A DNA stretch of 64,000 bases, taken from Kibdelosporangium persicum. Lineage in GTDB: Bacteria; Actinomycetota; Actinomycetes; Mycobacteriales; Pseudonocardiaceae. Under the pieces are notes generated by a model. The model searched no databases. It saw only the letters and a list, made by a program, of their open reading frames with translations, and was not told where the DNA came from. Shown piece after piece: positions 1-64,000 of this stretch (position 1 is its first letter; each line of letters opens with the position of its first letter). A program made the position numbers and the translations under genes. The stretch covers positions 124,001 to 188,000 of the forward strand of contig NZ_JAAATY010000002.1 of NCBI RefSeq assembly GCF_013280595.1, read 5' to 3'.

Positions 1-150
1 CTTGAGGCCGTTGGCGATCGCCGTGAGCGCGTCGACCGCGCGATTCATGCTCTCCGAACCACGACCCTGCCGGATCTGGTCGACCATGACGGCGAGTTCC
101 TCGTTGCTGTAGCCGGCGAATCGGTAGTCACCGATGTCGGTTCCGGTCAT
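1..150 (-). CDS. ESX-associated PPE/WXG100-like protein, N-terminal part (runs off left edge)
   Basis: Fifty codons are visible, read from an ATG at 150 towards the window edge. The protein begins MTGTDIGDYRFAGYSNEEL and continues into a helix ending VDALTAIANGLK. A short lead-in with a YSNEEL-type motif followed by an amphipathic helix is common at the N-terminus of large ESX-secreted PPE/WXG100-like proteins of Pseudonocardiaceae. It is the last visible gene of a leftward cluster with a DUF3558 lipoprotein (10 bp upstream) and another small protein. Function is inferred from this context only; the C-terminal bulk is outside the window. Confidence 0.6.
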   Translation of the reverse strand, partial: MTGTDIGDYRFAGYSNEELAVMVDQIRQGRGSESMNRAVDALTAIANGLK

Positions 151-159
151 GACGGTTCC

Positions 160-768
160 TCACTTCAGGGTCTTGAGGGTCTGCATGGCGAGCGTCGCGG
201 CCTGCTCGCTCTTCTGACACATCTGCTCTTGGGTGAAAGCACCTCGAGTGGTGGGCCGGAACTGCACCATCAGTTGCTGGTTGTCGGCGACTCCGACAGC
301 GGTCTGGCAGGTGAAGCTGGTCGTGCCGCGAACCTTGATGCTGGCTGCGGGAAACCCGTCGATCGACACCAGCTTGGCATCGACGTTGCGCTTTCCGCTC
401 AGCCACGGATCGATTCCCTCGGTGGTCACCAACCAGGCCTCGTAGTCGAAGTAGGCCTGACCGTCGGCACCGTCCATCGCGCAGACCGGAGCACCCTTGA
501 AGACCTCTTCGGTCTGGACGTCGTTCTTCTGCCGGGAGACCTTGATCTGCTGGAGCTGGGCCGGGCTGAAGAGTTTGCAAGGATCGACACCGTCGAGACT
601 GATGTCTCGCGGCCGCGGTGGAACGGCCACGGTCGGCTGGCCGCCACCACCGGAGGCCCCGCCGGTCGGAGTGGTCGGGGCCGGGGGTACCGCCTCACCG
701 GGATCTGTTTCGGTGCATCCGGTGAGCACGAGGCCTGCCACGGCGGCCACCAACGCGAACCTAATCAA
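160..768 (-). CDS. DUF3558-family lipoprotein
   Basis: A membrane-anchored exported lipoprotein. With a TTG start at 768 the protein begins MIRFALVAAVAGLVLTGC, a compact signal peptide with an LTGC lipobox. A Thr/Pro/Gly-rich linker follows, then a DUF3558-like domain containing DPCKLFSPAQLQQI and a cysteine pair (GAPVCAMDG, TSFTCQTAVG), typical of this actinobacterial family next to ESX genes. An in-frame ATG at 816 would put 16 non-signal residues before the hydrophobic segment and overlap the upstream gene by 56 nt, so I prefer the TTG, which overlaps the upstream stop by 8 nt. The molecular role of DUF3558 is not established. Confidence 0.8.
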   Translation of the reverse strand: MIRFALVAAVAGLVLTGCTETDPGEAVPPAPTTPTGGASGGGGQPTVAVPPRPRDISLDGVDPCKLFSPAQLQQIKVSRQKNDVQTEEVFKGAPVCAMDGADGQAYFDYEAWLVTTEGIDPWLSGKRNVDAKLVSIDGFPAASIKVRGTTSFTCQTAVGVADNQQLMVQFRPTTRGAFTQEQMCQKSEQAATLAMQTLKTLK

Positions 769-1156
769 CGACGACCCCGCCGAAGCTGGCCTCGATGTCC
801 TGCTCACTGAAGCCATACGTCTTCGCGCTTTCCTTCAGCTGAGTGATCAGCTTCTTCAGGCTTTCCATGTAGTCCTGAATCCGGGCGGCATAGGAGTCGT
901 CCGCTTCGACCAGCCGGAAATTCCACGCCGCTGCCGCGTCCTGGCTGACCGGGTCGTCCGCCGTCGGTTCGACGAACAGAGCCTGACCGTGGTGCCGGAA
1001 CGTATCGGTCAGGGCGTCGATCTGGGTTTGGATGATCTTCGCCGCGGCCAGCACGTTGTCGTGGTTGACCTTCATCGTCGCCGTGCTGGCGGGCGGTGCC
1101 TCCGGCATCGACGCCAGCATGTTCGCCCAGAAGGATGAGCCGGTCGTCTCGTTCAT
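761..1156 (-). CDS. ESX-cluster hypothetical protein (WXG100-like helical)
   Basis: About 131 residues from an ATG at 1156, which has a GGGGG ribosome-binding stretch 7 nt upstream; an in-frame GTG at 1195 has no such site. The protein is soluble and mostly helical (VNHDNVLAAAKIIQTQIDAL; IQDYMESLKKLITQLKESA), with the spacing of a helical hairpin and no signal peptide, resembling ESX substrates or chaperone-like partners. It overlaps the DUF3558 lipoprotein gene by 8 nt and is probably cotranscribed with it and the PPE-like gene. No family is recognised with certainty. Confidence 0.65.
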   Translation of the reverse strand: MNETTGSSFWANMLASMPEAPPASTATMKVNHDNVLAAAKIIQTQIDALTDTFRHHGQALFVEPTADDPVSQDAAAAWNFRLVEADDSYAARIQDYMESLKKLITQLKESAKTYGFSEQDIEASFGGVVVD

Positions 1157-1246
1157 CCACGCACCCCCGTACGTTCCGTAGTCGTCCGGTCTCACTTCGC
1201 GAGGCTATCAACCGGTGGTAGACCGCTACCTGAAGTTTGACGAAGA

Positions 1247-1262
1247 AACCGGCGAACCGGTT
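1247..1262 (-). terminator. short stem-loop downstream of purD
   Basis: AACCGG-CGAA-CCGGTT is a perfect 6-bp stem with a tetraloop starting 9 nt beyond the purD stop. It is short and lacks a T-run, so it is only a weak terminator candidate. Confidence 0.3.
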
Positions 1263-1270
1263 CCACCGAA

Positions 1271-2533
1271 TCAGCTAGCGGGGACCGCGACTTCGCCACG
1301 GGACGCACGCAGGGCGATGTCCGTCCGATGATGCGACCCGGCCAAGTGCAGGTTCTCGATCCGACGGTACGCATCCTGACGCGCCGCCTCCAGGTCGTCG
1401 CCCGTACCCACGACCGACAGCACACGGCCACCCGTCGACACCACGGCTCCGTCGTCACGCCTGCGGGTGCCCGCGTGCAGGACGCCCTCGGCTTCACTGC
1501 CCGCGATCACGTCACCGGTCCGCGGCCTGCCGGGGTAGCCCTCGGCCGCGACGACCACGGTCACCGCCGAACCCTCCGCCCACTCCAGCGGGGGTTGCGC
1601 GGCGAGGTTGCCGGTGGCCACCGCGTTGAGCAGCTCGCCGAGCGGCGTGCGCAGCAGGGCCAGCACGGCCTGGGTCTCCGGGTCGCCGAAGCGGCAGTTG
1701 AACTCGATCACCTGCGGGCCGGTCGGGGTGATCGCCAGGCCCGCGTAGAGCAGGCCGGAGAACGGCACGCCCCGGTCTGCCATCTCGTCGACCACCGGCT
1801 GGACGATCGTCTCGACGATCGTGGCCGTCAGGTCCTCCGAGGCCCACGGCAGCGGCGTGTACGCGCCCATGCCGCCGGTGTTGGGCCCGCTGTCGCCGTC
1901 GCCGACCCGCTTGAAGTCCTGCGCGGGCAGCAGCGGCACCACTGTGCGGTCGTCGACCAGACAGAACAGGGACACCTCCGGTCCTGACAGGAACGACTCC
2001 AGCAGGACCGGGTGGCCACCTTCGAGCAGGGTCATCGCGTGCGCACGGGCGGCCGCGAGGTCCGTGGTCACCACGACGCCCTTGCCCGCGGCCAGGCCGT
2101 CGTCCTTGACCACGTAGGTCGGGCCGAAGCGGCGCAGCGCGGCGTCCAGGCGGGCCGGGTTGTCCACGACCTCGCTGTGCGCGGTCGGGACCCCGGCGGC
2201 CGTCATGATCTCCTTGGCGAACGCCTTCGAGCCCTCGATCCGCGCGGCCTCGGCGGACGGGCCGAAGCAGGCGATGCCCGCCGCGCGGACGGCGTCCGCC
2301 ACCCCGGCGACCAGCGGCACTTCCGGGCCGATGACGACCAGGTCGGCCTGCCACTTGGCCGCCAGCGCCGCGACCGCGGCGGGATCGGCGACCTCGACGC
2401 CGTACTGCTCGGCGACCGCGGCTATGCCGGCGTTGCCCGGCGCGCAGGCCAACGCGGTGACCTTCGGGTCCCGTGACAGGCCAAGAACAAGGGCATGCTC
2501 TCGGGCCCCAGACCCGATGACCAGAACTCGCAC
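1271..2533 (-). CDS. purD: Phosphoribosylamine--glycine ligase (GARS)
   Basis: Catalyses the second step of de novo purine synthesis: ATP-dependent joining of glycine to phosphoribosylamine. The 420-residue product has the family length and order: N-terminal GARS domain ([13 protein letters not shown] near residue 3, [10 protein letters not shown] near 68), ATP-grasp core (GLAAGKGV near 147, [15 protein letters not shown] near 218, [12 protein letters not shown] near 279) and C-terminal domain. The GTG at 2533 is chosen because MRVLVIGSG is the expected N-terminus. No Shine-Dalgarno is seen; instead TATCCT lies 8 nt upstream, consistent with a leaderless transcript. The next gene upstream on the same strand is a TRAP binding protein, with no functional link evident. 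Confidence 0.95.
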
Positions 2534-2541
2534 GACTGATG

Positions 2542-2547
2542 AGGATA
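2542..2547 (-). promoter_or_regulatory. putative leaderless -10 (TATCCT) of purD
   Basis: On the minus strand TATCCT ends 8 nt before the purD GTG, matching the TANNNT plus 6-8 nt arrangement seen before several other RBS-less starts in this window. Confidence 0.4.
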
Positions 2548-2562
2548 GGTGCTCTGGTCCGT

Positions 2563-3549
2563 TCAGCTCACGCCGAGGGCCTGCTTGGCGCCGGGGTGCA
2601 GTGGTACTGGATCGGTCTTGACGGCCGTTTCCTTGGTGATGTCCTTGGCGGACGGGTGCGTCTTCTCCAGGTCGGCCTTCTTGTCGAAGATCAGCTTGGT
2701 GACCGCGCACGCGTTGCCCGCCGGGAAGTCCTCCCGGACCAGCAGGAAGTTCGGCACCACGACGGTCGGCACGTCCGCGGGCTGCTTGTAGGTGGCCGCC
2801 GGGATGGTGCCCTGGTCGTAGACCTGGTTGAGCTGCTTGAGGGCGCCGAGCTGCGGGGTGATGTCGATGAACTTCACCTTGTCGCCCATGGACGTGGTCA
2901 GGTCGGTGATCTCCGGGGTGGGCAGGCCGCCGGACCAGACCAGGCCGTCGATCTTGCCCTCCTTCATGCCGTCCACGGTCTGGCGCAACGCCAGCCGCTG
3001 CGGCGACAGGTCGGTGTCCTTCAGCCCGGCCGCCTGCAGCAGGCGGTTGGCGATCACCTCGGTGCCGGACTTCGGCGAGCCGGTCGAGATCCGCTTGCCC
3101 CGGAAGTCCGCGACGCTGTTGATCCCGCTGTCGGCACGCACGACGACCTGCGTGTAGTTCGAGTAGATCCGCGCCAGCGCCTGGACCTTCTGCGGCTTGC
3201 CTTCGAACGCGGACTTGCCCTGCACGGCGTCGGCCGCCGTGTCGGCGAGCGAGAAGGCGATGTCGTAGGTCTTGTCGCCCAGCTGCTGGATGTTCTGCAC
3301 GGACGCGCCGGTGTCCGCGGCGGTCGCCTTCAGCTTGGAGTTGTTGCTGATCACCTGGGCCAGGCCGCCGCCGAGCACGTAGTAGACGCCGCCTACGTTG
3401 CCGGTGGCGATGGTGACCCGGCCGTCGGCCGCCTCACAGGCGGCCTGCCCGCCGCCGGGTTGTTGAGCCGCGGGGGCGTCCTCCCGCTTGCCGCCGCAGC
3501 CGGTGGCCACCAGCGCGAGCCCCAAGACGCCGACGAGTGTCCTACGCAC
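2563..3549 (-). CDS. TAXI-family TRAP transporter solute-binding lipoprotein
   Basis: Extracytoplasmic substrate receptor of a TRAP importer. A GTG start at 3549 gives [18 protein letters not shown], a lipoprotein signal with cleavage before Cys18, and has AAGGAG 7 nt upstream inside the end of the permease gene. The mature part carries the TAXI hallmarks [38 protein letters not shown] and a C-terminal [12 protein letters not shown] region; the family binds small acids such as glutamate or C4-dicarboxylates, but the ligand cannot be read here. It overlaps the fused permease gene by 8 nt, so the two are translationally linked. Confidence 0.92.
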
Positions 3550-5542
3550 GGTTGATCTCCTTGTCCTTTTGCCGCAACACCAGGTGCACGATGACGGCCG
3601 CCGCGGCGAAGCCCGCACCGATCGCGATGGAAAGTGGCTGGAGGTACAGCAACAGCAAAGCCGCGGGCACGCACAGAATCCGCACCGGCAGCTTCGCCGG
3701 ACCGATCAGCCAGCCGGTGGTGACGACCGCGAGCATGGCGACACCGACCGCCGAAACCGCCGTCACCCACAGCACGTCGAGGAACGGACGCTGAAGCAGC
3801 AAGGCCGAACCGTTTTCGGTGAGCACGAACGCCAACGGCACCAGGAAGGCGGGCAGCGTGTACTTCCACGTCTGCCACATGGTCTTGATCACGGCGCCGC
3901 CGGTGATGGCCGACGCCGCGACGGCCGCGAGCGCGGTCGGCGGCGTGACCTCCGACAGCACCGCGTAGTAGAAGATGAACATCGCGGTCTCGGCGGGCTC
4001 GACGCCCAGCGTGATCAACGCCGGGCCGATCACCACCCACGAGATGATGAACGACGCGGTGACCGGAACCGCAAGGCCCAGAACACAAACCGCGAGCGCG
4101 CAGAACACGACCGTGAACGCGAGCACGACCGTCGGGTTGTCCGACAACGAGTTCGCTGCCTTGACCAACGAGTCCGCGAGCACCTGACCGAGGCCGGTCT
4201 TGGTGATCGTCGACGTGATCACGCCCGCCGCGGCGCAGACCGCGATCACCGGCAGCGCGCCACGGATGCCTTCGGACAGCGAGTCGACGAGCTCCTTCAG
4301 CCATGTCGTGACGGCGGCCCGCTTGTCCTCGGCGAAAAGCCTGGTGGCCAAGGAGAACAGCGCCGCCACGCCGGACGCGTAGACCACCGCGGAGAACGGC
4401 GGGATGTCCAACGCCAGGAACACGACGATGATCGCCAGGGAGGCGAAGTGGTACCCGCCCTTGGCGAGCACGGTCCAGGCTTTGGGCGTGTCGAGGTCCA
4501 CCGAGTGCGCGCCGAACCGGCGGGCGTCCGCCTCGACGGCGAACACGATGCCGAGGTAGTAGAGCAGCGTCGGCACGATCGCCCAGAGCAGGACGGTCAG
4601 GTACGAGGTTTCGAGGTACTCGGCGATGATGAACGCGGCGGCACCGAGCGTCGGCGGCGACAGGATCGCGCCGATACCGGACGCGGCCAGCAGGCCACCC
4701 GCGTTCTCCTTGGGGTATCCGGCTTTTTTCAGGATCGGCCAGGTGATCGCGCCGAGCGTGACCGTGGTCGCCGTGCCCGAACCGGAGACCGTGCCGAGCA
4801 GGAACCCGGACAACGCGGTCGTCCGGCCGGGCGCGGTACGGGACTTGCGGAACAACGCGAAGCTGAAGTCGACGAAGAAGGCGCCCGCGCCCGAGTTCGC
4901 CAGCACGGCGCCGTAGATCGTAAACAGCACGATGTACGTGGCCGCGACGTCGAGCGGCGTGCCGAAGAAGCCGTTGCTCGGGTCGTAGAGGGCACTGATG
5001 ATCTCGTCGAAGTTCATCCCCGCGTGCGAGATCGACCAGCTCTGCGGCAGGAAGCCGCCGTAGTAGGCGTAGGCCAGGAAGACCAGGCAGATGATCGGCA
5101 GGACCAGCCCGGTCGTGCGCCTCGTCGCCTCCAGGATCAGCACCAGCAGCAGCGCGCCGGCCACAACGTCCACTGCGGACAGCTGGCCCTGCCGGTCGAG
5201 GAAGGCGTCGAACCCGGTCAGCAACGGGTACAGCGCGACCACGAGCGTGATCGCGGACAGTACCCAGTCGATCACACCGGGGTCGTCCTTTTCCTTGCCG
5301 CTGCGGCCTTTCGGCCGGTACGACAGGAACACCAGCGGCAGCGTGACCGCCAGGAAGATCACCAGGTAGTACTGGTTGCCCTGGTCGAACGGCAGGAAGA
5401 CCTGTTTGAGCACGAGCAGCGCGACACCGGCGCCGATGATCCACAGCGCGCGTTCCCAGCGTCCGGATAGCTTGCGCGCCGGTCGTTCCTCGTCGTGCGC
5501 GCCGACGATGTCGTCAACGCTGCGCTGCTCTGCGGTCGTCAC
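3542..5542 (-). CDS. TRAP transporter fused permease (4TM/12TM, DctQM-type)
   Basis: Membrane component of the TAXI TRAP transporter, driving solute uptake with the ion gradient. At 666 residues it fuses the small DctQ-like and large DctM-like subunits: a short cytoplasmic N-terminus, then roughly 16-18 hydrophobic segments. The DctM signature is visible as SGSGTATTVTLGAITWPILK followed by GGLLAASGIGAILSPPTLGA. The GTG start follows an AGGAGG about 11 nt upstream. Fused permeases pair with TAXI receptors, as here, where the receptor gene overlaps its 3' end. The order permease then receptor, with nothing else in the unit, suggests a two-gene operon. Confidence 0.94.
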   Translation of the reverse strand: MTTAEQRSVDDIVGAHDEERPARKLSGRWERALWIIGAGVALLVLKQVFLPFDQGNQYYLVIFLAVTLPLVFLSYRPKGRSGKEKDDPGVIDWVLSAITLVVALYPLLTGFDAFLDRQGQLSAVDVVAGALLLVLILEATRRTTGLVLPIICLVFLAYAYYGGFLPQSWSISHAGMNFDEIISALYDPSNGFFGTPLDVAATYIVLFTIYGAVLANSGAGAFFVDFSFALFRKSRTAPGRTTALSGFLLGTVSGSGTATTVTLGAITWPILKKAGYPKENAGGLLAASGIGAILSPPTLGAAAFIIAEYLETSYLTVLLWAIVPTLLYYLGIVFAVEADARRFGAHSVDLDTPKAWTVLAKGGYHFASLAIIVVFLALDIPPFSAVVYASGVAALFSLATRLFAEDKRAAVTTWLKELVDSLSEGIRGALPVIAVCAAAGVITSTITKTGLGQVLADSLVKAANSLSDNPTVVLAFTVVFCALAVCVLGLAVPVTASFIISWVVIGPALITLGVEPAETAMFIFYYAVLSEVTPPTALAAVAASAITGGAVIKTMWQTWKYTLPAFLVPLAFVLTENGSALLLQRPFLDVLWVTAVSAVGVAMLAVVTTGWLIGPAKLPVRILCVPAALLLLYLQPLSIAIGAGFAAAAVIVHLVLRQKDKEINRA

Positions 5543-5718
5543 GCGGCGAACCTACCTCCTGCCGTGGGCGAGGTCACAGATGTCTTAGCAGTGCCTTAGG
5601 ACAGTCATCACCTCTTGCGGCAAGCCGGTGCCAACCCGCAACGTTCATCCGGACGTGGCCGTACGTGCAGGAACCAGAGGTAGCGTCCACGCACTTCGTT
5701 TCAGCAAGGAGGCACGTG

Positions 5719-6819
5719 ATGGGTAAACGGCTCGCCGCAGTGGCGTTGTCGGGCTTCGCACTGGTCGCGCTGGTCGGCTCGGCGACCGCGGAGCAGCAGG
5801 AGCGCGGCGGGGGCGCCCAGGCCACCCCGTTGGTCTTCGGCCACCGCGGCGCCTCGGGTTACCGCCCGGAGCACACCCTGGCCTCGTACGAGCTGGCCGC
5901 CCGGATGGGCGCGGACTACATCGAGCCCGACCTCGTCTCGACCAGGGACGGCGTGCTGGTGGCCCGGCACGAGAACGAGATCGGCGGCACGACCGACGTG
6001 GCCGCACGGCCGGAGTTCGCCGGCCGCAAGACCACCAAGACGATCGACGGCAGCCCGCTGACCGGCTGGTTCACCGAGGACTTCACGCTCGCGGAGCTCA
6101 AGACGCTGCGCGCGACCGAGCGCATCCCGCAGCTGCGCCAGCGCAACACGATCTACGACAAGCGCTTCGAGGTGCCGACCCTGCAGGAGGTCATCGACCT
6201 GAGCAAGCGGTTGTCCCGGGAGCTGCACCGGGAGATCGGCATCGCGCCGGAGACCAAGCACCCGACCTACTTCCAGTCGATCGGCAAGCCCCTGGAGCCC
6301 GCGCTGATCCGGACCCTCGACCGCAACGGCCTCAACCAGCCGCACGCGAAGGTGGTCGTGCAGTCCTTCGAGGTCGGCAACCTGGTCGCCCTCAACCGTT
6401 CCCTGCGGGTGCAGCTGGTCCAGCTGACCGGCGCCACGGGCGCGCCGTACGACTTCGTCGCCAAGGGCGACCCGCGGACCTACGCCGACATCGTCAGCCC
6501 GGCGGGCCTGCGTGACGTGGCCCGCTACGCCGACTGGCTCGGCCCGGAGAAGTCGCAGGTCATCCCGCGCGACCCGACCGGTTTCCTGAAGGCGCCGACC
6601 TCGCTCGTGGGTGACGCGCACAAGGCCGGCCTGAAGGTCGTCCCGTACACCTTCCGCAACGAGAACAACTTCCTGCCCGCGGACTTCCGTTCCTCGGCGA
6701 TCCCGGCCGAGTACGGCAACGCGTTGGGCGAGTTCGAGCGGTTCTTCGCCACCGGCGTCGACGGCGTGTTCACGGACAACCCGGACACGGCGGTGGAGGC
6801 CCGCAAGGCCCGCCGCTGA
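5719..6819 (+). CDS. Secreted glycerophosphodiester phosphodiesterase
   Basis: Hydrolyses glycerophosphodiesters to glycerol-3-phosphate and an alcohol, outside the membrane. The ATG at 5719 has AAGGAGG 6 nt upstream and opens a Sec signal peptide (MGKRLAAVALSGFALVALVG, cleavage near ATA-EQQ). The GDPD catalytic block follows at about residue 40: FGHRGASGYRPEHTLASY, then YIEPDLVSTRDGVLVARHE, which supplies the metal-binding Glu/Asp and catalytic His residues. The length (about 366 residues) fits the larger secreted GlpQ-like group. It is convergent with purA across a strong palindromic terminator. TAGCGT at 5683-5688 is a possible -10. Confidence 0.93.
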   Translation: MGKRLAAVALSGFALVALVGSATAEQQERGGGAQATPLVFGHRGASGYRPEHTLASYELAARMGADYIEPDLVSTRDGVLVARHENEIGGTTDVAARPEFAGRKTTKTIDGSPLTGWFTEDFTLAELKTLRATERIPQLRQRNTIYDKRFEVPTLQEVIDLSKRLSRELHREIGIAPETKHPTYFQSIGKPLEPALIRTLDRNGLNQPHAKVVVQSFEVGNLVALNRSLRVQLVQLTGATGAPYDFVAKGDPRTYADIVSPAGLRDVARYADWLGPEKSQVIPRDPTGFLKAPTSLVGDAHKAGLKVVPYTFRNENNFLPADFRSSAIPAEYGNALGEFERFFATGVDGVFTDNPDTAVEARKARR

Positions 6820-6847
6820 CCTCCGCCCCGCACGCGAGCGCGGGGTG

Positions 6848-6881
6848 CATCCAGTACCAGCGCAAGCGCTGGTACTGGATG
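6848..6881. terminator. bidirectional terminator, 16-bp perfect palindrome
   Basis: CATCCAGTACCAGCGC and GCGCTGGTACTGGATG form a perfect 16-bp inverted repeat with a 2-nt AA centre. It lies between the convergent GDPD and purA genes, 5 nt from the purA stop, and can serve either strand. Confidence 0.8.
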
Positions 6882-6886
6882 GGCGG

Positions 6887-8236
<1,350 letters not shown>

Positions 8237-8241
8237 TCAGC

Positions 8242-8922
8242 GTGGGTGCACTCGTACTGGCCTGCGGCGATTCGGCCGGCCACGGTCGGTGGACGTCGTT
8301 GACGCAGCGTGATGACGTCGAGGTGCGTGCGGTGCCGTCGAATCCGGCTCGCCCGGACGTGGATCCCCTGCTCAAGGACCTTTCCGGGCGCCGCCTGGCG
8401 GTGCTCGGCACGGACGCGGACCTGGCCGCGGTGGTCCTGCGGGTGTTGCGCAAAGAACTTGTCGACGAGATCACAGTCGGGTTCGTGCCGGTCGGCGACT
8501 CCTGGGTGGCCGATCTGTGGGGTCTGCCGCCGGACACCGGCAAGGCGATCGAGGTCGCGCTGCGCGGTGACGTCGACCCGATCCCGCTGATCCGCGACGA
8601 CGCCGGAGGCGTGCTGGTCGGACTGGGCAGGATCGGGCCGACCCGGGGCGTGGCCTACTGCGACGACACGACCGCGCTACGCGGCGGCGTGAGCGGGATC
8701 GAGGTGACGCCCGACCCGTCCGGCCGCAACGGGCTGATCGTCCGGGTGATCCGGCGCGGCCTGCTCGGCAAGCGCGTCACCGAGTTCCGTGGCCGCGCCT
8801 TCCAACTCGGCAGCCTGCCGGTGAACCCGGTCAAGGACGGCGTCACGCACCCTCGGCCGACGCAACGCTGGACGTGGTACCGGCACACCTCGGACCTCCG
8901 CGTGGCTCGCGGCGTCATCTGA
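8242..8922 (+). CDS. Conserved hypothetical, degenerate diacylglycerol-kinase-like fold
   Basis: A 226-residue soluble protein from a GTG at 8242 with AGGAG 6 nt upstream. Its middle reads like the N-terminal lobe of a diacylglycerol/NAD-kinase fold: GRRLAVLGTDADLAAVVLRV where kinases have GGDGT, then VGFVPVGDSWVADLWGLP where kinases have a GTGNDFARxLGIP-like stretch. The glycine-rich nucleotide motif itself is absent, so catalysis is doubtful. Position divergent from purA matches Rv0358 of M. tuberculosis, a conserved protein of unknown role. The fold assignment is inference from motif spacing. It overlaps the convergent oxidoreductase gene by 8 nt. Confidence 0.8.
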   Translation: MGALVLACGDSAGHGRWTSLTQRDDVEVRAVPSNPARPDVDPLLKDLSGRRLAVLGTDADLAAVVLRVLRKELVDEITVGFVPVGDSWVADLWGLPPDTGKAIEVALRGDVDPIPLIRDDAGGVLVGLGRIGPTRGVAYCDDTTALRGGVSGIEVTPDPSGRNGLIVRVIRRGLLGKRVTEFRGRAFQLGSLPVNPVKDGVTHPRPTQRWTWYRHTSDLRVARGVI

Positions 8923-9769
8923 CCCGCAGCAGCACGGCGCCGACGTTCCGGCGCTCCTCGATCTCGCGGTGTGCCTTCGCGGCCTCCGCCAACGGGTGGA
9001 CGGCGTGGATCTTGGCCTGCAGGCGGCTGTTGAGGGCCTGCTCGGCGTCGGCGCGCTGCTTCTCCGGAGTCCGTCGTCGGACCACGGCGGACGCGCCGAC
9101 CACGGTCAGTCCCTTGCGGGCGATCAGGTCGGCGTCCAGCTTCGGCCAGCTGCCCGACGCGAACCCGTAGAGCCCGACTCGGTCCTTGGCCACCGCCATG
9201 GCTTTCTCGGCGACCTCGCCGCCCACGGAATCGAGCACGACCGTGGGCTCGCCCCAGTCGCCGTCGTACGCCACTGAATCCGGCACTTCGCTGTGGCTCG
9301 TCACGGCGATCACCCGTGCGCCACGGGCTTTGGCCAGCTGCACCAGCATCGACCCGATCCGGCCGGCCGCGGCCGTGATCAACACCGTGTCGGTCTCGTC
9401 CACACGCATCGCGTCAAGCAGGCCGATCGCCATGTCACCGCCGCCGAACAACGCCAAGGCGTCCGCCATCGGCATCCCGTCCGGGACCGCGTACACCTCT
9501 TCGGCCAAGGCGAATTCCGCGTAGCCGCCTTGCAGTCCCGCTGTCCTGGCCACGACACGGCGGCCGTCGGCCACGCCGCCGACCTCCATGCCGGGGACGT
9601 ACGGCAGCGGCCACGGCAAGGCGCCACGCCGCGCCAATGTGTCGGCGAACAGGACAGCCGCCAGCTCCACCTCGACCAGCACCTGGCCCGGCTTGGGTTC
9701 CGGCCGCTCGGCTTCGTCCACACGCATCACGTCCGGCGCTCCGAACTCGGGGACACGGACAACTCGCAT
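8915..9769 (-). CDS. Zinc-independent quinone oxidoreductase (MDR superfamily)
   Basis: A 284-residue NADPH-dependent quinone/enone reductase-like protein. MRVVRVPEFGAPDVMRV opens the GroES-like domain; the Rossmann part has the loose dinucleotide motif TAAAGRIGSMLVQLAKARGARV near residue 133; LDSVGG and LYGFASG follow. Zinc-binding Cys/His sets of alcohol dehydrogenases are missing, fitting the QOR branch. ATG at 9769 has GAGGAG 8 nt upstream. It is divergent from a TetR gene with a palindromic operator between them, so it is probably the TetR target, induced by an electrophile or drug. Confidence 0.9.
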   Translation of the reverse strand: MRVVRVPEFGAPDVMRVDEAERPEPKPGQVLVEVELAAVLFADTLARRGALPWPLPYVPGMEVGGVADGRRVVARTAGLQGGYAEFALAEEVYAVPDGMPMADALALFGGGDMAIGLLDAMRVDETDTVLITAAAGRIGSMLVQLAKARGARVIAVTSHSEVPDSVAYDGDWGEPTVVLDSVGGEVAEKAMAVAKDRVGLYGFASGSWPKLDADLIARKGLTVVGASAVVRRRTPEKQRADAEQALNSRLQAKIHAVHPLAEAAKAHREIEERRNVGAVLLRVR

Positions 9770-9786
9770 GATCGACTCCTCGTTAC

Positions 9787-9801
9787 GAGACACCTTGTCT
9801 C
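9787..9801. promoter_or_regulatory. TetR operator candidate (GAGACA-N3-TGTCTC)
   Basis: GAGACACCTTGTCTC is a perfect 6-3-6 inverted repeat in the divergent space between the quinone reductase gene (start 9769) and tetR (start 9885), so it could control both. Confidence 0.6.
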
Positions 9802-9884
9802 TCATGAGGCACACTGTCCGGCGAGCGGCCCGCGGCCAACGAGCAATCGGGCCGGGCTGTCCCATCCTGGACAAGGAGCGCGAA

Positions 9885-10427
9885 TTGTCTCGGCCCGAAG
9901 GTGATCTGCGGGTACGGCGGACCCGCAGACTGCTGCGCGACGCCCTGGTCGAGCTGATCGACGAGCGCGGCTTCGAGCGGATCACGGTCGGCGAGATCAC
10001 GGCACGCGCGATGGTCAGCCGGGCCGCGTTCTACCGGAACTACAAGGACAAGTACCACCTCGCCGAGCAGGTCTTCGACGACGCGCTCGGCCCGCTGATG
10101 GACACCGCGCCGGAGACCCGCGACGACCGCTGGGTGGCGTTCTTCGACCACATCGCCACCTACGAACGGCTCTACAAGGCATTGCTGAGCCGCAAGGCAG
10201 GGTCGTGGTTCGCCGACAAGATGCGCGCGAAACTGGCGTCGCTCAGCTCCGGGCACCTGACTGGGAATGATGGGAATTCTTTGACCCCGACCATCCTCGG
10301 CGCGATCGCGGTGCAGTCGATCACGTGGTGGCTGACCCATGATCGGCCCTGCTCAGCGGCGGAGATCGCGGACCACACGGCGCGGCTGATGCGGGCGGTG
10401 ATCGAGTCCGAGTTAGAGCACCGGTAG
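9885..10427 (+). CDS. TetR/AcrR-family transcriptional regulator
   Basis: A 180-residue repressor-type protein. The HTH is at about residues 10-55 (RRTRRLLRDALVELIDERGF, ITVGEITARAMVSRAAFYRN); the rest is a helical ligand-binding domain. A TTG start at 9885 is chosen: AAGGAG lies exactly 6 nt upstream and the HTH then sits at the usual place. An in-frame ATG at 9804 would add 27 residues, lacks an RBS, and begins beside the operator palindrome. Expected to repress itself and the divergent quinone reductase. Confidence 0.9.
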   Translation: MSRPEGDLRVRRTRRLLRDALVELIDERGFERITVGEITARAMVSRAAFYRNYKDKYHLAEQVFDDALGPLMDTAPETRDDRWVAFFDHIATYERLYKALLSRKAGSWFADKMRAKLASLSSGHLTGNDGNSLTPTILGAIAVQSITWWLTHDRPCSAAEIADHTARLMRAVIESELEHR

Positions 10428-10503
10428 TCCGGGCGTCACCCGGAGGTATTGCCCGCGCCATCTCCGTCAGTCACCTTCGAGTGACCAATGCCACGGAGGT
10501 GAC

Positions 10504-11130
10504 ATGATCGCCAAAAATGCCTTACGGACCCTGCTGCTCGTCGTCGCTCTGCTGCTCGGAATGGTTGTGGTGGCGTCGGCGACCCCGCCAGGCATTCCCA
10601 GCGCGACCACCGCGCGCAGTCAGCTCAACGCGCTGACCGTCGCGCCCGACGGGACCATGACCGGCTACAGCCGTGACCTGTTCCCGCACTGGACGACCGT
10701 TTCCGGCAGCTGCAACACCAGAGAGCAAGTGCTGAAGCGGGACGGCACCAACGTCGTCGTCGACTCGTCCTGCGCCGCCACCTCGGGTGGTTGGTACAGC
10801 CCGTACGACGGCGCCACCTGGTCGGCCGCGTCCGACGTGGACATCGACCACATCATCCCGCTCGCCAACGCGTGGCGGACCGGCGCGCGGTCGTGGACGA
10901 CGTCGAAACGACAGCAGTTCGCCAACGACCTGTCCGGCCCGCAGCTGATCGCGGTGACCGACGACGTCAACCAGGCCAAGGGCGACAAGTCACCCGACGC
11001 GTGGAAGCCGCCGCTCACGTCCTACTGGTGCACCTACGCCCGGATGTGGATCGGCTCGAAGTACAAGTGGACGCTGACGGTGAACTCCGCGGAGAAGTCA
11101 GCGCTCAACTCGATGCTCGACCGCTGCTAG
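10504..11130 (+). CDS. Secreted HNH-family nuclease (DUF1524/GmrSD C-terminal type)
   Basis: An exported endonuclease-like protein of 208 residues. MIAKNALRTLLLVVALLLGM begins a clear Sec signal peptide ending near ASA-TPP. The catalytic region near residues 115-165 has DVDIDHIIPLANAWRTGARS and FANDLSGPQLIAVTDDVNQA, followed by KGDKSPDAWKPP: the DHxxPL...N...K pattern of HNH/DUF1524 nucleases. Four cysteines could form disulfides outside the cell. GGAGGT lies 3 nt before the ATG. Its TAG shares the palindrome CTAG with the stop of the convergent DUF3151 gene. Likely role: extracellular DNA degradation or nutrient scavenging. Confidence 0.85.
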   Translation: MIAKNALRTLLLVVALLLGMVVVASATPPGIPSATTARSQLNALTVAPDGTMTGYSRDLFPHWTTVSGSCNTREQVLKRDGTNVVVDSSCAATSGGWYSPYDGATWSAASDVDIDHIIPLANAWRTGARSWTTSKRQQFANDLSGPQLIAVTDDVNQAKGDKSPDAWKPPLTSYWCTYARMWIGSKYKWTLTVNSAEKSALNSMLDRC

Positions 11131-11525
11131 ATCTGGGGCGCGGCCGGGTCGGAGTCCTCGAGGAACTTCCTGACCCGGTCGTACTCCTCGGTCTCGCCGA
11201 TGGCGTCGGCGGCCTTGCCCAGTGCCGCCAGTGCCCGCAGGAATCCCTGGTTGGGGCGGTGGCTCCACGGGATCGGGCCGAAGCCCTTCCAGCCGTTGCG
11301 GCGCAACTGGTCCAGGCCGCGGTGGTAGCCGGTGCGGGCGTAGGCGTACGCCGCCACGTTCTCGCCCCTGCCGAGGGCTTGCTCCGCGAGCACGGCCCAG
11401 GCCTCGCTGAAGTCCGGCCAGGCCGCGGCGACCTCAGCCGCGTCCTTGCCGGCCTCGATGGCGGCCTGCTGCTCAGCGCGCTCGGGCAGGAACGTCGGTT
11501 CGGGGCCAAGCAGGTTGTTCTGCAT
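11127..11525 (-). CDS. DUF3151 family protein
   Basis: A 132-residue soluble protein, MQNNLLGPEPTFLPERAEQQ, with TPR-like helical content (FSEAWAVLAEQALGRGENVAAYAYARTGYHRG would be two helices) and the conserved WKGFGPIPWSHRPNQGFLRA block typical of DUF3151. The ATG at 11525 follows GGATGGGG; an ATG four codons upstream is possible. The family is conserved next to fba in Actinobacteria (Rv0360c-Rv0363c in M. tuberculosis), as here; its function is unknown. Confidence 0.88.
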   Translation of the reverse strand: MQNNLLGPEPTFLPERAEQQAAIEAGKDAAEVAAAWPDFSEAWAVLAEQALGRGENVAAYAYARTGYHRGLDQLRRNGWKGFGPIPWSHRPNQGFLRALAALGKAADAIGETEEYDRVRKFLEDSDPAAPQI

Positions 11526-11537
11526 GACCCCATCCAA

Positions 11538-11621
11538 TCAGCTCAGCAGCCCGGCGAGCGCCCCCAGGGTGGCGATCGCGAGACAGGCGAGAACGACAGC
11601 GGCGACAACGCGTTTCGGCAT
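11538..11621 (-). CDS. putative 27-residue membrane peptide
   Basis: ATG at 11621, stop at 11538: MPKRVVAAVVLACLAIATLG then ALAGLLS. A positively charged start followed by one uninterrupted hydrophobic helix is what a single-span small membrane protein looks like. A GGGG stretch precedes the ATG. It lies between fbaA and the DUF3151 gene in the same direction, 12 nt from the latter's start. Chance cannot be excluded for so short a frame; conservation in relatives would decide. Confidence 0.4.
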   Translation of the reverse strand: MPKRVVAAVVLACLAIATLGALAGLLS

Positions 11622-11700
11622 CACGCCCCAGCACCCTGGTGGCCCGGCCGCCGCACCGGCAAGGAAGTTCACCCGATCGAGCGGGATGCGGCATGAACGG

Positions 11701-11731
11701 CGAAGCCCGCGCCGGGACGGCGCGGGCTTCG
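11701..11731. terminator. fbaA terminator, 13-bp stem
   Basis: CGAAGCCCGCGCC and GGCGCGGGCTTCG form a perfect 13-bp stem with a GGGAC loop, 19 nt beyond the fbaA stop. Confidence 0.75.
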
Positions 11732-11750
11732 TCAGGTCGGGCTGCCGCCG

Positions 11751-12785
<1,035 letters not shown>

Positions 12786-12850
12786 CGGTCTCGTCCTCCT
12801 CGGGGCTAGATGCCTGTGCAGCCGAATCCTACGAGGAGCAAACTGGCTGT

Positions 12851-13135
12851 ATGGCGATAGCACGGTGGAACGGAACCGTCATAGCGGAGAGTGACAACAC
12901 TGTGGTCGTGGAGGGCAACCACTACTTCCCGATCGATTCAGTGAACAAGCAGTACCTTCAGCCCTCCGAGACCACGTCGGTCTGCCCGTGGAAGGGCACG
13001 GCCAGCTACTACACGTTGCGGGTCGACGGCGCGGAGAACCCGGACGCGGCGTGGTACTACCCGGCACCGAAGGAGGCCGCGGCGCAGATCAAGGACCACG
13101 TGGCGTTCTGGAAGGGCGTCGACGTCACCGACTAG
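12851..13135 (+). CDS. DUF427 domain protein
   Basis: A complete 94-residue single-domain protein: MAIARWNGTVIAESDNTVVV, HYFPIDSVNKQYLQPSETTS, CPWKGTASYYTLRVDG and WYYPAPKEAAAQIKDHVAFW are the standard DUF427 blocks in order. The family folds as a small beta barrel of unknown enzymatic role and is common in Actinobacteria. It is divergent from fbaA with 65 bp between starts; GAGGAG lies about 12 nt upstream of the ATG. No specific function is proposed. Confidence 0.9.
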   Translation: MAIARWNGTVIAESDNTVVVEGNHYFPIDSVNKQYLQPSETTSVCPWKGTASYYTLRVDGAENPDAAWYYPAPKEAAAQIKDHVAFWKGVDVTD

Positions 13136-13209
13136 AGCGGCTCAAGTCGGACTGCCCCACTGCCGAGCGGGCCACTGGGCGTGGATGCTCGCTCGATCGG
13201 CTGACCACG

Positions 13210-13245
13210 CCCGGGCGGTGTTGCACTCGGTCGACACCGCCCGGG
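13210..13245. terminator. bidirectional terminator, 12-bp stem
   Basis: CCCGGGCGGTGT and ACACCGCCCGGG pair perfectly across a 12-nt loop in the space between the convergent DUF427 and LLM-oxidoreductase genes. The remaining 130 bp of that space shows nothing else. Confidence 0.7.
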
Positions 13246-13299
13246 GCACGATCACCGACCACCACCGCGGTCCGCCTGGATCGGCTCAAGGCGCACAGG

Positions 13300-14127
13300 T
13301 CACGTCAGAGCGTTGCCCAACGCACGGAACGCGTCCACGTCAAGGGCACCGTCGGCGGTGAGGACCTGGAGGTTCACGTGGTCCGCGCCGGCCTCGTGGT
13401 GCTGCGCGACCGTCGCGACGATGTTGTCCACGCCCTGCGGGATCAACGCGCCGATCAGCCGGTCGCTGCCGCCGTCGGCGAAGTCCTCCTCGGTGAACCC
13501 GAGGCGCAGCAAGTTGTTGGTGTAGTTCGAGAGCTGCAGGTACATACCGGTGTACTTGCGGATGATCTGGTCGGCGACCGCGCGGTCGGACTCGAGCACG
13601 ACGGCGACCTCCGGCGCGAGCAGCGGCCCGTCTCCCAGGGTCTGCCGTGCCTGCCGGGTGTGCTCGACCGGAACGAAGTAGGGGTGCGCGACCGCGGTGC
13701 GCTCGGCCGCGAGCGTCAGCGCCTTGGGCCCCAACGCCGCCAGGGCACGGCCGGACACGGGCACGCCCGCGGCGTCCAGCTCGTCCAAATAGGACACCAG
13801 TTTCGTGTACGGCTTCTCGTACTCGGTGTTGAGCAGCTTGTGCCCGGCGCCGACCCCGAGCAGGAACCGGCCCGGGTGCCTGGCCTCGATCCGGTGGTAG
13901 GACTCCGCCACCTCGGCGGCCTCGGTCACCCAGACGTTCACGATCCCGGTCGCGATCTTCAGCGTGCTCGTCGCGTCCAGCAGGTCCTCGGCGATCCGCA
14001 GGTCACCAGTGGGTGAGCCGCCCAGCCAGAGCGTGCCGAACCCGAGCTCCTCGAGTTCGCGGGCCACCTCGGGGCGATCCGCCCAGAGCTGGACCATGCT
14101 CCAGATCCCGACCTTGCCAAGCTGCAT
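13300..14127 (-). CDS. LLM-class F420-dependent oxidoreductase (TIGR03620-like)
   Basis: A 275-residue TIM-barrel flavin/F420-type oxidoreductase of the luciferase-like superfamily. MQLGKVGIWSMVQLWADRPE, FGTLWLGGSPTGDLRIAEDL, IATGIVNVWVTEAAEVAESY and HPGRFLLGVGAGH are the usual strand/loop blocks in order. Actinobacterial members mostly use F420; the substrate is unknown. ATG at 14127 follows AAAGGCGAG. It is divergent from an aldo/keto reductase with 58 bp between starts, suggesting a shared redox or detoxification function. Confidence 0.9.
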   Translation of the reverse strand: MQLGKVGIWSMVQLWADRPEVARELEELGFGTLWLGGSPTGDLRIAEDLLDATSTLKIATGIVNVWVTEAAEVAESYHRIEARHPGRFLLGVGAGHKLLNTEYEKPYTKLVSYLDELDAAGVPVSGRALAALGPKALTLAAERTAVAHPYFVPVEHTRQARQTLGDGPLLAPEVAVVLESDRAVADQIIRKYTGMYLQLSNYTNNLLRLGFTEEDFADGGSDRLIGALIPQGVDNIVATVAQHHEAGADHVNLQVLTADGALDVDAFRALGNALT

Positions 14128-14173
14128 GTTCTCGCCTTTCGACGTAACGACTGCGGTCACCATCACACAGGGA

Positions 14174-14179
14174 TACGTT
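14174..14179 (+). promoter_or_regulatory. putative leaderless -10 (TACGTT) of the aldo/keto reductase gene
   Basis: TACGTT followed by 6 nt and the ATG at 14186; no Shine-Dalgarno is present. Confidence 0.4.
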
Positions 14180-14185
14180 CGACGC

Positions 14186-15127
14186 ATGACGAACATTCCC
14201 GGAACCGATCTGGACGTCTACCCGCTCAACCTGGGCACCAACATCTTCGGGTACACGGCGGACAAGTCGGCCTCGTTCGAGATCATGGACCGCTACGCCG
14301 AAGCGGGCGGCAACTTCCTGGACACGGCCGACTCCTACTCGGCGTGGGCGCCGGGGAACGTGGGTGGCGAGTCGGAGACGATCATCGGCCAGTGGCTGAC
14401 CGAACGCGGCAACCGCGACGACATCGTGGTGGCCACCAAGGTCGGCGCGCACCCGGAGTTCCGGAGCCTGGCGGGCAGGACGATCAAGGCGGCGGCCGAG
14501 GAGTCGCTCAAGCGCCTGCGGACCGACCACATCGACCTGTACTGGGCGCACTTCGACCACGAGCCGGCCGTTCCGGTCGAGGAGACGCTCGGCGCGTTCA
14601 CCGACCTGGTCGAACAGGGCAAGGTCCGGTACATCGGCGCGTCGAACCTGACCGCCGAACGGATCACGCAGTCGCTCGCCGCGGCCGACCGGGACGGACT
14701 CGCCCGGTACGTGGCCTTGCAGCCGCACTACAACCTGATGGAACGCCAGGGTTACGAGTCCACGTACGCACCGATCGCGGCCAAGGAGAACCTCGCCGTG
14801 TTCCCGTACTACGGCCTGGCCAAGGGATTCCTGACCGGCAAGTACCGCGGCCGGGAAGGCGATGGCGGCGGCAGTGTCCGCACCAAGGGTGCGTCGGTGT
14901 ACTACGACGAGCGTGGGAAGCGGGTGCTCGCCGTGCTGGACGAGATCGCGGCGACGCACAACGTGCCCGTGGGAAGTGTCGCCCTGGCGTGGTTGCGGTA
15001 TCAGCCGAACATCGTCGCGCCGATCGCGAGTGCCCGTACGCCCGAGCAGGTGCCCACGTTGATCCAGTCCGTGACGCTCGAACTCGGCCCGGACGAGCTG
15101 GCGAAACTGGACGAAGCCTCTTCCTGA
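14186..15127 (+). CDS. Aldo/keto reductase
   Basis: An NAD(P)H-dependent carbonyl reductase of 313 residues with the (beta/alpha)8 AKR layout. The catalytic tetrad can be read: Asp in NFLDTADSYSAWAPGN and Tyr a few residues on, Lys in VVATKVG, His in LYWAHFDHE. IGASNLTAERI and a C-terminal NIVAPIASARTPEQV cofactor-binding stretch follow. The ATG at 14186 lacks an RBS but has a leaderless-type -10. It resembles the YajO/general-stress Aldo_ket_red group; substrate unknown. Confidence 0.93.
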   Translation: MTNIPGTDLDVYPLNLGTNIFGYTADKSASFEIMDRYAEAGGNFLDTADSYSAWAPGNVGGESETIIGQWLTERGNRDDIVVATKVGAHPEFRSLAGRTIKAAAEESLKRLRTDHIDLYWAHFDHEPAVPVEETLGAFTDLVEQGKVRYIGASNLTAERITQSLAAADRDGLARYVALQPHYNLMERQGYESTYAPIAAKENLAVFPYYGLAKGFLTGKYRGREGDGGGSVRTKGASVYYDERGKRVLAVLDEIAATHNVPVGSVALAWLRYQPNIVAPIASARTPEQVPTLIQSVTLELGPDELAKLDEASS

Positions 15128-15131
15128 CTCA

Positions 15132-15159
15132 CAGTAGCTTACTGACAGTAGGTTACTGT
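15132..15159. promoter_or_regulatory. two tandem palindromes upstream of the SDR gene (operator candidate)
   Basis: CAGTA-GCT-TACTG (15132-15144) is directly followed by ACAGTA-GGT-TACTGT (15145-15159). Both are perfect inverted repeats with a 3-nt centre, spaced 14 bp centre to centre. The last half-site contains TACTGT, a possible -10, so a bound regulator would block the promoter of the SDR gene starting at 15196. Confidence 0.6.
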
Positions 15160-15195
15160 ACGGTCGAGTCAGCGGACCGAGGTGAGGAGGCCCCA

Positions 15196-16101
15196 GTGAG
15201 CACTGTTCGAGGCAAGGTCGTCCTGATCACTGGGGCCGCCCGCGGGATCGGCGCGGGCGTGGCCAAGCACCTGGCGCGGCAGGGCGCCAAGGTCGCTCTG
15301 GTCGGCCTGGAGCCCGAGGAGCTCAAGCGGGTCGCCGCCGACTGCGGGCCGGACGCGGCGTTCTGGGAAGCCGACGTGACCAGTTGGGACGCCCTGGAGA
15401 AGGCGGTCGGCGGCGTGGTCGGGCACTTCGGCGGGATCGACGTGCTGGTGGCCAACGCGGGGATCGCGGCGACCGGCTTCGCCCGGTCGATCGACCGGGC
15501 CGCGTTCGAGCGCGTGATCGAGGTCGACCTGCTCGGCGTCTGGCGCACGACCCGGGTCTGCCTGCCGCATCTGATCGACCGGCGCGGATACGCGTTGCTG
15601 GTGTCCTCGGCCGCGGCGATCATGCACATCCCCGGCAACGCCGCCTACAGCGCCGCCAAGGCGGGCGTGGAGGCGTTCGGCAACAGCCTGCGCGCGGAGG
15701 TCCGGCACCTGGGCGTGGCCGTGGGCGTGGCCCATCCGACGTGGATCGCCACCGACATGGTCAACAGTGCCGACAAGCATCCGGTCTTCGGCGCGCTGCG
15801 GGCCGCCGCGCCAGGCCTGGCCGGCAAGACGTACCCGCTGTCGCTGGCGGTCGACCTGATCAGTGAAGGCATCACCAAACGGTCGCGGGCGATCCACGTT
15901 CCCGGCTGGATCGGCGCGCTCAAGCTGGTCCGGGCGATCCTGCCGCGCCTGGTCGAGCTGTCCACCCGGCGGATCATGCCCGCCGCGGACAAGGCCGCGA
16001 TCGAGGACATCGCCGAGCGCGGCAGCAAGGAGGCCAGCATCGTCGGCCCCGGCGCACGCGCGGATCTGGACGCTGTCCACAGGACGACCGAACAGGGTTA
16101 G
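15196..16101 (+). CDS. SDR-family short-chain dehydrogenase
   Basis: A 301-residue NAD(P)-dependent dehydrogenase. The cofactor motif TGAARGIGAG is at about residue 13, NAG near 85, the catalytic Ser in LLVSSAAA and YSAAKAG near 150. A C-terminal extension of about 50 residues (GWIGALKLVRAILPRLVEL) is hydrophobic and amphipathic, as in lipid-associated mycobacterial SDRs. The GTG at 15196 has AGGAGG 5 nt upstream. Two tandem palindromes in the promoter suggest control by a TetR-type regulator not encoded next door. Confidence 0.92.
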   Translation: MSTVRGKVVLITGAARGIGAGVAKHLARQGAKVALVGLEPEELKRVAADCGPDAAFWEADVTSWDALEKAVGGVVGHFGGIDVLVANAGIAATGFARSIDRAAFERVIEVDLLGVWRTTRVCLPHLIDRRGYALLVSSAAAIMHIPGNAAYSAAKAGVEAFGNSLRAEVRHLGVAVGVAHPTWIATDMVNSADKHPVFGALRAAAPGLAGKTYPLSLAVDLISEGITKRSRAIHVPGWIGALKLVRAILPRLVELSTRRIMPAADKAAIEDIAERGSKEASIVGPGARADLDAVHRTTEQG

Positions 16102-16109
16102 ATCAAGGG

Positions 16110-16592
16110 ATGTCACGTCGCGCGGAGATCAAGATGACGCCCGGCGAGGTACGGGCGTACCTCGAGTCGGGCAGGGTGGCCAACGTCGCCACGATCGGCC
16201 CGAAAGGCCGGCCCCACCTGATCCCGGTCTTCTACATCCTTGAGGGCGACGGCATCGCCACCTGGACGTACGGCACCTCGCAGAAGGTGGCGAATCTACG
16301 CCGCCTGCCCGAGGCGACGGTGCTCGTGGAGAGCGGCGTGTCCTACGAGGAGTTGCAGGGCGTCTCGATGGAGTGCGACGTCGAGATCGTCGAGGACACC
16401 GAGCAGATCGTGCGGATCGGCACCGATCTGCTCGGCAGGATGTCCCTGGACACGACGGCACAGGGCAATGACGAGGTCGTGACGGCCGCCGCGCAGTTCA
16501 TCCGCGTCCAGGCGCAGAAGCGCGTCGGACTGGTGTTCCGGCCGACCAAGGTGGTCAGCTGGGATCACCGCAAGCTCGGCGGGACCTACTGA
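16110..16592 (+). CDS. Pyridoxamine-phosphate-oxidase-like (PPOX/F420-type) protein
   Basis: A 160-residue split-barrel protein: KMTPGEVRAYLESGRVANVA, GPKGRPHLIPVFYILEGD, GTSQKVANLRRLPEATVLVE and the terminal QKRVGLVFRPTKVVSWDHRK are the usual PPOX-class F420 family blocks. Such proteins bind FMN or F420 and reduce or bind small substrates; the reaction is unknown here. It starts 8 bp after the SDR stop, so it is probably in the same operon. Its stop overlaps the convergent YciI gene by 7 nt. Confidence 0.88.
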   Translation: MSRRAEIKMTPGEVRAYLESGRVANVATIGPKGRPHLIPVFYILEGDGIATWTYGTSQKVANLRRLPEATVLVESGVSYEELQGVSMECDVEIVEDTEQIVRIGTDLLGRMSLDTTAQGNDEVVTAAAQFIRVQAQKRVGLVFRPTKVVSWDHRKLGGTY

Positions 16593-16870
16593 CCGGCCCA
16601 CTTGCCCATGCGGATGTCCCACTCCCGCACGTCCCGCTTGGCCGCGACGCCTTCGGTCGTGTACGGGTCCTCGGCGATGATCGCGTCCAACTGGTCGCGG
16701 TCCTCGACCTGGTAGACCACGAACCCGCCCAGGTCGTCGGCCCACGGGCCGGCCGCGACCACGATCCCCTGCTCGGCGAGTCCTCGCAGGTAGTCGCGGT
16801 GTGCCGGGCGCACGGCGGCGAGCTTGTCCCGGTCGGTGGTGTACGTGACGTCAGCGGTGTACCAGGCCAT
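16586..16870 (-). CDS. YciI-family protein
   Basis: A 94-residue ferredoxin-like YCII-domain protein. RPAHRDYLRGLAEQGIVVAA supplies the conserved His, GPWADDLGGFVVYQVEDRDQ and IIAEDPYTTEGVAAKRDVRE supply the conserved Asp-Pro-Tyr loop; the terminal VREWDIRMGKW strand is typical. Function of YciI proteins is poorly known (some act in chlorinated-aromatic pathways). Single gene, divergent from the sigma-factor gene. Confidence 0.9.
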   Translation of the reverse strand: MAWYTADVTYTTDRDKLAAVRPAHRDYLRGLAEQGIVVAAGPWADDLGGFVVYQVEDRDQLDAIIAEDPYTTEGVAAKRDVREWDIRMGKWAGQ

Positions 16871-16940
16871 GCCGCTCAGGCTAGTCGGCCGCCCCGATGG
16901 TCATCTTGGTCGGACGCTGTGGGTTGGGCCAGCCGACCGA

Positions 16941-16946
16941 TACGCT
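16941..16946 (+). promoter_or_regulatory. putative leaderless -10 (TACGCT) of the sigma-factor gene
   Basis: TACGCT, then 7 nt, then GTG at 16954. The same hexamer and spacing precede dedA at 21700. Confidence 0.5.
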
Positions 16947-16953
16947 CACCCTC

Positions 16954-17604
16954 GTGACAGGTCATGGCGGCAACCACGGCGGCAACCAGCCGTCGCAGCA
17001 GTTCCAGGGCGGCACACCGATGTGGCCCGGCCCGGAGCACAACGCGGAGCGCAGCGTGGAGACCACGCTCACCCGCCTGCGCGCGCTCGACGGCGGCGGC
17101 TCGATCGCCGAGACACCGGCCCGGCTGACGTTGGAAGACCTGTACCGGATGCATCGGATGCGGCTGGTCCGGCTGGCGCTGCTGCTGGTCGACGAGCCCG
17201 CGACGGCCGAGGACGTGGTGCAGGAGGCCTTCACCGGCCTGCACCGGCATTGGGCCAATCTGCGTGACGGTGCCGCCGCGGTCGGTTACCTGCGGACGGC
17301 CGTCGTCAACGGCTCACGCAGCGTCCTGCGCCGCCGTAAGACCGCTCGGGACTACACGCCCCCGCATGCGGTGAACGCGCGTTCCGCGGAGAGCCTGGCG
17401 ATGCTGACGGCCGAGCACCAGGCTGTGGTGCAGGCGCTGTCGCAGTTGCCGCCGCGTCAGCGCGAGGTGCTGGTGCTGCGGTACTACGGCGGGCTGTCGG
17501 AGGCGGAGATCGCCGAGGCCGCGGGCATCTCGAAGGGCACCGTGAAGTCCACCGCGTCCCGCGCGCTGGACGCCCTGCAGAAGATCATGGCGGGTCCCGC
17601 CTGA
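16954..17604 (+). CDS. ECF-like RNA polymerase sigma factor (SigE family)
   Basis: A 216-residue sigma-70-family factor. After a Gly/Gln-rich N-terminus, region 2 reads LTLEDLYRMHRMRLVRLALL and DEPATAEDVVQEAFTGLHRH; region 4 reads LPPRQREVLVLRYYGGLSEA and ISKGTVKSTASRALDALQ. This matches the actinobacterial SigE-family (SigE70) group. A GTG at 16954 is preferred to one at 16897 because a TACGCT box lies 7 nt upstream, the leaderless arrangement. No adjacent anti-sigma factor is visible, so its control signal is unknown. Confidence 0.9.
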   Translation: MTGHGGNHGGNQPSQQFQGGTPMWPGPEHNAERSVETTLTRLRALDGGGSIAETPARLTLEDLYRMHRMRLVRLALLLVDEPATAEDVVQEAFTGLHRHWANLRDGAAAVGYLRTAVVNGSRSVLRRRKTARDYTPPHAVNARSAESLAMLTAEHQAVVQALSQLPPRQREVLVLRYYGGLSEAEIAEAAGISKGTVKSTASRALDALQKIMAGPA

Positions 17605-17642
17605 GGTGGTTCTCACTCATGCGGGCGAGTGACACCCGTCCG

Positions 17643-17656
17643 TTGGTATAGACCAA
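17643..17656. promoter_or_regulatory. DasR-binding (dre) site candidate upstream of nagA
   Basis: TTGGTATAGACCAA has perfect TTGGT/ACCAA arms. It matches the Streptomyces dre consensus ACTGGTCTAGACCACT at the whole core TGGT-N-TAGACCA. It lies 30 bp before the nagA ATG, the usual target of DasR. Confidence 0.7.
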
Positions 17657-17685
17657 TCGCGGGTCGATGACCCATCATCGTCACC

Positions 17686-18828
17686 ATGACCGACCTGGTG
17701 ATCTCTGGGGGCAGAGTCGTGACGCCCGACGGTGTCCTCGATCCCGGGTGGCTGGAGGTCGAGAACGGCACCATCGCCGCGCTCGGTCCGGGTTACCCCA
17801 AGCAGTCCGGCGCCCCCGTGACGGATGTGGCCGGCGCATGGGTCGTGCCCGGTTTTGTCGACATCCACTGTCACGGCGGCGGCGGTGAGGCGTTCACCGA
17901 CACCGATCCCCGTCGCGTGGGCACCGCGGTCGAGGCCCACCGCAGGCACGGCACGACGACCCTGCTGGCCTCGTTGGTCTCCCGGCCGGTTCCGGAACTG
18001 GTCAACCAGGTCGCGGCACTGTCCGAGCTGGTCAAGGACGGGATGATCGCGGGCGTCCACCTGGAGGGGCCGTTCTTGTCCGCGGCCCGCTGCGGCGCGC
18101 ACGACCCGGCGATCCTCTGCCCGCCGGAGCCGTCGTCGATCCGCAAGCTGCTCGCCGCGGGCGACGGCGCGATCAGCATGATCACCATCGCGCCGGAACT
18201 GGACGGCGCCGTCAACGCGGTCCGCACCCTCGTGGACAACGGCGTGATCGCGGCGATCGGGCACACCGACGCGACCGAGGCGACCGTGCTGCCCGCGATC
18301 GACGCGGGCGCGACCGTGGCCACGCACCTGTTCAACGGCATGCGGCCGTTGCACCACCGTGAACCCGGACCGATCGGCGCGTTGCTGGACGATCCGCGCG
18401 TCACCGTCGAGCTGATCGTCGACCTGGTGCACCTCCACCCGACAGTGGTCCGGTTGGCCGCACGGCACGCCGGTCCAGGCCGGACCGTGCTGGTGACCGA
18501 CGCGATCGCGGCCGCCGGTGTCGGCGACGGCGTGTACGACGTCGGCGGGCTGGAGGTCACGGTGACCGACGGCGTGCCCCGGATCGCCGGCGGCGGTTCA
18601 CTGGCCGGCAGCACGCTGACCATGGACGCGGCTTTCCGCAACCTGGTCCAGGGCTGCGGGCTGACGATCCGCGAGGCCGTCACGGCCTGCTCGACGAGGC
18701 CCGCGCAACTGCTCGGCCTGGCGGAGCAGACCGGCTCGTTGAGCCCTGGTCTCGCGGCGGACTTCGTGCTGCTGGACGCCGCCCTGCGGCCCACCGGGGT
18801 GATGGCCCGCGGTGAGTGGGTCAAGTAG
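17686..18828 (+). CDS. nagA: N-acetylglucosamine-6-phosphate deacetylase
   Basis: Cytosolic amidohydrolase that removes acetate from GlcNAc-6-P, feeding chitin and cell-wall sugar into glycolysis. The 380-residue product shows PGFVDIHCHGGGGEAFTD near residue 57, HLEGPFLSAARCGAHDP near 125, IGHTDATEATVLPAIDAG near 190, TVATHLFNGMRPLHHREPG near 210 with substrate and metal ligands, and LVTDAIAAAGVGDG near 270 with the catalytic Asp. The dre palindrome just upstream suggests repression by DasR released by amino-sugar phosphates. nagB/nagE partners are not in the window. Confidence 0.95.
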   Translation: MTDLVISGGRVVTPDGVLDPGWLEVENGTIAALGPGYPKQSGAPVTDVAGAWVVPGFVDIHCHGGGGEAFTDTDPRRVGTAVEAHRRHGTTTLLASLVSRPVPELVNQVAALSELVKDGMIAGVHLEGPFLSAARCGAHDPAILCPPEPSSIRKLLAAGDGAISMITIAPELDGAVNAVRTLVDNGVIAAIGHTDATEATVLPAIDAGATVATHLFNGMRPLHHREPGPIGALLDDPRVTVELIVDLVHLHPTVVRLAARHAGPGRTVLVTDAIAAAGVGDGVYDVGGLEVTVTDGVPRIAGGGSLAGSTLTMDAAFRNLVQGCGLTIREAVTACSTRPAQLLGLAEQTGSLSPGLAADFVLLDAALRPTGVMARGEWVK

Positions 18829-18831
18829 GTT
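18826..18831 (+). promoter_or_regulatory. putative leaderless -10 (TAGGTT) overlapping the nagA stop
   Basis: TAGGTT includes the nagA stop codon TAG and is followed by 6 nt and the GTG at 18838, so the small downstream gene may have its own leaderless transcript. Confidence 0.35.
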
Positions 18832-18837
18832 GGCGGC

Positions 18838-19110
18838 GTGGCCAAGGACAAGGACCCGGAGCAGTTGCTCGCCGAGGCGTTGCGGGCGCAGGCCGTTCAG
18901 GTGAGCGGCCCGCCGGCGACCCCCGGCTACGGGTTGCTGTCCGGCGACGACCTCGGGCTGGCCGCCCGGGTGGAGACCCAGTCCCTGGCCGACGATCCGG
19001 TCACCACCGACATCCCCCGGCAACGGCTCGGCGGCTGGGCGGTGCTGCTGCTGGCGCTGTCCCTCGGCCTCGCCTGTGGCGCGGTGATCGGACTGGTCAC
19101 CGTCTTCTAG
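18838..19110 (+). CDS. Small tail-anchored hypothetical protein
   Basis: A 90-residue protein with a hydrophilic, acidic first two thirds (AKDKDPEQLLAEALRAQAVQ; VETQSLADDPVTTDIPRQRL) and one strong C-terminal membrane helix (GGWAVLLLALSLGLACGAVI). No signal peptide, so the N-terminus should face the cytoplasm. It starts 9 nt after nagA. Not recognised beyond being a typical actinobacterial small membrane protein. Confidence 0.7.
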   Translation: MAKDKDPEQLLAEALRAQAVQVSGPPATPGYGLLSGDDLGLAARVETQSLADDPVTTDIPRQRLGGWAVLLLALSLGLACGAVIGLVTVF

Positions 19111-19135
19111 CCGACCCTCCGTCCACATCGGACGG

Positions 19136-20509
19136 CTAGAACATCGACCCCGGGTTGAACAGGTTTCCCGGATCGAGCGCGTTCTTGATGGCCCGGTGGA
19201 CCCGCATGCCCACCGGGCCGATCTCGCGTTCCAGCCACTCCTGCTTGATCCTGCCGACACCGTGCTCGCCGGTGACGGTCCCGCCGAGCGCCAGCCCGAC
19301 GTCCAGGATGTCGTCGAAAGCCTTGCGGGCACGGGCGAACTCGTCCGCCGACGAGGCGTCGTAGACGATCGTCGGGTGCATGTTGCCGTCACCGGCGTGA
19401 CCGACGACCGCGATCCGCAGCCCGCACTCCTCGCTGATCCGCTCGCAGCCGGCGATGAGTTCCGCGATCCGGGTGCGCGGCACGCTGACGTCGTCGGTCA
19501 GCCAGGTTCCGTACACCTCCAAAGCGGTCAGCACCGCCCGGCGCGCCTGCAACAGCATCTGCCCCTCGGCCAGATCGTGGGTCGTGTAGGCGAGATCCGC
19601 GCCCGCGGCACGGCAGACCTGTTCGATCACTTCGAGTTCGTGCCGTGCGGCCTCACCACCGGCGTCCGACTGGCACAGCAACAACGCCGCACATCCTTTG
19701 CCGGGACCCAGTTCCGTCTTCAGGTACTCCTCGACCGCCCGGATCGACGTGGCGTCCATGATCTCCATCAGGGACGGCACCATGCCTTCCCGCACGACCC
19801 GCGACACCGCGTCGCCCGCCGCCTCGATGGTCGAGAACGCCGCGATCGTGGTGCCGGGCACCTGTGGCAAGGGGCGCAACGCGACCGTGATCTCCGTGAC
19901 GACGCCGAGCGTTCCCTCACTGCCGATGAACAACTTCGTCAGGTCGTAGCCCGCGACGCCTTTGACGGTCCGGCGGCCGGTCCGCAGCACCTCGCCGTCG
20001 GCGAGCACGACTTCCAGACCCAGCACGGAATCCGTGGTAACGCCGTACTTGACGCAACACAGACCACCCGCGTTGGTGGAGATGTTGCCGCCGATCGTGC
20101 ACCAGTCGTAACTGGACGGATCGGGCGGATAGAACAAGCCGTGCTTCTCCACCGCGCCACGGAAGTCCAGATTGACCACGCCGGGTTGCACCACGGCGAG
20201 CCGGTTGTCCGGGTCGATCTCCAGAATTTCCTTCATCCGCGCGGTCACCAGCATGACGCAGCCGTCGATCGCGTTGGCCGCACCGGTAAGCCCGCTGCCC
20301 GCGCCACGAGGCACGATCGGCACCCCGAACTCCGCGCAGGCACGGACCACCGCCTGGACTTGGGACGTGTTCGAGGGCAGCACAACCGCCAACGGCGAGC
20401 CGTGCGGCGCCAACGGCATCATGTCGTGCTCGTAGCTGCGTGTGACGTCGGGATCGGTGATCACCGCGTCCGCACCCAACTCCGCTCTCAGCCGCTCTGC
20501 CAGAGTCAC
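19136..20509 (-). CDS. FAD-linked oxidase, glycolate/D-lactate dehydrogenase GlcD-like
   Basis: A 457-residue VAO-type flavoenzyme expected to oxidise a 2-hydroxy acid. FAD-binding domain: VLPSNTSQVQAVVRACAEFG near residue 40, VPRGAGSGLTGAANA near 63, CTIGGNISTNAGGLCCVKYG near 125, KLFIGSEGTLGVVTEITVAL near 185. FAD-oxidase C domain: VVGHAGDGNMHP near 360 and GTVTGEHGVGRIKQEWLERE near 405, with NPGSMF at the end. GTG at 20509 is chosen because TACCGT lies exactly 7 nt upstream (leaderless type). The iron-sulfur partner GlcF is not adjacent. Confidence 0.93.
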   Translation of the reverse strand: MTLAERLRAELGADAVITDPDVTRSYEHDMMPLAPHGSPLAVVLPSNTSQVQAVVRACAEFGVPIVPRGAGSGLTGAANAIDGCVMLVTARMKEILEIDPDNRLAVVQPGVVNLDFRGAVEKHGLFYPPDPSSYDWCTIGGNISTNAGGLCCVKYGVTTDSVLGLEVVLADGEVLRTGRRTVKGVAGYDLTKLFIGSEGTLGVVTEITVALRPLPQVPGTTIAAFSTIEAAGDAVSRVVREGMVPSLMEIMDATSIRAVEEYLKTELGPGKGCAALLLCQSDAGGEAARHELEVIEQVCRAAGADLAYTTHDLAEGQMLLQARRAVLTALEVYGTWLTDDVSVPRTRIAELIAGCERISEECGLRIAVVGHAGDGNMHPTIVYDASSADEFARARKAFDDILDVGLALGGTVTGEHGVGRIKQEWLEREIGPVGMRVHRAIKNALDPGNLFNPGSMF

Positions 20510-20516
20510 GATGTTT

Positions 20517-20522
20517 ACGGTA
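20517..20522 (-). promoter_or_regulatory. putative leaderless -10 (TACCGT) of the GlcD-like gene
   Basis: On the minus strand TACCGT is followed by 7 nt and the GTG at 20509. Confidence 0.4.
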
Positions 20523-20639
20523 ACGCCCGGTAAGGGCATACCCCTAACAAGTCTTTCGGAGGGCAGCGAACCAGCGGTCCCCTGATCTACAGTGATAGTT
20601 GTCACGTCAAGGTCGACGAGACCTGGGGAGGCGATTCGG

Positions 20640-21584
20640 ATGGCCGAGCTACCTGCTACCCCCAGTCTGGCGAGTCGCCTGCTGGCCTTGCTGATGGTGC
20701 GCAGTCTGCGGGTGCTCGGCGGCGTGGTCCGCCCAGGATCGACTCCATTACGTGTCGTGCGTGAGGCTTTCGACGCGATCGGCCGCACACCACTGCCGCG
20801 CGGCACCAGGATCAAGCACGTCACCGCCGGCGGAGTGCCCGGTCTGCTTGTGACGGCCAAGGAAGCCCAGGGCGCGGCCGGGATCATGCTGTACATGCAC
20901 GGCGGCGGGTTCGTCTGCGGTTCGCCACGGACGCACCGCCAGCTGGCGTCCCGGATCTCCGCCTCGACCGGATTGCCCGTTCTGTTACTGGACTACCGGT
21001 TGGCGCCGGAACACCCCTTTCCGGCCGCCGCCGAGGACGCGCTCGCGGCGTACCGCTGGCTGCTGGCCGACGGGTACCAGCCGTCGCAGATCGTCGTGGG
21101 CGGCGACTCCGCGGGCGGCCACCTGACGGCGTGCCTGTTGGCGGACATCGCGAGCGAGAAGCTGCCGATGCCGTCCGCGGCGGTCATGCTGTCGCCGTTC
21201 CTCGACCTGACCGGCGCCGAGCTGGCGTCCCGGGACCTGGCACTGCGGGACCCGTTCGTCCCGCCGGACTACGCGATCTGGTGCGGCGCCGCGTACGTCG
21301 GGGAGACCATGCCCTCCCATCGCAGGCTGAACGTGCTGAAGGTGCGTAAGCGCGGCTGGCCACCGGTGCTGATCCAGGTCGGCGGCACGGAGTGCCTGCA
21401 AGTCGACTCCGAGCGGATGGCCGAGTCGTTACGGCGCGCGGGCGGTTACTGCGATCTGCAGGTATGGCCTGGCCAGGTGCACGTCTTCCACTGGTTCGCG
21501 CCGTGGCTGCCGGAGGCGAACGCCGCACTGCGGCACATCGGCGAGTTCGTCCGCGAGGTCTCGGACCAGACCGTCGCCGCATAG
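20640..21584 (+). CDS. HSL-family alpha/beta hydrolase (lipase/esterase)
   Basis: A 314-residue esterase of the hormone-sensitive-lipase family. The oxyanion motif MHGGGFVCGSPRTHR is near residue 85, the nucleophile elbow GGDSAGGHL near 155, and the catalytic His in WPGQVHVFHWF near 285; the acid is probably Asp in the preceding block. ATG at 20640 follows GGGGAGG at 8 nt. The family hydrolyses short acyl esters, and mycobacterial Lip proteins belong here. Divergent from the GlcD-like gene; TACAGT at 20588-20593 is a possible -10. Confidence 0.92.
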   Translation: MAELPATPSLASRLLALLMVRSLRVLGGVVRPGSTPLRVVREAFDAIGRTPLPRGTRIKHVTAGGVPGLLVTAKEAQGAAGIMLYMHGGGFVCGSPRTHRQLASRISASTGLPVLLLDYRLAPEHPFPAAAEDALAAYRWLLADGYQPSQIVVGGDSAGGHLTACLLADIASEKLPMPSAAVMLSPFLDLTGAELASRDLALRDPFVPPDYAIWCGAAYVGETMPSHRRLNVLKVRKRGWPPVLIQVGGTECLQVDSERMAESLRRAGGYCDLQVWPGQVHVFHWFAPWLPEANAALRHIGEFVREVSDQTVAA

Positions 21585-21699
21585 GGGGAGCGTGCGCGTG
21601 GCGTCCAGCCGCGTGCGGTCCGCTGGCCCGTGTCACGGCAGGCAGACGATTCGTTACCTAGCCGATCTCCTTTCCCCTTGAGCCGCGTGAACTCTCACG

Positions 21700-21705
21700 T
21701 ACGCT
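21700..21705 (+). promoter_or_regulatory. putative leaderless -10 (TACGCT) of dedA
   Basis: TACGCT, then 7 nt, then the GTG at 21713; identical hexamer and spacing to the sigma-factor promoter at 16941. Confidence 0.5.
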
Positions 21706-21712
21706 CCATCAG

Positions 21713-22354
21713 GTGAACCTGGTTGGCTGGCTGGCGGAGAACGGTCCGCTGATGGTCTGGCTGATCGTGCTCAGCTTCGTCTTCATCGAATGCGCGTTTG
21801 TCGTCGGTTTGTTCCTGCCGGGTGATTCCCTGCTTTTCACCGCCGGACTGGTGCTGGCCCAGCACGGCTCGCACGACGTCGAAGCGTGGGCGCTGTCCGT
21901 CACCGCGACGGTCGTCGCCGTGGCCGGCAACCAGCTCGGCTACCACATCGGCCGCAAAGCGGGAACGTCCCTGACCGGGCGGCTGGGTGGCCGGGTGCTC
22001 ACCGTGGAGCGGCTCGGCAGGGCCCGTGACTTCCTCGACCGCCGCGGCTTCTGGGCGATCGTGCTGGCCCGCTGGCTCCCGTGGGTCCGCACGCTGGCGC
22101 CGATGATCGCCGGTGCCGCCGCGATGAACCCCCGCCGGTACATGGTCGCGACCACGGTCGGCGCGGTGCTGTGGGTGCCGACGCTCGTGCTGGTCGGGTA
22201 CTACGCCGCCGGCCTGCTCACGCAGTACCCGTGGGTGGTGACCACGGCCGTCGTGGTCGGCGTCGCGTTCTTCGTGGTGGGGACCGTGTGGGGCATCTGG
22301 CGCTACCGCCAGGAGATGCGCAGGCCCGCCGAGCTCGTCCCCGTGGTCGACTAG
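21713..22354 (+). CDS. DedA-family (SNARE-associated) membrane protein
   Basis: A 213-residue integral membrane protein with about five hydrophobic segments. The DedA core is visible: VVGLFLPGDSLLFTAGLVLA, GNQLGYHIGRKAG, and RWLPWVRTLAPMIAGAAAMN with its essential arginines, then PRRYMVATTVGAVLW. DedA proteins act in lipid transport (undecaprenyl-phosphate or phospholipid scrambling) and envelope homeostasis. Matches Rv0364 near fba in M. tuberculosis. Its TAG stop lies in the CTAG target-site copy at the left end of the MITE-like element. Confidence 0.92.
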   Translation: MNLVGWLAENGPLMVWLIVLSFVFIECAFVVGLFLPGDSLLFTAGLVLAQHGSHDVEAWALSVTATVVAVAGNQLGYHIGRKAGTSLTGRLGGRVLTVERLGRARDFLDRRGFWAIVLARWLPWVRTLAPMIAGAAAMNPRRYMVATTVGAVLWVPTLVLVGYYAAGLLTQYPWVVTTAVVVGVAFFVVGTVWGIWRYRQEMRRPAELVPVVD

Positions 22355-22518
22355 GTCGTGTTTCGAATGTCCCGGTCGATGAGAGTCGGGATCGGGGCGG
22401 TTCCTGGCGTCGCCGCGGGATCGCCGCGAATACTGGTTGTCTTTGGGCGGTCCCGCGGTGGCGTCAGGGGCCGCATCCGGCCCGGCTATCGCGATCGGGC
22501 ATTTGAAACACGACCTAG
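22351..22518. mobile_element. MITE-like element (160 bp core) flanked by CTAG target duplications
   Basis: The core 22355-22514 has terminal inverted repeats: left GGTCGTGTTTCGAATG..., right (read inward on the other strand) GGTCGTGTTTCAAATG...; the first 11 nt are identical and similarity extends about 24 nt with one gap. CTAG flanks both ends (22351-22354 and 22515-22518). There is no room for a transposase, so it is non-autonomous. CTAG/TA targets and this type of end suggest mobilisation by an IS5-like transposase (inference). Both flanking genes use the duplicated CTAG for their stop codons. Confidence 0.75.
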
Positions 22519-22922
22519 GGCTTCTCCGCCCAGAGCACCAGCTGGATGCCGTCCGGGTCGCGCAGGGCGACCACGGACTTGCCCGCGCTCTGCTCCTCGG
22601 TGATCGGCGAGTACATCACGCCGTGTTCGTCGAGCCGGTCGGTCCACTCGGTCAGGCAGCCCTCGTCCGGCACGGAGAACGACAGGTGGTCCAGCCCGGG
22701 TCTCTTCTCGTCGAACACGTTGCCCGCCGCGTACGGGTGCTGGACCAGGGTGAGCGCGAAACCGTCGCCTGGGCCCCGCAGGAACACCTTGCGGACACCG
22801 AGGGCGTCCTCGTCGAGCGTGCCGACCACGCTGAACCCGAGGACCCGCTCGTACCAGGGGACACTGCGGTCCACGTCGGTCACGGTCAGCGCGATGTGAT
22901 GCACGCCGCTCAACGTGGGCAT
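22515..22922 (-). CDS. VOC-family (glyoxalase/dioxygenase-like) protein
   Basis: A 135-residue two-module VOC protein. SGVHHIALTVTDVDRSVPWY supplies the first metal His, GLDHLSFSVPD the second-module His, and VVALRDPDGIQLVLWAE the terminal Glu-containing strand. This fits a glyoxalase I/extradiol-dioxygenase-superfamily metal protein with unknown substrate. ATG at 22922 follows AAGGACGGA. The stop codon is provided by the right-hand CTAG copy of the MITE-like element. Confidence 0.9.
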   Translation of the reverse strand: MPTLSGVHHIALTVTDVDRSVPWYERVLGFSVVGTLDEDALGVRKVFLRGPGDGFALTLVQHPYAAGNVFDEKRPGLDHLSFSVPDEGCLTEWTDRLDEHGVMYSPITEEQSAGKSVVALRDPDGIQLVLWAEKP

Positions 22923-23056
22923 TTCGGTCCGTCCTTTCGTGCGGCCACTACAGATCGGGGGAAAGGCCGCTCCGCCAATAGTGCCGCACGACTGTCTACA
23001 AATCCGGCGTCGTGAGCACGCTGTTATAGGACATTCCACACCGCGAGATGTGCCCG

Positions 23057-23665
23057 CTAGTCCCGTAGCACGAGATCCGCGCGTTCCGCCGTCGCATTGA
23101 TCACGGTTGCGTTGCGTTCATCGGACCCCAACGCTCTGTCACGAGCCTCCTCGGCGCTGCGGCCGAACGCCTCGTGCCGCGCGATCAGCCTGCGGTGCCG
23201 TTCGCCCTCGTCGAGATCGAGGAACCAGACCTCGTCCAGCAGGTCACGCACCGCACCCCACGGCTTGTCCGGCACCAGCAGGTAGTTGCCCTCGGTGACG
23301 ACCAGCCTGGTCTCCGGGAAGACCGGGACCGCGCACGCGACCGGTTCCTCGATCTCCCGGCGGAACTCCGGCGCGTACACCACCTCGTCGGCCTGGTCTC
23401 GCAGTCTGCGCAGCAGATCGACGTACCCGGCGCCGTCGAAGGTGTCCAGCGCGCCCTTGCGCTCGGTGCGGCCCAGCCGTTCCAGCTCCACCTGGGCCAG
23501 GTGGAAGCCGTCCATGCCGACGTAGACCGCCTGGTCACCGAGTGCTTCGACGATCCGGCTCGCCAGCGTCGACTTGCCCGCGCCCGGCGCGCCGCAGATC
23601 CCGAGCATGGCCCGGTCCTTGGCGGCCAGCGCCCGTGCGCGGTCGACCAGTTCAGCGAAGTTCAT
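23057..23665 (-). CDS. P-loop nucleoside/sugar kinase (FrcK/uridine-kinase-like)
   Basis: A 202-residue kinase with Walker A at GICGAPGAGKSTLASRIVEA (near 22), the substrate-site motif VGMDGFHLAQVELER, VTEGNYLLVPDKPWGAVRDL near 125 and a lid with RHRRLIARHEAFGR. This is the PRK/uridine/pantothenate-kinase-like family that includes FrcK, the kinase of rhizobial frcBCAK fructose/mannose/ribose uptake operons. It is the last gene of the sugar ABC operon here and overlaps the PfkB gene by 14 nt, so a sugar-related substrate is likely (inference). Confidence 0.88.
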   Translation of the reverse strand: MNFAELVDRARALAAKDRAMLGICGAPGAGKSTLASRIVEALGDQAVYVGMDGFHLAQVELERLGRTERKGALDTFDGAGYVDLLRRLRDQADEVVYAPEFRREIEEPVACAVPVFPETRLVVTEGNYLLVPDKPWGAVRDLLDEVWFLDLDEGERHRRLIARHEAFGRSAEEARDRALGSDERNATVINATAERADLVLRD

Positions 23666-24458
23666 CGCGCCAGCTCGCTCCTTCGTGCTGTACCCGCAGA
23701 CCGGCGATTCGGTTGGCGTAGCGGATCAAATCGGGCATGTCGGCGGTTTCGGGCACCCGGCCGAGCCGGGACACGCCGAGCGTGAGCGCGCCGTGCCAGA
23801 CGTCGCCCGCGCCCGCGGTGTCCCTGGCTTCCACTTGCGGCACAGGCACTTCCCCATGGTCGGATCCGACGAACCACTGCACCGGCTCCGGTCCGTACGT
23901 GCGTGTCACCACCGGGCAGTCGACGGGATCCTGGAACGCCGACGAGCACGCGCACACGTCGACCATCGGCAGCAGTTCGTCGAACACCGCCTTGCGGCTG
24001 CCCGCGTCCAGGATCACCGGCACGTCGGCGCGGGCGGCCTTGAGCGCCAGGGCCGGGTGATGCCCGTCGAGCAACACCGTGTCCACATCAGACAGTTCGA
24101 CGTCAGCGTCCGCCGTTATGCCCGAAGCGTTGTGCGAGACGACGGTCCGTTCACCGTCGGCGTCACGCACGGAGACCGCACTCACCGCGGGCGGCTCGAC
24201 ACGATCCGGCACGACGTCGACCACTTCGACGCCGTAGCGTTCAAGATCGCGCCTTGCCAAGTCCGCCAAGGGATGCGAGCCCAGGACGGTCACCAGGCGA
24301 ACGTGCCCGCCGAGCGCGGCGATGGTGATCGCCGCGTTCGCCGCCGGTCCGCCCGCCACCAGTTCCACCGAACTGGACTGCACTTTCTGGCCTGGCACGG
24401 GCAGCACGTCCACCCGCTGGACAAGGTCCACTGTGCACAGACCGACCGTCAGGATCAA
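23652..24458 (-). CDS. PfkB-family carbohydrate kinase
   Basis: A 268-residue ribokinase-fold kinase. Family motif 1 is VELVAGGPAANAAITIAALG near residue 31; motif 2 is RDTAGAGDVWHGALTLGVSR near 218, containing the anion hole and catalytic Asp. TVLLDGHHPALALKAAR and VILDAGSR lie between. It probably phosphorylates the sugar imported by the ABC system whose genes precede it: its ATG overlaps the ATPase stop as ATGA. Having a PfkB and an FrcK-like kinase in one operon is noteworthy. Confidence 0.92.
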   Translation of the reverse strand: MILTVGLCTVDLVQRVDVLPVPGQKVQSSSVELVAGGPAANAAITIAALGGHVRLVTVLGSHPLADLARRDLERYGVEVVDVVPDRVEPPAVSAVSVRDADGERTVVSHNASGITADADVELSDVDTVLLDGHHPALALKAARADVPVILDAGSRKAVFDELLPMVDVCACSSAFQDPVDCPVVTRTYGPEPVQWFVGSDHGEVPVPQVEARDTAGAGDVWHGALTLGVSRLGRVPETADMPDLIRYANRIAGLRVQHEGASWRDELR

Positions 24459-25258
24459 CGGTTGAGTCCCGTGGTCACGCCGACTTCCTCGATCGTGCCG
24501 TCCTCGCCCATCCGCAGCGCGCCGGTCAGCAGGCCGACGACCTCGTTCATCGAGTGTGTCCCCGGCGAGACGACCGCGACCCGCCTGCCCAGCCGGTGCA
24601 CGTGGACCCGGTCGGCGATCTCGAAGACGTGCGGCATGTTGTGGCTGATCAGGACCACCGGCAGGCCGCGGTCCCTGATCCGGCCGATCAGTTCGAGCAC
24701 CTTGGCGGATTCCGCGACACCCAGGGCGGCCGTCGGCTCGTCCATGATCACGACCCGGGTCCCGAACGCGGCCGCACGCGCGACCGCGACCGCCTGCCTT
24801 TGCCCACCGGACAACGTCTCCACCGGCTGGGTCATCGACTTGATGTTGATCCCGAGGTCGTCGAGCACGCTGCGGGCCTCGGCACGCATACCCTTCGAGT
24901 CCAGCAGCCGGAACACCGCGCCGAGCACGCCCGGACGCCGTTTCTCCCGGCCCAGGAACATGTTCGTGGCGATGTCCTGCGCCTGGGCGAGCGCCAGGTC
25001 CTGGTAGACGGTCTCGATGCCGTGCCTGCGGGCGTCCAGCGGGCCGTGGAAGTGCACCCGTTCACCGTTGACGTGGATCTCGCCCTCGTCCGGGATCACC
25101 GCGCCGGACAGGGTTTTGATCAACGTGGACTTGCCCGCGCCGTTGTCGCCGACCACCGCGAGCACCTCGCCGGGCCGCAGGTCGAAGTCGGCGCCGTCCA
25201 TCGCGGTCACCCGGCCGTACCGTTTGACCAGGCCTTTCGCCGCCAATACCGGAGTCAT
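24455..25258 (-). CDS. Sugar ABC transporter ATP-binding protein (single-domain, FrcA-like)
   Basis: Energises monosaccharide uptake. The 267-residue protein has one nucleotide-binding domain: Walker A VVGDNGAGKSTLIKTLSGAV near 36, the signature ETLSGGQRQAVAVARAAAFG near 145, Walker B VVIMDEPTAALGV near 168 and the switch His in LISHNMPHVF. Most CUT2 sugar ATPases (RbsA, AraG) have two tandem domains of about 500 residues; a single-domain form is typical of FrcA. ATG at 25258 overlaps the permease stop as ATGA. Confidence 0.94.
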   Translation of the reverse strand: MTPVLAAKGLVKRYGRVTAMDGADFDLRPGEVLAVVGDNGAGKSTLIKTLSGAVIPDEGEIHVNGERVHFHGPLDARRHGIETVYQDLALAQAQDIATNMFLGREKRRPGVLGAVFRLLDSKGMRAEARSVLDDLGINIKSMTQPVETLSGGQRQAVAVARAAAFGTRVVIMDEPTAALGVAESAKVLELIGRIRDRGLPVVLISHNMPHVFEIADRVHVHRLGRRVAVVSPGTHSMNEVVGLLTGALRMGEDGTIEEVGVTTGLNR

Positions 25259-26241
25259 CGCTGCCTCCCCCGGGAGAACCGGTCCACCGCGACCGCCGCG
25301 ATCACGAGCACGCCCGTGGCCACGTCCTGGTACAGGTTGTCGATCCCGGCCTGGGTCAGCCCGCTGCGAAGCACCGCCACGATCAACGCGCCGATCAGCG
25401 TGCCGATCACGCTGCCGCGCCCGCCGAAGAGGCTCGTCCCGCCGATGACGACGGCCGTGATCGAGTCGAGGTTGCCGAGCTGGAACGCGTTCGGGTCCGC
25501 GTTCGGCACGCGCCCCAACGCCTGCCAGGCCGCGATTCCGTAGATCACGCCCGCGACGAGGTACACGCCGAGCAGGCTGCGGCGCACGTGGATGCCGGAC
25601 AGGCGCGCGGCCTCCGGGTCGTTGCCGACCGCGTAGACGTGCTTGCCCCAAGCGGTCCGCGTCAGCGCGTACCAGACCCCGAGGTACATCACCAGCATCA
25701 GGACCATGCCGAACGTGACTTCGATCTGGCCGAACAGGTACTGCTTCTGGCCGAGGAAGCCGAGCGTGTCGTCGGTGACCGGGAAGCTCTGCCCGGAGGC
25801 GTAGATCCGGCTCACCGCGGTCACGATGGTCAGCATGCCGAGCGTGACGATGAACGGCGGCAACCGGAAACCGGTCACGATGCCACCGGTCACCGCGCCG
25901 ATCGCCGCCGCCACAACGATTCCGAGCAACAACGCGACGATCCCCGGCATGCCCGACTCAAGGGTCAGCCTGGCCATCAGCAGCGTCGCGAACACCGCGA
26001 TCGCCGCGTTGGCCAGGTCGATGCCGCCGGTCAGGATCACCAACGTCTGGCCGAGCGCCAGCGTGCCGATCACCAGCGACTGCTGGACGACCAGGGACAG
26101 GTTGTCCACGTTGAGGAAGGTGTCGGTGGTGACCGAGAAGACCACCACCGCCACGGCCAACGCGATCGCCGGGCCGATCGCCGGGGTGCGCAGGATGAAT
26201 TCGCTGCGCTCCTTGAAACCGCGTTCGTGAATGGTGCTCAT
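25255..26241 (-). CDS. Sugar ABC transporter permease (BPD_transp_2, FrcC/RbsC-like)
   Basis: Membrane channel of the CUT2 importer. 328 residues with about ten hydrophobic segments; the family hallmarks IGTLALGQTLVILTGGIDLA near 75, FIVTLGMLTIVTAVSRIYAS near 145 and AVVIGGTSLFGGRGSVIGTL near 265 are all present. The ATG at 26241 gives a 35-residue cytoplasmic N-terminus before the first span. It lies 4 bp after the binding-protein gene and overlaps the ATPase gene by 4 nt. Confidence 0.94.
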   Translation of the reverse strand: MSTIHERGFKERSEFILRTPAIGPAIALAVAVVVFSVTTDTFLNVDNLSLVVQQSLVIGTLALGQTLVILTGGIDLANAAIAVFATLLMARLTLESGMPGIVALLLGIVVAAAIGAVTGGIVTGFRLPPFIVTLGMLTIVTAVSRIYASGQSFPVTDDTLGFLGQKQYLFGQIEVTFGMVLMLVMYLGVWYALTRTAWGKHVYAVGNDPEAARLSGIHVRRSLLGVYLVAGVIYGIAAWQALGRVPNADPNAFQLGNLDSITAVVIGGTSLFGGRGSVIGTLIGALIVAVLRSGLTQAGIDNLYQDVATGVLVIAAVAVDRFSRGRQR

Positions 26242-26245
26242 CGGC

Positions 26246-27250
26246 TCAGCCCCAGCAGTTCTGCAAGCCCCACGCGGTGTCCTGGCTCTGGATTCCGGCA
26301 ACCGGCTTGTCGGTGATCACGGTGACGCCCGTGTTCACGAATCCGGACGGCTTCTTGCCGGATTTGCCGAATTCCACCGCGGCCTGCACACCCTGCGCCG
26401 CCATTTTCTTCGGGAACTGCATCACGGTCGCCACGACTTTGCCGTCCTTGACGTCGGTGACGCCCTGGCAGGAACCGTCGATCGAGCCGATCACGACCTG
26501 GCCCGCGATTCCCTTCGCCTGCAACGCGCCGTAGGCACCGCGTGCGGCGGGCTCGTTGAGCGTGTAGACGGCGGTGATCGAGGCGTCGCGCTGCAGCAGG
26601 TTCTCGGTCGCCGTCTGCGCCTTGTTCTGCTCGCCGTTGGTCGCCTCGACGCCGAGGATCGCCGGGTCACCGTCCTTCAGGCCCATACCCTGGAGGAACC
26701 CGTTGTGGCGCTGCTCGCTCACGGTCGAGCCGGGCGTGCCGTCGAGCATGATCACCTTCGGTGCCTTGCCCGCCAGCGCGGCCTTCACGTACGTGCCCTG
26801 CATCCGGCCGGCCTCGGTGTTGTCGCTGGCGAACGTGGCGTCGACGGCGTCCTTCGGTTCGGTCTCGGTGTCCAGCGCGATCACCAGAACACCCCGGTCA
26901 CGAGCGTTCTTGATGGCGCCGAGGATGCCGGTCGAGTTGCTGGGCGTGATCATGATCGTCTTCGCGCCCTGCTGGACCAGGTTCTCGATCGCGGCGACCT
27001 GACCTTCGTTGTCGCCGTCGAACTTGCCCGCCAGCGCGATCAGCTCCGCGCCCAAGCGGTCGGCCTCGGCTTTCGCGGAGTCGCGCAGGGCCACGAAGTA
27101 CGGGTTGGAGTCGGTCTTGGTCACGAGACCGACCTTGATCCTGCCGCCATCGGCGGGTTGGTCACCACTTCCGGTCTTCTGGCTGGTACAACCACTCGCG
27201 GCGAACGCGAGCAGACCGGCGGCGATGATGGCGAGACCACGTCGTCCCAT
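26246..27250 (-). CDS. Sugar ABC transporter substrate-binding lipoprotein
   Basis: A 334-residue Peripla_BP_4 receptor. ATG at 27250 has AGGAGG 6 nt upstream and gives MGRRGLAIIAAGLLAFAASGC, a lipoprotein signal with lipid attachment at Cys21; the ATG at 27268 is not supported by an RBS. KVGLVTKTDSNPYFVALRDS, TIMITPSNSTGILGAIKNAR, VIALDTETEPKDAVDATFAS and SIDGSCQGVTDVKDGKVVAT follow the ribose/fructose-binding-protein pattern. First gene of the sugar operon; the LacI palindrome lies in its promoter. Confidence 0.94.
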   Translation of the reverse strand: MGRRGLAIIAAGLLAFAASGCTSQKTGSGDQPADGGRIKVGLVTKTDSNPYFVALRDSAKAEADRLGAELIALAGKFDGDNEGQVAAIENLVQQGAKTIMITPSNSTGILGAIKNARDRGVLVIALDTETEPKDAVDATFASDNTEAGRMQGTYVKAALAGKAPKVIMLDGTPGSTVSEQRHNGFLQGMGLKDGDPAILGVEATNGEQNKAQTATENLLQRDASITAVYTLNEPAARGAYGALQAKGIAGQVVIGSIDGSCQGVTDVKDGKVVATVMQFPKKMAAQGVQAAVEFGKSGKKPSGFVNTGVTVITDKPVAGIQSQDTAWGLQNCWG

Positions 27251-27309
27251 GACTTCCCTCCTAGGCATGCCTGGTTGCGGGGAAGCTAATGATTCACTTA
27301 GCCTGTCGC

Positions 27310-27329
27310 AACCGTTTGCGCAAACGCTT
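27310..27329. promoter_or_regulatory. LacI operator, perfect palindrome
   Basis: CGTTTGCGCAAACG (27313-27326) is a perfect 14-bp palindrome with the central CG of LacI/PurR-type operators; symmetry extends to AA/TT at the ends with one mismatched pair. It sits between the divergent sugar operon (start 27250) and lacI (start 27358) and can control both. Confidence 0.8.
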
Positions 27330-27357
27330 GGCCTTGTTTGCTGACAGGGAGACTCAC

Positions 27358-28359
27358 TTGGTCACCATGAAGGATGTCGCCCAGATGGCGGGCGTCTCCA
27401 TCACCACGGTGTCGCACGTGGTCAACTCCACCCGGGCGGTCGCCCCCGAGACCAAGTTCCGAGTCCTGGACGCGATCGAGCGCACCGGCTACACCGGCGA
27501 CGCGATCGCCCGATCACTGGTCACCGGCGGCACCCGGTCGTTGGGCGTGGCGATCTCGCTCGTGGCCAACCCGTACTTCGGCGAACTGATCCAGGCGATC
27601 GAGCACGAGACCACCAAGTCCGGCTACACGCTCGTGCTGACCGACACCCACGACGAGCAGGCGACGGAGCAGTCCGCGGTCCGCACGCTGCGTTCCCGCC
27701 GCGTGGACGGGCTGATCCTGACCCCGTCACCCCGGGCCGCCGGCACGGTCCTGCCCGAGCTCAAACAGCTGGGCATCCCGATGGTGCTGGTCGACCGGCT
27801 GACCGTGGGCACCGAGTTCGACCAGGTCGGCCCGGAGAACGTGCACGCCACCTCGGCGCTGGTGCAGCACCTGGCGGAACTCGGGCACCGGCGGATCGGG
27901 ATGGTCAGCGGCGCCGAAGGGCTGGCCACCACCTCCGAGCGGGTGCTCGGCTACCGGCTCGGCCTCGGCCGCTCCGGCCTGAGCTGGGACGAAACCCTGG
28001 TGCAGTCCGGCGAGTCGGCCGCGGAACCGGCCGCCGCGGCACTGGGCAGGCTGCTCGACTTAGCCAATCCACCGACCGCGGTGGTCGCGGGCAACAACGT
28101 GATGTTGTCCGGAGTTCTGCACGAAGCCCGCAGGCGCGACGTGAAAATCGGCAGGGAACTCGCGGTCGTCGGATATGACGACGTGGAATGGGCGGATCTG
28201 CTCGACCCGCCGATCACCACGATGGCCCAGCCGATCGCGGAAATCGGCCGGACCGCCGTGCGGATGCTGCTCAACCGGATCGCCGACCCGTCCCGCGAAC
28301 CCACCACCGTCCGGTTGCAGCCGAAGTTGATGCACCGCAATTCCTGCGGCTGCTTCTGA
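27358..28359 (+). CDS. LacI-family transcriptional regulator of the sugar operon
   Basis: A 333-residue repressor. The HTH is at the extreme N-terminus (MKDVAQMAGVSITTVSHVVN) followed by the hinge helix, then a Peripla_BP_3 ligand domain (LGVAISLVANPYFGELIQAI; VDGLILTPSPRAAGTVLPEL; LAVVGYDDVEWADLLDPPIT) and a C-terminal HRNSCGC typical of these regulators. A TTG at 27358 has AGGGAG 6 nt upstream; the ATG three codons later is the alternative. Presumed to bind the palindrome at 27313 and release it on binding the imported sugar. Confidence 0.93.
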   Translation: MVTMKDVAQMAGVSITTVSHVVNSTRAVAPETKFRVLDAIERTGYTGDAIARSLVTGGTRSLGVAISLVANPYFGELIQAIEHETTKSGYTLVLTDTHDEQATEQSAVRTLRSRRVDGLILTPSPRAAGTVLPELKQLGIPMVLVDRLTVGTEFDQVGPENVHATSALVQHLAELGHRRIGMVSGAEGLATTSERVLGYRLGLGRSGLSWDETLVQSGESAAEPAAAALGRLLDLANPPTAVVAGNNVMLSGVLHEARRRDVKIGRELAVVGYDDVEWADLLDPPITTMAQPIAEIGRTAVRMLLNRIADPSREPTTVRLQPKLMHRNSCGCF

Positions 28360-28374
28360 CGGCTACAACGGTTT

Positions 28375-29103
28375 TCACCGGCCGCCGCTGATCGTCACGA
28401 CCGAACCGGTCACGAACGAGGCCGAGTCGGACAGCAGCCACGCGACACCGTCCGCGATTTCCTCGGGCTGACCCGCGCGGCCCAACGGGATCAGCGGCGC
28501 GGTTTTGGCGATGCGGTCGGGTGCTCCGGCGGCTTCGTGCATCTCGGTTTCGACCAGGCCTGGCGCCACGCAGTTGACCCGGATGCCCTCGTTGGCGACT
28601 TCGAGCGCGAGGCCTTTTGTCAGCGTCTCGACCGCTGCTTTGCTTGCCGCGTAATGGACCCACTCGTTCGGTGAGCCCCGATGCGCTGCCGTGGAAGAGA
28701 TGTTGACGATCACGCCGCCCTGGCCGCCGTGCCGGGTCGACATCCGGCGGACGGCTTCCCTGTCGCACAAGAAGGTTCCGACCACGTTGACTTCCAGGAC
28801 CTCACGCACCGTCCGCACGTCGTGCTCGTCGAGGCGCGCGATCTTGTTGCCGGTGACGCCCGCGTTGCACACCAGGCCGGTCACCGGGCCGAGTCGCCCG
28901 GCCTCGTCGAACAACCGGACCACGTCCGCCTCGTCGGCCACGTTCGCCTGGACCGCCAGGCCGCCGGTCTCCTTGGCGACGGCCTGCGCCGCGGCGGCGT
29001 TGCCGACGTAGTTGACGACGACCTGGTGGCCGGCTTTGGCCACCGTCCGGCAGATCGCCGCACCGATACCCCGGCTGCCGCCGGTCACGATCACCACACC
29101 CAT
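28375..29103 (-). CDS. SDR-family oxidoreductase (FabG/glucose-dehydrogenase-like)
   Basis: A classical 242-residue SDR: TGGSRGIGAAI at 7-17, NVADEADV near 57, CNAGVTGNK near 82, Ser in VNISSTAA near 136, YAASKAAVETL near 153, and the C-terminal DSASFVTGSVVTISGG that closes FabG-like enzymes. NADP(H)-dependent reduction or oxidation of an alcohol/ketone; substrate unknown. It converges on lacI and lies 9 bp downstream of the GH76 gene on the same strand. Confidence 0.93.
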   Translation of the reverse strand: MGVVIVTGGSRGIGAAICRTVAKAGHQVVVNYVGNAAAAQAVAKETGGLAVQANVADEADVVRLFDEAGRLGPVTGLVCNAGVTGNKIARLDEHDVRTVREVLEVNVVGTFLCDREAVRRMSTRHGGQGGVIVNISSTAAHRGSPNEWVHYAASKAAVETLTKGLALEVANEGIRVNCVAPGLVETEMHEAAGAPDRIAKTAPLIPLGRAGQPEEIADGVAWLLSDSASFVTGSVVTISGGR

Positions 29104-29112
29104 ACGGCCACA

Positions 29113-30234
29113 CTAGTGTGATCGTTCGAGCAGGGCGGCCGCCTCGAGGATCATCCAGCCGCCCAGCTGCGACGCCAGCTCCCGCTCGGGAATCCGGTGC
29201 CGCGGCGACCTCGGCACCCGGGACGGGACTGTCCAGTCAGGACCGTAGAGCGGACCACCGCGCGCGACGGCCCGGTTTCGCCATGCGGCCGCGGCGCTCG
29301 TCAGCACAAGACGTTCCGCCACATGGCTGGCGGCCATGCCGGTCGCCGACGCACCCGTCAACGCGGGCAGTCGTAGCGCCGCCAACGCCAGGTACCGCGC
29401 GAGAATCCCGGTGTAGATACCGCCGTCACCGCCGCCGTGGCCACGCAGCACGCCGTTGTTCGCCAGGTGCTCGGAGACCGCGATGATGGTGCGCTCGGCC
29501 CGCTCCGCCCACACCGGGTCGCCGACCGCCAACTCCAGGCAGACGCCCAGGTAGACGCCCTGGATGTACGTGTAGATCTCTTTGATCGTCTCGCGGATCT
29601 CGCCGTCGAGGTTCACGTGCAGGCCGACCCAGACCAGCCCGGTGACCTCGTCGAACAGCGTGTCCTCCATCCACTCCGCGATCGCCCGCGCACGTTGCAT
29701 GTCGATCCGGTCCCCGCTGCGGGCCAGCAGGATGGTCGCGGGACCGTTCACGCGGACGCTCTTGAGGTTCTCGTCCGACCGTGACCACAGCCCACCGCCC
29801 GCGTGGTCAGTCCATGCACTGCGCAGACCACGGATGATGTCGCCGACCGCGACCTTCACCGGCGTGTACTGCGACGCACGCAGCAACGCCAGACCCAGCC
29901 ACGCCGCGTCGCCGTAGTCCTCGGACACCCAACGACGGCCGTGCCGCAACCGCACACTGCGCACGATCCGCGCGATGGACGTCGCCCGCGTCGCCGTCGG
30001 GTTGCGCTCCTGCGCGTCGACCAAACAGTCGATCAGATGCGCCTGCGCGAAGAAGTTCCACCTTCCGAACAGCCGCTCGCCCCGAGTGGGTGGCCACCCG
30101 TCGACACCGAGCAATGTGCCAGGGCGCGCCCACAGCCGGCGCAGGTGCCTGGCGTGCACACCCAACTCCGACACCGCGGCGCGCGCCGCCCACAACCGGG
30201 CGGTGGCGACGAGCTCTCTGGCCATGTCGCCCAT
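29113..30234 (-). CDS. Glycoside hydrolase family 76-like protein
   Basis: A 373-residue (alpha/alpha)6-barrel protein. RLFGRWNFFAQAHLIDCLVD, EDYGDAAWLGLALLRASQYT, and the paired acids in the DEVTGLVWVGLHVNLDGEI region are arranged as in GH76; YTYIQGVYLGVCLEL and HGGGDGGIYTGILARYLALA are also conserved. GH76 members are alpha-1,6-mannanases, but mycobacterial-type members (Rv0365c) are cytoplasmic without signal peptide, as here, and uncharacterised. The usual consecutive Asp-Asp catalytic pair is not obvious, so activity is uncertain. The RBS lies in a hairpin upstream. Confidence 0.85.
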   Translation of the reverse strand: MGDMARELVATARLWAARAAVSELGVHARHLRRLWARPGTLLGVDGWPPTRGERLFGRWNFFAQAHLIDCLVDAQERNPTATRATSIARIVRSVRLRHGRRWVSEDYGDAAWLGLALLRASQYTPVKVAVGDIIRGLRSAWTDHAGGGLWSRSDENLKSVRVNGPATILLARSGDRIDMQRARAIAEWMEDTLFDEVTGLVWVGLHVNLDGEIRETIKEIYTYIQGVYLGVCLELAVGDPVWAERAERTIIAVSEHLANNGVLRGHGGGDGGIYTGILARYLALAALRLPALTGASATGMAASHVAERLVLTSAAAAWRNRAVARGGPLYGPDWTVPSRVPRSPRHRIPERELASQLGGWMILEAAALLERSH

Positions 30235-30237
30235 GGT

Positions 30238-30264
30238 GGTATCTCCGACCGGTCAGGAGATACC
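30238..30264 (-). promoter_or_regulatory. hairpin immediately upstream of the GH76 gene, covering its RBS
   Basis: GGTATCTCC and GGAGATACC are perfect 9-nt arms around GACCGGTC-A, itself palindromic. On the mRNA the 3' arm carries the GGAG that would serve the ATG at 30234, so folding would hide the RBS. It could also be a protein operator. Confidence 0.5.
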
Positions 30265-30304
30265 CCTCAGCGTGGTACGTGCCCCACTTGGGCGAATTAA
30301 TCAG

Positions 30305-30946
30305 TCACCAGGCGGAACCCAGGTCCGCGTGGTCACGGATCCACGAGTGCATCACGACACCCGCCGCCACGCCCGCGTTGATCGACCGGGTGGACCCGAA
30401 CTGGGCGATCGACACGGTCATGCCGGCCGCCTCCCGCGCCTGTTCGGTGAGGCCAGGGCCTTCCTGACCGAAAAGAAGGACGCAGTGGCGCGGAAGTTTG
30501 ACAGTCTCGATCCGCTGCGCGCCGGGCGTGTTGTCCACCGCGACCAGCGTGAGGTCCTCGGCTTTCGCGAACTCGGCCAGGGAAGCCACATCCGGGTGAT
30601 GCACGACGTGTTGGTACCGGTCCGTGACCATGGCACCGCGGCGGTTCCACCGTCGCCGCCCGACGATGTGCACGGCCTTGGCCAGGAAGGCGTTCGCCGT
30701 CCGCACAACCGTGCCGATGTTGTGGTCGTGCTGCAGGTTCTCGATCGCGACGTGGAAGTCGTGCCTGCGCGTGTCCAGATCCGCGATGACGGCCTCCCGC
30801 CGCCAGTAGCGGTACGCGTCGACCACGTTGCGCCGGTCGCCCTCGGCCAGCAGTTCAGGGTCGTACTTGGGGTCGTCCGGCCACGGGCCTTCCCAGGGCC
30901 CGACACCGACGGGATCGCCGAACACCCACTCGGTCGGTCCGGTCAC
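30305..30946 (-). CDS. TrmH/SpoU-family RNA methyltransferase
   Basis: A SAM-dependent 2'-O-ribose methyltransferase of the SPOUT class. After an acidic N-terminal extension, motif 1 is LQHDHNIGTVVRTANAF near residue 75, motif 2 VLLFGQEGPGLTEQARE near 158 and motif 3 STRSINAGVAAGVVMHSW near 190, forming the knotted SAM site. RNA target unknown (tRNA or rRNA). GTG at 30946 overlaps the upstream TGA as GTGA; an ATG at 30973 would overlap more. Corresponds to Rv0380c near pyrE in M. tuberculosis. Confidence 0.9.
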   Translation of the reverse strand: MTGPTEWVFGDPVGVGPWEGPWPDDPKYDPELLAEGDRRNVVDAYRYWRREAVIADLDTRRHDFHVAIENLQHDHNIGTVVRTANAFLAKAVHIVGRRRWNRRGAMVTDRYQHVVHHPDVASLAEFAKAEDLTLVAVDNTPGAQRIETVKLPRHCVLLFGQEGPGLTEQAREAAGMTVSIAQFGSTRSINAGVAAGVVMHSWIRDHADLGSAW

Positions 30947-31320
30947 GCCGACACTTTGGCCCTGTTGCGCCACCGGATGTACGTCCCGGCATAGGACACG
31001 ATGAGGATCACGATCGCCAGCACTGCCACCACCGGCAACAGGCTACGCGGGATCAGATCGTCGTAGATGTAGTACTCGTTGAAACCGCCCGGCAGCGACC
31101 CGAGCCCCTGCTGGTGCCGGAAGTAGTCCTCCAGCGTGGTGAGCGGGCACGGCAGGCCGGGGATGACGTTCACCGCGACACCCCACGCGGCGAAGAAGAC
31201 GTGGATGAAGAGGGACTTCGGCCACCACCAGCCGAGTAACCCGCCGAAACCGATGTACAGCAGCGCGGCGAAATGCACCACGACCGTCACATCAGCCAAG
31301 AACGCAGCCACAGACCTCAC
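30943..31320 (-). CDS. DUF2784 family membrane protein
   Basis: A 125-residue protein with about four hydrophobic segments: FLADVTVVVHFAALLYIGFG, WGVAVNVIPGLPCPLTTLED (conserved CPLT), YYIYDDLIPRSLLPVVAVLA and a last span ending in RWRNRAK. NEYYIYDDLIP is the hallmark of DUF2784. Function unknown. A GTG at 31320 follows AGGACAGGGG; another GTG is three codons downstream. Coupled to the methyltransferase by a 4-nt overlap. Confidence 0.85.
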   Translation of the reverse strand: MRSVAAFLADVTVVVHFAALLYIGFGGLLGWWWPKSLFIHVFFAAWGVAVNVIPGLPCPLTTLEDYFRHQQGLGSLPGGFNEYYIYDDLIPRSLLPVVAVLAIVILIVSYAGTYIRWRNRAKVSA

Positions 31321-31385
31321 CGCCCCTGTCCTTGACACCCAGTCTGGACTCGTCGCGGCCTGGAAGGCAACTGTCGTCGCAGGTG

Positions 31386-31411
31386 GTGGGGCCGCTGGTG
31401 AGCGACCCCAC
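31386..31411. terminator. stem-loop downstream of pyrE
   Basis: GTGGGG-C-CGCT-GGTG-AGCG-A-CCCCAC: 6 plus 4 bp of stem with one C/A mismatch, 7 nt beyond the pyrE stop. Confidence 0.6.
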
Positions 31412-31418
31412 GCTTGGC

Positions 31419-31970
31419 CTACAGGCCGAGGTCGGCCAACCCCAGCAGGTAGCGGTACGGCAGCCCGGCCGCCTCGATGGCCTCCTTGGCACCGGTCGCC
31501 CGGTCCACGACGGTCACGACACCGACGACCTCGGCACCGGCCTCCCGCAACGCCTCGACAGCGGTCAACACACTGCCACCGGTCGTCGAGGTGTCCTCGA
31601 CCGCGAGCACCCGCTGGCCCGCGACCTCGATCCCCTCGATCCGGCGCTGCATGCCGTGTTCCTTGGCGGACTTGCGGACGACAAAGGCGTCCAGCACATC
31701 CCCCTGCGCAGCCGCCGCGTGCATCATCGCGCACGCCACCGGATCGGCGCCGAGCGTCAGACCGCCCGCGGCCACGTAGTCCCAGTCGGAGGTGAGCTGA
31801 CGCAGCAGCTTGCCGATCAGCGGAGCGGCCGCGTGCTGCAAGGTCGCCCGGCGCAGGTCGACGTAGTAGTCGGCCTCCTTGCCGGAGGACAGCGTTACAC
31901 GACCACGGACAACGGCCAGCTCGGAAACGAGCCTGGCGAGTTCGGACTTGGCGTTCTGGTCAACGAGCAC
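31419..31970 (-). CDS. pyrE: Orotate phosphoribosyltransferase
   Basis: Makes OMP from orotate and PRPP in pyrimidine synthesis. 183 residues: VRGRVTLSSGKEADYYVDLR near 20 is the PyrE substrate-binding block, ADPVACAMMHAAAAQG near 75, VVRKSAKEHGMQRRIEG near 98 the mobile loop, and VLAVEDTSTTGGSVLTAVEA near 125 the PRPP-binding motif. GTG at 31970 gives MVLVDQNAKSELARL; TAGGGT lies 8 nt upstream, so a leaderless start is plausible. Matches Rv0382c in order and orientation. Confidence 0.95.
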   Translation of the reverse strand: MLVDQNAKSELARLVSELAVVRGRVTLSSGKEADYYVDLRRATLQHAAAPLIGKLLRQLTSDWDYVAAGGLTLGADPVACAMMHAAAAQGDVLDAFVVRKSAKEHGMQRRIEGIEVAGQRVLAVEDTSTTGGSVLTAVEALREAGAEVVGVVTVVDRATGAKEAIEAAGLPYRYLLGLADLGL

Positions 31971-31978
31971 AAGGCCCC

Positions 31979-31984
31979 ACCCTA
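31979..31984 (-). promoter_or_regulatory. putative leaderless -10 (TAGGGT) of pyrE
   Basis: On the minus strand TAGGGT is followed by 8 nt and the pyrE GTG at 31970. Confidence 0.3.
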
Positions 31985-32130
31985 AAACACGAAGCAGAAT
32001 CCGCCGCCCGAACACCTGCGGACACCCGCATGCCCCACGTCACACTTCGCGAACCCGAACCGCAAAGTCCACAGTAGACACAATCACCGCTCCCCAAAAC
32101 CCCAGCCACGCACCAAATCCCACCCCCAGA

Positions 32131-32174
32131 CAGCCCCCACCACTCCCGGGGGGCGGCCCCGCTCCAGCCTACCG
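32131..32174. repeat. dispersed intergenic repeat, copy 1
   Basis: CAGCCCCCACCACTCCCGGG continuing to ...CCAGCCTACCG matches 46517-46561 over its whole 44-45 bp with about five differences and a 1-nt gap. The centre CTCCCGGGGGGCG is partly self-complementary. Copy 2 lies in the only other intergenic gap over 300 bp. Confidence 0.7.
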
Positions 32175-32308
32175 CGATGGCAAGATCAACGGGGGTGGTG
32201 AAGATCGACATGTGGACAGCCGGGCTGCTGTGGACAGCTTGGCCGATGTCGGCCTTCGCCGCTCGGGATCGTCGGTGCCCGCCGGTATGCTGGATTCCGG
32301 GGGCCGCG

Positions 32309-32343
32309 GCCACAAGATTCGCGGGCCACAAGATTCGCGGGCC
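32309..32343. repeat. 16-bp tandem duplication
   Basis: The unit GGCCACAAGATTCGCG occurs twice in a row (32309-32324, 32325-32340) and is followed by the first bases of a third unit. No mismatch between the two copies. Confidence 0.8.
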
Positions 32344-32407
32344 GGAAGTCACCACCCCCGCGAGCCACAGACCACCGGACTCCGCAGGCCGCGAGCGTTT
32401 GGCGTGA

Positions 32408-33214
32408 TCAGCCGAAGCCGCGGTCGTCCTGCTTCAGTGCTGTGTCGATCGCCAGGCCCGCTGCGACCACCAGGCTGGCGAGTGGGTTCTGCAACTGCCG
32501 GTGGATCTGCACGACGTAGTTGTCCGCCGTGGTGAACATGGTCTTGGCGAAGCCTTCCCAGGTCTTCGTGATCCGGGCGATCTCCTGGCCGGTGTGGTCG
32601 TGCACCATGAAGTTCCAGGCGCGCCAGTTCTCCGCACGGATTCCGCCGATCTGCTGGCCGTTGACGACGAAGGCGAAGTTGATCCTGCCGACCATGTTCT
32701 CCTGGAGGATCTCGCCGATTTGGTGGCCGTTCGGGTGTTCGACCACGATCCGGGACTTGAAGACCTTCGCGGGCCTGGTCAGCAGCAGCATCGGCTGGCC
32801 GTTGGCGTCACGCACCTCCAGCCGGTGCGTCATGAACTGGTCATAGCTCGTGAAGAACCGGACCGCCTTCTTCAGCGCGCTCTGGCCCACCTGGACCACC
32901 GACCCCAGCTGACGGCCGTTCTGGTCGAAGACCGCGTACTCGTTGGCCATCTCGATCAGCTTGACCTTCTGGTTCACCACGAGCACCGGCTCGGTGAACA
33001 GCGTCCCGCCACCTCCGCCCGCCGGGCCGACGCCTGCCTGCTGCTGGACCTGGTTCTGCACGCGCGACGGGTCCGGCTGCCCGCCCAGTTCCAGCTCCCA
33101 CGGGCTGGCGTCCGTCTTCTGCTGGGTGTGGTTGGTCCACTGTGCACCGTCCCACCACCGCAGCACGGACGATCCCGGCCGCTCGGGGTACCAGCCAGGC
33201 GGTTGATGGCTCAT
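32408..33214 (-). CDS. DUF2510 and phospholipid-scramblase/LURP-one-like protein
   Basis: A 268-residue protein. The N-terminus PPGWYPERPGSSVLRWWDGA carries a DUF2510 WYPDP-type domain; a Gln/Gly-rich linker (near 50-70) leads to a tubby/scramblase-like domain: LVVNQKVKLIEMANEYAVFD, LEVRDANGQPMLLLTRPAKV, VVEHPNGHQIGEILQENMVG, DNYVVQIHRQLQNPLASLVV. The C-terminal hydrophobic stretch (ASLVVAAGLAIDTALKQ) resembles the buried helix of scramblase-related proteins. Phospholipid scrambling is unproven in bacteria; membrane association is inference. Confidence 0.88.
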   Translation of the reverse strand: MSHQPPGWYPERPGSSVLRWWDGAQWTNHTQQKTDASPWELELGGQPDPSRVQNQVQQQAGVGPAGGGGGTLFTEPVLVVNQKVKLIEMANEYAVFDQNGRQLGSVVQVGQSALKKAVRFFTSYDQFMTHRLEVRDANGQPMLLLTRPAKVFKSRIVVEHPNGHQIGEILQENMVGRINFAFVVNGQQIGGIRAENWRAWNFMVHDHTGQEIARITKTWEGFAKTMFTTADNYVVQIHRQLQNPLASLVVAAGLAIDTALKQDDRGFG

Positions 33215-33227
33215 CTGTGTCTCCCTC

Positions 33228-33998
33228 TCACGTGCGGCCCCGACCGAGACCTGCCTCCAGCCTGCGCAGCAGTCCAGGCGGCAACAGCCTGGTCACACCT
33301 ACGAGGGCCTTGTACTGCCAGCCGGCGATGGACCGGATCCGGCCACGCGCCAGGTCGGCCATGCACTGGTCGATCACCTGGTCCGTGGTCAGCCACATCG
33401 GTTTCGGGATCGCCGACTTGTCGTCGCCGGCGCGGTCGTGGAACTCGGTACGGGTGAACCCCGGGCACAGCGCCATCACGCGCACGCCAGTGCCCTTCAG
33501 GCTCATCGCGAGGCCCTCGGAGAACGCCGTCACGTACGACTTCGTGGCCCCGTAGGTCGCGCCCGTCGCGGGGAAGAACCCGGCGATGCTCGACACGTTG
33601 ATCACCGCGCCCCGGCCGCGCTCGACCATGCCAGGGATCGCCGCCCTGGTCAGCCGGAGCACGCTGGTCACGTTCACGTCCAACTGGTTCTGCAACCAGT
33701 CGACGGAGACGTCCTCGAACCGGCCCCGGGTGCCGAACCCGGCGTTGTTGACGAGGATGTCGACCGGACCGCCCGCGCTGAGCCTGCGCTCGACGGCCAG
33801 CCTGCCGTCAGCGGTCGAGAGGTCGGCGGGCAGCACCTCGGCTTCGACGCCGTACTTCGCCTTGACCTCCGTGGCCACCTCGTGCAGGCGTGGCTCGGTG
33901 CGTGCCACGAGCACGACGTGGTGACCGTCGCTGGCCAGACGGTGGACGAACGCGTTGCCGATCCCCGCGGTGGCGCCGGTGACGAGAGCAGTTGGCAT
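33228..33998 (-). CDS. SDR-family NAD(P)-dependent oxidoreductase (DltE/Sad-like)
   Basis: A 256-residue [14 protein letters not shown] at 7-17, ADLSTADG near 59, [15 protein letters not shown] near 85, Ser in [20 protein letters not shown] and [16 protein letters not shown] near 148. The C-terminal [20 protein letters not shown] and the basic tail ending [11 protein letters not shown] are seen in mycobacterial SDRs of this class. Substrate unknown. It is 13 bp upstream of the scramblase-like gene and probably cotranscribed with it. Confidence 0.92.
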
Positions 33999-34007
33999 GC
34001 GGCCAAG

Positions 34008-34697
34008 CTACTGGCCGGGGCGGCCAGGCGGGAGTTGGGCGGTGCTGTCCGACGGTTCGTCGTCCTCGAACGGGTCCACCACGTCGGCGACCTCGCCGAG
34101 GCTACGCAGCAGACGCTCGAGCCGGGACGGGTTGGCGTTGACGGGCGCCGCGGCGAGCACCCAGCCGTCCTCGATCCAGGCGACCATCACGTCCGGGCCG
34201 ATTTCCTCGGCCGCGTCCACCAGGTCCGGCGTGATCAGGGCGCGGGCCCTGGCCAGGTCCGACACGAAGGCGTACCGCTGGCCGACCGGGCCGAGCAGTT
34301 CGGGCATGTGTTCCTGCTCGAATGGCACGCTCGGCAGCCACAGTTCCACCACGACCTCGTGTTTGCGGCGGCACTGCACGGCCGCGATCACCGCGCTGAC
34401 GCGGCCGCCGTTGTCGAGGTCGAAGACGTAGACCCGGCGCCTGCCGTCGGCGGTGAAGGTCGAACCGGCCACCACGTCCCTGGCGATGCCGCCGCCGTAG
34501 TACGCCAGCGCGCCGCCGTCCCACTGGGTCGGCAGGACGTTGTCGGTCTCGGTGAACTGCCAGCCGCGTAATGCAGCCCAGCGCCGCCGTTCACGGTTAC
34601 GGGAAGTCCGAACGGCACGGTCTCGAGCAAGCAGGGCAGCTCCACCGAGAGCCGCGACAGCGGCCACGGCGAACCAGACCCACGCGGGGATGCCCAC
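34008..34697 (-). CDS. Membrane-anchored conserved hypothetical (Rv0383c-like position)
   Basis: A 229-residue protein with one N-terminal membrane span (IPAWVWFAVAAVAALGGAAL) followed by a basic stretch and a soluble domain: REWRRWAALRGWQF-type helix (RERRRWAALRGWQFTETDNV), YYGGGIARDVVAGSTF, RRRVYVFDLDNGGRVSAVIA and an acidic, Pro-rich tail. It lies downstream of clpB as Rv0383c does in M. tuberculosis. The family is not functionally known. The 22-bp tandem repeat lies between it and clpB. Confidence 0.8.
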   Translation of the reverse strand: MGIPAWVWFAVAAVAALGGAALLARDRAVRTSRNRERRRWAALRGWQFTETDNVLPTQWDGGALAYYGGGIARDVVAGSTFTADGRRRVYVFDLDNGGRVSAVIAAVQCRRKHEVVVELWLPSVPFEQEHMPELLGPVGQRYAFVSDLARARALITPDLVDAAEEIGPDVMVAWIEDGWVLAAAPVNANPSRLERLLRSLGEVADVVDPFEDDEPSDSTAQLPPGRPGQ

Positions 34698-34750
34698 CAG
34701 TCAGAGACTAGCGGACATCCCGCGGAAGGATCATTTGGCAGGAGCGCGTG

Positions 34751-34767
34751 TCCGGCACTGTGCCGGA
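34751..34767. repeat. 17-bp palindrome at the edge of the tandem repeat
   Basis: TCCGGCAC-T-GTGCCGGA, perfect 8-nt arms. The right arm is the beginning of the first 22-bp repeat unit, so an inverted partial copy faces the array. Confidence 0.8.
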
Positions 34768-34847
34768 AAGTGCGACTCGGGGTGCCGGAAAGTGCGACAC
34801 ACCGTGCCGCAAAGGTGGACACGGGGTGCCGCAAAGGTGGACACGGT
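34760..34847. repeat. four 22-bp tandem repeats abutting the clpB stop
   Basis: Units start at 34760, 34782, 34804 and 34826, each exactly 22 bp and each opening GTGCCG(G/C)AAAG. Units 1-2 share GTGCCGGAAAGTGCGAC; units 3-4 share GTGCCGCAAAGGTGGACACGG. The array ends 1 nt before the clpB stop codon (34849-34851). A 22-bp period is close to two turns of DNA, so equivalent faces would align. Confidence 0.9.
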
Positions 34848-34848
34848 G

Positions 34849-37434
34849 TTAGGAGGCGCGTCCGACGACCAAACTGGACGAGTCGTCGGCGATGTCCACG
34901 GTGACCCGGTCGCCGTCGGCGATCTCGCCGGCCAACAGCTTCTTGGCCAGTTGGTCGCCGATCGCCGACGAAACCAGGCGCCGCAACGGACGCGCGCCGT
35001 ACACCGGGTCGAACCCGTTGAGGGCCAACCAGTCCCGGGCCGCCGCGGTGACGTCGAGGGTCAGCCTGCGCTGGGCCAGCCTGCGGCCGAGCCGGTCGAT
35101 CTGGATGTCCACGATCGAGGTCAGCTCCTCGGTCGCCAGCTGGTGGAACACCACGACATCGTCCAGCCGGTTGAGGAACTCCGGCTTGAAGTGCCGCTGC
35201 ACCACGGCCAGCACGGCGTCCTTGCGCTGCTGCTCGGTCAGCGACACGTCCGCGATCGCCTGCGAGCCCAGGTTGGAGGTCATCACCAGGATCGTGTTGC
35301 GGAAGTCGACCGTGCGGCCCTGGCCGTCGGTCAGCCTGCCGTCGTCGAGCACCTGCAGCAGCACGTCGAACACGTCCGGGTGAGCCTTCTCGACCTCGTC
35401 GAGCAGCACGACGCTGTACGGGCGCCGCCGCACCGACTCGGTCAGCTGGCCGCCCTGGTCGTAGCCGACGTACCCGGGCGGGGCACCGACCAGCCGGGCC
35501 ACCGAGTGCTTCTCGGCGTACTCGCTCATGTCGATCCGGATCATCGCCCGCTCGTCGTCGAACAGGAACTCCGCCAGCGCCTTGGCCAGCTCGGTCTTGC
35601 CGACACCGGTCGGGCCGAGGAACAGGAACGAGCCAGTCGGCCGGTCCGGGTCCGCGACACCGGCCCGTGACCGGCGGACCGCGTCGGAGACCACCCGGAC
35701 GGCCTCGGCCTGGCCGACGACGCGCTTGCCGAGCTCCTGCTCCATCCGCAGCAGCTTGGCGGTCTCGCCTTCGAGCATCCGGCCGGCCGGAATCCCGGTC
35801 CACGCGGACACGACCTCGGCGACGTCGTCCGGGCCGACCTCCTCCTTGAGCATCACGGACGCGGCCTTCGTGGTCTCGGTCGCGGCCTCGAGCTCCTTCT
35901 CCAGCGCGGGGATGCGGCCGTAACGCAGTTCGGCGGCGCGGCCGAGGTCGCCGTCGCGCTCGGCCCGCTCGGACTCGCCGCGCAGGGCCTCCAGCTGCTC
36001 CTTCAGGTCACGGGTCTTCTCGATCGAGCCCTTCTCGTTCTGCCAGCGGGCGGTCAGCGCCGACAGCGCCTCCCGCTTCTCGGCCAGCTCGGCCCGCAGC
36101 GCGGACAGCCGCTGCTTGGACGCCGGGTCCTCTTCCTTGGCCAGCGCCATCTCTTCGATTTCCAGGCGCCGCACGGCCCGCTCGACCTCGTCGATCTCCA
36201 CCGGCCGGGAGTCGATCTCCATCCGCAGCCGGGACGCGGCCTCGTCGATCAGGTCGATCGCCTTGTCCGGCAGGAACCGCGCGGTGATGTACCGGTCGGA
36301 GAGCGTCGCCGCGGCCACGAGGGCGGCGTCGGTGATGCGGACACCGTGGTGCACCTCGTAGCGCTCCTTGAGGCCACGCAGGATGCCGATGGTGTCCTCG
36401 GCCGACGGCTCACCGACGAGCACCTGCTGGAACCGCCGCTCCAGTGCGGGGTCCTTCTCGATGTGCTCGCGGTACTCGTCCAGGGTGGTCGCGCCGACCA
36501 TGCGCAGCTCGCCCCGGGCCAGCATCGGCTTGATCATGTTGCCCGCGTCCATCGCGCCCTCACCGGTCGCGCCCGCGCCGACGATGGTGTGCAGCTCGTC
36601 GATGAACGTGACGACCTGGCCCGCGGAGTCGGTGATCTCCTTGAGCACGGCCTTGAGCCGTTCCTCGAACTCACCGCGGTACTTCGCGCCGGCGACCATC
36701 GAGCCGAGGTCGAGGGCGACGACTCGCTTGCCGCGCAGGGACTCCGGCACGTCACCGGCGACGATGCGCTGGGCGAGGCCCTCGACGATGGCGGTCTTGC
36801 CGACACCGGGCTCACCGATCAGCACCGGGTTGTTCTTGGTCCGGCGCGACAGCACCTGCACGACGCGGCGGATCTCCGCGTCCCGGCCGATCACCGGGTC
36901 GAGTTCACCCTTGCGGGCGCGTTCGGTGAGGTCGACGCCGTACTTCTCCAGCGCCTGGTACGTGCCTTCCGGATCGGGGCTGGTCACCCTGGTGGAGCCG
37001 CGGACCTTGGAGAACGCCTCCTTGATGGCCTCGGGCGTGGCGCCGTGCCTGCGCAGCAGCTCGCCGACCGGGCCGCGCTCGTAGGCAAGGCCGTACAGCA
37101 CGTGCTCGGTGGAGACGTACTCGTCGCCCATTTCGGTCGCGAGCTTCTGGGCCTGCGACAACGAGCGGGCTGTCTGCCCGTTCAGGTTCGGCGTGGACAC
37201 CGTCGCGCCGGTCGCCGAAGGCAACGCGGCGACGATCTTCTCCAGTTCCTTGCCGATCACCGCGGGGTCCGCTCCGACCGCCGTCAACAGCGGCGCGGTC
37301 AGGCCCTCGCCCTGGGCGAGCAGGGCGGCGAGCAGGTGCGCCGGCGAGACGTCCGGGTTCCCGGCGACCGTGGCCGCCTGAACCGCGGCGGAGACCGCCT
37401 GCTGGGTCTTCGTGGTCGGGTTGAAAGCGTCCAT
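34849..37434 (-). CDS. clpB: ATP-dependent chaperone ClpB
   Basis: Hsp100 disaggregase that works with DnaK/DnaJ/GrpE to rescue aggregated proteins. The 861-residue product is complete: N-domain (res 1-150), NBD1 with Walker [15 protein letters not shown] near 205 and Walker [11 protein letters not shown] near 272, coiled-coil middle domain (res 400-525, [20 protein letters not shown]), NBD2 with [20 protein letters not shown] near 605 and [16 protein letters not shown] near 655 (pore loop). A HAIR element 76 bp upstream puts it under HspR; DnaA boxes lie further upstream. Confidence 0.98.
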
Positions 37435-37509
37435 CCCTCACCTCAGTACGCGTTGGTGCCCTTGTGCCAGCTTTCCGCAGAAGCCGTCATCATGCCTAAC
37501 GTCAGAAAA

Positions 37510-37530
37510 GTTGAGCCTGTTCCGCTCAAG
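37510..37530 (-). promoter_or_regulatory. HAIR element (HspR operator) upstream of clpB
   Basis: Minus strand CTTGAGC-N7-GCTCAAC, one base from perfect symmetry, matching the HAIR pattern CTTGAGT-N7-ACTCAAG. 76 bp upstream of the clpB ATG. HspR is encoded at 40960-41409. Confidence 0.85.
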
Positions 37531-37558
37531 TCGAATTCACTCACACGTACCAACGTGG

Positions 37559-37621
37559 TTGTCCACAAGAAGTGCCCAGTTGTCCACAAACCGCAGGTCG
37601 CTATCCACAGCACGTGGACAA
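37559..37621. promoter_or_regulatory. cluster of four DnaA boxes, three phased at 21 bp
   Basis: TTGTCCACA at 37559-37567 and 37580-37588 are perfect actinobacterial DnaA boxes; CTATCCACA at 37601-37609 has one mismatch to TTATCCACA; the minus strand at 37613-37621 reads TTGTCCACG (one mismatch). The first three start exactly 21 bp apart. The cluster lies between the MarR gene stop (37688) and the clpB HAIR element. Confidence 0.75.
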
Positions 37622-37687
37622 GGCGGGTGATCAACACCTGGGCAAGCCGCCGTCCGGGTGCACCCGGTCCCGACCTGCGTGACCTTG

Positions 37688-38134
37688 TCAGGTCGAGAGG
37701 CGGGCGCGGAAGGCGGTGTTGAAGCGGGCGAGGTGCTCGGTGGCGGCGGCGACCGCCTCGGCGTCCCAGTCGGCCAGCGCCTCGGCCATGGCTTCCACCT
37801 GGCGCTGACGCCACTGCTCCAGCACCTTCTCGCCTTCGGCGGTCATCCGCAGTAAGGCGGCACGACGGTCCTCAGGGGCGCGGCGACGCTCGATCAGGCC
37901 GAGCTTCTCCAGCTGAGCCGCCTGGCGACTGACCACGGACGCGTCGACGAAGCGCTGTTCGGCCAGGTCGGAGACGCGTGACTCGCCGCGATACGCCAGT
38001 TCGGCGAGGAGTTTGCCCGCACCGGGCTGCAGCCGGGTCTCCTCCCAGCTGCGCATGGTGGCGGCGTGCTGGATCTCCATCAGCGCGCGGACTTGCCGCA
38101 GCAGGCCGATGTAGTCCTCGGAAGTTGGCCGCAT
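37688..38134 (-). CDS. MarR-family transcriptional regulator
   Basis: A 148-residue MarR protein with the winged HTH at about residues 48-105: LLAELAYRGESRVSDLAEQR, FVDASVVSRQAAQLEKLGLI, then the wing RRRAPEDRRAALLRMTAEGE with its conserved Asp-Arg. Flanking helices form the dimer interface. A GTTGT-N5-ACAAC palindrome 19 bp upstream of its start is a likely autoregulatory operator. Target genes and inducer are unknown; clpB lies downstream. Confidence 0.92.
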   Translation of the reverse strand: MRPTSEDYIGLLRQVRALMEIQHAATMRSWEETRLQPGAGKLLAELAYRGESRVSDLAEQRFVDASVVSRQAAQLEKLGLIERRRAPEDRRAALLRMTAEGEKVLEQWRQRQVEAMAEALADWDAEAVAAATEHLARFNTAFRARLST

Positions 38135-38152
38135 CGCCGCACCCCACCATTG

Positions 38153-38167
38153 GTTGTCTAATACAAC
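38153..38167. promoter_or_regulatory. MarR operator candidate (GTTGT-CTAAT-ACAAC)
   Basis: A perfect 5-5-5 inverted repeat 19 bp upstream of the marR ATG; on the minus strand it reads GTTGTATTAGACAAC, the general form of MarR-family operators. Confidence 0.6.
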
Positions 38168-38180
38168 TATACCAACGGCG

Positions 38181-38211
38181 AAACGGCCACGACCGCCCGC
38201 CGTGGCCGTTT
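38181..38211. terminator. rho-independent terminator after the second marR gene
   Basis: AAACGGCCACG and CGTGGCCGTTT form a perfect 11-bp stem with a 9-nt loop, 15 nt beyond the stop at 38226. It lies close to the first marR operator but outside it. Confidence 0.8.
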
Positions 38212-38225
38212 TGTCAGGTGCGCGT

Positions 38226-38684
38226 CTACAGGTCCCGGTTGAGCTTGCCGAGCAGGGTGGAGAACGTGGTGATGTCCTCGGTCGGCCAGCTGTCGAGGAT
38301 CGCGTGCAGCCGGGCGCGGCGGTCGGAACGGACCGTGTCCAGGCGTTGGGCGCCGACGTCGGTCAGCTGGACCAGCCGGGCACGGCCGTCGTGCGGGTCG
38401 GCGACCCGTTCGACGAGGTCCAGTTCTTCGAGCCGGGCGATCTGGCGACTTATCGTCGACTTGTCCAGGCCGGTGCGCTCGACCACGTCGGCCGCGCGGA
38501 CCGGGCTGATGTCGCCGAGATGCAGCAGCAGGGCGTAACAGGCCGCGTCCAGCTCGGGGTGCACCCGCGCGGCCAGGCTCAGCGAGATGCTCCGAGCCCG
38601 GCCGAACAGCACGGACAGCTCGCGCTCCAGTGCTTGGGTCGCGGACTCCCGGTCGCCGGTCGGTTTCACAGGCTTGCCGTTCAC
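38226..38684 (-). CDS. MarR-family transcriptional regulator (second)
   Basis: A 152-residue MarR regulator: HPELDAACYALLLHLGDISP, VRAADVVERTGLDKSTISRQ as recognition region, RLEELDLVERVADPHDGRAR with the wing Asp-Gly-Arg, and C-terminal dimer helices. GTG at 38684 overlaps the upstream PNPOx gene stop as GTGA, so the two are translationally coupled and the regulator may control that enzyme. It differs in sequence from the MarR protein just downstream, so this is not a recent duplication. Confidence 0.92.
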   Translation of the reverse strand: MNGKPVKPTGDRESATQALERELSVLFGRARSISLSLAARVHPELDAACYALLLHLGDISPVRAADVVERTGLDKSTISRQIARLEELDLVERVADPHDGRARLVQLTDVGAQRLDTVRSDRRARLHAILDSWPTEDITTFSTLLGKLNRDL

Positions 38685-39535
38685 TGCCCGGAAGTGTGCA
38701 CCACCTGGTGCCACGGCTTCGGCGAGGCCTTCGCCCCGAAGTAGTCGCCACCCTTGCGTTTGACGTCGTCGGTGCCCCAGTCCCTGGTCCGGTCGACCGG
38801 CCGCAGGTGCGGGATGTGTTTGCGGCAGTGGATGTACGCCTCCTCCACCTCGACGACCACCCAGCGCTCGGGGATGCGGCCACGGTCGAAGTCGGACGGG
38901 ATGCCGGGGTGACGCGCCCGGATGTCGGCGTCCTCGACGACCCGGGCCTTGCCGTTGACGTGCAGCCCGATCAGGTCGCGGACGAAGTCGACCATCAGGA
39001 TGGCCAGGTGCGGGTTCTCGCTGACGTTGCCGAGACTGGCGTGCACGCCGTTGCCGCGGTACTCCGGGTAGGCGACGTGGTACGGGTCCAGGACCTGCAT
39101 GAAGCCTGGCGGACCGGCGCGGAACGACGAGTCGCACTCGCCCTTGGCGTCGGCGCTGGCGATGAAGGCCATGTCCATCCGGCCGATGAACTCGATCATC
39201 GCCTCGTTGAGGTGGTCGAGCATCTGGTGGTCGTAGAACTTCTTGGCCCGGTCGCGGCTGCCGTAGGCGCACTGGAGCAGGTGCTCGCCGCGTGAGCCCG
39301 GTAAGTGATCAGACTCATGGTCGGCGAGTGGATCGGCGACTTCGGTGCGCACGACCGCGAGATTCGCTCGTGGGCGTGGTGATGGCTCCGCCAGTTCGAG
39401 GTCCAACAGGTGCGCCTCGGCGGTGCCGGTAGGGGTCGGGGTTGCGGAAGGCACGCGCGTAACAGTTTCATATCGGGGGGACGGGCGCCCAGTCCGCCCA
39501 TCGGTTGTCGACCGGACGAGGTAATCGGAGGACAT
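38681..39535 (-). CDS. Pyridoxamine 5'-phosphate oxidase-family flavoprotein
   Basis: A roughly 284-residue protein with an unusual 85-residue low-complexity N-terminus (Pro/Thr-rich) before a split-barrel FMN domain: MIEFIGRMDMAFIASADAKG, CDSSFRAGPPGFMQVLDPYH, NGVHASLGNVSENPHLAILM and RWVVVEVEEAYIHCRKHIPH are typical of the PNPOx group that includes flavin-binding detoxification proteins. The start is uncertain: an ATG at 39535 or GTG at 39547, neither with an RBS. Divergent from the flavohaemoprotein and coupled to a MarR gene, suggesting redox-stress control. Confidence 0.85.
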   Translation of the reverse strand: MSSDYLVRSTTDGRTGRPSPRYETVTRVPSATPTPTGTAEAHLLDLELAEPSPRPRANLAVVRTEVADPLADHESDHLPGSRGEHLLQCAYGSRDRAKKFYDHQMLDHLNEAMIEFIGRMDMAFIASADAKGECDSSFRAGPPGFMQVLDPYHVAYPEYRGNGVHASLGNVSENPHLAILMVDFVRDLIGLHVNGKARVVEDADIRARHPGIPSDFDRGRIPERWVVVEVEEAYIHCRKHIPHLRPVDRTRDWGTDDVKRKGGDYFGAKASPKPWHQVVHTSGQ

Positions 39536-39619
39536 TTCGTCACGCACAACTACACGAAGGTGGCATCAAGGCCGACATCCCACGAGAATCGGGTTACTGT
39601 CCACCCTGTCGGGGGATGG

Positions 39620-40882
39620 ATGCATGAGAAGACCGTGACGCCCATCAACATGTCCGAGCCAGAGGTTGGAGTCCGTGCCCCGACCATGACCGCAAACGCC
39701 GTAGTGAGTCCGATACCGCAGACACCGAAGTCCCCGGCCCCGGCGAGATCCATGGACGCCGCGTCCGGCGCGGCCGCGATGGTCCGCCTGACCAGGGAGA
39801 GCTGGGCCCTCGTCGAACCCAAGGCCGAGGAGGTCGCCAGGTTCTTCTACGGGATGCTGTTCAGCCTGTCACCCGACGCGCGGGACATGTTCCCGGCCAA
39901 CATGGAGGTCCAGCGTTCCCGCCTGCTGCGGGCGCTGGTGCACATCGTGCAACTGGTCGACCGGCCGGACGACCTGCACCCGTTCCTCCGCCAGCTCGGC
40001 CGTGACCACCGCAAGTTCGGTGTGATCAGCGCGCACTACGAGGCCGTCGGCACGGCACTGATCGCGGCGGTGAAGAGATTCTCGGGCAAGGCCTGGACCA
40101 GCGAGATCGAGCTCGCCTGGGCCGAGGCCTACACGATCATGGCGCGCGCCATGCTGGACGCCGCGAACGCCGAGGACGGGCCCGCCTGGTGGCCCGCGAC
40201 CGTCGTCGACCACCACCGGATCGGCTACGACCTCGCCGTGGTGACCGTCCAAACAGACCACCCGATGCCGTACCAGCCCGGGCAGTACGTGAGCGTGGAA
40301 ACCCCGCACCGGCCGCGGCTGTGGCGCTACCTGTCGCCCGCCAACGCCCCACGCGAGGACGGGACCATCGAGTTCCACATCCGGACGGTCGAAGGCGGCT
40401 GGGTCAGCCGCGCGATCGTCGGGCACACGCGGATCGGCGAGACCTGGCGGCTCGGACCGCCGCTCGGCCGGATGCGGGTGGACCGTGAGACCACTCGGGA
40501 CTTAGTCATGGTCGCCGGCGGGACGGGTCTCGCTCCCATGCGGGCGATCATCGACGAACTGTGCCACTGGGGCGAGAACCCGCGCGTTCACCTGTTCTAC
40601 GGTGGACGCGTTCTGTCCGATCTGTACGACCTGCCGAACCTGCAGCAACTGGCCGCCACGAACCCGTGGCTGACCGTTGTCCCTGTTCTCGAGTCCGAAC
40701 CGGACGCCACTGGGGCCGAACACGGGACGCTCGCCGACGTCGTCACCCGCTATGGCGCGTGGGCCGACCGGGACGTGCTGGTCAGTGGTTCGCCGGGGAT
40801 GATCAGGTCCACTGTGTCGCGGATGCTGGTCGCGGGCACGCCGCTGGACCACATCACGTACGACCCGTTCACATTGGACTGA
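39620..40882 (+). CDS. Flavohaemoprotein-like globin/FAD/NAD(P) oxidoreductase
   Basis: A 420-residue fusion: a disordered N-terminus of about 50 residues, a globin domain (LTRESWALVEPKAEEVARFF with B10 Tyr in FYGML; proximal His in LGRDHRKFGV near 135), an FAD domain (MPYQPGQYVSVETP; LWRYLSPANAP) and an NAD domain (VMVAGGTGLAPMRAIIDEL; VSGSPGMIRSTV). This is the nitric-oxide-dioxygenase architecture and corresponds to Rv0385. ATG at 39620 follows a GGGGG stretch; GGTTACTGT at 39592-39600 gives a -10. Probable role: NO or peroxide defence; NO activity is inference. Confidence 0.9.
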   Translation: MHEKTVTPINMSEPEVGVRAPTMTANAVVSPIPQTPKSPAPARSMDAASGAAAMVRLTRESWALVEPKAEEVARFFYGMLFSLSPDARDMFPANMEVQRSRLLRALVHIVQLVDRPDDLHPFLRQLGRDHRKFGVISAHYEAVGTALIAAVKRFSGKAWTSEIELAWAEAYTIMARAMLDAANAEDGPAWWPATVVDHHRIGYDLAVVTVQTDHPMPYQPGQYVSVETPHRPRLWRYLSPANAPREDGTIEFHIRTVEGGWVSRAIVGHTRIGETWRLGPPLGRMRVDRETTRDLVMVAGGTGLAPMRAIIDELCHWGENPRVHLFYGGRVLSDLYDLPNLQQLAATNPWLTVVPVLESEPDATGAEHGTLADVVTRYGAWADRDVLVSGSPGMIRSTVSRMLVAGTPLDHITYDPFTLD

Positions 40883-40900
40883 ACGGGTCCGGACATGCGA

Positions 40901-40943
40901 CCAGCCTCGACCCCCTCGTCCGCGAGGGTGGGGTCAAGGCTGG
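40901..40943. terminator. large stem-loop between convergent flavohaemoprotein and hspR genes
   Basis: CCAGCCT and AGGCTGG close a stem continued by GACCCC/GGGGTC, with an inner CTCG/CGAG hairpin; bidirectional terminator, 19 nt after the flavohaemoprotein stop and 17 nt from the hspR stop. Confidence 0.75.
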
Positions 40944-40959
40944 GGATCGGTGCTCGGGG

Positions 40960-41409
40960 TCAGCGGCGCGGCTGGGGGCGCCAGACCACCAGAGCGGTTT
41001 TCGGTTTGTGCACCGGCACCAGCTCGTGCCGGTAGGACTTGTGCACGGCCGCGGCCGCCTGTTCGGCCGCCGCGTAGGCCGCGGCCAGTTCGTGCGTGAG
41101 TTCCTCGACCCGCGCCTGGAGGGCGGTCACCTGGTTCTCCAGGTGGATGATCCGCTTGATGCCCGCGAGGTTCACGCCCTCCTCCTGGGAGAGGCGTTGA
41201 ACCTCGCGCAGCACCGCGATGTCCCGCATGGAGTACCTGCGCCCGCCGCCCGAGGTCCGGCCGGGGGAGACCAGACCGAGGCGGTCGTAGCTGCGCAGGG
41301 TCTGCGCGTGCAGGCCGGACAGTTGCGCGGCCACCGAGATCACGAAGATCGGGGTGTCCTCGTCCGCGTTGGCCGGGAAGGGGACACCGCTGGGGAACGA
41401 GGGCATCAC
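40960..41409 (-). CDS. hspR: Heat-shock repressor HspR (MerR family)
   Basis: Represses the dnaK operon and clpB by binding HAIR sequences, with DnaK as corepressor in Streptomyces. The 149-residue product has the MerR-type HTH at residues 18-85: PIFVISVAAQLSGLHAQTLR, SYDRLGLVSPGRTSGGGRRY, SMRDIAVLREVQRLSQEEGV, then a coiled-coil helix (NLAGIKRIIHLENQVTALQA) and a basic tail. GTG at 41409 overlaps the dnaJ TAG by one base; an ATG follows directly. Last gene of dnaK-grpE-dnaJ-hspR, giving feedback control. Confidence 0.96.
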   Translation of the reverse strand: MMPSFPSGVPFPANADEDTPIFVISVAAQLSGLHAQTLRSYDRLGLVSPGRTSGGGRRYSMRDIAVLREVQRLSQEEGVNLAGIKRIIHLENQVTALQARVEELTHELAAAYAAAEQAAAAVHKSYRHELVPVHKPKTALVVWRPQPRR

Positions 41410-42572
41410 TAGTCGCTCCTCTGTTTCAGCATCGCGGTCAGCTCGGGCCTGGGGTCCTGGCCCGAAGTCGCCTTCGTGTACTCCTCCAGCGCGGCCTGCG
41501 CCTCGTCGGAGAGCTTGCTCGGCACCGAGACCTGCACGGTGACCAACAAGTCACCCGCGGCGCCGTCACGTTTGACGACACCCTTGCCCCGGACCCGGAA
41601 CACCCTGCCATTCGCGGTACCCGGAGCCACCCGCAACGACACCTTGCCGTCCAGAGTGGGCACGGTCAGCGTGGTGCCGAGCGCCAGCTCCTGGAAGGTG
41701 ACCGGAACGGTGAGGGTCACGTCGTTGCCCGAGCGGCCGAAAACGGCGTGCGGGGTGACGTGCACGCGCACGTACAGGTCACCGGCGTGCCCGCCGTTCT
41801 GGCCCGGCTCGCCCTGTTCGGCCAGCCGGATCTTCTGGTCGTCCTCCACCCCCGGCGGGATGCGGACGGTCAGCGTGCGGCTCTTGGTGCTCACACCGTC
41901 GCCGCCGCACTCGGGGCACGGGTCGTCGACGATGCGGCCGGTCCCACGGCAGTCCCGGCACGGCTCGCTGAACGCGAAAGCGCCCTGGCTGCGCGTGATC
42001 AGACCGGCGCCGTTGCACGTCGGACAGGTGCGCGGGCTGGTGCCCGGCCGGGCACCGTTGCCGTTGCACGTGCCACACGTGGACGGACTGGACAGTCGCA
42101 AGGGGACGGTCGCGCCACGGACCGCTTCCAGGAAGTCGATCCGCACCTCGGTGTCCACGTCCGCGCCGCGCCGCGGCCGGCCCGCGCTCGATCCCTGGCC
42201 GCGCCTGCCGAACAGGCCGCCGAGGATGTCGCCGAGCCCGCTGAAGCTGCCGGACGCGCCCTGCGCGTTGGCGCCGCCGAAGATGTCACCGACGTCGAAC
42301 CCGCCGCTGCCACCGCCGAAGCCACGCAACCCGCCGCCGAACAGGCGGCGCGCCTCGTCGTACTGCTTGCGCTTCTCGGGATCACCGATCACGCCGTACG
42401 CCTCGGACACCGCCTTGAACCGCGTCTCGGCCTCGGTGTCACCCGGATTGGCGTCCGGATGCAGCTCCCTGGCCAGCTTGCGGTACGCCTTCTTGATGTC
42501 CGCGTCCGTCGCGCTGGACGAGACGCCCAGCTCACGGTAGAAGTCCTTGTCGATCCAGTCCCTCGCGCTCAC
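41409..42572 (-). CDS. dnaJ: Chaperone DnaJ (DnaJ1 type)
   Basis: Hsp40 co-chaperone that delivers clients to DnaK and stimulates its ATPase. J-domain at 10-75 ([20 protein letters not shown] with HPD in [11 protein letters not shown]), Gly/Phe-rich region 78-140, then four zinc-binding repeats [24 protein letters not shown] and CPECGGDG near 165-225, and the C-terminal peptide-binding domain. 387 residues, complete type I DnaJ. It follows grpE by 30 bp and is followed directly by hspR. Confidence 0.97.
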
Positions 42573-42602
42573 CGGACGTCCCCTCCCTTCCCTTTTTCCG
42601 TG

Positions 42603-43361
42603 CTAGTTCCGATCCGCCGAGCCATCAGGCTGTTCCTCGGATGGTTCGACCCATTCCTGAGCCGGTGCCGCGGGCGCGCCGGGCTCGTGGTCGGTGACGG
42701 CCACCAGCGCGGGGCGCAGTGTCCGGTCACCGATCCGGTAGCCGCGGCGCAACACCGCGGTCACCGTCGGGCCCTGCACGTCCGGCGACGTGTCGTGCTG
42801 CACGGCCTCGTGCACGGACGGGTCGAACGGCTCGTTCTCGTGTCCGAACGGCTCCAGTCCGACGCGCTGCAGAGTGGCGGTCAGCTTGTCCGCCACCGCC
42901 TTGAACGCGCCGGTCAGGTCGCCGTGCGCGGCCGCGCGCTCCAGGTCGTCGAGCACCGCGAGCAGCTCGTTGAGCACCGAAGCCTTGGCGGTGGTGACCA
43001 CGCTCTCGCGGTCCCGGTCCACCCGCTTGCGGTAGTTGGCGTACTCGGCCTGCAACCGCTGCAGGTCCTTCGTGCGCTCCTCGAGCTGCGTCTTCAGCGA
43101 AACCTCCTCGGAGACCATTTCCTCCGGGACGATCTCGGCCTCGACCTCGGGCGCCTGCCCGGTCTGCGTGGCGTCGTCCGACGCCGCGTGCCTGCCGCCC
43201 TCGGGGGCGCCCGTCTCGTCGACGGGCACCTCCTCGGTCACGGTCTTGACCTGACCGGTCTCCGGGTCGATCCGGCGTCGGTCGCGCACCACCACTCGCG
43301 GCTCCCCGGACTGGTCGGTCTCAGCGGAGTTGTTGTTGTCGTGCGGTCCCTGATCGGTCAC
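42603..43361 (-). CDS. grpE: Nucleotide exchange factor GrpE
   Basis: Releases ADP from DnaK. 252 residues: a long acidic disordered N-terminus (about 95 residues), the dimerising coiled coil ([40 protein letters not shown]) and the beta domain ([40 protein letters not shown]) with the conserved GYRxGDRxLRPA signature. An extra Pro/Glu-rich C-terminal tail is typical of actinobacterial GrpE. ATG overlaps the dnaK stop as ATGA. Confidence 0.97.
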
Positions 43362-45208
43362 TTCTTCTCGTCCTCGTCGACGATCTCGGCGTCAACAACG
43401 TCGTCCTTCGGCGGGGTGGCACCGGCGCCGCCGCCGGGCTGGCCGCCCTCGCCGCCTGCCGCGTTGGCGGACGCGTACATCGCCGCGCCCATCGCCTGCG
43501 ACTCCTGCGACAGCTTCTCGACCGCGGCCTTGATCTTGGCCGTGTCCTCGCCCTTGAGCGCCTCGTTGGCCTCCGCGATGGCCGCGTTGACCTTCTCTTT
43601 GGCGTCGGCCGGGACCTTGTCCTCGTTGTCCTTGAGGAACTTCTCGGTCTGGTAGACCAGCGTCTCGGCCTGGTTGCGGGTCTCGGCCTCCTCGCGGCGG
43701 CGCTTGTCCTCCTCGGCGTGCGCCTCGGCGTCCTTGACCATCCGGTCGATGTCCTCCTTGGGCAGCGCCGAGCCGCCCGTGATGGTCATCGACTGCTCCT
43801 TGCCGGTGCCCAGGTCCTTGGCGGAGACGTGCACGATGCCGTTCGCGTCGATGTCGAAGGTGACCTCGATCTGCGGGACGCCACGCGGAGCCGGGGGCAG
43901 ACCGGTCAGGTCGAACGTGCCCAGCTTCTTGTTGTGCACGGCGAACTCGCGCTCGCCCTGGAACACCTGGATGCCCACGGTGGTCTGGTTGTCGTCGGCG
44001 GTGGAGAAGATCTCGGACCGCTTGGTCGGGATCGTGGTGTTGCGCTCGATGAGCTTGGTGAACACACCACCCTTGGTCTCGATGCCCAGCGACAGCGGGG
44101 TCACGTCCAGCAGCAGGACGTCCTTGACCTCACCCTTGAGCACACCGGCCTGCAACGCGGCACCGACGGCCACGACCTCGTCCGGGTTGACGCCCTTGTT
44201 GGGCTCCTTGCCGCCGGTCAGCTCCTTGACCAGCTCGGTCACCGCGGGCATCCGGGTCGAGCCACCGACGAGCACGACGTGGTCGATGTCGCCGAGGTTG
44301 ATGCCGGCGTCCTTGATCACGTTGTGGAACGGCGCCCGGGTGCGGTCCAGCAGGTCGGAGGTGATCCGCTGGAACTCCGCCCGAGTGAGGGTCTCGTCGA
44401 GGAACAGCGGGTTCTTGTCCGCGTCGACCGTGATGTACGGCAGGTTGATGTTGGCGCTGGTCGAGCTGGACAGCTCGATCTTCGCCTTCTCCGCGGCCTC
44501 CCGGATGCGCTGCAGCGCCATCTTGTCCTTGGTCAGGTCGATGCCGCTGGACTGCTTGAACTTGTCGACCAGCCAGTCGACGATCCGCTGGTCCCAGTCG
44601 TCACCACCGAGGTGGTTGTCACCGCTGGTCGCCCGGACCTCGACGACACCGTCGCCGATCTCCAGCAGGGAGACGTCGAAGGTACCGCCACCGAGGTCGA
44701 AGACCAGGATGGTCTGTTCCTTCTCGCCCTTGTCCAGGCCGTAGGCCAGTGCTGCCGCGGTCGGCTCGTTCACGATCCGCAGCACGTTCAGGCCGGCGAT
44801 CTGGCCGGCCTCCTTGGTGGCCTGACGCTGGGCGTCCTCGAAGTAGGCGGGGACGGTGATGACGGCGTCGGTGATCTGCTCGCCAAGGTACGACTCGGCG
44901 TCGCGCTTGAGCTTCATCAGCACGCGCGCGGAGATCTCCTGCGCGGTGTAGCGCTTGCCGTCGATCTCATCGGTCTTCCAGTCGGAGCCGATGTGCCGCT
45001 TGACCGAGCGGATGGTGCGGTCCACGTTGGTGACCGCCTGGTTCTTCGCCGGCTGGCCGACGAGCACCTCGCCGTTCTTGGCGAAGGCGACGATGGACGG
45101 GGTCGTCCGCGAACCCTCGGAGTTGGCGATGACCGTCGGCTCACCGCCTTCGAGAACGGCGACGACGGAGTTGGTCGTCCCCAGGTCGATGCCGACCGCT
45201 CGCGCCAT
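43358..45208 (-). CDS. dnaK: Chaperone DnaK (Hsp70)
   Basis: Central ATP-dependent chaperone. The 616-residue product has the ATPase domain ([20 protein letters not shown] at 6, [20 protein letters not shown] near 115, [20 protein letters not shown] near 170, [20 protein letters not shown] near 315), linker [19 protein letters not shown] near 365, substrate domain and helical lid, ending in a Gly-rich tail and [17 protein letters not shown] lies 6 nt before the ATG. First gene of the chaperone operon, preceded by two HAIR elements. Confidence 0.98.
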
Positions 45209-45238
45209 GAAATCCTCCCGGTAGTGTTGCTGCTTCGC

Positions 45239-45259
45239 CTTGAGCGTGTGTGGCTCAAG
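45239..45259 (-). promoter_or_regulatory. HAIR element 1 upstream of dnaK (perfect)
   Basis: CTTGAGC-N7-GCTCAAG, perfectly symmetric, 31 bp upstream of the dnaK ATG. It overlaps the expected -10/start region: TTGACC on the minus strand at 45282-45287 is a possible -35 lying between the two HAIRs. Confidence 0.9.
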
Positions 45260-45293
45260 TCTGCTACCGAGAGTCTGCGCCGGTCAAATCAGA

Positions 45294-45314
45294 CTTGAGC
45301 GAATGCCGCTCAAC
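45294..45314 (-). promoter_or_regulatory. HAIR element 2 upstream of dnaK
   Basis: CTTGAGC-N7-GCTCAAC (top strand), one mismatch from symmetry, centred 55 bp from HAIR 1, so HspR can flank the promoter. Confidence 0.85.
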
Positions 45315-45361
45315 CTTCCTGACAGGCCAACGAGCGGGGTGCGGGATTTGTTCCCGCCGGG

Positions 45362-46198
45362 TCAGGCGGCGCGGTAGCCGACCTCGATGTCGCCACTGCT
45401 GGCTTCCAGATTCAGCACGTACTGCGACTGCGGGCTGGTGTCCACGCTGATCCTGCGCTCGCCACTGTCGGTGCTCACGTCTGCCCGGTACAGCTGGCCG
45501 CGCGGGACCGTGACACGGATGCCGCCGCTGCTCGCGACCACCTTGACGCTCTGCGGCACCGCCATGTCGACCCGGACGTCACCGGACGAGCTTTCCACCG
45601 ACGTCCTGCCCCCGACCCCGACGGCGTTGACCTCGCCGGACCGGGACAGAACGGTGAGGTCACCCTTCACGTCGGTGACGGACACGTCGCCGGAACTCGC
45701 CTCGACCACGGCCGACTGGCCAAGCCCGGTCAGCTCCGCCCGGCCGGAGCTGACGTTCACCGTGACGGGGCCCGGGACATCCCTGACCCGGACATCGCCG
45801 GACCCGGCCCTGACCCCGACCTCGGCCATGCCGACGACCTCGACCTCGCCGGACCCGACCTCCCCCATCACCTTGGCCGCGGTGGGCAACGTGACCTCGT
45901 AGTCGATCGAGCAGTTGCGCTGCTCGCAGTCCTCAAGCACCAGCGTGTCCCCGTCCACGCGGTGGGTCTGCCCAGGTTTGTCGTCGCGGTAGTAGACGGT
46001 GCGCCGCACCGACGCGGTCGCCCCGGCCCGGATCCGCACGGCCCCCGAACCGTTGTCGATCCGGACCGACGCGACCTGCTGCGTGATGTCCGTCGTATCG
46101 CTGAAGTTCTGCGACGACATCCGGAAACCATCGCAGCCGGACAACAGGAGCGTGCCCGCGCCGATCGCGCAGACCCCCAGCACAACACGACGAGACAT
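45362..46198 (-). CDS. DUF4097-type beta-helical lipoprotein
   Basis: A 278-residue exported lipoprotein. ATG at 46198 has AGGAG 6 nt upstream and gives MSRRVVLGVCAIGAGTLLLS then GC, a lipobox. The mature part is built from short repeats with recurring SSGD/GSGD turns: GSGAVRIRAGATASV, GSGEVEVVGMAEVGV, GSGDVRVRDVPGPV, SSGDVSVTDVKGDL, SSGDVRVDMAVPQSV, SSGDIEVGYRAA. This is the DUF4097 beta-solenoid pattern. Function unknown, often seen with envelope-stress regulators. Shares the promoter side with no gene; it ends 153 bp from dnaK. Confidence 0.88.
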   Translation of the reverse strand: MSRRVVLGVCAIGAGTLLLSGCDGFRMSSQNFSDTTDITQQVASVRIDNGSGAVRIRAGATASVRRTVYYRDDKPGQTHRVDGDTLVLEDCEQRNCSIDYEVTLPTAAKVMGEVGSGEVEVVGMAEVGVRAGSGDVRVRDVPGPVTVNVSSGRAELTGLGQSAVVEASSGDVSVTDVKGDLTVLSRSGEVNAVGVGGRTSVESSSGDVRVDMAVPQSVKVVASSGGIRVTVPRGQLYRADVSTDSGERRISVDTSPQSQYVLNLEASSGDIEVGYRAA

Positions 46199-46810
46199 GA
46201 CCATCTCCTGCTCCCCATCCGCGTCCGAACGACGTTCCGAACCTATTGAGGCGGCGAACCGGCGGCATCCGGGACCACCCGGAGCCCACCCCGGGTCGCC
46301 GACCCTGAGCGGACCGTCGGCAAGGAAACTACGCGTCAGGGTCCCGGCGCGCGCTGGAGTTGGCTTCCGTTCCGGCCGTGGTGCTGGCCCTACCCCCGTT
46401 CGGATGAGCGCCCATGATCGCGGCTCGAGCCCTCGCTCCAGCGGATTCCCCCGTCCCCCAACAGTCTCCCCGCCGATTCCCGCAGCCGTCCTCCGCGCCG
46501 CGTTCCGCCCCTTGACCAGCCCCCACCGCTCCCGGGGGGCGACCCCGTGGCCAGTCTACCGGGGGTAAGGGCTGGTCATGGGGGTTACTGGCTGGTTGTG
46601 ACAACTGGATTTGTGGACGGACCGTTGGTACGGACACCTTGCGTTGCGGACAAGCGTGCCCGCACCACGGGCGGGCGGTATCTCGGCTGGAGCCGGAATG
46701 CGACCGGGCCTCGGGGCACGGCACGGCCACAAGAGCACCCTCGAAACCTTCGCGGCGGCGCGACCGAACGCCAGCGCCGGAATCAGGAGACTCCGGCGGA
46801 ACCACCTCCG
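46199..46810. other. 612-bp intergenic region without a recognisable gene
   Basis: Open frames here lack RBS, codon bias and family features, or are antisense tails of neighbours. The region carries copy 2 of the dispersed repeat (46517-46561), a GTTGT-G-ACAAC mini-palindrome (46595-46605) and a GGTTACTGG word (46583-46591). The DUF4097 promoter lies at its left end. No tRNA or riboswitch-like fold was recognised. Confidence 0.6.
46517..46561. repeat. dispersed intergenic repeat, copy 2
   Basis: CAGCCCCCACCGCTCCCGGG continuing to ...CCAGTCTACCG. Aligns end to end with 32131-32174 in the same orientation; differences are mostly transitions. Confidence 0.7.
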
Positions 46811-49165
46811 CTACCTCGGGCGGCGACGGGTCGGGGCGCGGCCGTGCGGCTGGCGTGGGGCTGGGTGGTCGGGGGTGGCGGGGATCGGGAGGATCACGGG
46901 TTCCGTACCGAGGGTGAACGGGTCGCCATGGTGCGTCAGTTCGAGTGGTTCGCCCGCGTGCAACCGGTAGGCCGCGCGTTCCGGGCGGATCTCCACCGCG
47001 ATCTTGCTGCCGCGGAAGGTCATCCGGAAGGCGATCTTCGTCAGTTCCGGTGGCAGGCGCGGCGCGAAGGTCAGGTTGCCGTGGTGGTCGCGCATGCCGC
47101 CGAAGCCCGCCACGACCACCAGCCACGCACCCGCGAGCGAGGCGATGTGGAGTCCGTTTTGGACGTTGCCGTGCAGGTCGTGCAGATCTGTCAGTGCCGC
47201 TTCGGCGAAGTAGTCGTAGGCCAGTTCCAGGTGGCCGACTTCGGCGGCGATCACTGCCTGTGTGGACGCTGACAGGGACGAGTCGCGGACTGTCAGGGCC
47301 TCGTAGTACGCGAAGTCGCGGGCTTTCTGGTCGGGGGTGAACTCGTCGCCGCACAGGTGCAAGGCCAGGACCAGGTCGGCCTGTTTCACGACTTGCTTGC
47401 GGTACAGGTCGAAATACGGGTAGTTCAGCAACAACGGGTAGTTCTCGTCCGGAGTGTTGCGGAAGTCCCAACGCGCATGGCTGGTGAAGCATTCGGACTG
47501 GGGGTGTACGCCGAGGTCGTCGTCGTACAACACGACCATGGCGTCGGCGGCGTCGCGCCAGCGGGACGCTTCCTCGGTGTCCACGCCCAAGTCGTGAGCC
47601 AGTGCGGTGTTGGCTTCGACCATGGCCGCGGCGGCGCGCAGGTTACGGCGTGCCATCAGGTTCGTGTAGACGTTGTTGTCCGCGACGGCCGTGTACTCGT
47701 CCGGGCCGGTGACGCCGTCGATGCGGAAATTGCCGTGGGTGTCGTGGTGGCCGAGGCTCATCCACAACCTCGCGGTCTCCACAAGCATCTCCAACGCGCA
47801 CTCGGACTCGAACGACTTGTCCTGGGTGGCGTAGAGGTAGCGCATGGTGGCGTCGGCGATGTCGGCGTTGATGTGGAACGCCGCCGTGCCCGCGGGCCAG
47901 TAGCCGGAGCATTCGTCGCCACTGATCGAGCGCCACGGGAATGCGGCGCCCTTCTGGCACAACGTTTCCGCCCGCGCCCGCGCTTTGTCCAAAGTGGAGT
48001 GACGCCAGCGCAGCGCGTCGCGGGCCGCGTCCGGGATCGTGTACGTCAGCACCGGCAGCACGAAGGTTTCCGTGTCCCAGAAGGCATGGCCGTCGTACCC
48101 GGGACCGGTCAGGCCCTTGGCCGGGATCGCCCTGGTCTCACCACGGGCACCGGCCTGCAACACGTGGAAGAGCGCGAACCGCACCGCTTGCTGAAGTTCG
48201 GCGTCGCCTTCGATCTCGATGTCGGCGGTGTCCCAGAACTCGTCGAGGAAGGCTCGTTGTTCGGCCAGCAGTCCTTCCCAGCCGGTCTGCAGCGCACCGA
48301 CGAGCGCCGCCTCGACCTGTGACCGCAGCGCGGGTGAGGACCGCTTGCTCGACCAGCCGTACGCCAGGTATTTGGTCAACGTCAGCTTGCTGCCCTTGGG
48401 CACGTCGGCCGCGACGGTGAGCCGGGCGAGATCCTCCTCCGCCTTGATCTCCGTGCGGATGTTGTCCTCGTCGAGGAACAACTCGTGGTCCATGGCCGCG
48501 GCCATCCGCAGTCCGGACGCGCGTGTGTGGTGCGCCAGCACCGCGCGGTAGCTGCCCCGCTCGGCGAACGCGTCGTCGCTGATCAGCGGGTTGTCCAGAG
48601 CGGCCGCGACCCGCGGGTCGTCGGTCCTGGTGGTCACCGGTTCGTTGGCGAGCAGGTCCGACTGGACCACCAGCTGGATCTCGTCGTCCAACGGCTCGAC
48701 GGTGTAGTTGATCGCGGCGATCGCACGCTGGGTGAAGGAGACCAAGCGCTCCGACGTGATCCGCACGCGACGACCGGTCGGGGAGACCCATTCGGTGCGC
48801 CTGCGCAGGCTGCCGGAGCGGAAGTCGAGCACACGCTCGTGCCGCGGCGCGCTGCCGTAGCGCATGTCCAGCGGCTCGTCCTCGACGAGCAGGCGGATGA
48901 TCTTGCCGTCGGTGACGTTGACGACCGTCTGCCCGTCCTCCGGGAAGCCGTAGCCCGCCTCGGCGTACGGCAGTTTCCGTCGTTCGTAGAAGCCGTTGAG
49001 GTACGTGCCGGGCAGGCCGCGCGGTTCGCTTTCCTCGAACGTGCCCCGCAGTCCGATGTGACCGTTGGACAGCGCGAACGTGGATTCCGTACGCCGCAAA
49101 GCGTCCAGGTCAAGTCCCTGCCAGCGCAGCTGCCACGGCGAGATCTCGTAACTCGGCTTGTCCAT
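46811..49165 (-). CDS. Glycoside hydrolase family 65 disaccharide phosphorylase
   Basis: Inverting phosphorolysis of an alpha-glucoside (maltose, trehalose or kojibiose) to beta-glucose-1-phosphate plus sugar. 784 residues: N-terminal beta-sandwich (SNGHIGLRGTFEESEPRGLP near 30), the (alpha/alpha)6 barrel with DGHAFWDTETFVLPVLTYTI near 355, EYTAVADNNVYTNLMARRNL with the general-acid Glu in GVTGPDEY near 500, and C-terminal beta domain. It shares one base with the end of the beta-phosphoglucomutase gene (TGATG), so the product can go straight to glucose-6-phosphate. The specific disaccharide cannot be read from sequence alone. Confidence 0.93.
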   Translation of the reverse strand: MDKPSYEISPWQLRWQGLDLDALRRTESTFALSNGHIGLRGTFEESEPRGLPGTYLNGFYERRKLPYAEAGYGFPEDGQTVVNVTDGKIIRLLVEDEPLDMRYGSAPRHERVLDFRSGSLRRRTEWVSPTGRRVRITSERLVSFTQRAIAAINYTVEPLDDEIQLVVQSDLLANEPVTTRTDDPRVAAALDNPLISDDAFAERGSYRAVLAHHTRASGLRMAAAMDHELFLDEDNIRTEIKAEEDLARLTVAADVPKGSKLTLTKYLAYGWSSKRSSPALRSQVEAALVGALQTGWEGLLAEQRAFLDEFWDTADIEIEGDAELQQAVRFALFHVLQAGARGETRAIPAKGLTGPGYDGHAFWDTETFVLPVLTYTIPDAARDALRWRHSTLDKARARAETLCQKGAAFPWRSISGDECSGYWPAGTAAFHINADIADATMRYLYATQDKSFESECALEMLVETARLWMSLGHHDTHGNFRIDGVTGPDEYTAVADNNVYTNLMARRNLRAAAAMVEANTALAHDLGVDTEEASRWRDAADAMVVLYDDDLGVHPQSECFTSHARWDFRNTPDENYPLLLNYPYFDLYRKQVVKQADLVLALHLCGDEFTPDQKARDFAYYEALTVRDSSLSASTQAVIAAEVGHLELAYDYFAEAALTDLHDLHGNVQNGLHIASLAGAWLVVVAGFGGMRDHHGNLTFAPRLPPELTKIAFRMTFRGSKIAVEIRPERAAYRLHAGEPLELTHHGDPFTLGTEPVILPIPATPDHPAPRQPHGRAPTRRRPR

Positions 49166-49887
49166 CAGGCCTCCAGCAGCTGCGCGAGGTCGGTCACCAC
49201 GATGTCGGCGCCGTGCGCGCGCAGGGCATCGGCCTGGTTCGCCCGGTCGACTCCGACAACAAACCCAAACTTCCCATCTCGCCCAGCCTGTACACCTGAC
49301 AGCGCGTCCTCGAAGACCGCGGTCTCGGCCGGAACCACACCCAAAGCCTTGGCACCGGCCAGGAACGAGTCCGGCGCCGGCTTGCCACGCAGTCCTTCGG
49401 ACACGATCGTCACGCCGTCGACGCGCGCCTGCACGAACGGAGTCAGGTCGGCGGCGTCCAGCACGGCGGCGCCGTTCGCCGACGAGGTGACCACGCCGAT
49501 CCGCAGGCCGGCGTCCCGGGCGGCTTCGAGGTATCGCCGCGAACCGGGGTACGGCCGCACGCCCTCGTTCTGGATGATCGACAGCAGCAGCTCGTTCTTC
49601 CGGTTGCCCACGCCGTTGATCGTCTCCGCGGACGGCGGGTCGTCCGGACCGCCTTCCGGCAGGGTGATGCCGCGCGACGCGAGGAACGTCCGCACCCCGT
49701 CGGCGCGCGGCCTGCCGTCCACGTAGTCCAGGTAGTCCTGTTCGGTGAAGGGGCCCTGCCCCTGCCGACCGGCCAGGAAGTCGTCGAACGTCCGCTTCCA
49801 TGCCTGCCTGTGCAGCTCGGCGGTCCCGGTCAGCACGCCGTCGAGATCGAACAGCAGGGCCTTGATCGCTTCCGGCAGTCCTATCAC
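49165..49887 (-). CDS. pgmB: Beta-phosphoglucomutase (HAD superfamily)
   Basis: Interconverts beta-glucose-1-phosphate and glucose-6-phosphate. 240 residues with HAD motif 1 ALLFDLDGVLTGTAELHRQA near 11 (nucleophile Asp and second Asp), cap domain with WKRTFDDFLAGRQGQGPFTE, motif 2 IGVVTSSANGAAVLDAA near 128 and motifs 3/4 GLRGKPAPDSFLAGAKALGV and TAVFEDALSGVQAGRDG. GTG start at 49887. The tight coupling to a GH65 phosphorylase is the classical pairing for alpha-glucoside use and supports the mutase role over a general phosphatase. Confidence 0.9.
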   Translation of the reverse strand: MIGLPEAIKALLFDLDGVLTGTAELHRQAWKRTFDDFLAGRQGQGPFTEQDYLDYVDGRPRADGVRTFLASRGITLPEGGPDDPPSAETINGVGNRKNELLLSIIQNEGVRPYPGSRRYLEAARDAGLRIGVVTSSANGAAVLDAADLTPFVQARVDGVTIVSEGLRGKPAPDSFLAGAKALGVVPAETAVFEDALSGVQAGRDGKFGFVVGVDRANQADALRAHGADIVVTDLAQLLEA

Positions 49888-49917
49888 CCGTTCGAAACTA
49901 CCGGTCCGGGCCGGTTC

Positions 49918-51033
49918 TCACCGGGTGGCGGCGTCGGCGATCTTCACCACGATTCCGGGCTGTCCCTCGGTGGACTTGGTGGTCACGTTGGCCGAGTAGG
50001 CCGCCTTACGCGCCAGGTCACGGGTGGCGAACACGCCGCTGGAGTAGCCGTACCTGCTGCCGGTCTTGCCCCACATGGTCACGCCGTTGAGCGTGATGGT
50101 CTGCAGTCCCTGGCTGTACATGGCCGGTCCACCGTTGTTCACGGTGTCGACGTCGGGCACGGCGAACAGCCGGTCCATCATGGCCGGACCGAGCAGGCGG
50201 CCACGGAACAACGCCGTTATGAACGTGTCGAGGTCTTCGGCGGTGGAGATCATCCCGCCAGCCGCCCACGGGATCGACTGGTTCATCTCAGTCACGTCCA
50301 CCAGCTTGTCCTTGACCGTGATGTAGCCGCGTGCCGCCGGGTTGGGCAGGTGCGGGTCGTTTCCGGGCGCGTAGGTGTGCCGCAGGCACAACGGCTGGGC
50401 GATCCGCTCACGCACGGCACGCTCGTAGCTCTTGCCTGTGACCTTCTCGACGAGCATCCCGGCCACGATGTAGCTGGTGTTGCTGTACTTCTGCGCCGTT
50501 GCCGGCGTGAACTCGTGCGGGTGCTTGGTCGCCGTGGCCAGGACCTGCGCCGGAGTCCAGCTGTCGAACCGGTGGTCCACGACGTACTGCGGGTCGGCCA
50601 TCTCCGGGATGTCGATGTGCGGCAGGCCCGAGGTGTGGTCGAGCAGGGTGTACACCGGGATCGGCGGATAGGCCGCCGGCAGCACGCCGGGCAGGTACCG
50701 CTGCACGGGCTGGTTCAGGTCGATCCGGCGCTCCTGCGCCAACTGCAGCACCAGCACCGCGGTGAAGACCTTGGTGGCACTGCCGATCCGGAACGATCCA
50801 CGCGGATTGACCGGAGCGTTGGTGGTGATGTCGGAAACGCCCGCGGTGCCGCTCCATCTCCCGGCCGATCCGGTGATCCGGACCAGCGCGCCGGTCGTGT
50901 CCGGGTTGGGTAAGCCCGAGATGGACGCTTCCAGCAAGGCCGGCTTCAGCGGCGGCAGAGTGGCGGCCTGCGCGGGCAGGGCGGTCACCGCGACGGCGGC
51001 CGCGGTGGCGAGGGCGACAACGGTTTTGCGCAT
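49918..51033 (-). CDS. Secreted serine hydrolase (beta-lactamase/DD-carboxypeptidase family)
   Basis: A 371-residue exported penicillin-binding-like enzyme. Signal peptide MRKTVVALATAAAVAVTALP (cleavage near AQA-ATL). Catalytic motifs of class C/DD-peptidase: SATK (SxxK) near residue 87 in FRIGSATKVFTAVLVLQLAQ, YSN in TAQKYSNTSYIVAGMLVEKV near 185, and a KTG-type GKTGSRYGYSSGVF near 322. HTSGLPHIDIPE is the usual substrate-cleft segment. Likely D-Ala-D-Ala carboxypeptidase or esterase; beta-lactam resistance cannot be concluded. Confidence 0.92.
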   Translation of the reverse strand: MRKTVVALATAAAVAVTALPAQAATLPPLKPALLEASISGLPNPDTTGALVRITGSAGRWSGTAGVSDITTNAPVNPRGSFRIGSATKVFTAVLVLQLAQERRIDLNQPVQRYLPGVLPAAYPPIPVYTLLDHTSGLPHIDIPEMADPQYVVDHRFDSWTPAQVLATATKHPHEFTPATAQKYSNTSYIVAGMLVEKVTGKSYERAVRERIAQPLCLRHTYAPGNDPHLPNPAARGYITVKDKLVDVTEMNQSIPWAAGGMISTAEDLDTFITALFRGRLLGPAMMDRLFAVPDVDTVNNGGPAMYSQGLQTITLNGVTMWGKTGSRYGYSSGVFATRDLARKAAYSANVTTKSTEGQPGIVVKIADAATR

Positions 51034-51077
51034 GCGGTAGAGCTTTTCGGCTCAGCGGCGGCACGCCATCCGGGCTG

Positions 51078-51103
51078 AACCCTGGCTGATCAAGATCAGG
51101 GTT
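51078..51103 (-). terminator. stem-loop overlapping the tetR stop
   Basis: AACCCTG-GCT-GATC-AA-GATC-AGGGTT: a discontinuous stem that includes the tetR stop codon (51096-51098). Possible terminator for the SMR/tetR unit. Confidence 0.45.
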
Positions 51104-51662
51104 TCGAGGGTCGCATCAGGTATGCGACCACGGGTTCGAGCTCGGCCACCGTGGGTGGTTCGTCGTCGATCAGCCCTTGCATCAGCAGGCCGTCCATCCC
51201 GGCGAGGAACGCCCGGAAGGCGACCTCGTCGTCGTGCTGCACCAGGCTGGTCAGCACGTCCAGCCACAGCCGGGCCGCGGGGCGCAGCGCCGGATTGCGC
51301 GCCGCGAACAGGTAGAGCTCGTACTCGGCCATGGTCCGGCCGCGCTGCGGGCCGAGCGACTCGACGATCATCTCGGCGACCTCGCGGGCCCCCTGACTTC
51401 CCCTGATCCTGGCCCGTTCGACGAGGTCACGCACTGCTGTGCTGAATCCTCCGGCGCACCACGTGAGCGTCGCCGTGAGCAGGTCCTCGAGGCTGGAGAA
51501 GTGGTACGTCGTCGACGTCGTCGGCACTCCGGCCTCTTTGGCGACCGTCCGGTGGGTCACGCCGGCCACGCCGTCGCGTTCGATCACGCGCAGGGTCGCC
51601 TCGATCAGCTCCTGCCTGCGGCGATCACCCCGGGCCTTGCGGCCGTCCGGCTGCGTGATCAG
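51096..51662 (-). CDS. TetR-family regulator of the SMR efflux gene, CTG start
   Basis: A 188-residue TetR regulator whose full N-terminal HTH is only obtained from a CTG at 51662: GRKARGDRRRQELIEATLRV, then IERDGVAGVTHRTVAKEAGV and the recognition helix TTSTTYHFSSLEDLL. There is no ATG, GTG or TTG in frame before the GTG at 51587, which would remove the first helix. The CTG has GGGAGG 5 nt upstream and overlaps the SMR gene's TGA as CTGA, a coupled arrangement. It should repress its own operon through the palindrome at 51999. Confidence 0.85.
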   Translation of the reverse strand: MITQPDGRKARGDRRRQELIEATLRVIERDGVAGVTHRTVAKEAGVPTTSTTYHFSSLEDLLTATLTWCAGGFSTAVRDLVERARIRGSQGAREVAEMIVESLGPQRGRTMAEYELYLFAARNPALRPAARLWLDVLTSLVQHDDEVAFRAFLAGMDGLLMQGLIDDEPPTVAELEPVVAYLMRPSKP

Positions 51663-51985
51663 TGCGCCCTCCCGAGTTCGAGCATCACGACGCCGCCGAT
51701 GATCAGCAGCAGTCCGCCCGCCATCGTCCAGTTGACCGGTTCGGAGAGGAACAGCGCCCCGATGACGGCGACTGCCGCGATGCCCGCGGCCGCCCAGATG
51801 GCGTACGCGACCCCGACCGGGAAGCCGTCCTTCAGCAGCTTGGCCAGCACACCGAAGGCGATGAGGTAGCCGACGACGACCACGACGGACGGCAGCGGCT
51901 TCGAGAAGTTCTCGGAGAGCTTCAGCGAGACCGTGGCGGCGACTTCACCGGCGATGGCGATCGCCAGTAGCAGGTAAGGCGGCAT
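51659..51985 (-). CDS. Small multidrug resistance (SMR) efflux protein, EmrE/QacE-like
   Basis: A 108-residue, four-helix proton/drug antiporter. PYLLLAIAIAGEVAATVSLK has the essential membrane Glu14-equivalent (AGEV); KLSENFSKPLPSVVVVVGYL, VGVAYAIWAAAGIAAVAVIG (with the Gly-Ala/Tyr-Ala-Ile-Trp signature) and FLSEPVNWTMAGGLLLIIGG follow. Exports quaternary ammonium or similar cations as an antiparallel dimer. In operon with the downstream TetR gene and preceded by a palindromic operator. Substrate range is inferred from family. Confidence 0.94.
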   Translation of the reverse strand: MPPYLLLAIAIAGEVAATVSLKLSENFSKPLPSVVVVVGYLIAFGVLAKLLKDGFPVGVAYAIWAAAGIAAVAVIGALFLSEPVNWTMAGGLLLIIGGVVMLELGRAH

Positions 51986-51998
51986 ACGGCCAAACTAA

Positions 51999-52014
51999 TG
52001 GGACGATAGTCCCA
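51999..52014. promoter_or_regulatory. TetR operator candidate upstream of the SMR gene
   Basis: TGGGAC-GATA-GTCCCA, perfect 6-4-6 inverted repeat, 13 bp upstream of the SMR ATG; suited to block the promoter of the SMR-tetR operon. Confidence 0.65.
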
Positions 52015-52053
52015 ATACCAGGTCAATTTGAGCGATCCAGATCACGTGCCACT

Positions 52054-52071
52054 GGTTACTGGCGAGTAACC
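52054..52071. promoter_or_regulatory. palindrome upstream of etfD (GGTTACT-GGCG-AGTAACC)
   Basis: A perfect 7-4-7 inverted repeat, with another GGTTAC at 52074-52079, just before the etfD -10. A regulator-binding site is likely. Confidence 0.55.
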
Positions 52072-52076
52072 CTGGT

Positions 52077-52082
52077 TACCGT
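52077..52082 (+). promoter_or_regulatory. putative leaderless -10 (TACCGT) of etfD
   Basis: TACCGT, then 7 nt, then the ATG at 52090; no RBS is present. Confidence 0.5.
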
Positions 52083-52089
52083 CGGCGCC

Positions 52090-54267
52090 ATGACAGGCTT
52101 GGGGCTGATCCTCGGCATCCTCTGCGTGCTGCTGACCGCGGTCGCGGTCGTCATGACGACCATGACCGTGCGCCGCATGCTCGCCACGATCCGGCTGGGG
52201 CAGCCGGACCCGACCCGCAACGGCCCCTTCGGCCGCCGTGTCCGCGTCATGCTCAAGGAAGTCCTCGGGCACACCCGGATGCTGAAGTGGAGCCACATCG
52301 GTGTGCTGCACTGGTTCGTGATGGCCGGGTTCGGCGGGCTGATCCTGAGCGTCGTCGCCGCGTACGGCGAGGTGTTCGTGCCCAGCTGGGACCTGCCGGT
52401 GATCGGCCACTGGGGCCCGTACAACCTGTTCGTCGAACTGCTCGGGCTCACCACAGTGCTGGGCATCCTCGGCCTGGTCTACATCCGGCTGAGCAACCAC
52501 CCGCGCTTCAAGGGCCGCAAGTCGCGGTTCATGGGCTCACGGATGGGCCGCGCGTACTTCGTCGAGGCGATCGTGCTGATCGAAGGCCTCGGTGTGATGG
52601 GCATCCGCGCGGCCAAGTACGCCGCCGGCTACTTCGACGTGCCGACCTGGTCGGCGCCGGTGACCAAGCTGATCGGCTCGGTGCTGCCCGCCGAGCCCGC
52701 GCTGGTGTCGGTCTTCGCGGCGATGAAGATCTTCTCGGCGATGGTCTGGCTGATCGTGATCTCGCTGAACACCACCATGGGTGTGGCGTGGCACCGGTTC
52801 ACCGCGTTCTTCAACATCTACTTCAAGCGCGAGGAAGGCGTCGCGCTCGGCGGGCTGAAGCCGATGATGAGCGACGGCAAGCCGCTGGACTTCGAGGAGG
52901 CCGACCCGGAGAAGGACGTCTTCGGCGCGGGCCGGGTCGAGGACTTCTCGTGGAAGGGCTGGCTGGACTTCACCACGTGCACCGAGTGCGGCCGCTGCCA
53001 GTCCCAGTGCCCGGCGTGGAACACCGAGAAGCCGTTGTCCCCCAAGATGGTCATCACGCAGCTGCGGGACCACGCGTACGCCAAGGCGCCGTACCTGCTC
53101 GCCGGTGGGCGCCGCGACATGGCGGGCGAGGAGATCGGCCTCGACTCGCACGCGGGCATCGACGTGCTGGCGTTGGCCGAGTCGGAGAAGGCGCTGGTCG
53201 GCGACGTCATCGACCCGGACGCGCTGTGGTCGTGCACCACGTGCGGCGCCTGCGTCGAGCAGTGCCCGGTGGACATCGAGCACGTCGACCACATCGTCGA
53301 CATGCGCCGCTACCAGGTGCTGATCGAGTCGAACTTCCCGGCTGAGCTGAACGGGATGTTCAAGAACCTGGAGAACAAGGGCAACCCGTGGGGCCAGAAC
53401 GCCAAGGACCGGCTGCAGTGGACCGAGGACCTGGACTTCGAGGTGCCGGTCTACGACGGCACACAGGACTTCGAGTACCTGTTCTGGGTCGGCTGCGCCG
53501 GCGCGTTCGAGGACAAGGCCAAGAAGACCACCCGGGCGGTCGCCGAGCTGCTGCACATCGCGGGCGTGCAGTACGTGGTCCTGGGCTCGGAGGAGGCGTG
53601 CACCGGTGACCCGGCCCGCCGCGCGGGCAACGAGTTCCTGTTCCAGATGCTGGCGCAGCAGAACGTCGAGATCCTCAACGGCGTCTTCGAGGACCGCAAG
53701 GTCAAGAAGATCGTGGCGACCTGTGCGCACTGCTTCAACACGCTCGGCAACGAGTACCCGGAGCTGGGCGGGCAGTTCGAGGTCGTGCACCACACGCAGC
53801 TGCTGAACCGCCTGGTGCGGGAACGCAAGCTGGTCCCGGTCGCGCCGATCGCCGAGGACGTCACGTACCACGACCCGTGCTACCTGGGCCGTCACAACAA
53901 GGTCTACGAGGCGCCGCGTGAGCTGATCGAGTCGTCCGGCGTGTCGATGCGGGAGATGCCGCGGCACGGCGACCGCTCGATGTGCTGTGGTGCCGGTGGC
54001 GCTCGCATGTGGATGGAGGAGCGGATCGGCAAGCGGATCAACGTCGAGCGTGTGGACGAGGCCCTCGGCACCGCGCCGACGAAGATCGCCACCGGTTGCC
54101 CGTTCTGCCGCGTGATGCTCAACGACGGCCTGACCCAGCGCAAGAGCGACGGCCTCGCGAGCGAGAACGTCGAGGTCGTGGACGTGTCGCAACTGCTGCT
54201 CACGGCCGTGAAGCGCGGCATGCCGCAGCCGCGGAAATCGGGTGACAGCGTTCCTACAGTCAGCTAG
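52090..54267 (+). CDS. etfD: Membrane electron-transfer-flavoprotein oxidoreductase EtfD (Fe-S/CCG protein)
   Basis: Passes electrons from the ETF of fatty-acid beta-oxidation to the quinone pool; the M. tuberculosis homologue is Rv0338c. The 725-residue product has an N-terminal membrane part with about six spans (TGLGLILGILCVLLTAVAVV; MAGFGGLILSVVAAYGEVFV; LFVELLGLTTVLGILGLVYI), two ferredoxin-type 4Fe-4S motifs (CTECGRCQSQCP near 297, CTTCGACVEQCP near 380) and two CCG domains (WVGCAGAFED, CAHCFNTLGNEYP, then HDPCYLGRHN, MCCGAGGARMWMEE, CPFC). Linked to etfBA elsewhere in the genome by inference. Confidence 0.94.
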   Translation: MTGLGLILGILCVLLTAVAVVMTTMTVRRMLATIRLGQPDPTRNGPFGRRVRVMLKEVLGHTRMLKWSHIGVLHWFVMAGFGGLILSVVAAYGEVFVPSWDLPVIGHWGPYNLFVELLGLTTVLGILGLVYIRLSNHPRFKGRKSRFMGSRMGRAYFVEAIVLIEGLGVMGIRAAKYAAGYFDVPTWSAPVTKLIGSVLPAEPALVSVFAAMKIFSAMVWLIVISLNTTMGVAWHRFTAFFNIYFKREEGVALGGLKPMMSDGKPLDFEEADPEKDVFGAGRVEDFSWKGWLDFTTCTECGRCQSQCPAWNTEKPLSPKMVITQLRDHAYAKAPYLLAGGRRDMAGEEIGLDSHAGIDVLALAESEKALVGDVIDPDALWSCTTCGACVEQCPVDIEHVDHIVDMRRYQVLIESNFPAELNGMFKNLENKGNPWGQNAKDRLQWTEDLDFEVPVYDGTQDFEYLFWVGCAGAFEDKAKKTTRAVAELLHIAGVQYVVLGSEEACTGDPARRAGNEFLFQMLAQQNVEILNGVFEDRKVKKIVATCAHCFNTLGNEYPELGGQFEVVHHTQLLNRLVRERKLVPVAPIAEDVTYHDPCYLGRHNKVYEAPRELIESSGVSMREMPRHGDRSMCCGAGGARMWMEERIGKRINVERVDEALGTAPTKIATGCPFCRVMLNDGLTQRKSDGLASENVEVVDVSQLLLTAVKRGMPQPRKSGDSVPTVS
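54255..54260 (+). promoter_or_regulatory. putative leaderless -10 (TACAGT) inside the end of etfD
   Basis: TACAGT within the last codons of etfD, 7 nt before the GTG at 54268; the methyltransferase may thus also be transcribed independently. Confidence 0.35.
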
Positions 54268-54987
54268 GTGACTACTACTGACACGCAGCACTGGGAATCG
54301 CAGGCCGCCAACTGGGTGGAGTGGGCCCGCAAGCCCGGGTTCGACGCCTATTGGCATTACCGGGAACGGTTCTTCGACCTGATACCCCCGCCCGGCGGGG
54401 TGACCCTCGACGTCGGGTGCGGCGAGGGTCGCCTCACCCGGGATCTGGCCGAGCGCGGGTACGACGTGACGGGCGTCGAGCCGGCGCCGGGGTTGCTCAA
54501 GGCCGCGCAAAAGACCGATCCGGACGGCAGGTACGTCGCCGGGGAGGCCAAGGACCTGCCGTTCGGCGATTCCTCAGTGGACTTGCTGGTTTCGTACAAC
54601 GTGTTGATGGACGTCGACGACCTCGACGGCGCGCTCACCGAATTCGCCCGGGTGCTCAAGCCGGGCGGGAGACTGGCCATCACCATCGTGCACCCGGTGG
54701 CTGACTCGGTCGGGTTCGACAAGGACGATCCCGAGGCGCCGTTCGTCATCGACGCCTCCTACCTCAGGACTCAGCCGTTCAGCGCAGTGGCCACCCGCGA
54801 CGGCGTCACGATGCACTTCAGCGGCTGGCACCGCTCGATCGGCACCTACTGCGACGCCCTGTACCGGGCGGGCCTGCTGATCGAGACGATCCGTGAGCCG
54901 ATGCCGCACGACGACTCGCCCGCGGACGAATGGGACCGGTGGCGCAGGCTGCCGATGTTCATGCACATTCTCGCAACCAGGCGCTAA
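54268..54987 (+). CDS. Class I SAM-dependent methyltransferase
   Basis: A 239-residue Rossmann methyltransferase (Methyltransf_11). Motif I VTLDVGCGEGRLTRDLAERG near residue 46, motif post-I VTGVEPAPG, motif II FGDSSVDLLVSYNVLMDVDD near 92 and motif III RVLKPGGRLAITIVHPV near 130. Substrate unknown. GTG at 54268 directly abuts the etfD stop with no gap; no RBS, but a leaderless -10 at 54255 fits. Confidence 0.92.
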   Translation: MTTTDTQHWESQAANWVEWARKPGFDAYWHYRERFFDLIPPPGGVTLDVGCGEGRLTRDLAERGYDVTGVEPAPGLLKAAQKTDPDGRYVAGEAKDLPFGDSSVDLLVSYNVLMDVDDLDGALTEFARVLKPGGRLAITIVHPVADSVGFDKDDPEAPFVIDASYLRTQPFSAVATRDGVTMHFSGWHRSIGTYCDALYRAGLLIETIREPMPHDDSPADEWDRWRRLPMFMHILATRR

Positions 54988-55033
54988 CCACCTAGTACGT
55001 GCGCGACGGCCGCATTCGTGGTGGGCTTGGCCC

Positions 55034-56398
55034 ATGACAGCTGAGAATGTGGACGTCGTGGTGATCGGGCTGGGCCCGGGTGGCGAGGCCCTCGCCACCC
55101 GGCTCGGCAAGGCGGGTCTGTCCGTTGTCGGTGTGGATGCCCGGTTGGTGGGCGGCGAATGCCCGTACTACGCCTGCATTCCCACGAAGATGATGGTCCG
55201 CGCGGCCGACGCGCTCGCCGAGGCGCGGCGGGCCAGCCAGCTGGCCGGGTCCGCGCAGATCCAGCCGGACTGGGCCCCGGTCGTGGCCCGGGTCCGGGAC
55301 GAGGCGACGGCCGACTGGAACGACCAGGCCGCGATCGACCGGCTGGAGGCCGTGGGTGTGCGGTTCGTCCGCGGCTTCGGCAAGATCACCGACACCGACG
55401 AGGTCACCGTCGCCACCTCGGACGGCGACAAGGTGTTCCGCACCCGCAAGGGAATCGTGCTCAACCCCGGCACCGACCCGGCCATCCCGCCGATCGACGG
55501 CCTCGCCGACACTCCACTCTGGACCAACCGGGAGGCGGTGCCGGCCACGGCCGTGCCGTCCTCGCTGATCGTGCTCGGCGGCGGGCCGGTCGGCTGCGAG
55601 TTCGCCCAGGTGTTCTCGCGGTTCGGCGCGAAGGTCACGATCGTCCAGTCGCCGGACCGGCTGCTGGCAGGCGACGAGCCCGAGTCGAGCGAACTGCTCC
55701 GGCAGGTCTTCGAGCGGGAGAACATCCGGGTCGTCACCGGAGTCCGGGCGACCAAAGTGGACTACGACGGCGCCTTCCACGTCTCGGCGGGCAACGAGGT
55801 GCTCAGCGCCGACCAGCTCCTGGTCGCCACCGGCCGGACGCGTGACCTGGCCGCGCTCGGCGTCAAGGCGGTCGGCATCCCGGACGACGGCAAGTTCATC
55901 ACCGTGGACGACCGGATGCGCGCGGCCGACAAGGTCTGGGCGATCGGGGACATCGCGGGCACCGGCGCGTTCACGCACATGTCCATGTACCACGCGGACA
56001 TCGCGGCGGCCGACATCCTCGGCGAGGACGGCCCGCGGGCGCAGTACCACGCGGTTCCGCACGCGACCTTCACCGATCCGGAGGTCGCCTCGGTCGGGCT
56101 GACCCAGGCCGAAGCCGAGCAGCAGGGCGTCAAGGTCCGCACCGCGCTGACCAAGTTGCCCGAATCCTCCAGGGGTTTCATCCACAAGCTCGGCAACGAC
56201 GGGCTGATCAAGCTGGTCGAGGACGCCGACCGTGGTGTCCTCGTCGGAGCGTCGGTCGTCGGGCCCGGCGCCGGGGAGATCCTGGGTGCGTTGGTCGTCG
56301 CCGTGCACGCACAGGTCCCGACCACCACACTGAAGGGCATGATCCTGGCGTACCCGACCTTCCACCGTGCGATCGGCGCGGCGCTCGCCGAACTGTGA
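55034..56398 (+). CDS. Pyridine nucleotide-disulfide oxidoreductase (Lpd-like)
   Basis: A 454-residue FAD/NAD(P) flavoprotein. FAD motif VVVIGLGPGGEALATRLGKA at 8, redox-disulfide region GGECPYYACIPTKMMVRAAD near 40 (Cys-x4-Cys), NAD motif LIVLGGGPVGCEFAQVFSRF near 178, VWAIGDIAGTGAFTHMSMYH near 302 and the dimer domain. The catalytic His-x4-Glu usual at the C-terminus of dihydrolipoamide dehydrogenases is replaced by YPTFHRAIGAAL, so a different electron acceptor (quinone-type, as in mycobacterial LpdA) is more likely. No lipoyl partner is nearby. Confidence 0.9.
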   Translation: MTAENVDVVVIGLGPGGEALATRLGKAGLSVVGVDARLVGGECPYYACIPTKMMVRAADALAEARRASQLAGSAQIQPDWAPVVARVRDEATADWNDQAAIDRLEAVGVRFVRGFGKITDTDEVTVATSDGDKVFRTRKGIVLNPGTDPAIPPIDGLADTPLWTNREAVPATAVPSSLIVLGGGPVGCEFAQVFSRFGAKVTIVQSPDRLLAGDEPESSELLRQVFERENIRVVTGVRATKVDYDGAFHVSAGNEVLSADQLLVATGRTRDLAALGVKAVGIPDDGKFITVDDRMRAADKVWAIGDIAGTGAFTHMSMYHADIAAADILGEDGPRAQYHAVPHATFTDPEVASVGLTQAEAEQQGVKVRTALTKLPESSRGFIHKLGNDGLIKLVEDADRGVLVGASVVGPGAGEILGALVVAVHAQVPTTTLKGMILAYPTFHRAIGAALAEL

Positions 56399-57393
56399 GC
56401 GGATCCAAGCAGGGCGGCGGCGAGAGCACACTCACCGTCGTCCTCGCGCTCCTGGTCAACCTGGCGATCGCGATCATGAAGGCGATCGCCGGGCTGATCA
56501 CCGGCTCCGCCGCGATGCTCGCCGAGGCCGCGCACTCGGTCGCGGACACGTTCACCGAGGCCCTGCTGCTGACCGCGTTGCGCACGTCGGTGCGGCCGGC
56601 CGACCGCAGGCACCCCTTCGGTTACGGCAAGGAGCGCTACTTCTGGTCGCTGCTCGCGGCCGTGTCGATCTTCGTGTCCGGCGCGGTGTTCTCCTTCTAC
56701 GAGGGGTTCGACGCGATCTTCGGCGAACCGGTCGAGCAGGAGTCGCCGATCGTCGCGTACGTCGTGCTGGCGCTGGCGTTCGCGCTGGAGATGGTGTCGT
56801 GGTCGCAGGCGGTGCGGCAGACCCGCCGGGCCGCCAAGGCGGAGAACCGGACTCTAGTCGAGTACCTGCGGCACAGCGACGACCCGACGAGCAAGACGGT
56901 GTTGTTCGAGGACAGCGCCGCGTTGATCGGCCTGTTCATCGCGTTCGCCGGGATCGGGCTGCACCAGATCACCGGATCGCAGTTGGCGGACGGTATCGCG
57001 TCGGTGCTGATCGGTCTGTTGCTCGCGGTCGTGGCGTACCTGCTCAGCCGGACCAACCGGGGCCTGCTGATCGGCCGCCAGGCCGATCCGGTCCTGGTCT
57101 TCGCGGCGGGCAAGCGTTTGCGGGAGACGCCGGAGGTCGACGCGGTGGTCGACCTGCTGACGATGACCACCGGCACGGACAGCGTGCTGCTGTGTGCCCG
57201 GCTGGACTTCGACGACTCGCTGGGCGCGGCGGATCTGGAACGCGCCTGCGTCCGGATCGAGGGCGAACTGCGGGCCGAGTTCCGGGAACTGACCGAGATC
57301 TTCCTGGAACCCGTGCCGCGCAACGACCCCGGCCTGCGCGCCAAGGTGCTGGCGCGCTACGGCCGTGAGCTACATGGTGGCGCCGGTCAGTGA
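56395..57393 (+). CDS. Cation diffusion facilitator (CDF) family transporter
   Basis: A 332-residue metal/proton antiporter. Six spans are visible, starting VVLALLVNLAIAIMKAIAGL, with the metal-site motif AEAAHSVADTFTEALLL (His/Asp) in span 2, the conserved RRHPFGYGKERYFWSLLAAV, and FEDSAALIGLFIAFAGIGLH in span 5. The cytosolic C-terminal domain (VDAVVDLLTMTTGTDSVLLC...) follows. Probable Zn or Mn/Fe export. GTG at 56395 overlaps the Lpd-like gene stop as GTGA; 3' end overlaps the convergent hydrolase gene by 24 nt. Confidence 0.93.
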   Translation: MSGSKQGGGESTLTVVLALLVNLAIAIMKAIAGLITGSAAMLAEAAHSVADTFTEALLLTALRTSVRPADRRHPFGYGKERYFWSLLAAVSIFVSGAVFSFYEGFDAIFGEPVEQESPIVAYVVLALAFALEMVSWSQAVRQTRRAAKAENRTLVEYLRHSDDPTSKTVLFEDSAALIGLFIAFAGIGLHQITGSQLADGIASVLIGLLLAVVAYLLSRTNRGLLIGRQADPVLVFAAGKRLRETPEVDAVVDLLTMTTGTDSVLLCARLDFDDSLGAADLERACVRIEGELRAEFRELTEIFLEPVPRNDPGLRAKVLARYGRELHGGAGQ

Positions 57394-58242
57394 CCGCGGA
57401 TCGCGTGTGCGCCAGGCACCACGGTCCACCGCGCTGACGAACCTGTCCACAGTGGAGTTGAACAGGTCCGGCTCTTCGAGGTTCGCCGTGTGACCGGTCT
57501 GCGGCAGCACGGCGAGACCGGCCGTCGGGATGGTCCGCTTTAGCATCAGGTCCGGCTCCAGGCAGCCTTCGTCCTCGTCACCGACCACGACCAGCACGGG
57601 TGTCTCGATCTTGGCGAGGTCTTCTCGCAGTGCGTACAGCGAAGGCCGTGAAGCTTGGACACCGCGCATCGTCAACGCCGAGCCAATGGACGAGTGCTGG
57701 CTGAGCGCCTCGGCGAATTCGGCCCAGCCACGCGGGTTCTTGTTCTGGAACTGCACACGCGCGGGACCGATGGCGTACGTCTTGGCGACCTCGGCAGCGC
57801 CTTGGTGCTCGAACGCGTCCGCGGTCGCGTGGCACTCCGCACGGAACCCTTCCTGCCGCTCGGGTTGCGCGCCGTAACCGGCGCCCGCGACGACCGCCGA
57901 CGCCACGCGATCAGGGTGCCTGAGCGTCAGGTGCAGGGTCGTGAAACCGCCCATCGACAACCCGACGACGTGGGCCTTCTGGACCTCAAGGGCATCGAGG
58001 ACCGCGATGGCGTCCTTGACCGCGCGTTCCTGGGAGTACGCGCCCGGGTCGGTGGGGACGTCCGACGGCGGGTAGCCACGAGCCGAGTAGGTGATGCAGC
58101 GATGGGTGTTGGAGAAGTACCGGACCTGTGGTTCCCAGCTGCGGTGGTCGCCCGCGAACTCGTGCACGAAGAGCAGCGGGAAGCCGGTCCCGGTCTCCTC
58201 CACGTGCAGAAACACCCCGTCGTCGGTCTCGATCCTCGGCAC
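57370..58242 (-). CDS. Alpha/beta hydrolase (3-oxoadipate enol-lactonase-like)
   Basis: A 290-residue soluble hydrolase. Nucleophile elbow HVVGLSMGGFTTLHLTLRHP near residue 92 (Ser), oxyanion region LLFVHEFAGDHRSWEPQVRY near 24, acid in VLVVVGDEDEGC near 230 and catalytic His in LPQTGHTANLEEPDLFN near 258. The family includes ring-cleavage lactonases and C-C hydrolases of aromatic catabolism. Divergent from the MFS importer with GntR-type operators between, so it belongs to the GntR-controlled island; exact substrate unknown. Confidence 0.9.
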   Translation of the reverse strand: MPRIETDDGVFLHVEETGTGFPLLFVHEFAGDHRSWEPQVRYFSNTHRCITYSARGYPPSDVPTDPGAYSQERAVKDAIAVLDALEVQKAHVVGLSMGGFTTLHLTLRHPDRVASAVVAGAGYGAQPERQEGFRAECHATADAFEHQGAAEVAKTYAIGPARVQFQNKNPRGWAEFAEALSQHSSIGSALTMRGVQASRPSLYALREDLAKIETPVLVVVGDEDEGCLEPDLMLKRTIPTAGLAVLPQTGHTANLEEPDLFNSTVDRFVSAVDRGAWRTRDPRSLTGATM

Positions 58243-58260
58243 GAGCCCTCCCGGTTGAGA

Positions 58261-58284
58261 TTTGGTATATCAAATGGTATACCA
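58261..58284. promoter_or_regulatory. two GntR-type operator candidates between hydrolase and MFS genes
   Basis: TTTGGTATATCAAA (58261-58274) and TGGTATACCA (58275-58284, perfect) are adjacent sites of the T-G-G-T-A-T-A-C-C-A type bound by FCD-subfamily GntR proteins. They lie 18 bp from the hydrolase start and 29 bp from the MFS start; the regulator is encoded at 59641-60273. Confidence 0.7.
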
Positions 58285-58313
58285 GACTCTCCGCTCCTGA
58301 GGAGGCGTCCGGT

Positions 58314-59666
58314 ATGCGCACAGGTGATCAGGTAGTTCAGGAACTCCCATGGCGATGGCGTGCTCAGGGAACGATTTTCCTCGTCGGCGGGCTCGGGTTC
58401 ATGTTCGACGCGTGGGACGTCACGCTGAACGGATTCCTGATCCCGCTGGTGTCCGACGAATGGGGCCTGACCAAGGCCGAAGGTGCCTGGGTGGGCACGG
58501 CGAACCTGATCGGCATGGCGATCGGCGCGTTCGCCTGGGGCGGGATCGCCGACCTGATCGGCCGGAAACGGGCGTTCAGCCTCACCCTGCTGATGTTCTC
58601 GGTGTTCTCCGTCGCCGGGGCGGTCGCTCCGGACTTCGTGACGTTCTGCGTGTTCCGTTTCCTTGCCGGGCTTGGCCTTGGTGGCTGTATCCCGGTCGAC
58701 TACGCGCTGGTCGGTGAGTTCACGCCGGCGAAGGTCCGTGGACGTGTGCTGACCGCGATGGACGTGTGGTGGCCGATCGGCGCGACCCTGTGCGGGGTCG
58801 TTTCCACCGCGCTGCAACCGAACTGGCGCGCGATGCTGCTGGTGATGGTGTTGCCCGCGCTGCTTCTGTTCTGGGTCAGGCTTTCCGTGCCCGAGTCGCC
58901 GATGTACCTGGTGCGGCGCGGCAAGGACAAGGAGGCCCGCGCGGTGATCGAGGGCCTGATCGCCAAGACCGGCGCGAAGGTCGGGCCGTGGGAACTGCCG
59001 CCGCCGGAACGGATGCCGAGGCTGTCGGCGACTGCGATGATCTCCCAGCTGAGGGATCTCTGGCGGTACAGCGCGAAGATCACGTCGGCGTCGTGGGCGC
59101 TGTTCCTCACGGTCTTCCTGTTGTACTACGGCGCTTTGACGTGGCTGCCGTCGATCCTGCGAGCGCAGGGTTACGGCACCTACGCCGCGTTCATGGTGAC
59201 CACGTTGATGACGGCCGTGGGCATCGTGGGGGTGCTGGTGTCGGCGTGGCTGGTCGATGTGGTCGGTCGCAAGTGGGTGATCGGGCTGTCCGGCCCGGTG
59301 TCCGCGCTGGCCATGGTGATCTTCGCGATCCAGCTGGACATCCCGGGCGCCGCCAAGTTCTGGATCGGGGTGTTCGGGTTCGTCATCGAGCTGACGATCC
59401 CGGCGCTGTACGCGTACGTCTCCGAGCTGTACCCGACCAGGCTGCGGGCGAGCGGATTCGGCTGGGCGTCGACGATCAGCCGGATCGGCGCCGGATTCGT
59501 CCCGTTGATCTTCGGGTCGCTGCTCTGGCCGTACCTCGGTCTGCCGATGACCTTCCTGGTGATCGGCGTGCTGCTGGCGTTGGCATCGCTGTGGATGGCC
59601 GTGGCCGCACCGGAGACCAAGGACCGGGAGCTCGACCACCTTAAGCCAGCGGCTGTGCACCCATGA
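58314..59666 (+). CDS. MFS transporter, aromatic acid/nicotinate (NiaP-like) group
   Basis: A 450-residue, 12-span major-facilitator importer. LPWRWRAQGTIFLVGGLGFM then FDAWDVTLNGFLIPLVSDEW is the N-terminal signature of aromatic-acid:H+ and NiaP transporters; motif A reads GGIADLIGRKRAFSLTLLMF, and VPESPMYLVRRGKDKEARAV closes the first half. ATG at 58314 has GAGGAGG 8 nt upstream. With the molybdenum hydroxylase genes and hydrolase it probably imports the island's substrate. The last 26 nt overlap the convergent gntR gene. Confidence 0.9.
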   Translation: MRTGDQVVQELPWRWRAQGTIFLVGGLGFMFDAWDVTLNGFLIPLVSDEWGLTKAEGAWVGTANLIGMAIGAFAWGGIADLIGRKRAFSLTLLMFSVFSVAGAVAPDFVTFCVFRFLAGLGLGGCIPVDYALVGEFTPAKVRGRVLTAMDVWWPIGATLCGVVSTALQPNWRAMLLVMVLPALLLFWVRLSVPESPMYLVRRGKDKEARAVIEGLIAKTGAKVGPWELPPPERMPRLSATAMISQLRDLWRYSAKITSASWALFLTVFLLYYGALTWLPSILRAQGYGTYAAFMVTTLMTAVGIVGVLVSAWLVDVVGRKWVIGLSGPVSALAMVIFAIQLDIPGAAKFWIGVFGFVIELTIPALYAYVSELYPTRLRASGFGWASTISRIGAGFVPLIFGSLLWPYLGLPMTFLVIGVLLALASLWMAVAAPETKDRELDHLKPAAVHP

Positions 59667-60273
59667 TGTGCTCGTAAGTCGCCTTGCGGGCGGCTTCCGC
59701 GTCACCGCGCCGCAGCGCGTCGATGATCAGCTCGTGCTGGCTGATGGATTCGGCGTGGCTGCGCGCGACGCGGGGGCCGCCGTGCAGGGCCTGCCAGAGC
59801 AAGCGCATCAGGGACAGTAACAGCGGGCTGTGCGAGTACTCGTAGAGCGTGAAGTGGAACTCGCGGTTGAGCTCGGGGTACGTCGGGTCGTCCTCGGCGA
59901 GGTGCCGCATCCGCTCGTTCAGGTCCGTCAGCTTGGCGATGCCCGCGTCGTCGATCTTGGGCGCCGCGAGGCCCGCGCCGAGCGACTCCAGTGCCGCGCG
60001 GATCTGGAAGTTCTCCTCGGTCGAGCCGGAGTCGGCCTCCACCACCGTGAACCCGCGGTGCGCGTCCCCGATCACCAGGCCCTCGGACTCCAGCCTGCGC
60101 ATCGCCTCGCGCACCGGCGTCTGGCTGACGTGGAACCGCGCGGCCAGGTCACGCTGTCTGAGCTGTTTGCCCGCCGGGAGCTCGCCGGTGATGATCAGCT
60201 CACGGATGAGTGCGACCACCATGTCCGTTTTGCTGACATAGTTCAGCGCAGGTTGTTGTGTCGACTCCGTCAT
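59641..60273 (-). CDS. GntR-family regulator (FCD/FadR subfamily)
   Basis: A 210-residue regulator: winged HTH at 18-75 (VVALIRELIITGELPAGKQL, RQRDLAARFHVSQTPVREAM, RRLESEGLVIGDAHRGFTVV) followed by an all-helical FCD effector domain (FQIRAALESLGAGLAAPKID, LNREFHFTLYEYSHSPLLLS, QHELIIDALRRGDAEAARKA) with the metal/ligand His residues. ATG overlaps the stop of the molybdopterin subunit gene as ATGA, so regulator and enzyme are coexpressed. Likely represses the divergent hydrolase/MFS promoter. Confidence 0.94.
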   Translation of the reverse strand: MTESTQQPALNYVSKTDMVVALIRELIITGELPAGKQLRQRDLAARFHVSQTPVREAMRRLESEGLVIGDAHRGFTVVEADSGSTEENFQIRAALESLGAGLAAPKIDDAGIAKLTDLNERMRHLAEDDPTYPELNREFHFTLYEYSHSPLLLSLMRLLWQALHGGPRVARSHAESISQHELIIDALRRGDAEAARKATYEHIMGAQPLA

Positions 60274-62522
60274 GTCCCCTCCTCGATCAGACCGCGCACC
60301 CGCTCCGCGGTCATCGGCAAGCGCCCCACCGAGCCGGTGAGGCCCAGCGCGTCCCTGATCGCCCCCGCGATCACCGCGCCTGCCGCGGTCAGTCCTCCCT
60401 CACCGGCCCCCTTCACCCCAAGGGGATTGCCCGGCGCCGGAGCGTCCTGGGCCACCAGGACGTCGATCCGCGGCACCTCGGCCGCGGTCGGCATCAGGTA
60501 GTCCATGAACGTCACCGCCTGTGGTTGTCCGGCCTCGTCATACCGGAACTCCTCCAGCAAAGCGCCCCCCACCCCCTGAGCGACACCACCGAGTAGCTGA
60601 CCTTCGACCAATGTCGGGTTGATCGCCCGGCCGACCTCGTACGCCACCAGGTAGCGCAGCACTTCGACGTGTCCCGTGCCGGTGTCGACGTCCACGAGCG
60701 CGACGTGCACACCGTACGGGTACGTCATGTGCTCGACCTCGAACCTGCGTCGCGCGGTCAGCCCGGCCGGTTCGTCGGGCCCCAGGTAAGGGCTACCCGG
60801 GCGGCATGCCTTCGCAACATCGGCATAGGAGACGCTCGAACCGGGTGCGCCGCGCACTCCGATCATCCCGGCCTTGATCTCCAGGTCCTCCTCGGCGACC
60901 TCGAGCATCCGCGATGCCATCCGGACGGCACGTTCCCGGACAGCCACCGCGGCCCGGTGCACCGCGCTGCCGCCGACGACGGTGGAACGGGACGCCCAGG
61001 ACCCGCCGCCGAAGGGCTGCAACACCGTGTCACCGTTGATCACCGTCACCACAGCGGGGTCGATGTCCAGCGCGTCCGCGGTGACCTGCGCGAGGATCGT
61101 CTCGATCCCTTGGCCGAGCGAGGTTCCGCCGGAGTGCACCCGCACGGCACCGGACGTGGACACCGTGACGTCGGCCGTCTCCTGCGGACCGAGGCCGCTC
61201 TTCTCCAGGAACATCGCGACCCCGAGCCCGGCCGCGTGGCCCTGCGCCCTCAGCGATTCCAGGCGCGACAGATAGCCGAGCCGGTCGGCCTCGACCATCG
61301 CCTTGTCCAGTAGCCCCGGGTAGTCGCCGGAGTCGAGCACGACGTCCGTGCCGAGTGTGCTCATCGCCCTGGTGTGCGGCAGTTCGTCCGCGGTGAGCAG
61401 GTTCTTGCGGCGCAGTTCCACGCGGTCGATGCCGAGCTGGTCAGCGGCGACGTCAAGCAGCTGCTCGCGAACCGAAGTGCCCTCGAAACGGCCGGGTGCG
61501 CGGTACGTGCCGCACGGGGTCTTGTTGGTCAGCATGACCCGGACGCGGCCGTGGAAGGCCGGAACTCGATACGGGCCAGGCAACATCGCCAAGGTCAGCT
61601 CGGGCACGATGATCCCGTGCGTCCTGGCGTACGCGCCGTTGTCGTGCAGCACGTCGTCCTTCAGGCCCAGCAACGTCCCCTCGTTGTCGAAGGCGGCCGA
61701 GATCACGTGTTTCTGCTGACGGGAGTGGTTCACCGCGACCAGGTGCTCGGCCCGGTCCTCGACCCACTTGACCGGGCGGCGCAGTGTCCACGCCAGCCAC
61801 GGCACCAGGAAGTCCTCAGGGTAGAACTCCCCACGCACACCGAATCCGCCGCCGGCGTCCATCGCGTGCACGTGGATCAGGTTCTCGTCGATGCCGAGCA
61901 TCGTGGCCAGCACGTCCCGGTTGAACACCGGCACCTTGGTCATGCCGAAGATCTGCAACGCGCCGGACGCCGGGTCCACATCGGCCAGCAACGCCCGTGG
62001 TTCCAAGGGGACCGCGCTGTGCCTGCCGACCTCGAACTCGATCCGTACGACGTGGCCGGCCTCGCCGAACGCGGCTTCGACGTCGCCGTACCCGAGTTCG
62101 AACTCCGCGGCCTGTGTGCCGTCCGCGGTGTCCACTGTGACCGGTAGTTCCTCGATGTCGACCTGGACGAGTTCGGCCAGGTCTTCGGCTTCGTACGGGT
62201 CGTCCGCCAGCACGACGGCGACCGGTTCGCCGACGTACCGGACCTCGTCGGCGGCGAGCACGGGTTGCAGGTGGTCGTCCAGGTCGATGCCCTGGACCTT
62301 CAGGCGTACCGGGATTCGCACGCCCGGCGGCACGTCCTCGGCCGTGATGACGTGCGCACCTTCGGGTTTGCTGATGGAGACCAGCCGGCCGTGGGCCAAC
62401 GGCGAGCGCACCACGCGCATCCACAGCTGCCCCGGCCGGTCCTGGTCGTCCCCGAACCGGCCCAGACCACGCAGCAGCCGTGGATCCTCCTTGCGCGCCA
62501 GGCGCTCGCCGATCGATGTCAT
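60270..62522 (-). CDS. Xanthine-dehydrogenase-family molybdopterin-binding subunit (first)
   Basis: Catalytic large subunit of a molybdenum hydroxylase. 750 residues: Ald_Xan_dh_C domain (IGERLARKEDPRLLRGLGRF at 3; VRYVGEPVAVVLADDPYEAE near 100), Mo-binding domain 2 (GGGFGVRGEFYPEDFLVPWL near 232; GTYRAPGRFEGTSVREQLLD near 333) and the C-terminal GVKGAGEGGLTAAG with the catalytic Glu near 718. The active-site loop is not the AYxCSFR of CO dehydrogenase, so a xanthine/aldehyde/N-heterocycle-type substrate is more likely. ATGA overlaps on both sides. Confidence 0.92.
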   Translation of the reverse strand: MTSIGERLARKEDPRLLRGLGRFGDDQDRPGQLWMRVVRSPLAHGRLVSISKPEGAHVITAEDVPPGVRIPVRLKVQGIDLDDHLQPVLAADEVRYVGEPVAVVLADDPYEAEDLAELVQVDIEELPVTVDTADGTQAAEFELGYGDVEAAFGEAGHVVRIEFEVGRHSAVPLEPRALLADVDPASGALQIFGMTKVPVFNRDVLATMLGIDENLIHVHAMDAGGGFGVRGEFYPEDFLVPWLAWTLRRPVKWVEDRAEHLVAVNHSRQQKHVISAAFDNEGTLLGLKDDVLHDNGAYARTHGIIVPELTLAMLPGPYRVPAFHGRVRVMLTNKTPCGTYRAPGRFEGTSVREQLLDVAADQLGIDRVELRRKNLLTADELPHTRAMSTLGTDVVLDSGDYPGLLDKAMVEADRLGYLSRLESLRAQGHAAGLGVAMFLEKSGLGPQETADVTVSTSGAVRVHSGGTSLGQGIETILAQVTADALDIDPAVVTVINGDTVLQPFGGGSWASRSTVVGGSAVHRAAVAVRERAVRMASRMLEVAEEDLEIKAGMIGVRGAPGSSVSYADVAKACRPGSPYLGPDEPAGLTARRRFEVEHMTYPYGVHVALVDVDTGTGHVEVLRYLVAYEVGRAINPTLVEGQLLGGVAQGVGGALLEEFRYDEAGQPQAVTFMDYLMPTAAEVPRIDVLVAQDAPAPGNPLGVKGAGEGGLTAAGAVIAGAIRDALGLTGSVGRLPMTAERVRGLIEEGT

Positions 62523-62998
62523 CCCGCGCGCTCCTCGGCGACCTGCCGGACGGCTTCGACGATGCCCTGGTAGCCGGTGCACCGGCAGATGTTGGACGCC
62601 ATCACCTCGCGGACCTGCGCCTCGTCCGGCACACCGTCTTGTTCGGACAGGTACGCCTCGGACAGCATCAGGAAGCCCGGTGTGCAGAAGCCGCACTGCA
62701 AACCGTGGCAGCGGCTGAAGGCTTTCTGCAGGTCGGAGAGCTCCTCGCCGTCGGAGAGGCCTTCGACCGTGCGGACGTCACAGCCGTCCGCCTGAACGCC
62801 GAAGACCAAGCACGCGCGCACCGGCTGGCCGTCGAGCAGAACCGTGCAGGCGCCGCAGATCCCGTGTTCGCAGCCGATGTGCGTGCCGGTGTAGCCCAGG
62901 TCGTGCCGCAGCACGTCGGCGAGAGTCCGCCGTGATTCGACCACGATCTCGTGCTCTTCGCCGTTGACCGTCAACGCGATCAGGTGGATGTCCTTCAT
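62519..62998 (-). CDS. [2Fe-2S] subunit of molybdenum hydroxylase
   Basis: A 159-residue electron-transfer subunit with both clusters: the plant-type ferredoxin site CEHGICGACTVLLDGQPVRAC near 43-63 and the helical site CGFCTPGFLML and CRCTG near 102-142. VTVEGLSDG-type linker and NICRCTGYQGIVEAVRQV complete the CoxS family pattern. It is coupled by ATGA overlaps to the large-subunit genes on both sides, so one small subunit may serve both. No FAD (CoxM) subunit gene is visible in the window. Confidence 0.94.
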   Translation of the reverse strand: MKDIHLIALTVNGEEHEIVVESRRTLADVLRHDLGYTGTHIGCEHGICGACTVLLDGQPVRACLVFGVQADGCDVRTVEGLSDGEELSDLQKAFSRCHGLQCGFCTPGFLMLSEAYLSEQDGVPDEAQVREVMASNICRCTGYQGIVEAVRQVAEERAG

Positions 62999-64000
62999 GA
63001 CAGCACGTCCTCCGGCAGTACGGGAATGTGGTCGAACTCGATGCCCCGGTGCGCCAACGCGTCGTTGATCGCGTTGAGCACCGCGGCGGGCGCGCCGATC
63101 GTGCCGCCTTCCCCCATCCCCTTGGAACCGTTCTCGCTGAACTGCGAGGGCGTTTCCAGATGGTGGATCTCGATCGGGCAGATCTCGCCGGCGGTCGGCA
63201 CAAGATAGTCCATCAAGGTCGTACTGGTCGGCTGTCCTTCTTGGTCGAACGTGATCCGTTCGTAGAGTGCGGCCGCGATGCCTTGCGCGACGCCGCCGCG
63301 CACTTGGCCGTCCACTACCAACGGGTTGATGATGACGCCACAGTCTTCCACGACCATGAACTTGCGCGCACGGATCTCACCGGTTCCGGGGTCGACAGAA
63401 ACCAGCACGGCGTGACACGCATTGGAGAACGTACCCGGCGGATCAGCGCTTTCCCGTGCTTCCAGGCCATAACGGCATTCCTCGGGCAGCTGGTGGGTTT
63501 GGAAATGCACTATCCTGGCGAGTTCGCTGATCGGCAGGGAAACGTCCGGCACGCCGCGCACACCGGCCTCGCCCTGCGTCAACTCGACGTCGTCCTCGCC
63601 GACCTCCAGCAGGTGGGCGGCCACTTTCCGGAGCCTGCCCGCGACGGTGCCCGCGGCCTTGCGGGCCGCACCGCCGCCGATCACGATCGACCGGCTGCCG
63701 AAAGTACCCCAGCCGTACGAGGTCAGATCGGTGTCGCCTTGCCGCAGCCGCACCTGGTCGGGATGAATTCCCAGTTGGTCCGCGACGATTTGGGCGAACG
63801 TCGTTTCGTGCCCCTGCCCATGGCCGGATGTCCCGGTGGTCACGATGACCTCGCCGGACGGGTCCATCCGGACGTGTGCGGTGTCGTATCCCGGTGTCAT
63901 CCGCATTCGCCGCTGCGACATGGTGGGCGTGCCGTACGCGGTCCGTTCGGAGAAACACGAGAAGCCGATTCCGGCGAAAAGTCCTTGCTCACGCAAGCGG
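62995..64000 (-). CDS. Xanthine-dehydrogenase-family molybdopterin-binding subunit (second, partial)
   Basis: C-terminal part (about 335 residues) of a second large subunit; the gene continues past the right edge. Visible: MREQGLFAGIGFSCFSERTA, GTSGHGQGHETTFAQIVADQ (MPT-binding), YGWGTFGSRSIVIGGGAARK, VSVDPGTGEIRARKFMVVED, and the terminal NGSKGMGEGGTIGAPAAVLN with the catalytic Glu. It is paralogous to, but clearly different from, the first large subunit. It probably begins the visible operon large2-FeS-large1-gntR. Confidence 0.9.
   Translation of the reverse strand, partial: RLREQGLFAGIGFSCFSERTAYGTPTMSQRRMRMTPGYDTAHVRMDPSGEVIVTTGTSGHGQGHETTFAQIVADQLGIHPDQVRLRQGDTDLTSYGWGTFGSRSIVIGGGAARKAAGTVAGRLRKVAAHLLEVGEDDVELTQGEAGVRGVPDVSLPISELARIVHFQTHQLPEECRYGLEARESADPPGTFSNACHAVLVSVDPGTGEIRARKFMVVEDCGVIINPLVVDGQVRGGVAQGIAAALYERITFDQEGQPTSTTLMDYLVPTAGEICPIEIHHLETPSQFSENGSKGMGEGGTIGAPAAVLNAINDALAHRGIEFDHIPVLPEDVLS

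Follow-up and report, generated by a model that had tools for sequence, protein, structure and literature searches.

A MITE of Kibdelosporangium persicum that lands in shared stop codons, completes them with its own end bases and is predicted to form a one-strand RNA hairpin

The stretch of DNA analysed here, referred to as the window, comprises 64,000 nucleotides of the Kibdelosporangium persicum genome (contig NZ_JAAATY010000002.1, positions 124,001 to 188,000). It includes two convergent genes: one for a 213-aa dedA-like membrane protein on the plus strand (21713-22354), which matches the Pfam family VTT_dom, and a 135-aa VOC/glyoxalase gene on the minus strand (22515-22922), which matches Pfam Glyoxalase. 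Where the two genes meet, positions 22351-22518 read CTAG-core-CTAG, with 22-nt ends that are 91% complementary. The left inverted end, with its flanking CTA, spans 22351-22372 (plus strand), and the right inverted end, with its flanking TAG, spans 22497-22518 (minus strand) and ends in GACC in the window copy, where the class consensus has GGCC. As delimited by a flank census of 60 copies (see below), the element itself is a 162-bp core (GG...CC; 22354-22515) enclosed by the left (22352-22353) and right (22516-22517) copies of a TA target duplication, its plus strand being the hairpin strand with G.U pairs. The core is devoid of a transposase gene, and the open reading frames that cross it are chance ones. 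A size within 70-300 bp, the lack of coding capacity, inverted ends, 60 copies with both flanks, a target duplication and empty sites in relatives identify the element as a MITE, in agreement with the initial annotation of this DNA, which had described it as MITE-like.

The same annotation had placed the insertion exactly in a stop common to dedA and the VOC gene and had judged it neutral to both proteins, and both statements hold. Each gene keeps a TAG stop, dedA at 22352-22354 (plus strand) and the VOC gene at 22515-22517 (minus strand), and the flank census, together with the empty sites in relatives, shows that the TA of each codon belongs to the target and the G to the element. Thus, each stop codon in the window consists of two host bases and a third base supplied by the element.

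A search for the empty site recovered the uninserted dedA/VOC junction in three relatives. In Actinocrispum wychmicini (L244), the junction contains the 12 letters GACTAGGGCTTC, with one base further upstream differing from the longer empty-site string predicted earlier. The empty junctions GTCTAGGGCTTC and GCCTAGGGCTTC belong to a record titled Rhodococcus rhodnii NRRL B-16535 (L246) and to Kibdelosporangium philippinense (L248), which have the same layout with a different last dedA codon, the dedA frame of K. philippinense being shifted upstream. The dedA and VOC genes of L246 (JOAA01000011.1) are close to those of Kibdelosporangium, and its strain label may be wrong. In Kibdelosporangium aridum (L247), the element sits inverted at this VOC stop, next to the shorter dedA end also present in L246, and we read this insertion as independent. 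K. banguiense carries other sequence between dedA and the VOC gene, and its VOC stop is again CTAG. An uninserted convergent stop is also present within the window, at 11127-11130, where the CTAG is indeed shared by two genes as first annotated; one of them is a DUF3151 gene, and the other, previously labelled an HNH nuclease, instead matches GmrSD_C (10504-11130), the C-terminal domain of GmrSD restriction endonucleases.

The ends of the element recur throughout the K. persicum assembly (10.35 Mb, 89 contigs), as a check for other copies of the terminal repeats revealed: they match 125 places, compared with 8 for a reversed control pattern, and at least 60 copies are complete with both flanks. 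This set comprises copies scoring above 75 with a core below 190, and leaves aside further low-scoring or nested pairs, copies cut by contig ends, and L120, L128 and L171; since several contigs start or end in element copies, the true copy number is higher. By size, 32 copies measure 187 nt, 20 measure 162, four measure 121, and four are off by one or two bases, with identical copies making up 14 of the 20 in the 162 class and 16 of the 32 in the 187 class. One of the loci left aside (L120:1468-1555; G000:C44) is an internally shortened MITE copy of 88 bp flanked by TTA and TAG.

The junctions of the 60 copies read CTA/TAG in 39 cases, TTA/TAG in eight, CTA/TAA in seven and TTA/TAA in one, with another flank in five. 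A 4-bp CTAG duplication, as originally proposed, cannot give TTA/TAG or CTA/TAA junctions and is thereby ruled out; the duplication is the 2-bp TA within a YTAR site, which alone accounts for all four of these junction types, and the element in the window accordingly runs from 22354 to 22515, beginning with G and ending with C. It follows that the two genes did not each receive a CTAG of their own by duplication, as had been suggested; instead, the terminal G and C of the element complete both TAG stops. With these terminal bases, insertion into a CTAG target restores that sequence at both junctions, and a TAG or TAA stop therefore stays a stop on either strand. The safest of our conclusions is that this MITE has IS5-type ends and that its terminal bases render an insertion into a stop silent. 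This is a clear case of a transposable element whose own end bases complete the stop codons at its landing site while leaving both proteins unchanged.

The copies are concentrated at such stops. Sites were classified with a home-made codon-usage gene finder trained on the K. persicum genome, and 623 unoccupied YTAR sites in 1.5 Mb of its sequence (the window and 72 convenience-sampled 20-kb stretches) served as background. In 15 of the 60 copies, the target TA belongs to two stops at once; a further 26 copies sit at a single stop, three of them within another gene, 18 are in spacers and one is in a gene, while the background consists of eight shared stops, 41 one-stop convergent sites, 79 other one-stop sites, 42 convergent and 366 other spacer sites, and 87 sites in genes. 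Shared convergent stops are hence used more often by the element (15/60) than unoccupied sites would predict (8/623). The enrichment at overlapping CTAG stops, which the initial annotation had named as a check, is also seen with CTAG sites alone (10/39 copies against 5/245 background sites; Fisher p 1.4e-6). By extrapolation, about 19% of the shared convergent YTAR stops are occupied, compared with about 0.6% of non-convergent spacer sites. As for the genes concerned, all 20 tested proteins among the 30 at these 15 shared stops match Pfam, the ten outside the test being mostly short, and two of the 30 are weakly supported as genes (score 16 at 51 aa, score 14 at 102 aa).

The bias extends to other members of the genus. 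In seven genus mates, 61 loci were taken from 98 matches, which include reverse-strand repeats, and ten of the 61 were dropped for want of a recognisable end pair; nine of the remaining 51 copies lie in shared stops, compared with 0/139 for the background CTAG sites of G003 and G007. In G003, a 939-bp IS5-type element is flanked by YTA and TAR in the 21 copies examined (L210, L215, L219, L359-L376) and its transposase match contains one TGA, which may mark a frameshift site. For a weak control, we took IS copies of 939-1325 bp that use YTAR as well (24/26 in G003); these are at stops in 2/26 cases, against 9/16 MITEs in G003; we do not lean on this comparison, in which two of the 28 loci tried lacked an end pair, the flanks were 700 bp for 18 loci and many had no gene call, and the flanking bases look different by eye from those of the MITEs.

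Could the stop preference be nothing but a sequence preference of the transposase that happens to be met at gene ends? The element favours GNCTAGNC, with G at -3 and C at +4 preferred and A or T at -4 avoided, within G+C-rich flanks, and it does so in intergenic insertions as well. Flank features alone lower the negative log-likelihood of the site model from 113.6 to 86.8, as much as gene context alone does (86.7), and this flank preference accounts for part of the shared-stop enrichment. Context nevertheless adds to the near flanks (likelihood ratio 30.2, p 1.4e-5), and a stratified permutation gave 14.0 expected convergent-stop insertions against 23 observed, none of 5000 permutations being as high. 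Even with near-flank sequence taken into account, the use of shared convergent stops thus exceeds what their number predicts, and we consider it unlikely that sequence preference is the only cause.

A second possibility is that insertion is random among YTAR sites and that selection leaves copies only where they do no harm, between convergent genes or at stops, which was the essence of the original suggestion that convergent CTAG stops are safe harbours. The rarity of copies inside genes (1/60, against 87/623 in the background) fits such a filter, and repeats and IS elements enriched between convergent genes of pneumococcus have been read as tolerated there by the authors of PMC3049150. Moreover, copies from the genus mates lie at stops in 20/32 cases with intact junctions and in 2/19 with degraded junctions, a split suggesting that the junctions of old copies may survive only under coding constraint. 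However, convergent spacers off stops, which should be equally safe, hold only one of the 60 copies compared with 42/623 background sites, while convergent stops of one or both genes hold 31/60 compared with 49/623 (Fisher p 2.6e-6). Copies identical to the commonest sequence, which are probably recent, are as stop-bound as the others or more so, touching a stop in 15/16 cases in the 187-bp class (others 9/16) and in 9/14 in the 162-bp class (others 4/6). The enrichment on which the suggestion was built is therefore real, but since off-stop convergent spacers are not enriched, safety alone is insufficient as its whole reason, and we assign pure selection after random insertion a low probability. 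That insertion itself favours gene ends is the likely alternative.

The body of the element is a hairpin of about 68 bp. A single hairpin running the length of the element is predicted for plus-strand RNA of 22351-22518 (-138.7 kcal/mol, z -16.4), and the minus strand is less stable (-92.7 kcal/mol, z -9.7), because G.U pairs of the plus strand become A.C on the other. The same strand is the more stable one in 71 of 71 distinct elements from eight genomes, which were oriented by sequence and not by fold, with a mean difference of 39 kcal/mol. In an alignment (A1) of 28 of 61 short elements, selected to be less than 97% identical, drawn from seven genomes and with one more left out by hand, 98.1% of the 68 pairs are formed. 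Two-sided changes occur in 24/68 pairs and fill 109 cells, compared with 25.3 in shuffled alignments (0/500 as high), a control that ignores relatedness. There are 290 G.U cells, one A.C cell and 35 other mismatched cells, and the wobbles are nearly confined to one strand. Conservation is about 96% in the arms and 82-84% in the ends, which indicates that different end sets sit on one body. A covariance-model search of Rfam with one copy (window 22200-22700) gave no match at E values up to 1. The idea that the G.U pairs are spaced so as to break up the DNA palindrome was rejected, as the longest Watson-Crick run is 17.4 against 17.8 expected and falls below expectation in 22/50 cases.

Given such a fold, the element might be kept by positive selection as a portable two-way terminator at packed convergent genes that lack room for one. 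Both strands indeed fold strongly, the facing gene is within 60 bp in 11 of 15 one-stop convergent insertions, and the SPRITE repeats of pneumococcus offer a proposed parallel (PMC3049150). The background one-stop convergent CTAG sites are just as tight, though, with 12/16 within 60 bp, and the element shows no preferred orientation relative to the gene that stops there (19 plus, 20 minus), which makes this explanation improbable in our view. The same orientation counts dispose of the notion that the hairpin strand is set by the gene it ends, and they argue against the plus-strand hairpin as a simple 3' end of a given gene. That the one-strand G.U pairs are a mere mutational footprint, left by strand-biased C-to-T change in a palindrome or by arm-to-arm template switching, is likewise doubtful: the copies do stem from a few masters, which makes their changes non-independent, and template switching could also yield two-sided changes, but a footprint fits poorly with the excess of two-sided cells and the near absence of A.C, nor with G.U pairs held across genera (columns 60-113, 32/34), which template switching would erase. 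What we prefer is selection on the plus-strand RNA.

A plausible source of the transposition activity lies in a genus mate. The genome G007 contains a 1.04-kb IS (L192) with CTAGGCCGTGTTTCA at both ends. The MITE consensus opens with the same letters at its right end, whereas one of them is different at its left end and in the window copy; IS and MITE also share the YTAR/CTAG target. The protein encoded by L192 matches DDE_Tnp_1 (56.2 bits, cut-off 23) and, partially and below cut-off, DUF4096. The element's ends hence match an IS of the IS5 family, represented by L192. The initial annotation had asked for an IS5-like transposase with the same ends, which is thus present in a genus mate, but no IS with the element's ends was seen in the own assembly among the 100 of 125 end-match places listed. 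A protein search of the own genome recovered one intact relative (L190, identical to L061; DUF4096 104.6 bits), whose ends are GCGCGTGTTTCA, and three partial matches. One of the latter, L201:1489-1695 (G000:C39), is a 207-bp internal-deletion derivative of the IS5-type L190, flanked by CTA and TAG, and constitutes a second small non-autonomous element. Other transposases were rejected as partners: DDE_5 and 460-aa DDE_Tnp_1 hits, which we take to be IS701-like and IS1380-like, respectively, lacked paired ends of this kind at the loci that were scanned, and the copy beside L076 is simply a neighbouring MITE.

Similar hairpins occur elsewhere in the family. A model of the hairpin matches 54 of 200 Pseudonocardiaceae genomes, eight of them in this genus, in 16 of 46 genera (up to 14 candidates were scored per genome). 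At 22 loci, one from each of 22 of the 46 matching genomes outside the genus, G.U pairs lie mainly on one strand (4-16 against 0-2), and the sites comprise four shared stops, six single stops, six spacers and six positions inside genes predicted by the finder trained on the own genome. In a 34-sequence alignment (A2), 41/64 pairs carry two-sided changes by raw count, with 332 G.U and 27 A.C cells. G.U occurs at fixed stem positions across genera (columns 28-146, 40-135, 50-123 and 60-113; 29-32/34), and where G.U is absent at 60-113 the pair is always A-U, which might mean that the wobble has a role of its own.

In the class, where the hits are weaker, a second model matched 17 of 394 genomes at 1e-6, two of them in Pseudonocardiaceae, and the 25 class loci outside that family lie at single stops (9), in spacers (13) or in genes (3), with none at a shared stop. 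Structure models were used to find the family and class loci, and each was oriented by whichever strand carried more G.U, so that nothing but the magnitude of the asymmetry carries information there; it is absent from L418 and L427 (4 against 4). Preference for shared stops is shown for the genus and suggestive in the family, and beyond it none of the 25 loci is in a shared stop. Homology of the class-level matches is less certain and rests on structure and short motifs.

The explanation that we regard as probable combines these elements: a high-copy, TA-duplicating, non-autonomous element with cores of 121, 162 and 187 bp inserts at YTAR, mostly CTAG, sites and is probably moved in trans by an IS5-family DDE transposase. 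Its preference for gene ends would arise mainly at insertion, helped by the removal of harmful insertions, and the one-strand G.U hairpin would reflect selection on the plus-strand RNA. Most likely, this RNA would form an extended duplex within read-through transcripts and act on transcript ends, possibly through termination or through RNase III or exonuclease processing. A broader picture, that actinomycetes harbour a class-wide set of mobile RNA hairpins selected on one strand, with swapped IS5-type ends and genus-level delivery to shared convergent stops, perhaps because transposition senses the ends of transcription or translation, is tentative, and we would give it less than even confidence. 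The measured shared-stop enrichment makes testable how bacterial transposons reach gene ends, while the one-strand G.U hairpin, whose model has hits in 16 of 46 sampled genera of the family and which gave no Rfam match for the window copy, suggests that many gene ends of these soil bacteria carry an RNA structure yet to be characterised.

In the open-licence literature, no earlier description of the element family was found; the accessible text of a MITE review (PMC10969869) does not describe it, and PMC3610266, as far as its accessible text goes, is unrelated. Closest to it are IS5-family IS of actinomycetes, with which it has ends and the YTAR/CTAG target in common through L192 in the genus mate, whereas the element itself has no transposase, its duplication resolves to TA and its body is a conserved hairpin. 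The group concerned is presumably IS427. Examples are ISMysh01 and its relatives in PMC9241763, where CTAG direct repeats are reported for an IS5-family element in mycobacteria.

Among non-autonomous repeats, NEMIS/Correia, ERIC, YPAL and RUP elements are similar in size and ends and, for RUP, in TA insertion. ERIC and Correia elements insert at TA. YPAL is without TA termini (PMC2229807). GTAG REP elements frequently supply TAG stops to flanking ORFs from their termini, lie mostly between convergent or tandem genes and have G.T pairing that was argued to reflect RNA function (PMC3733652); REPs, however, are 20-40 bp long and often tied to RAYT, whereas the element here measures about 160-190 nt and has inverted ends and a TA duplication, so that size and ends exclude a REP element. 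SPRITE of Streptococcus pneumoniae lies near gene 3' ends, is most enriched between convergent genes and was proposed as a terminator, but it is an 18-bp duplex with a U-rich tract whose target duplication could not be established (PMC3049150), unlike the TA duplication seen here. Robust RNA structures have also been proposed for bacterial MITEs (PMC3733652), and from these hairpin MITEs the present element differs by its full-length single stem, two-sided changes, conserved arms with varying ends, and exact use of shared stops.
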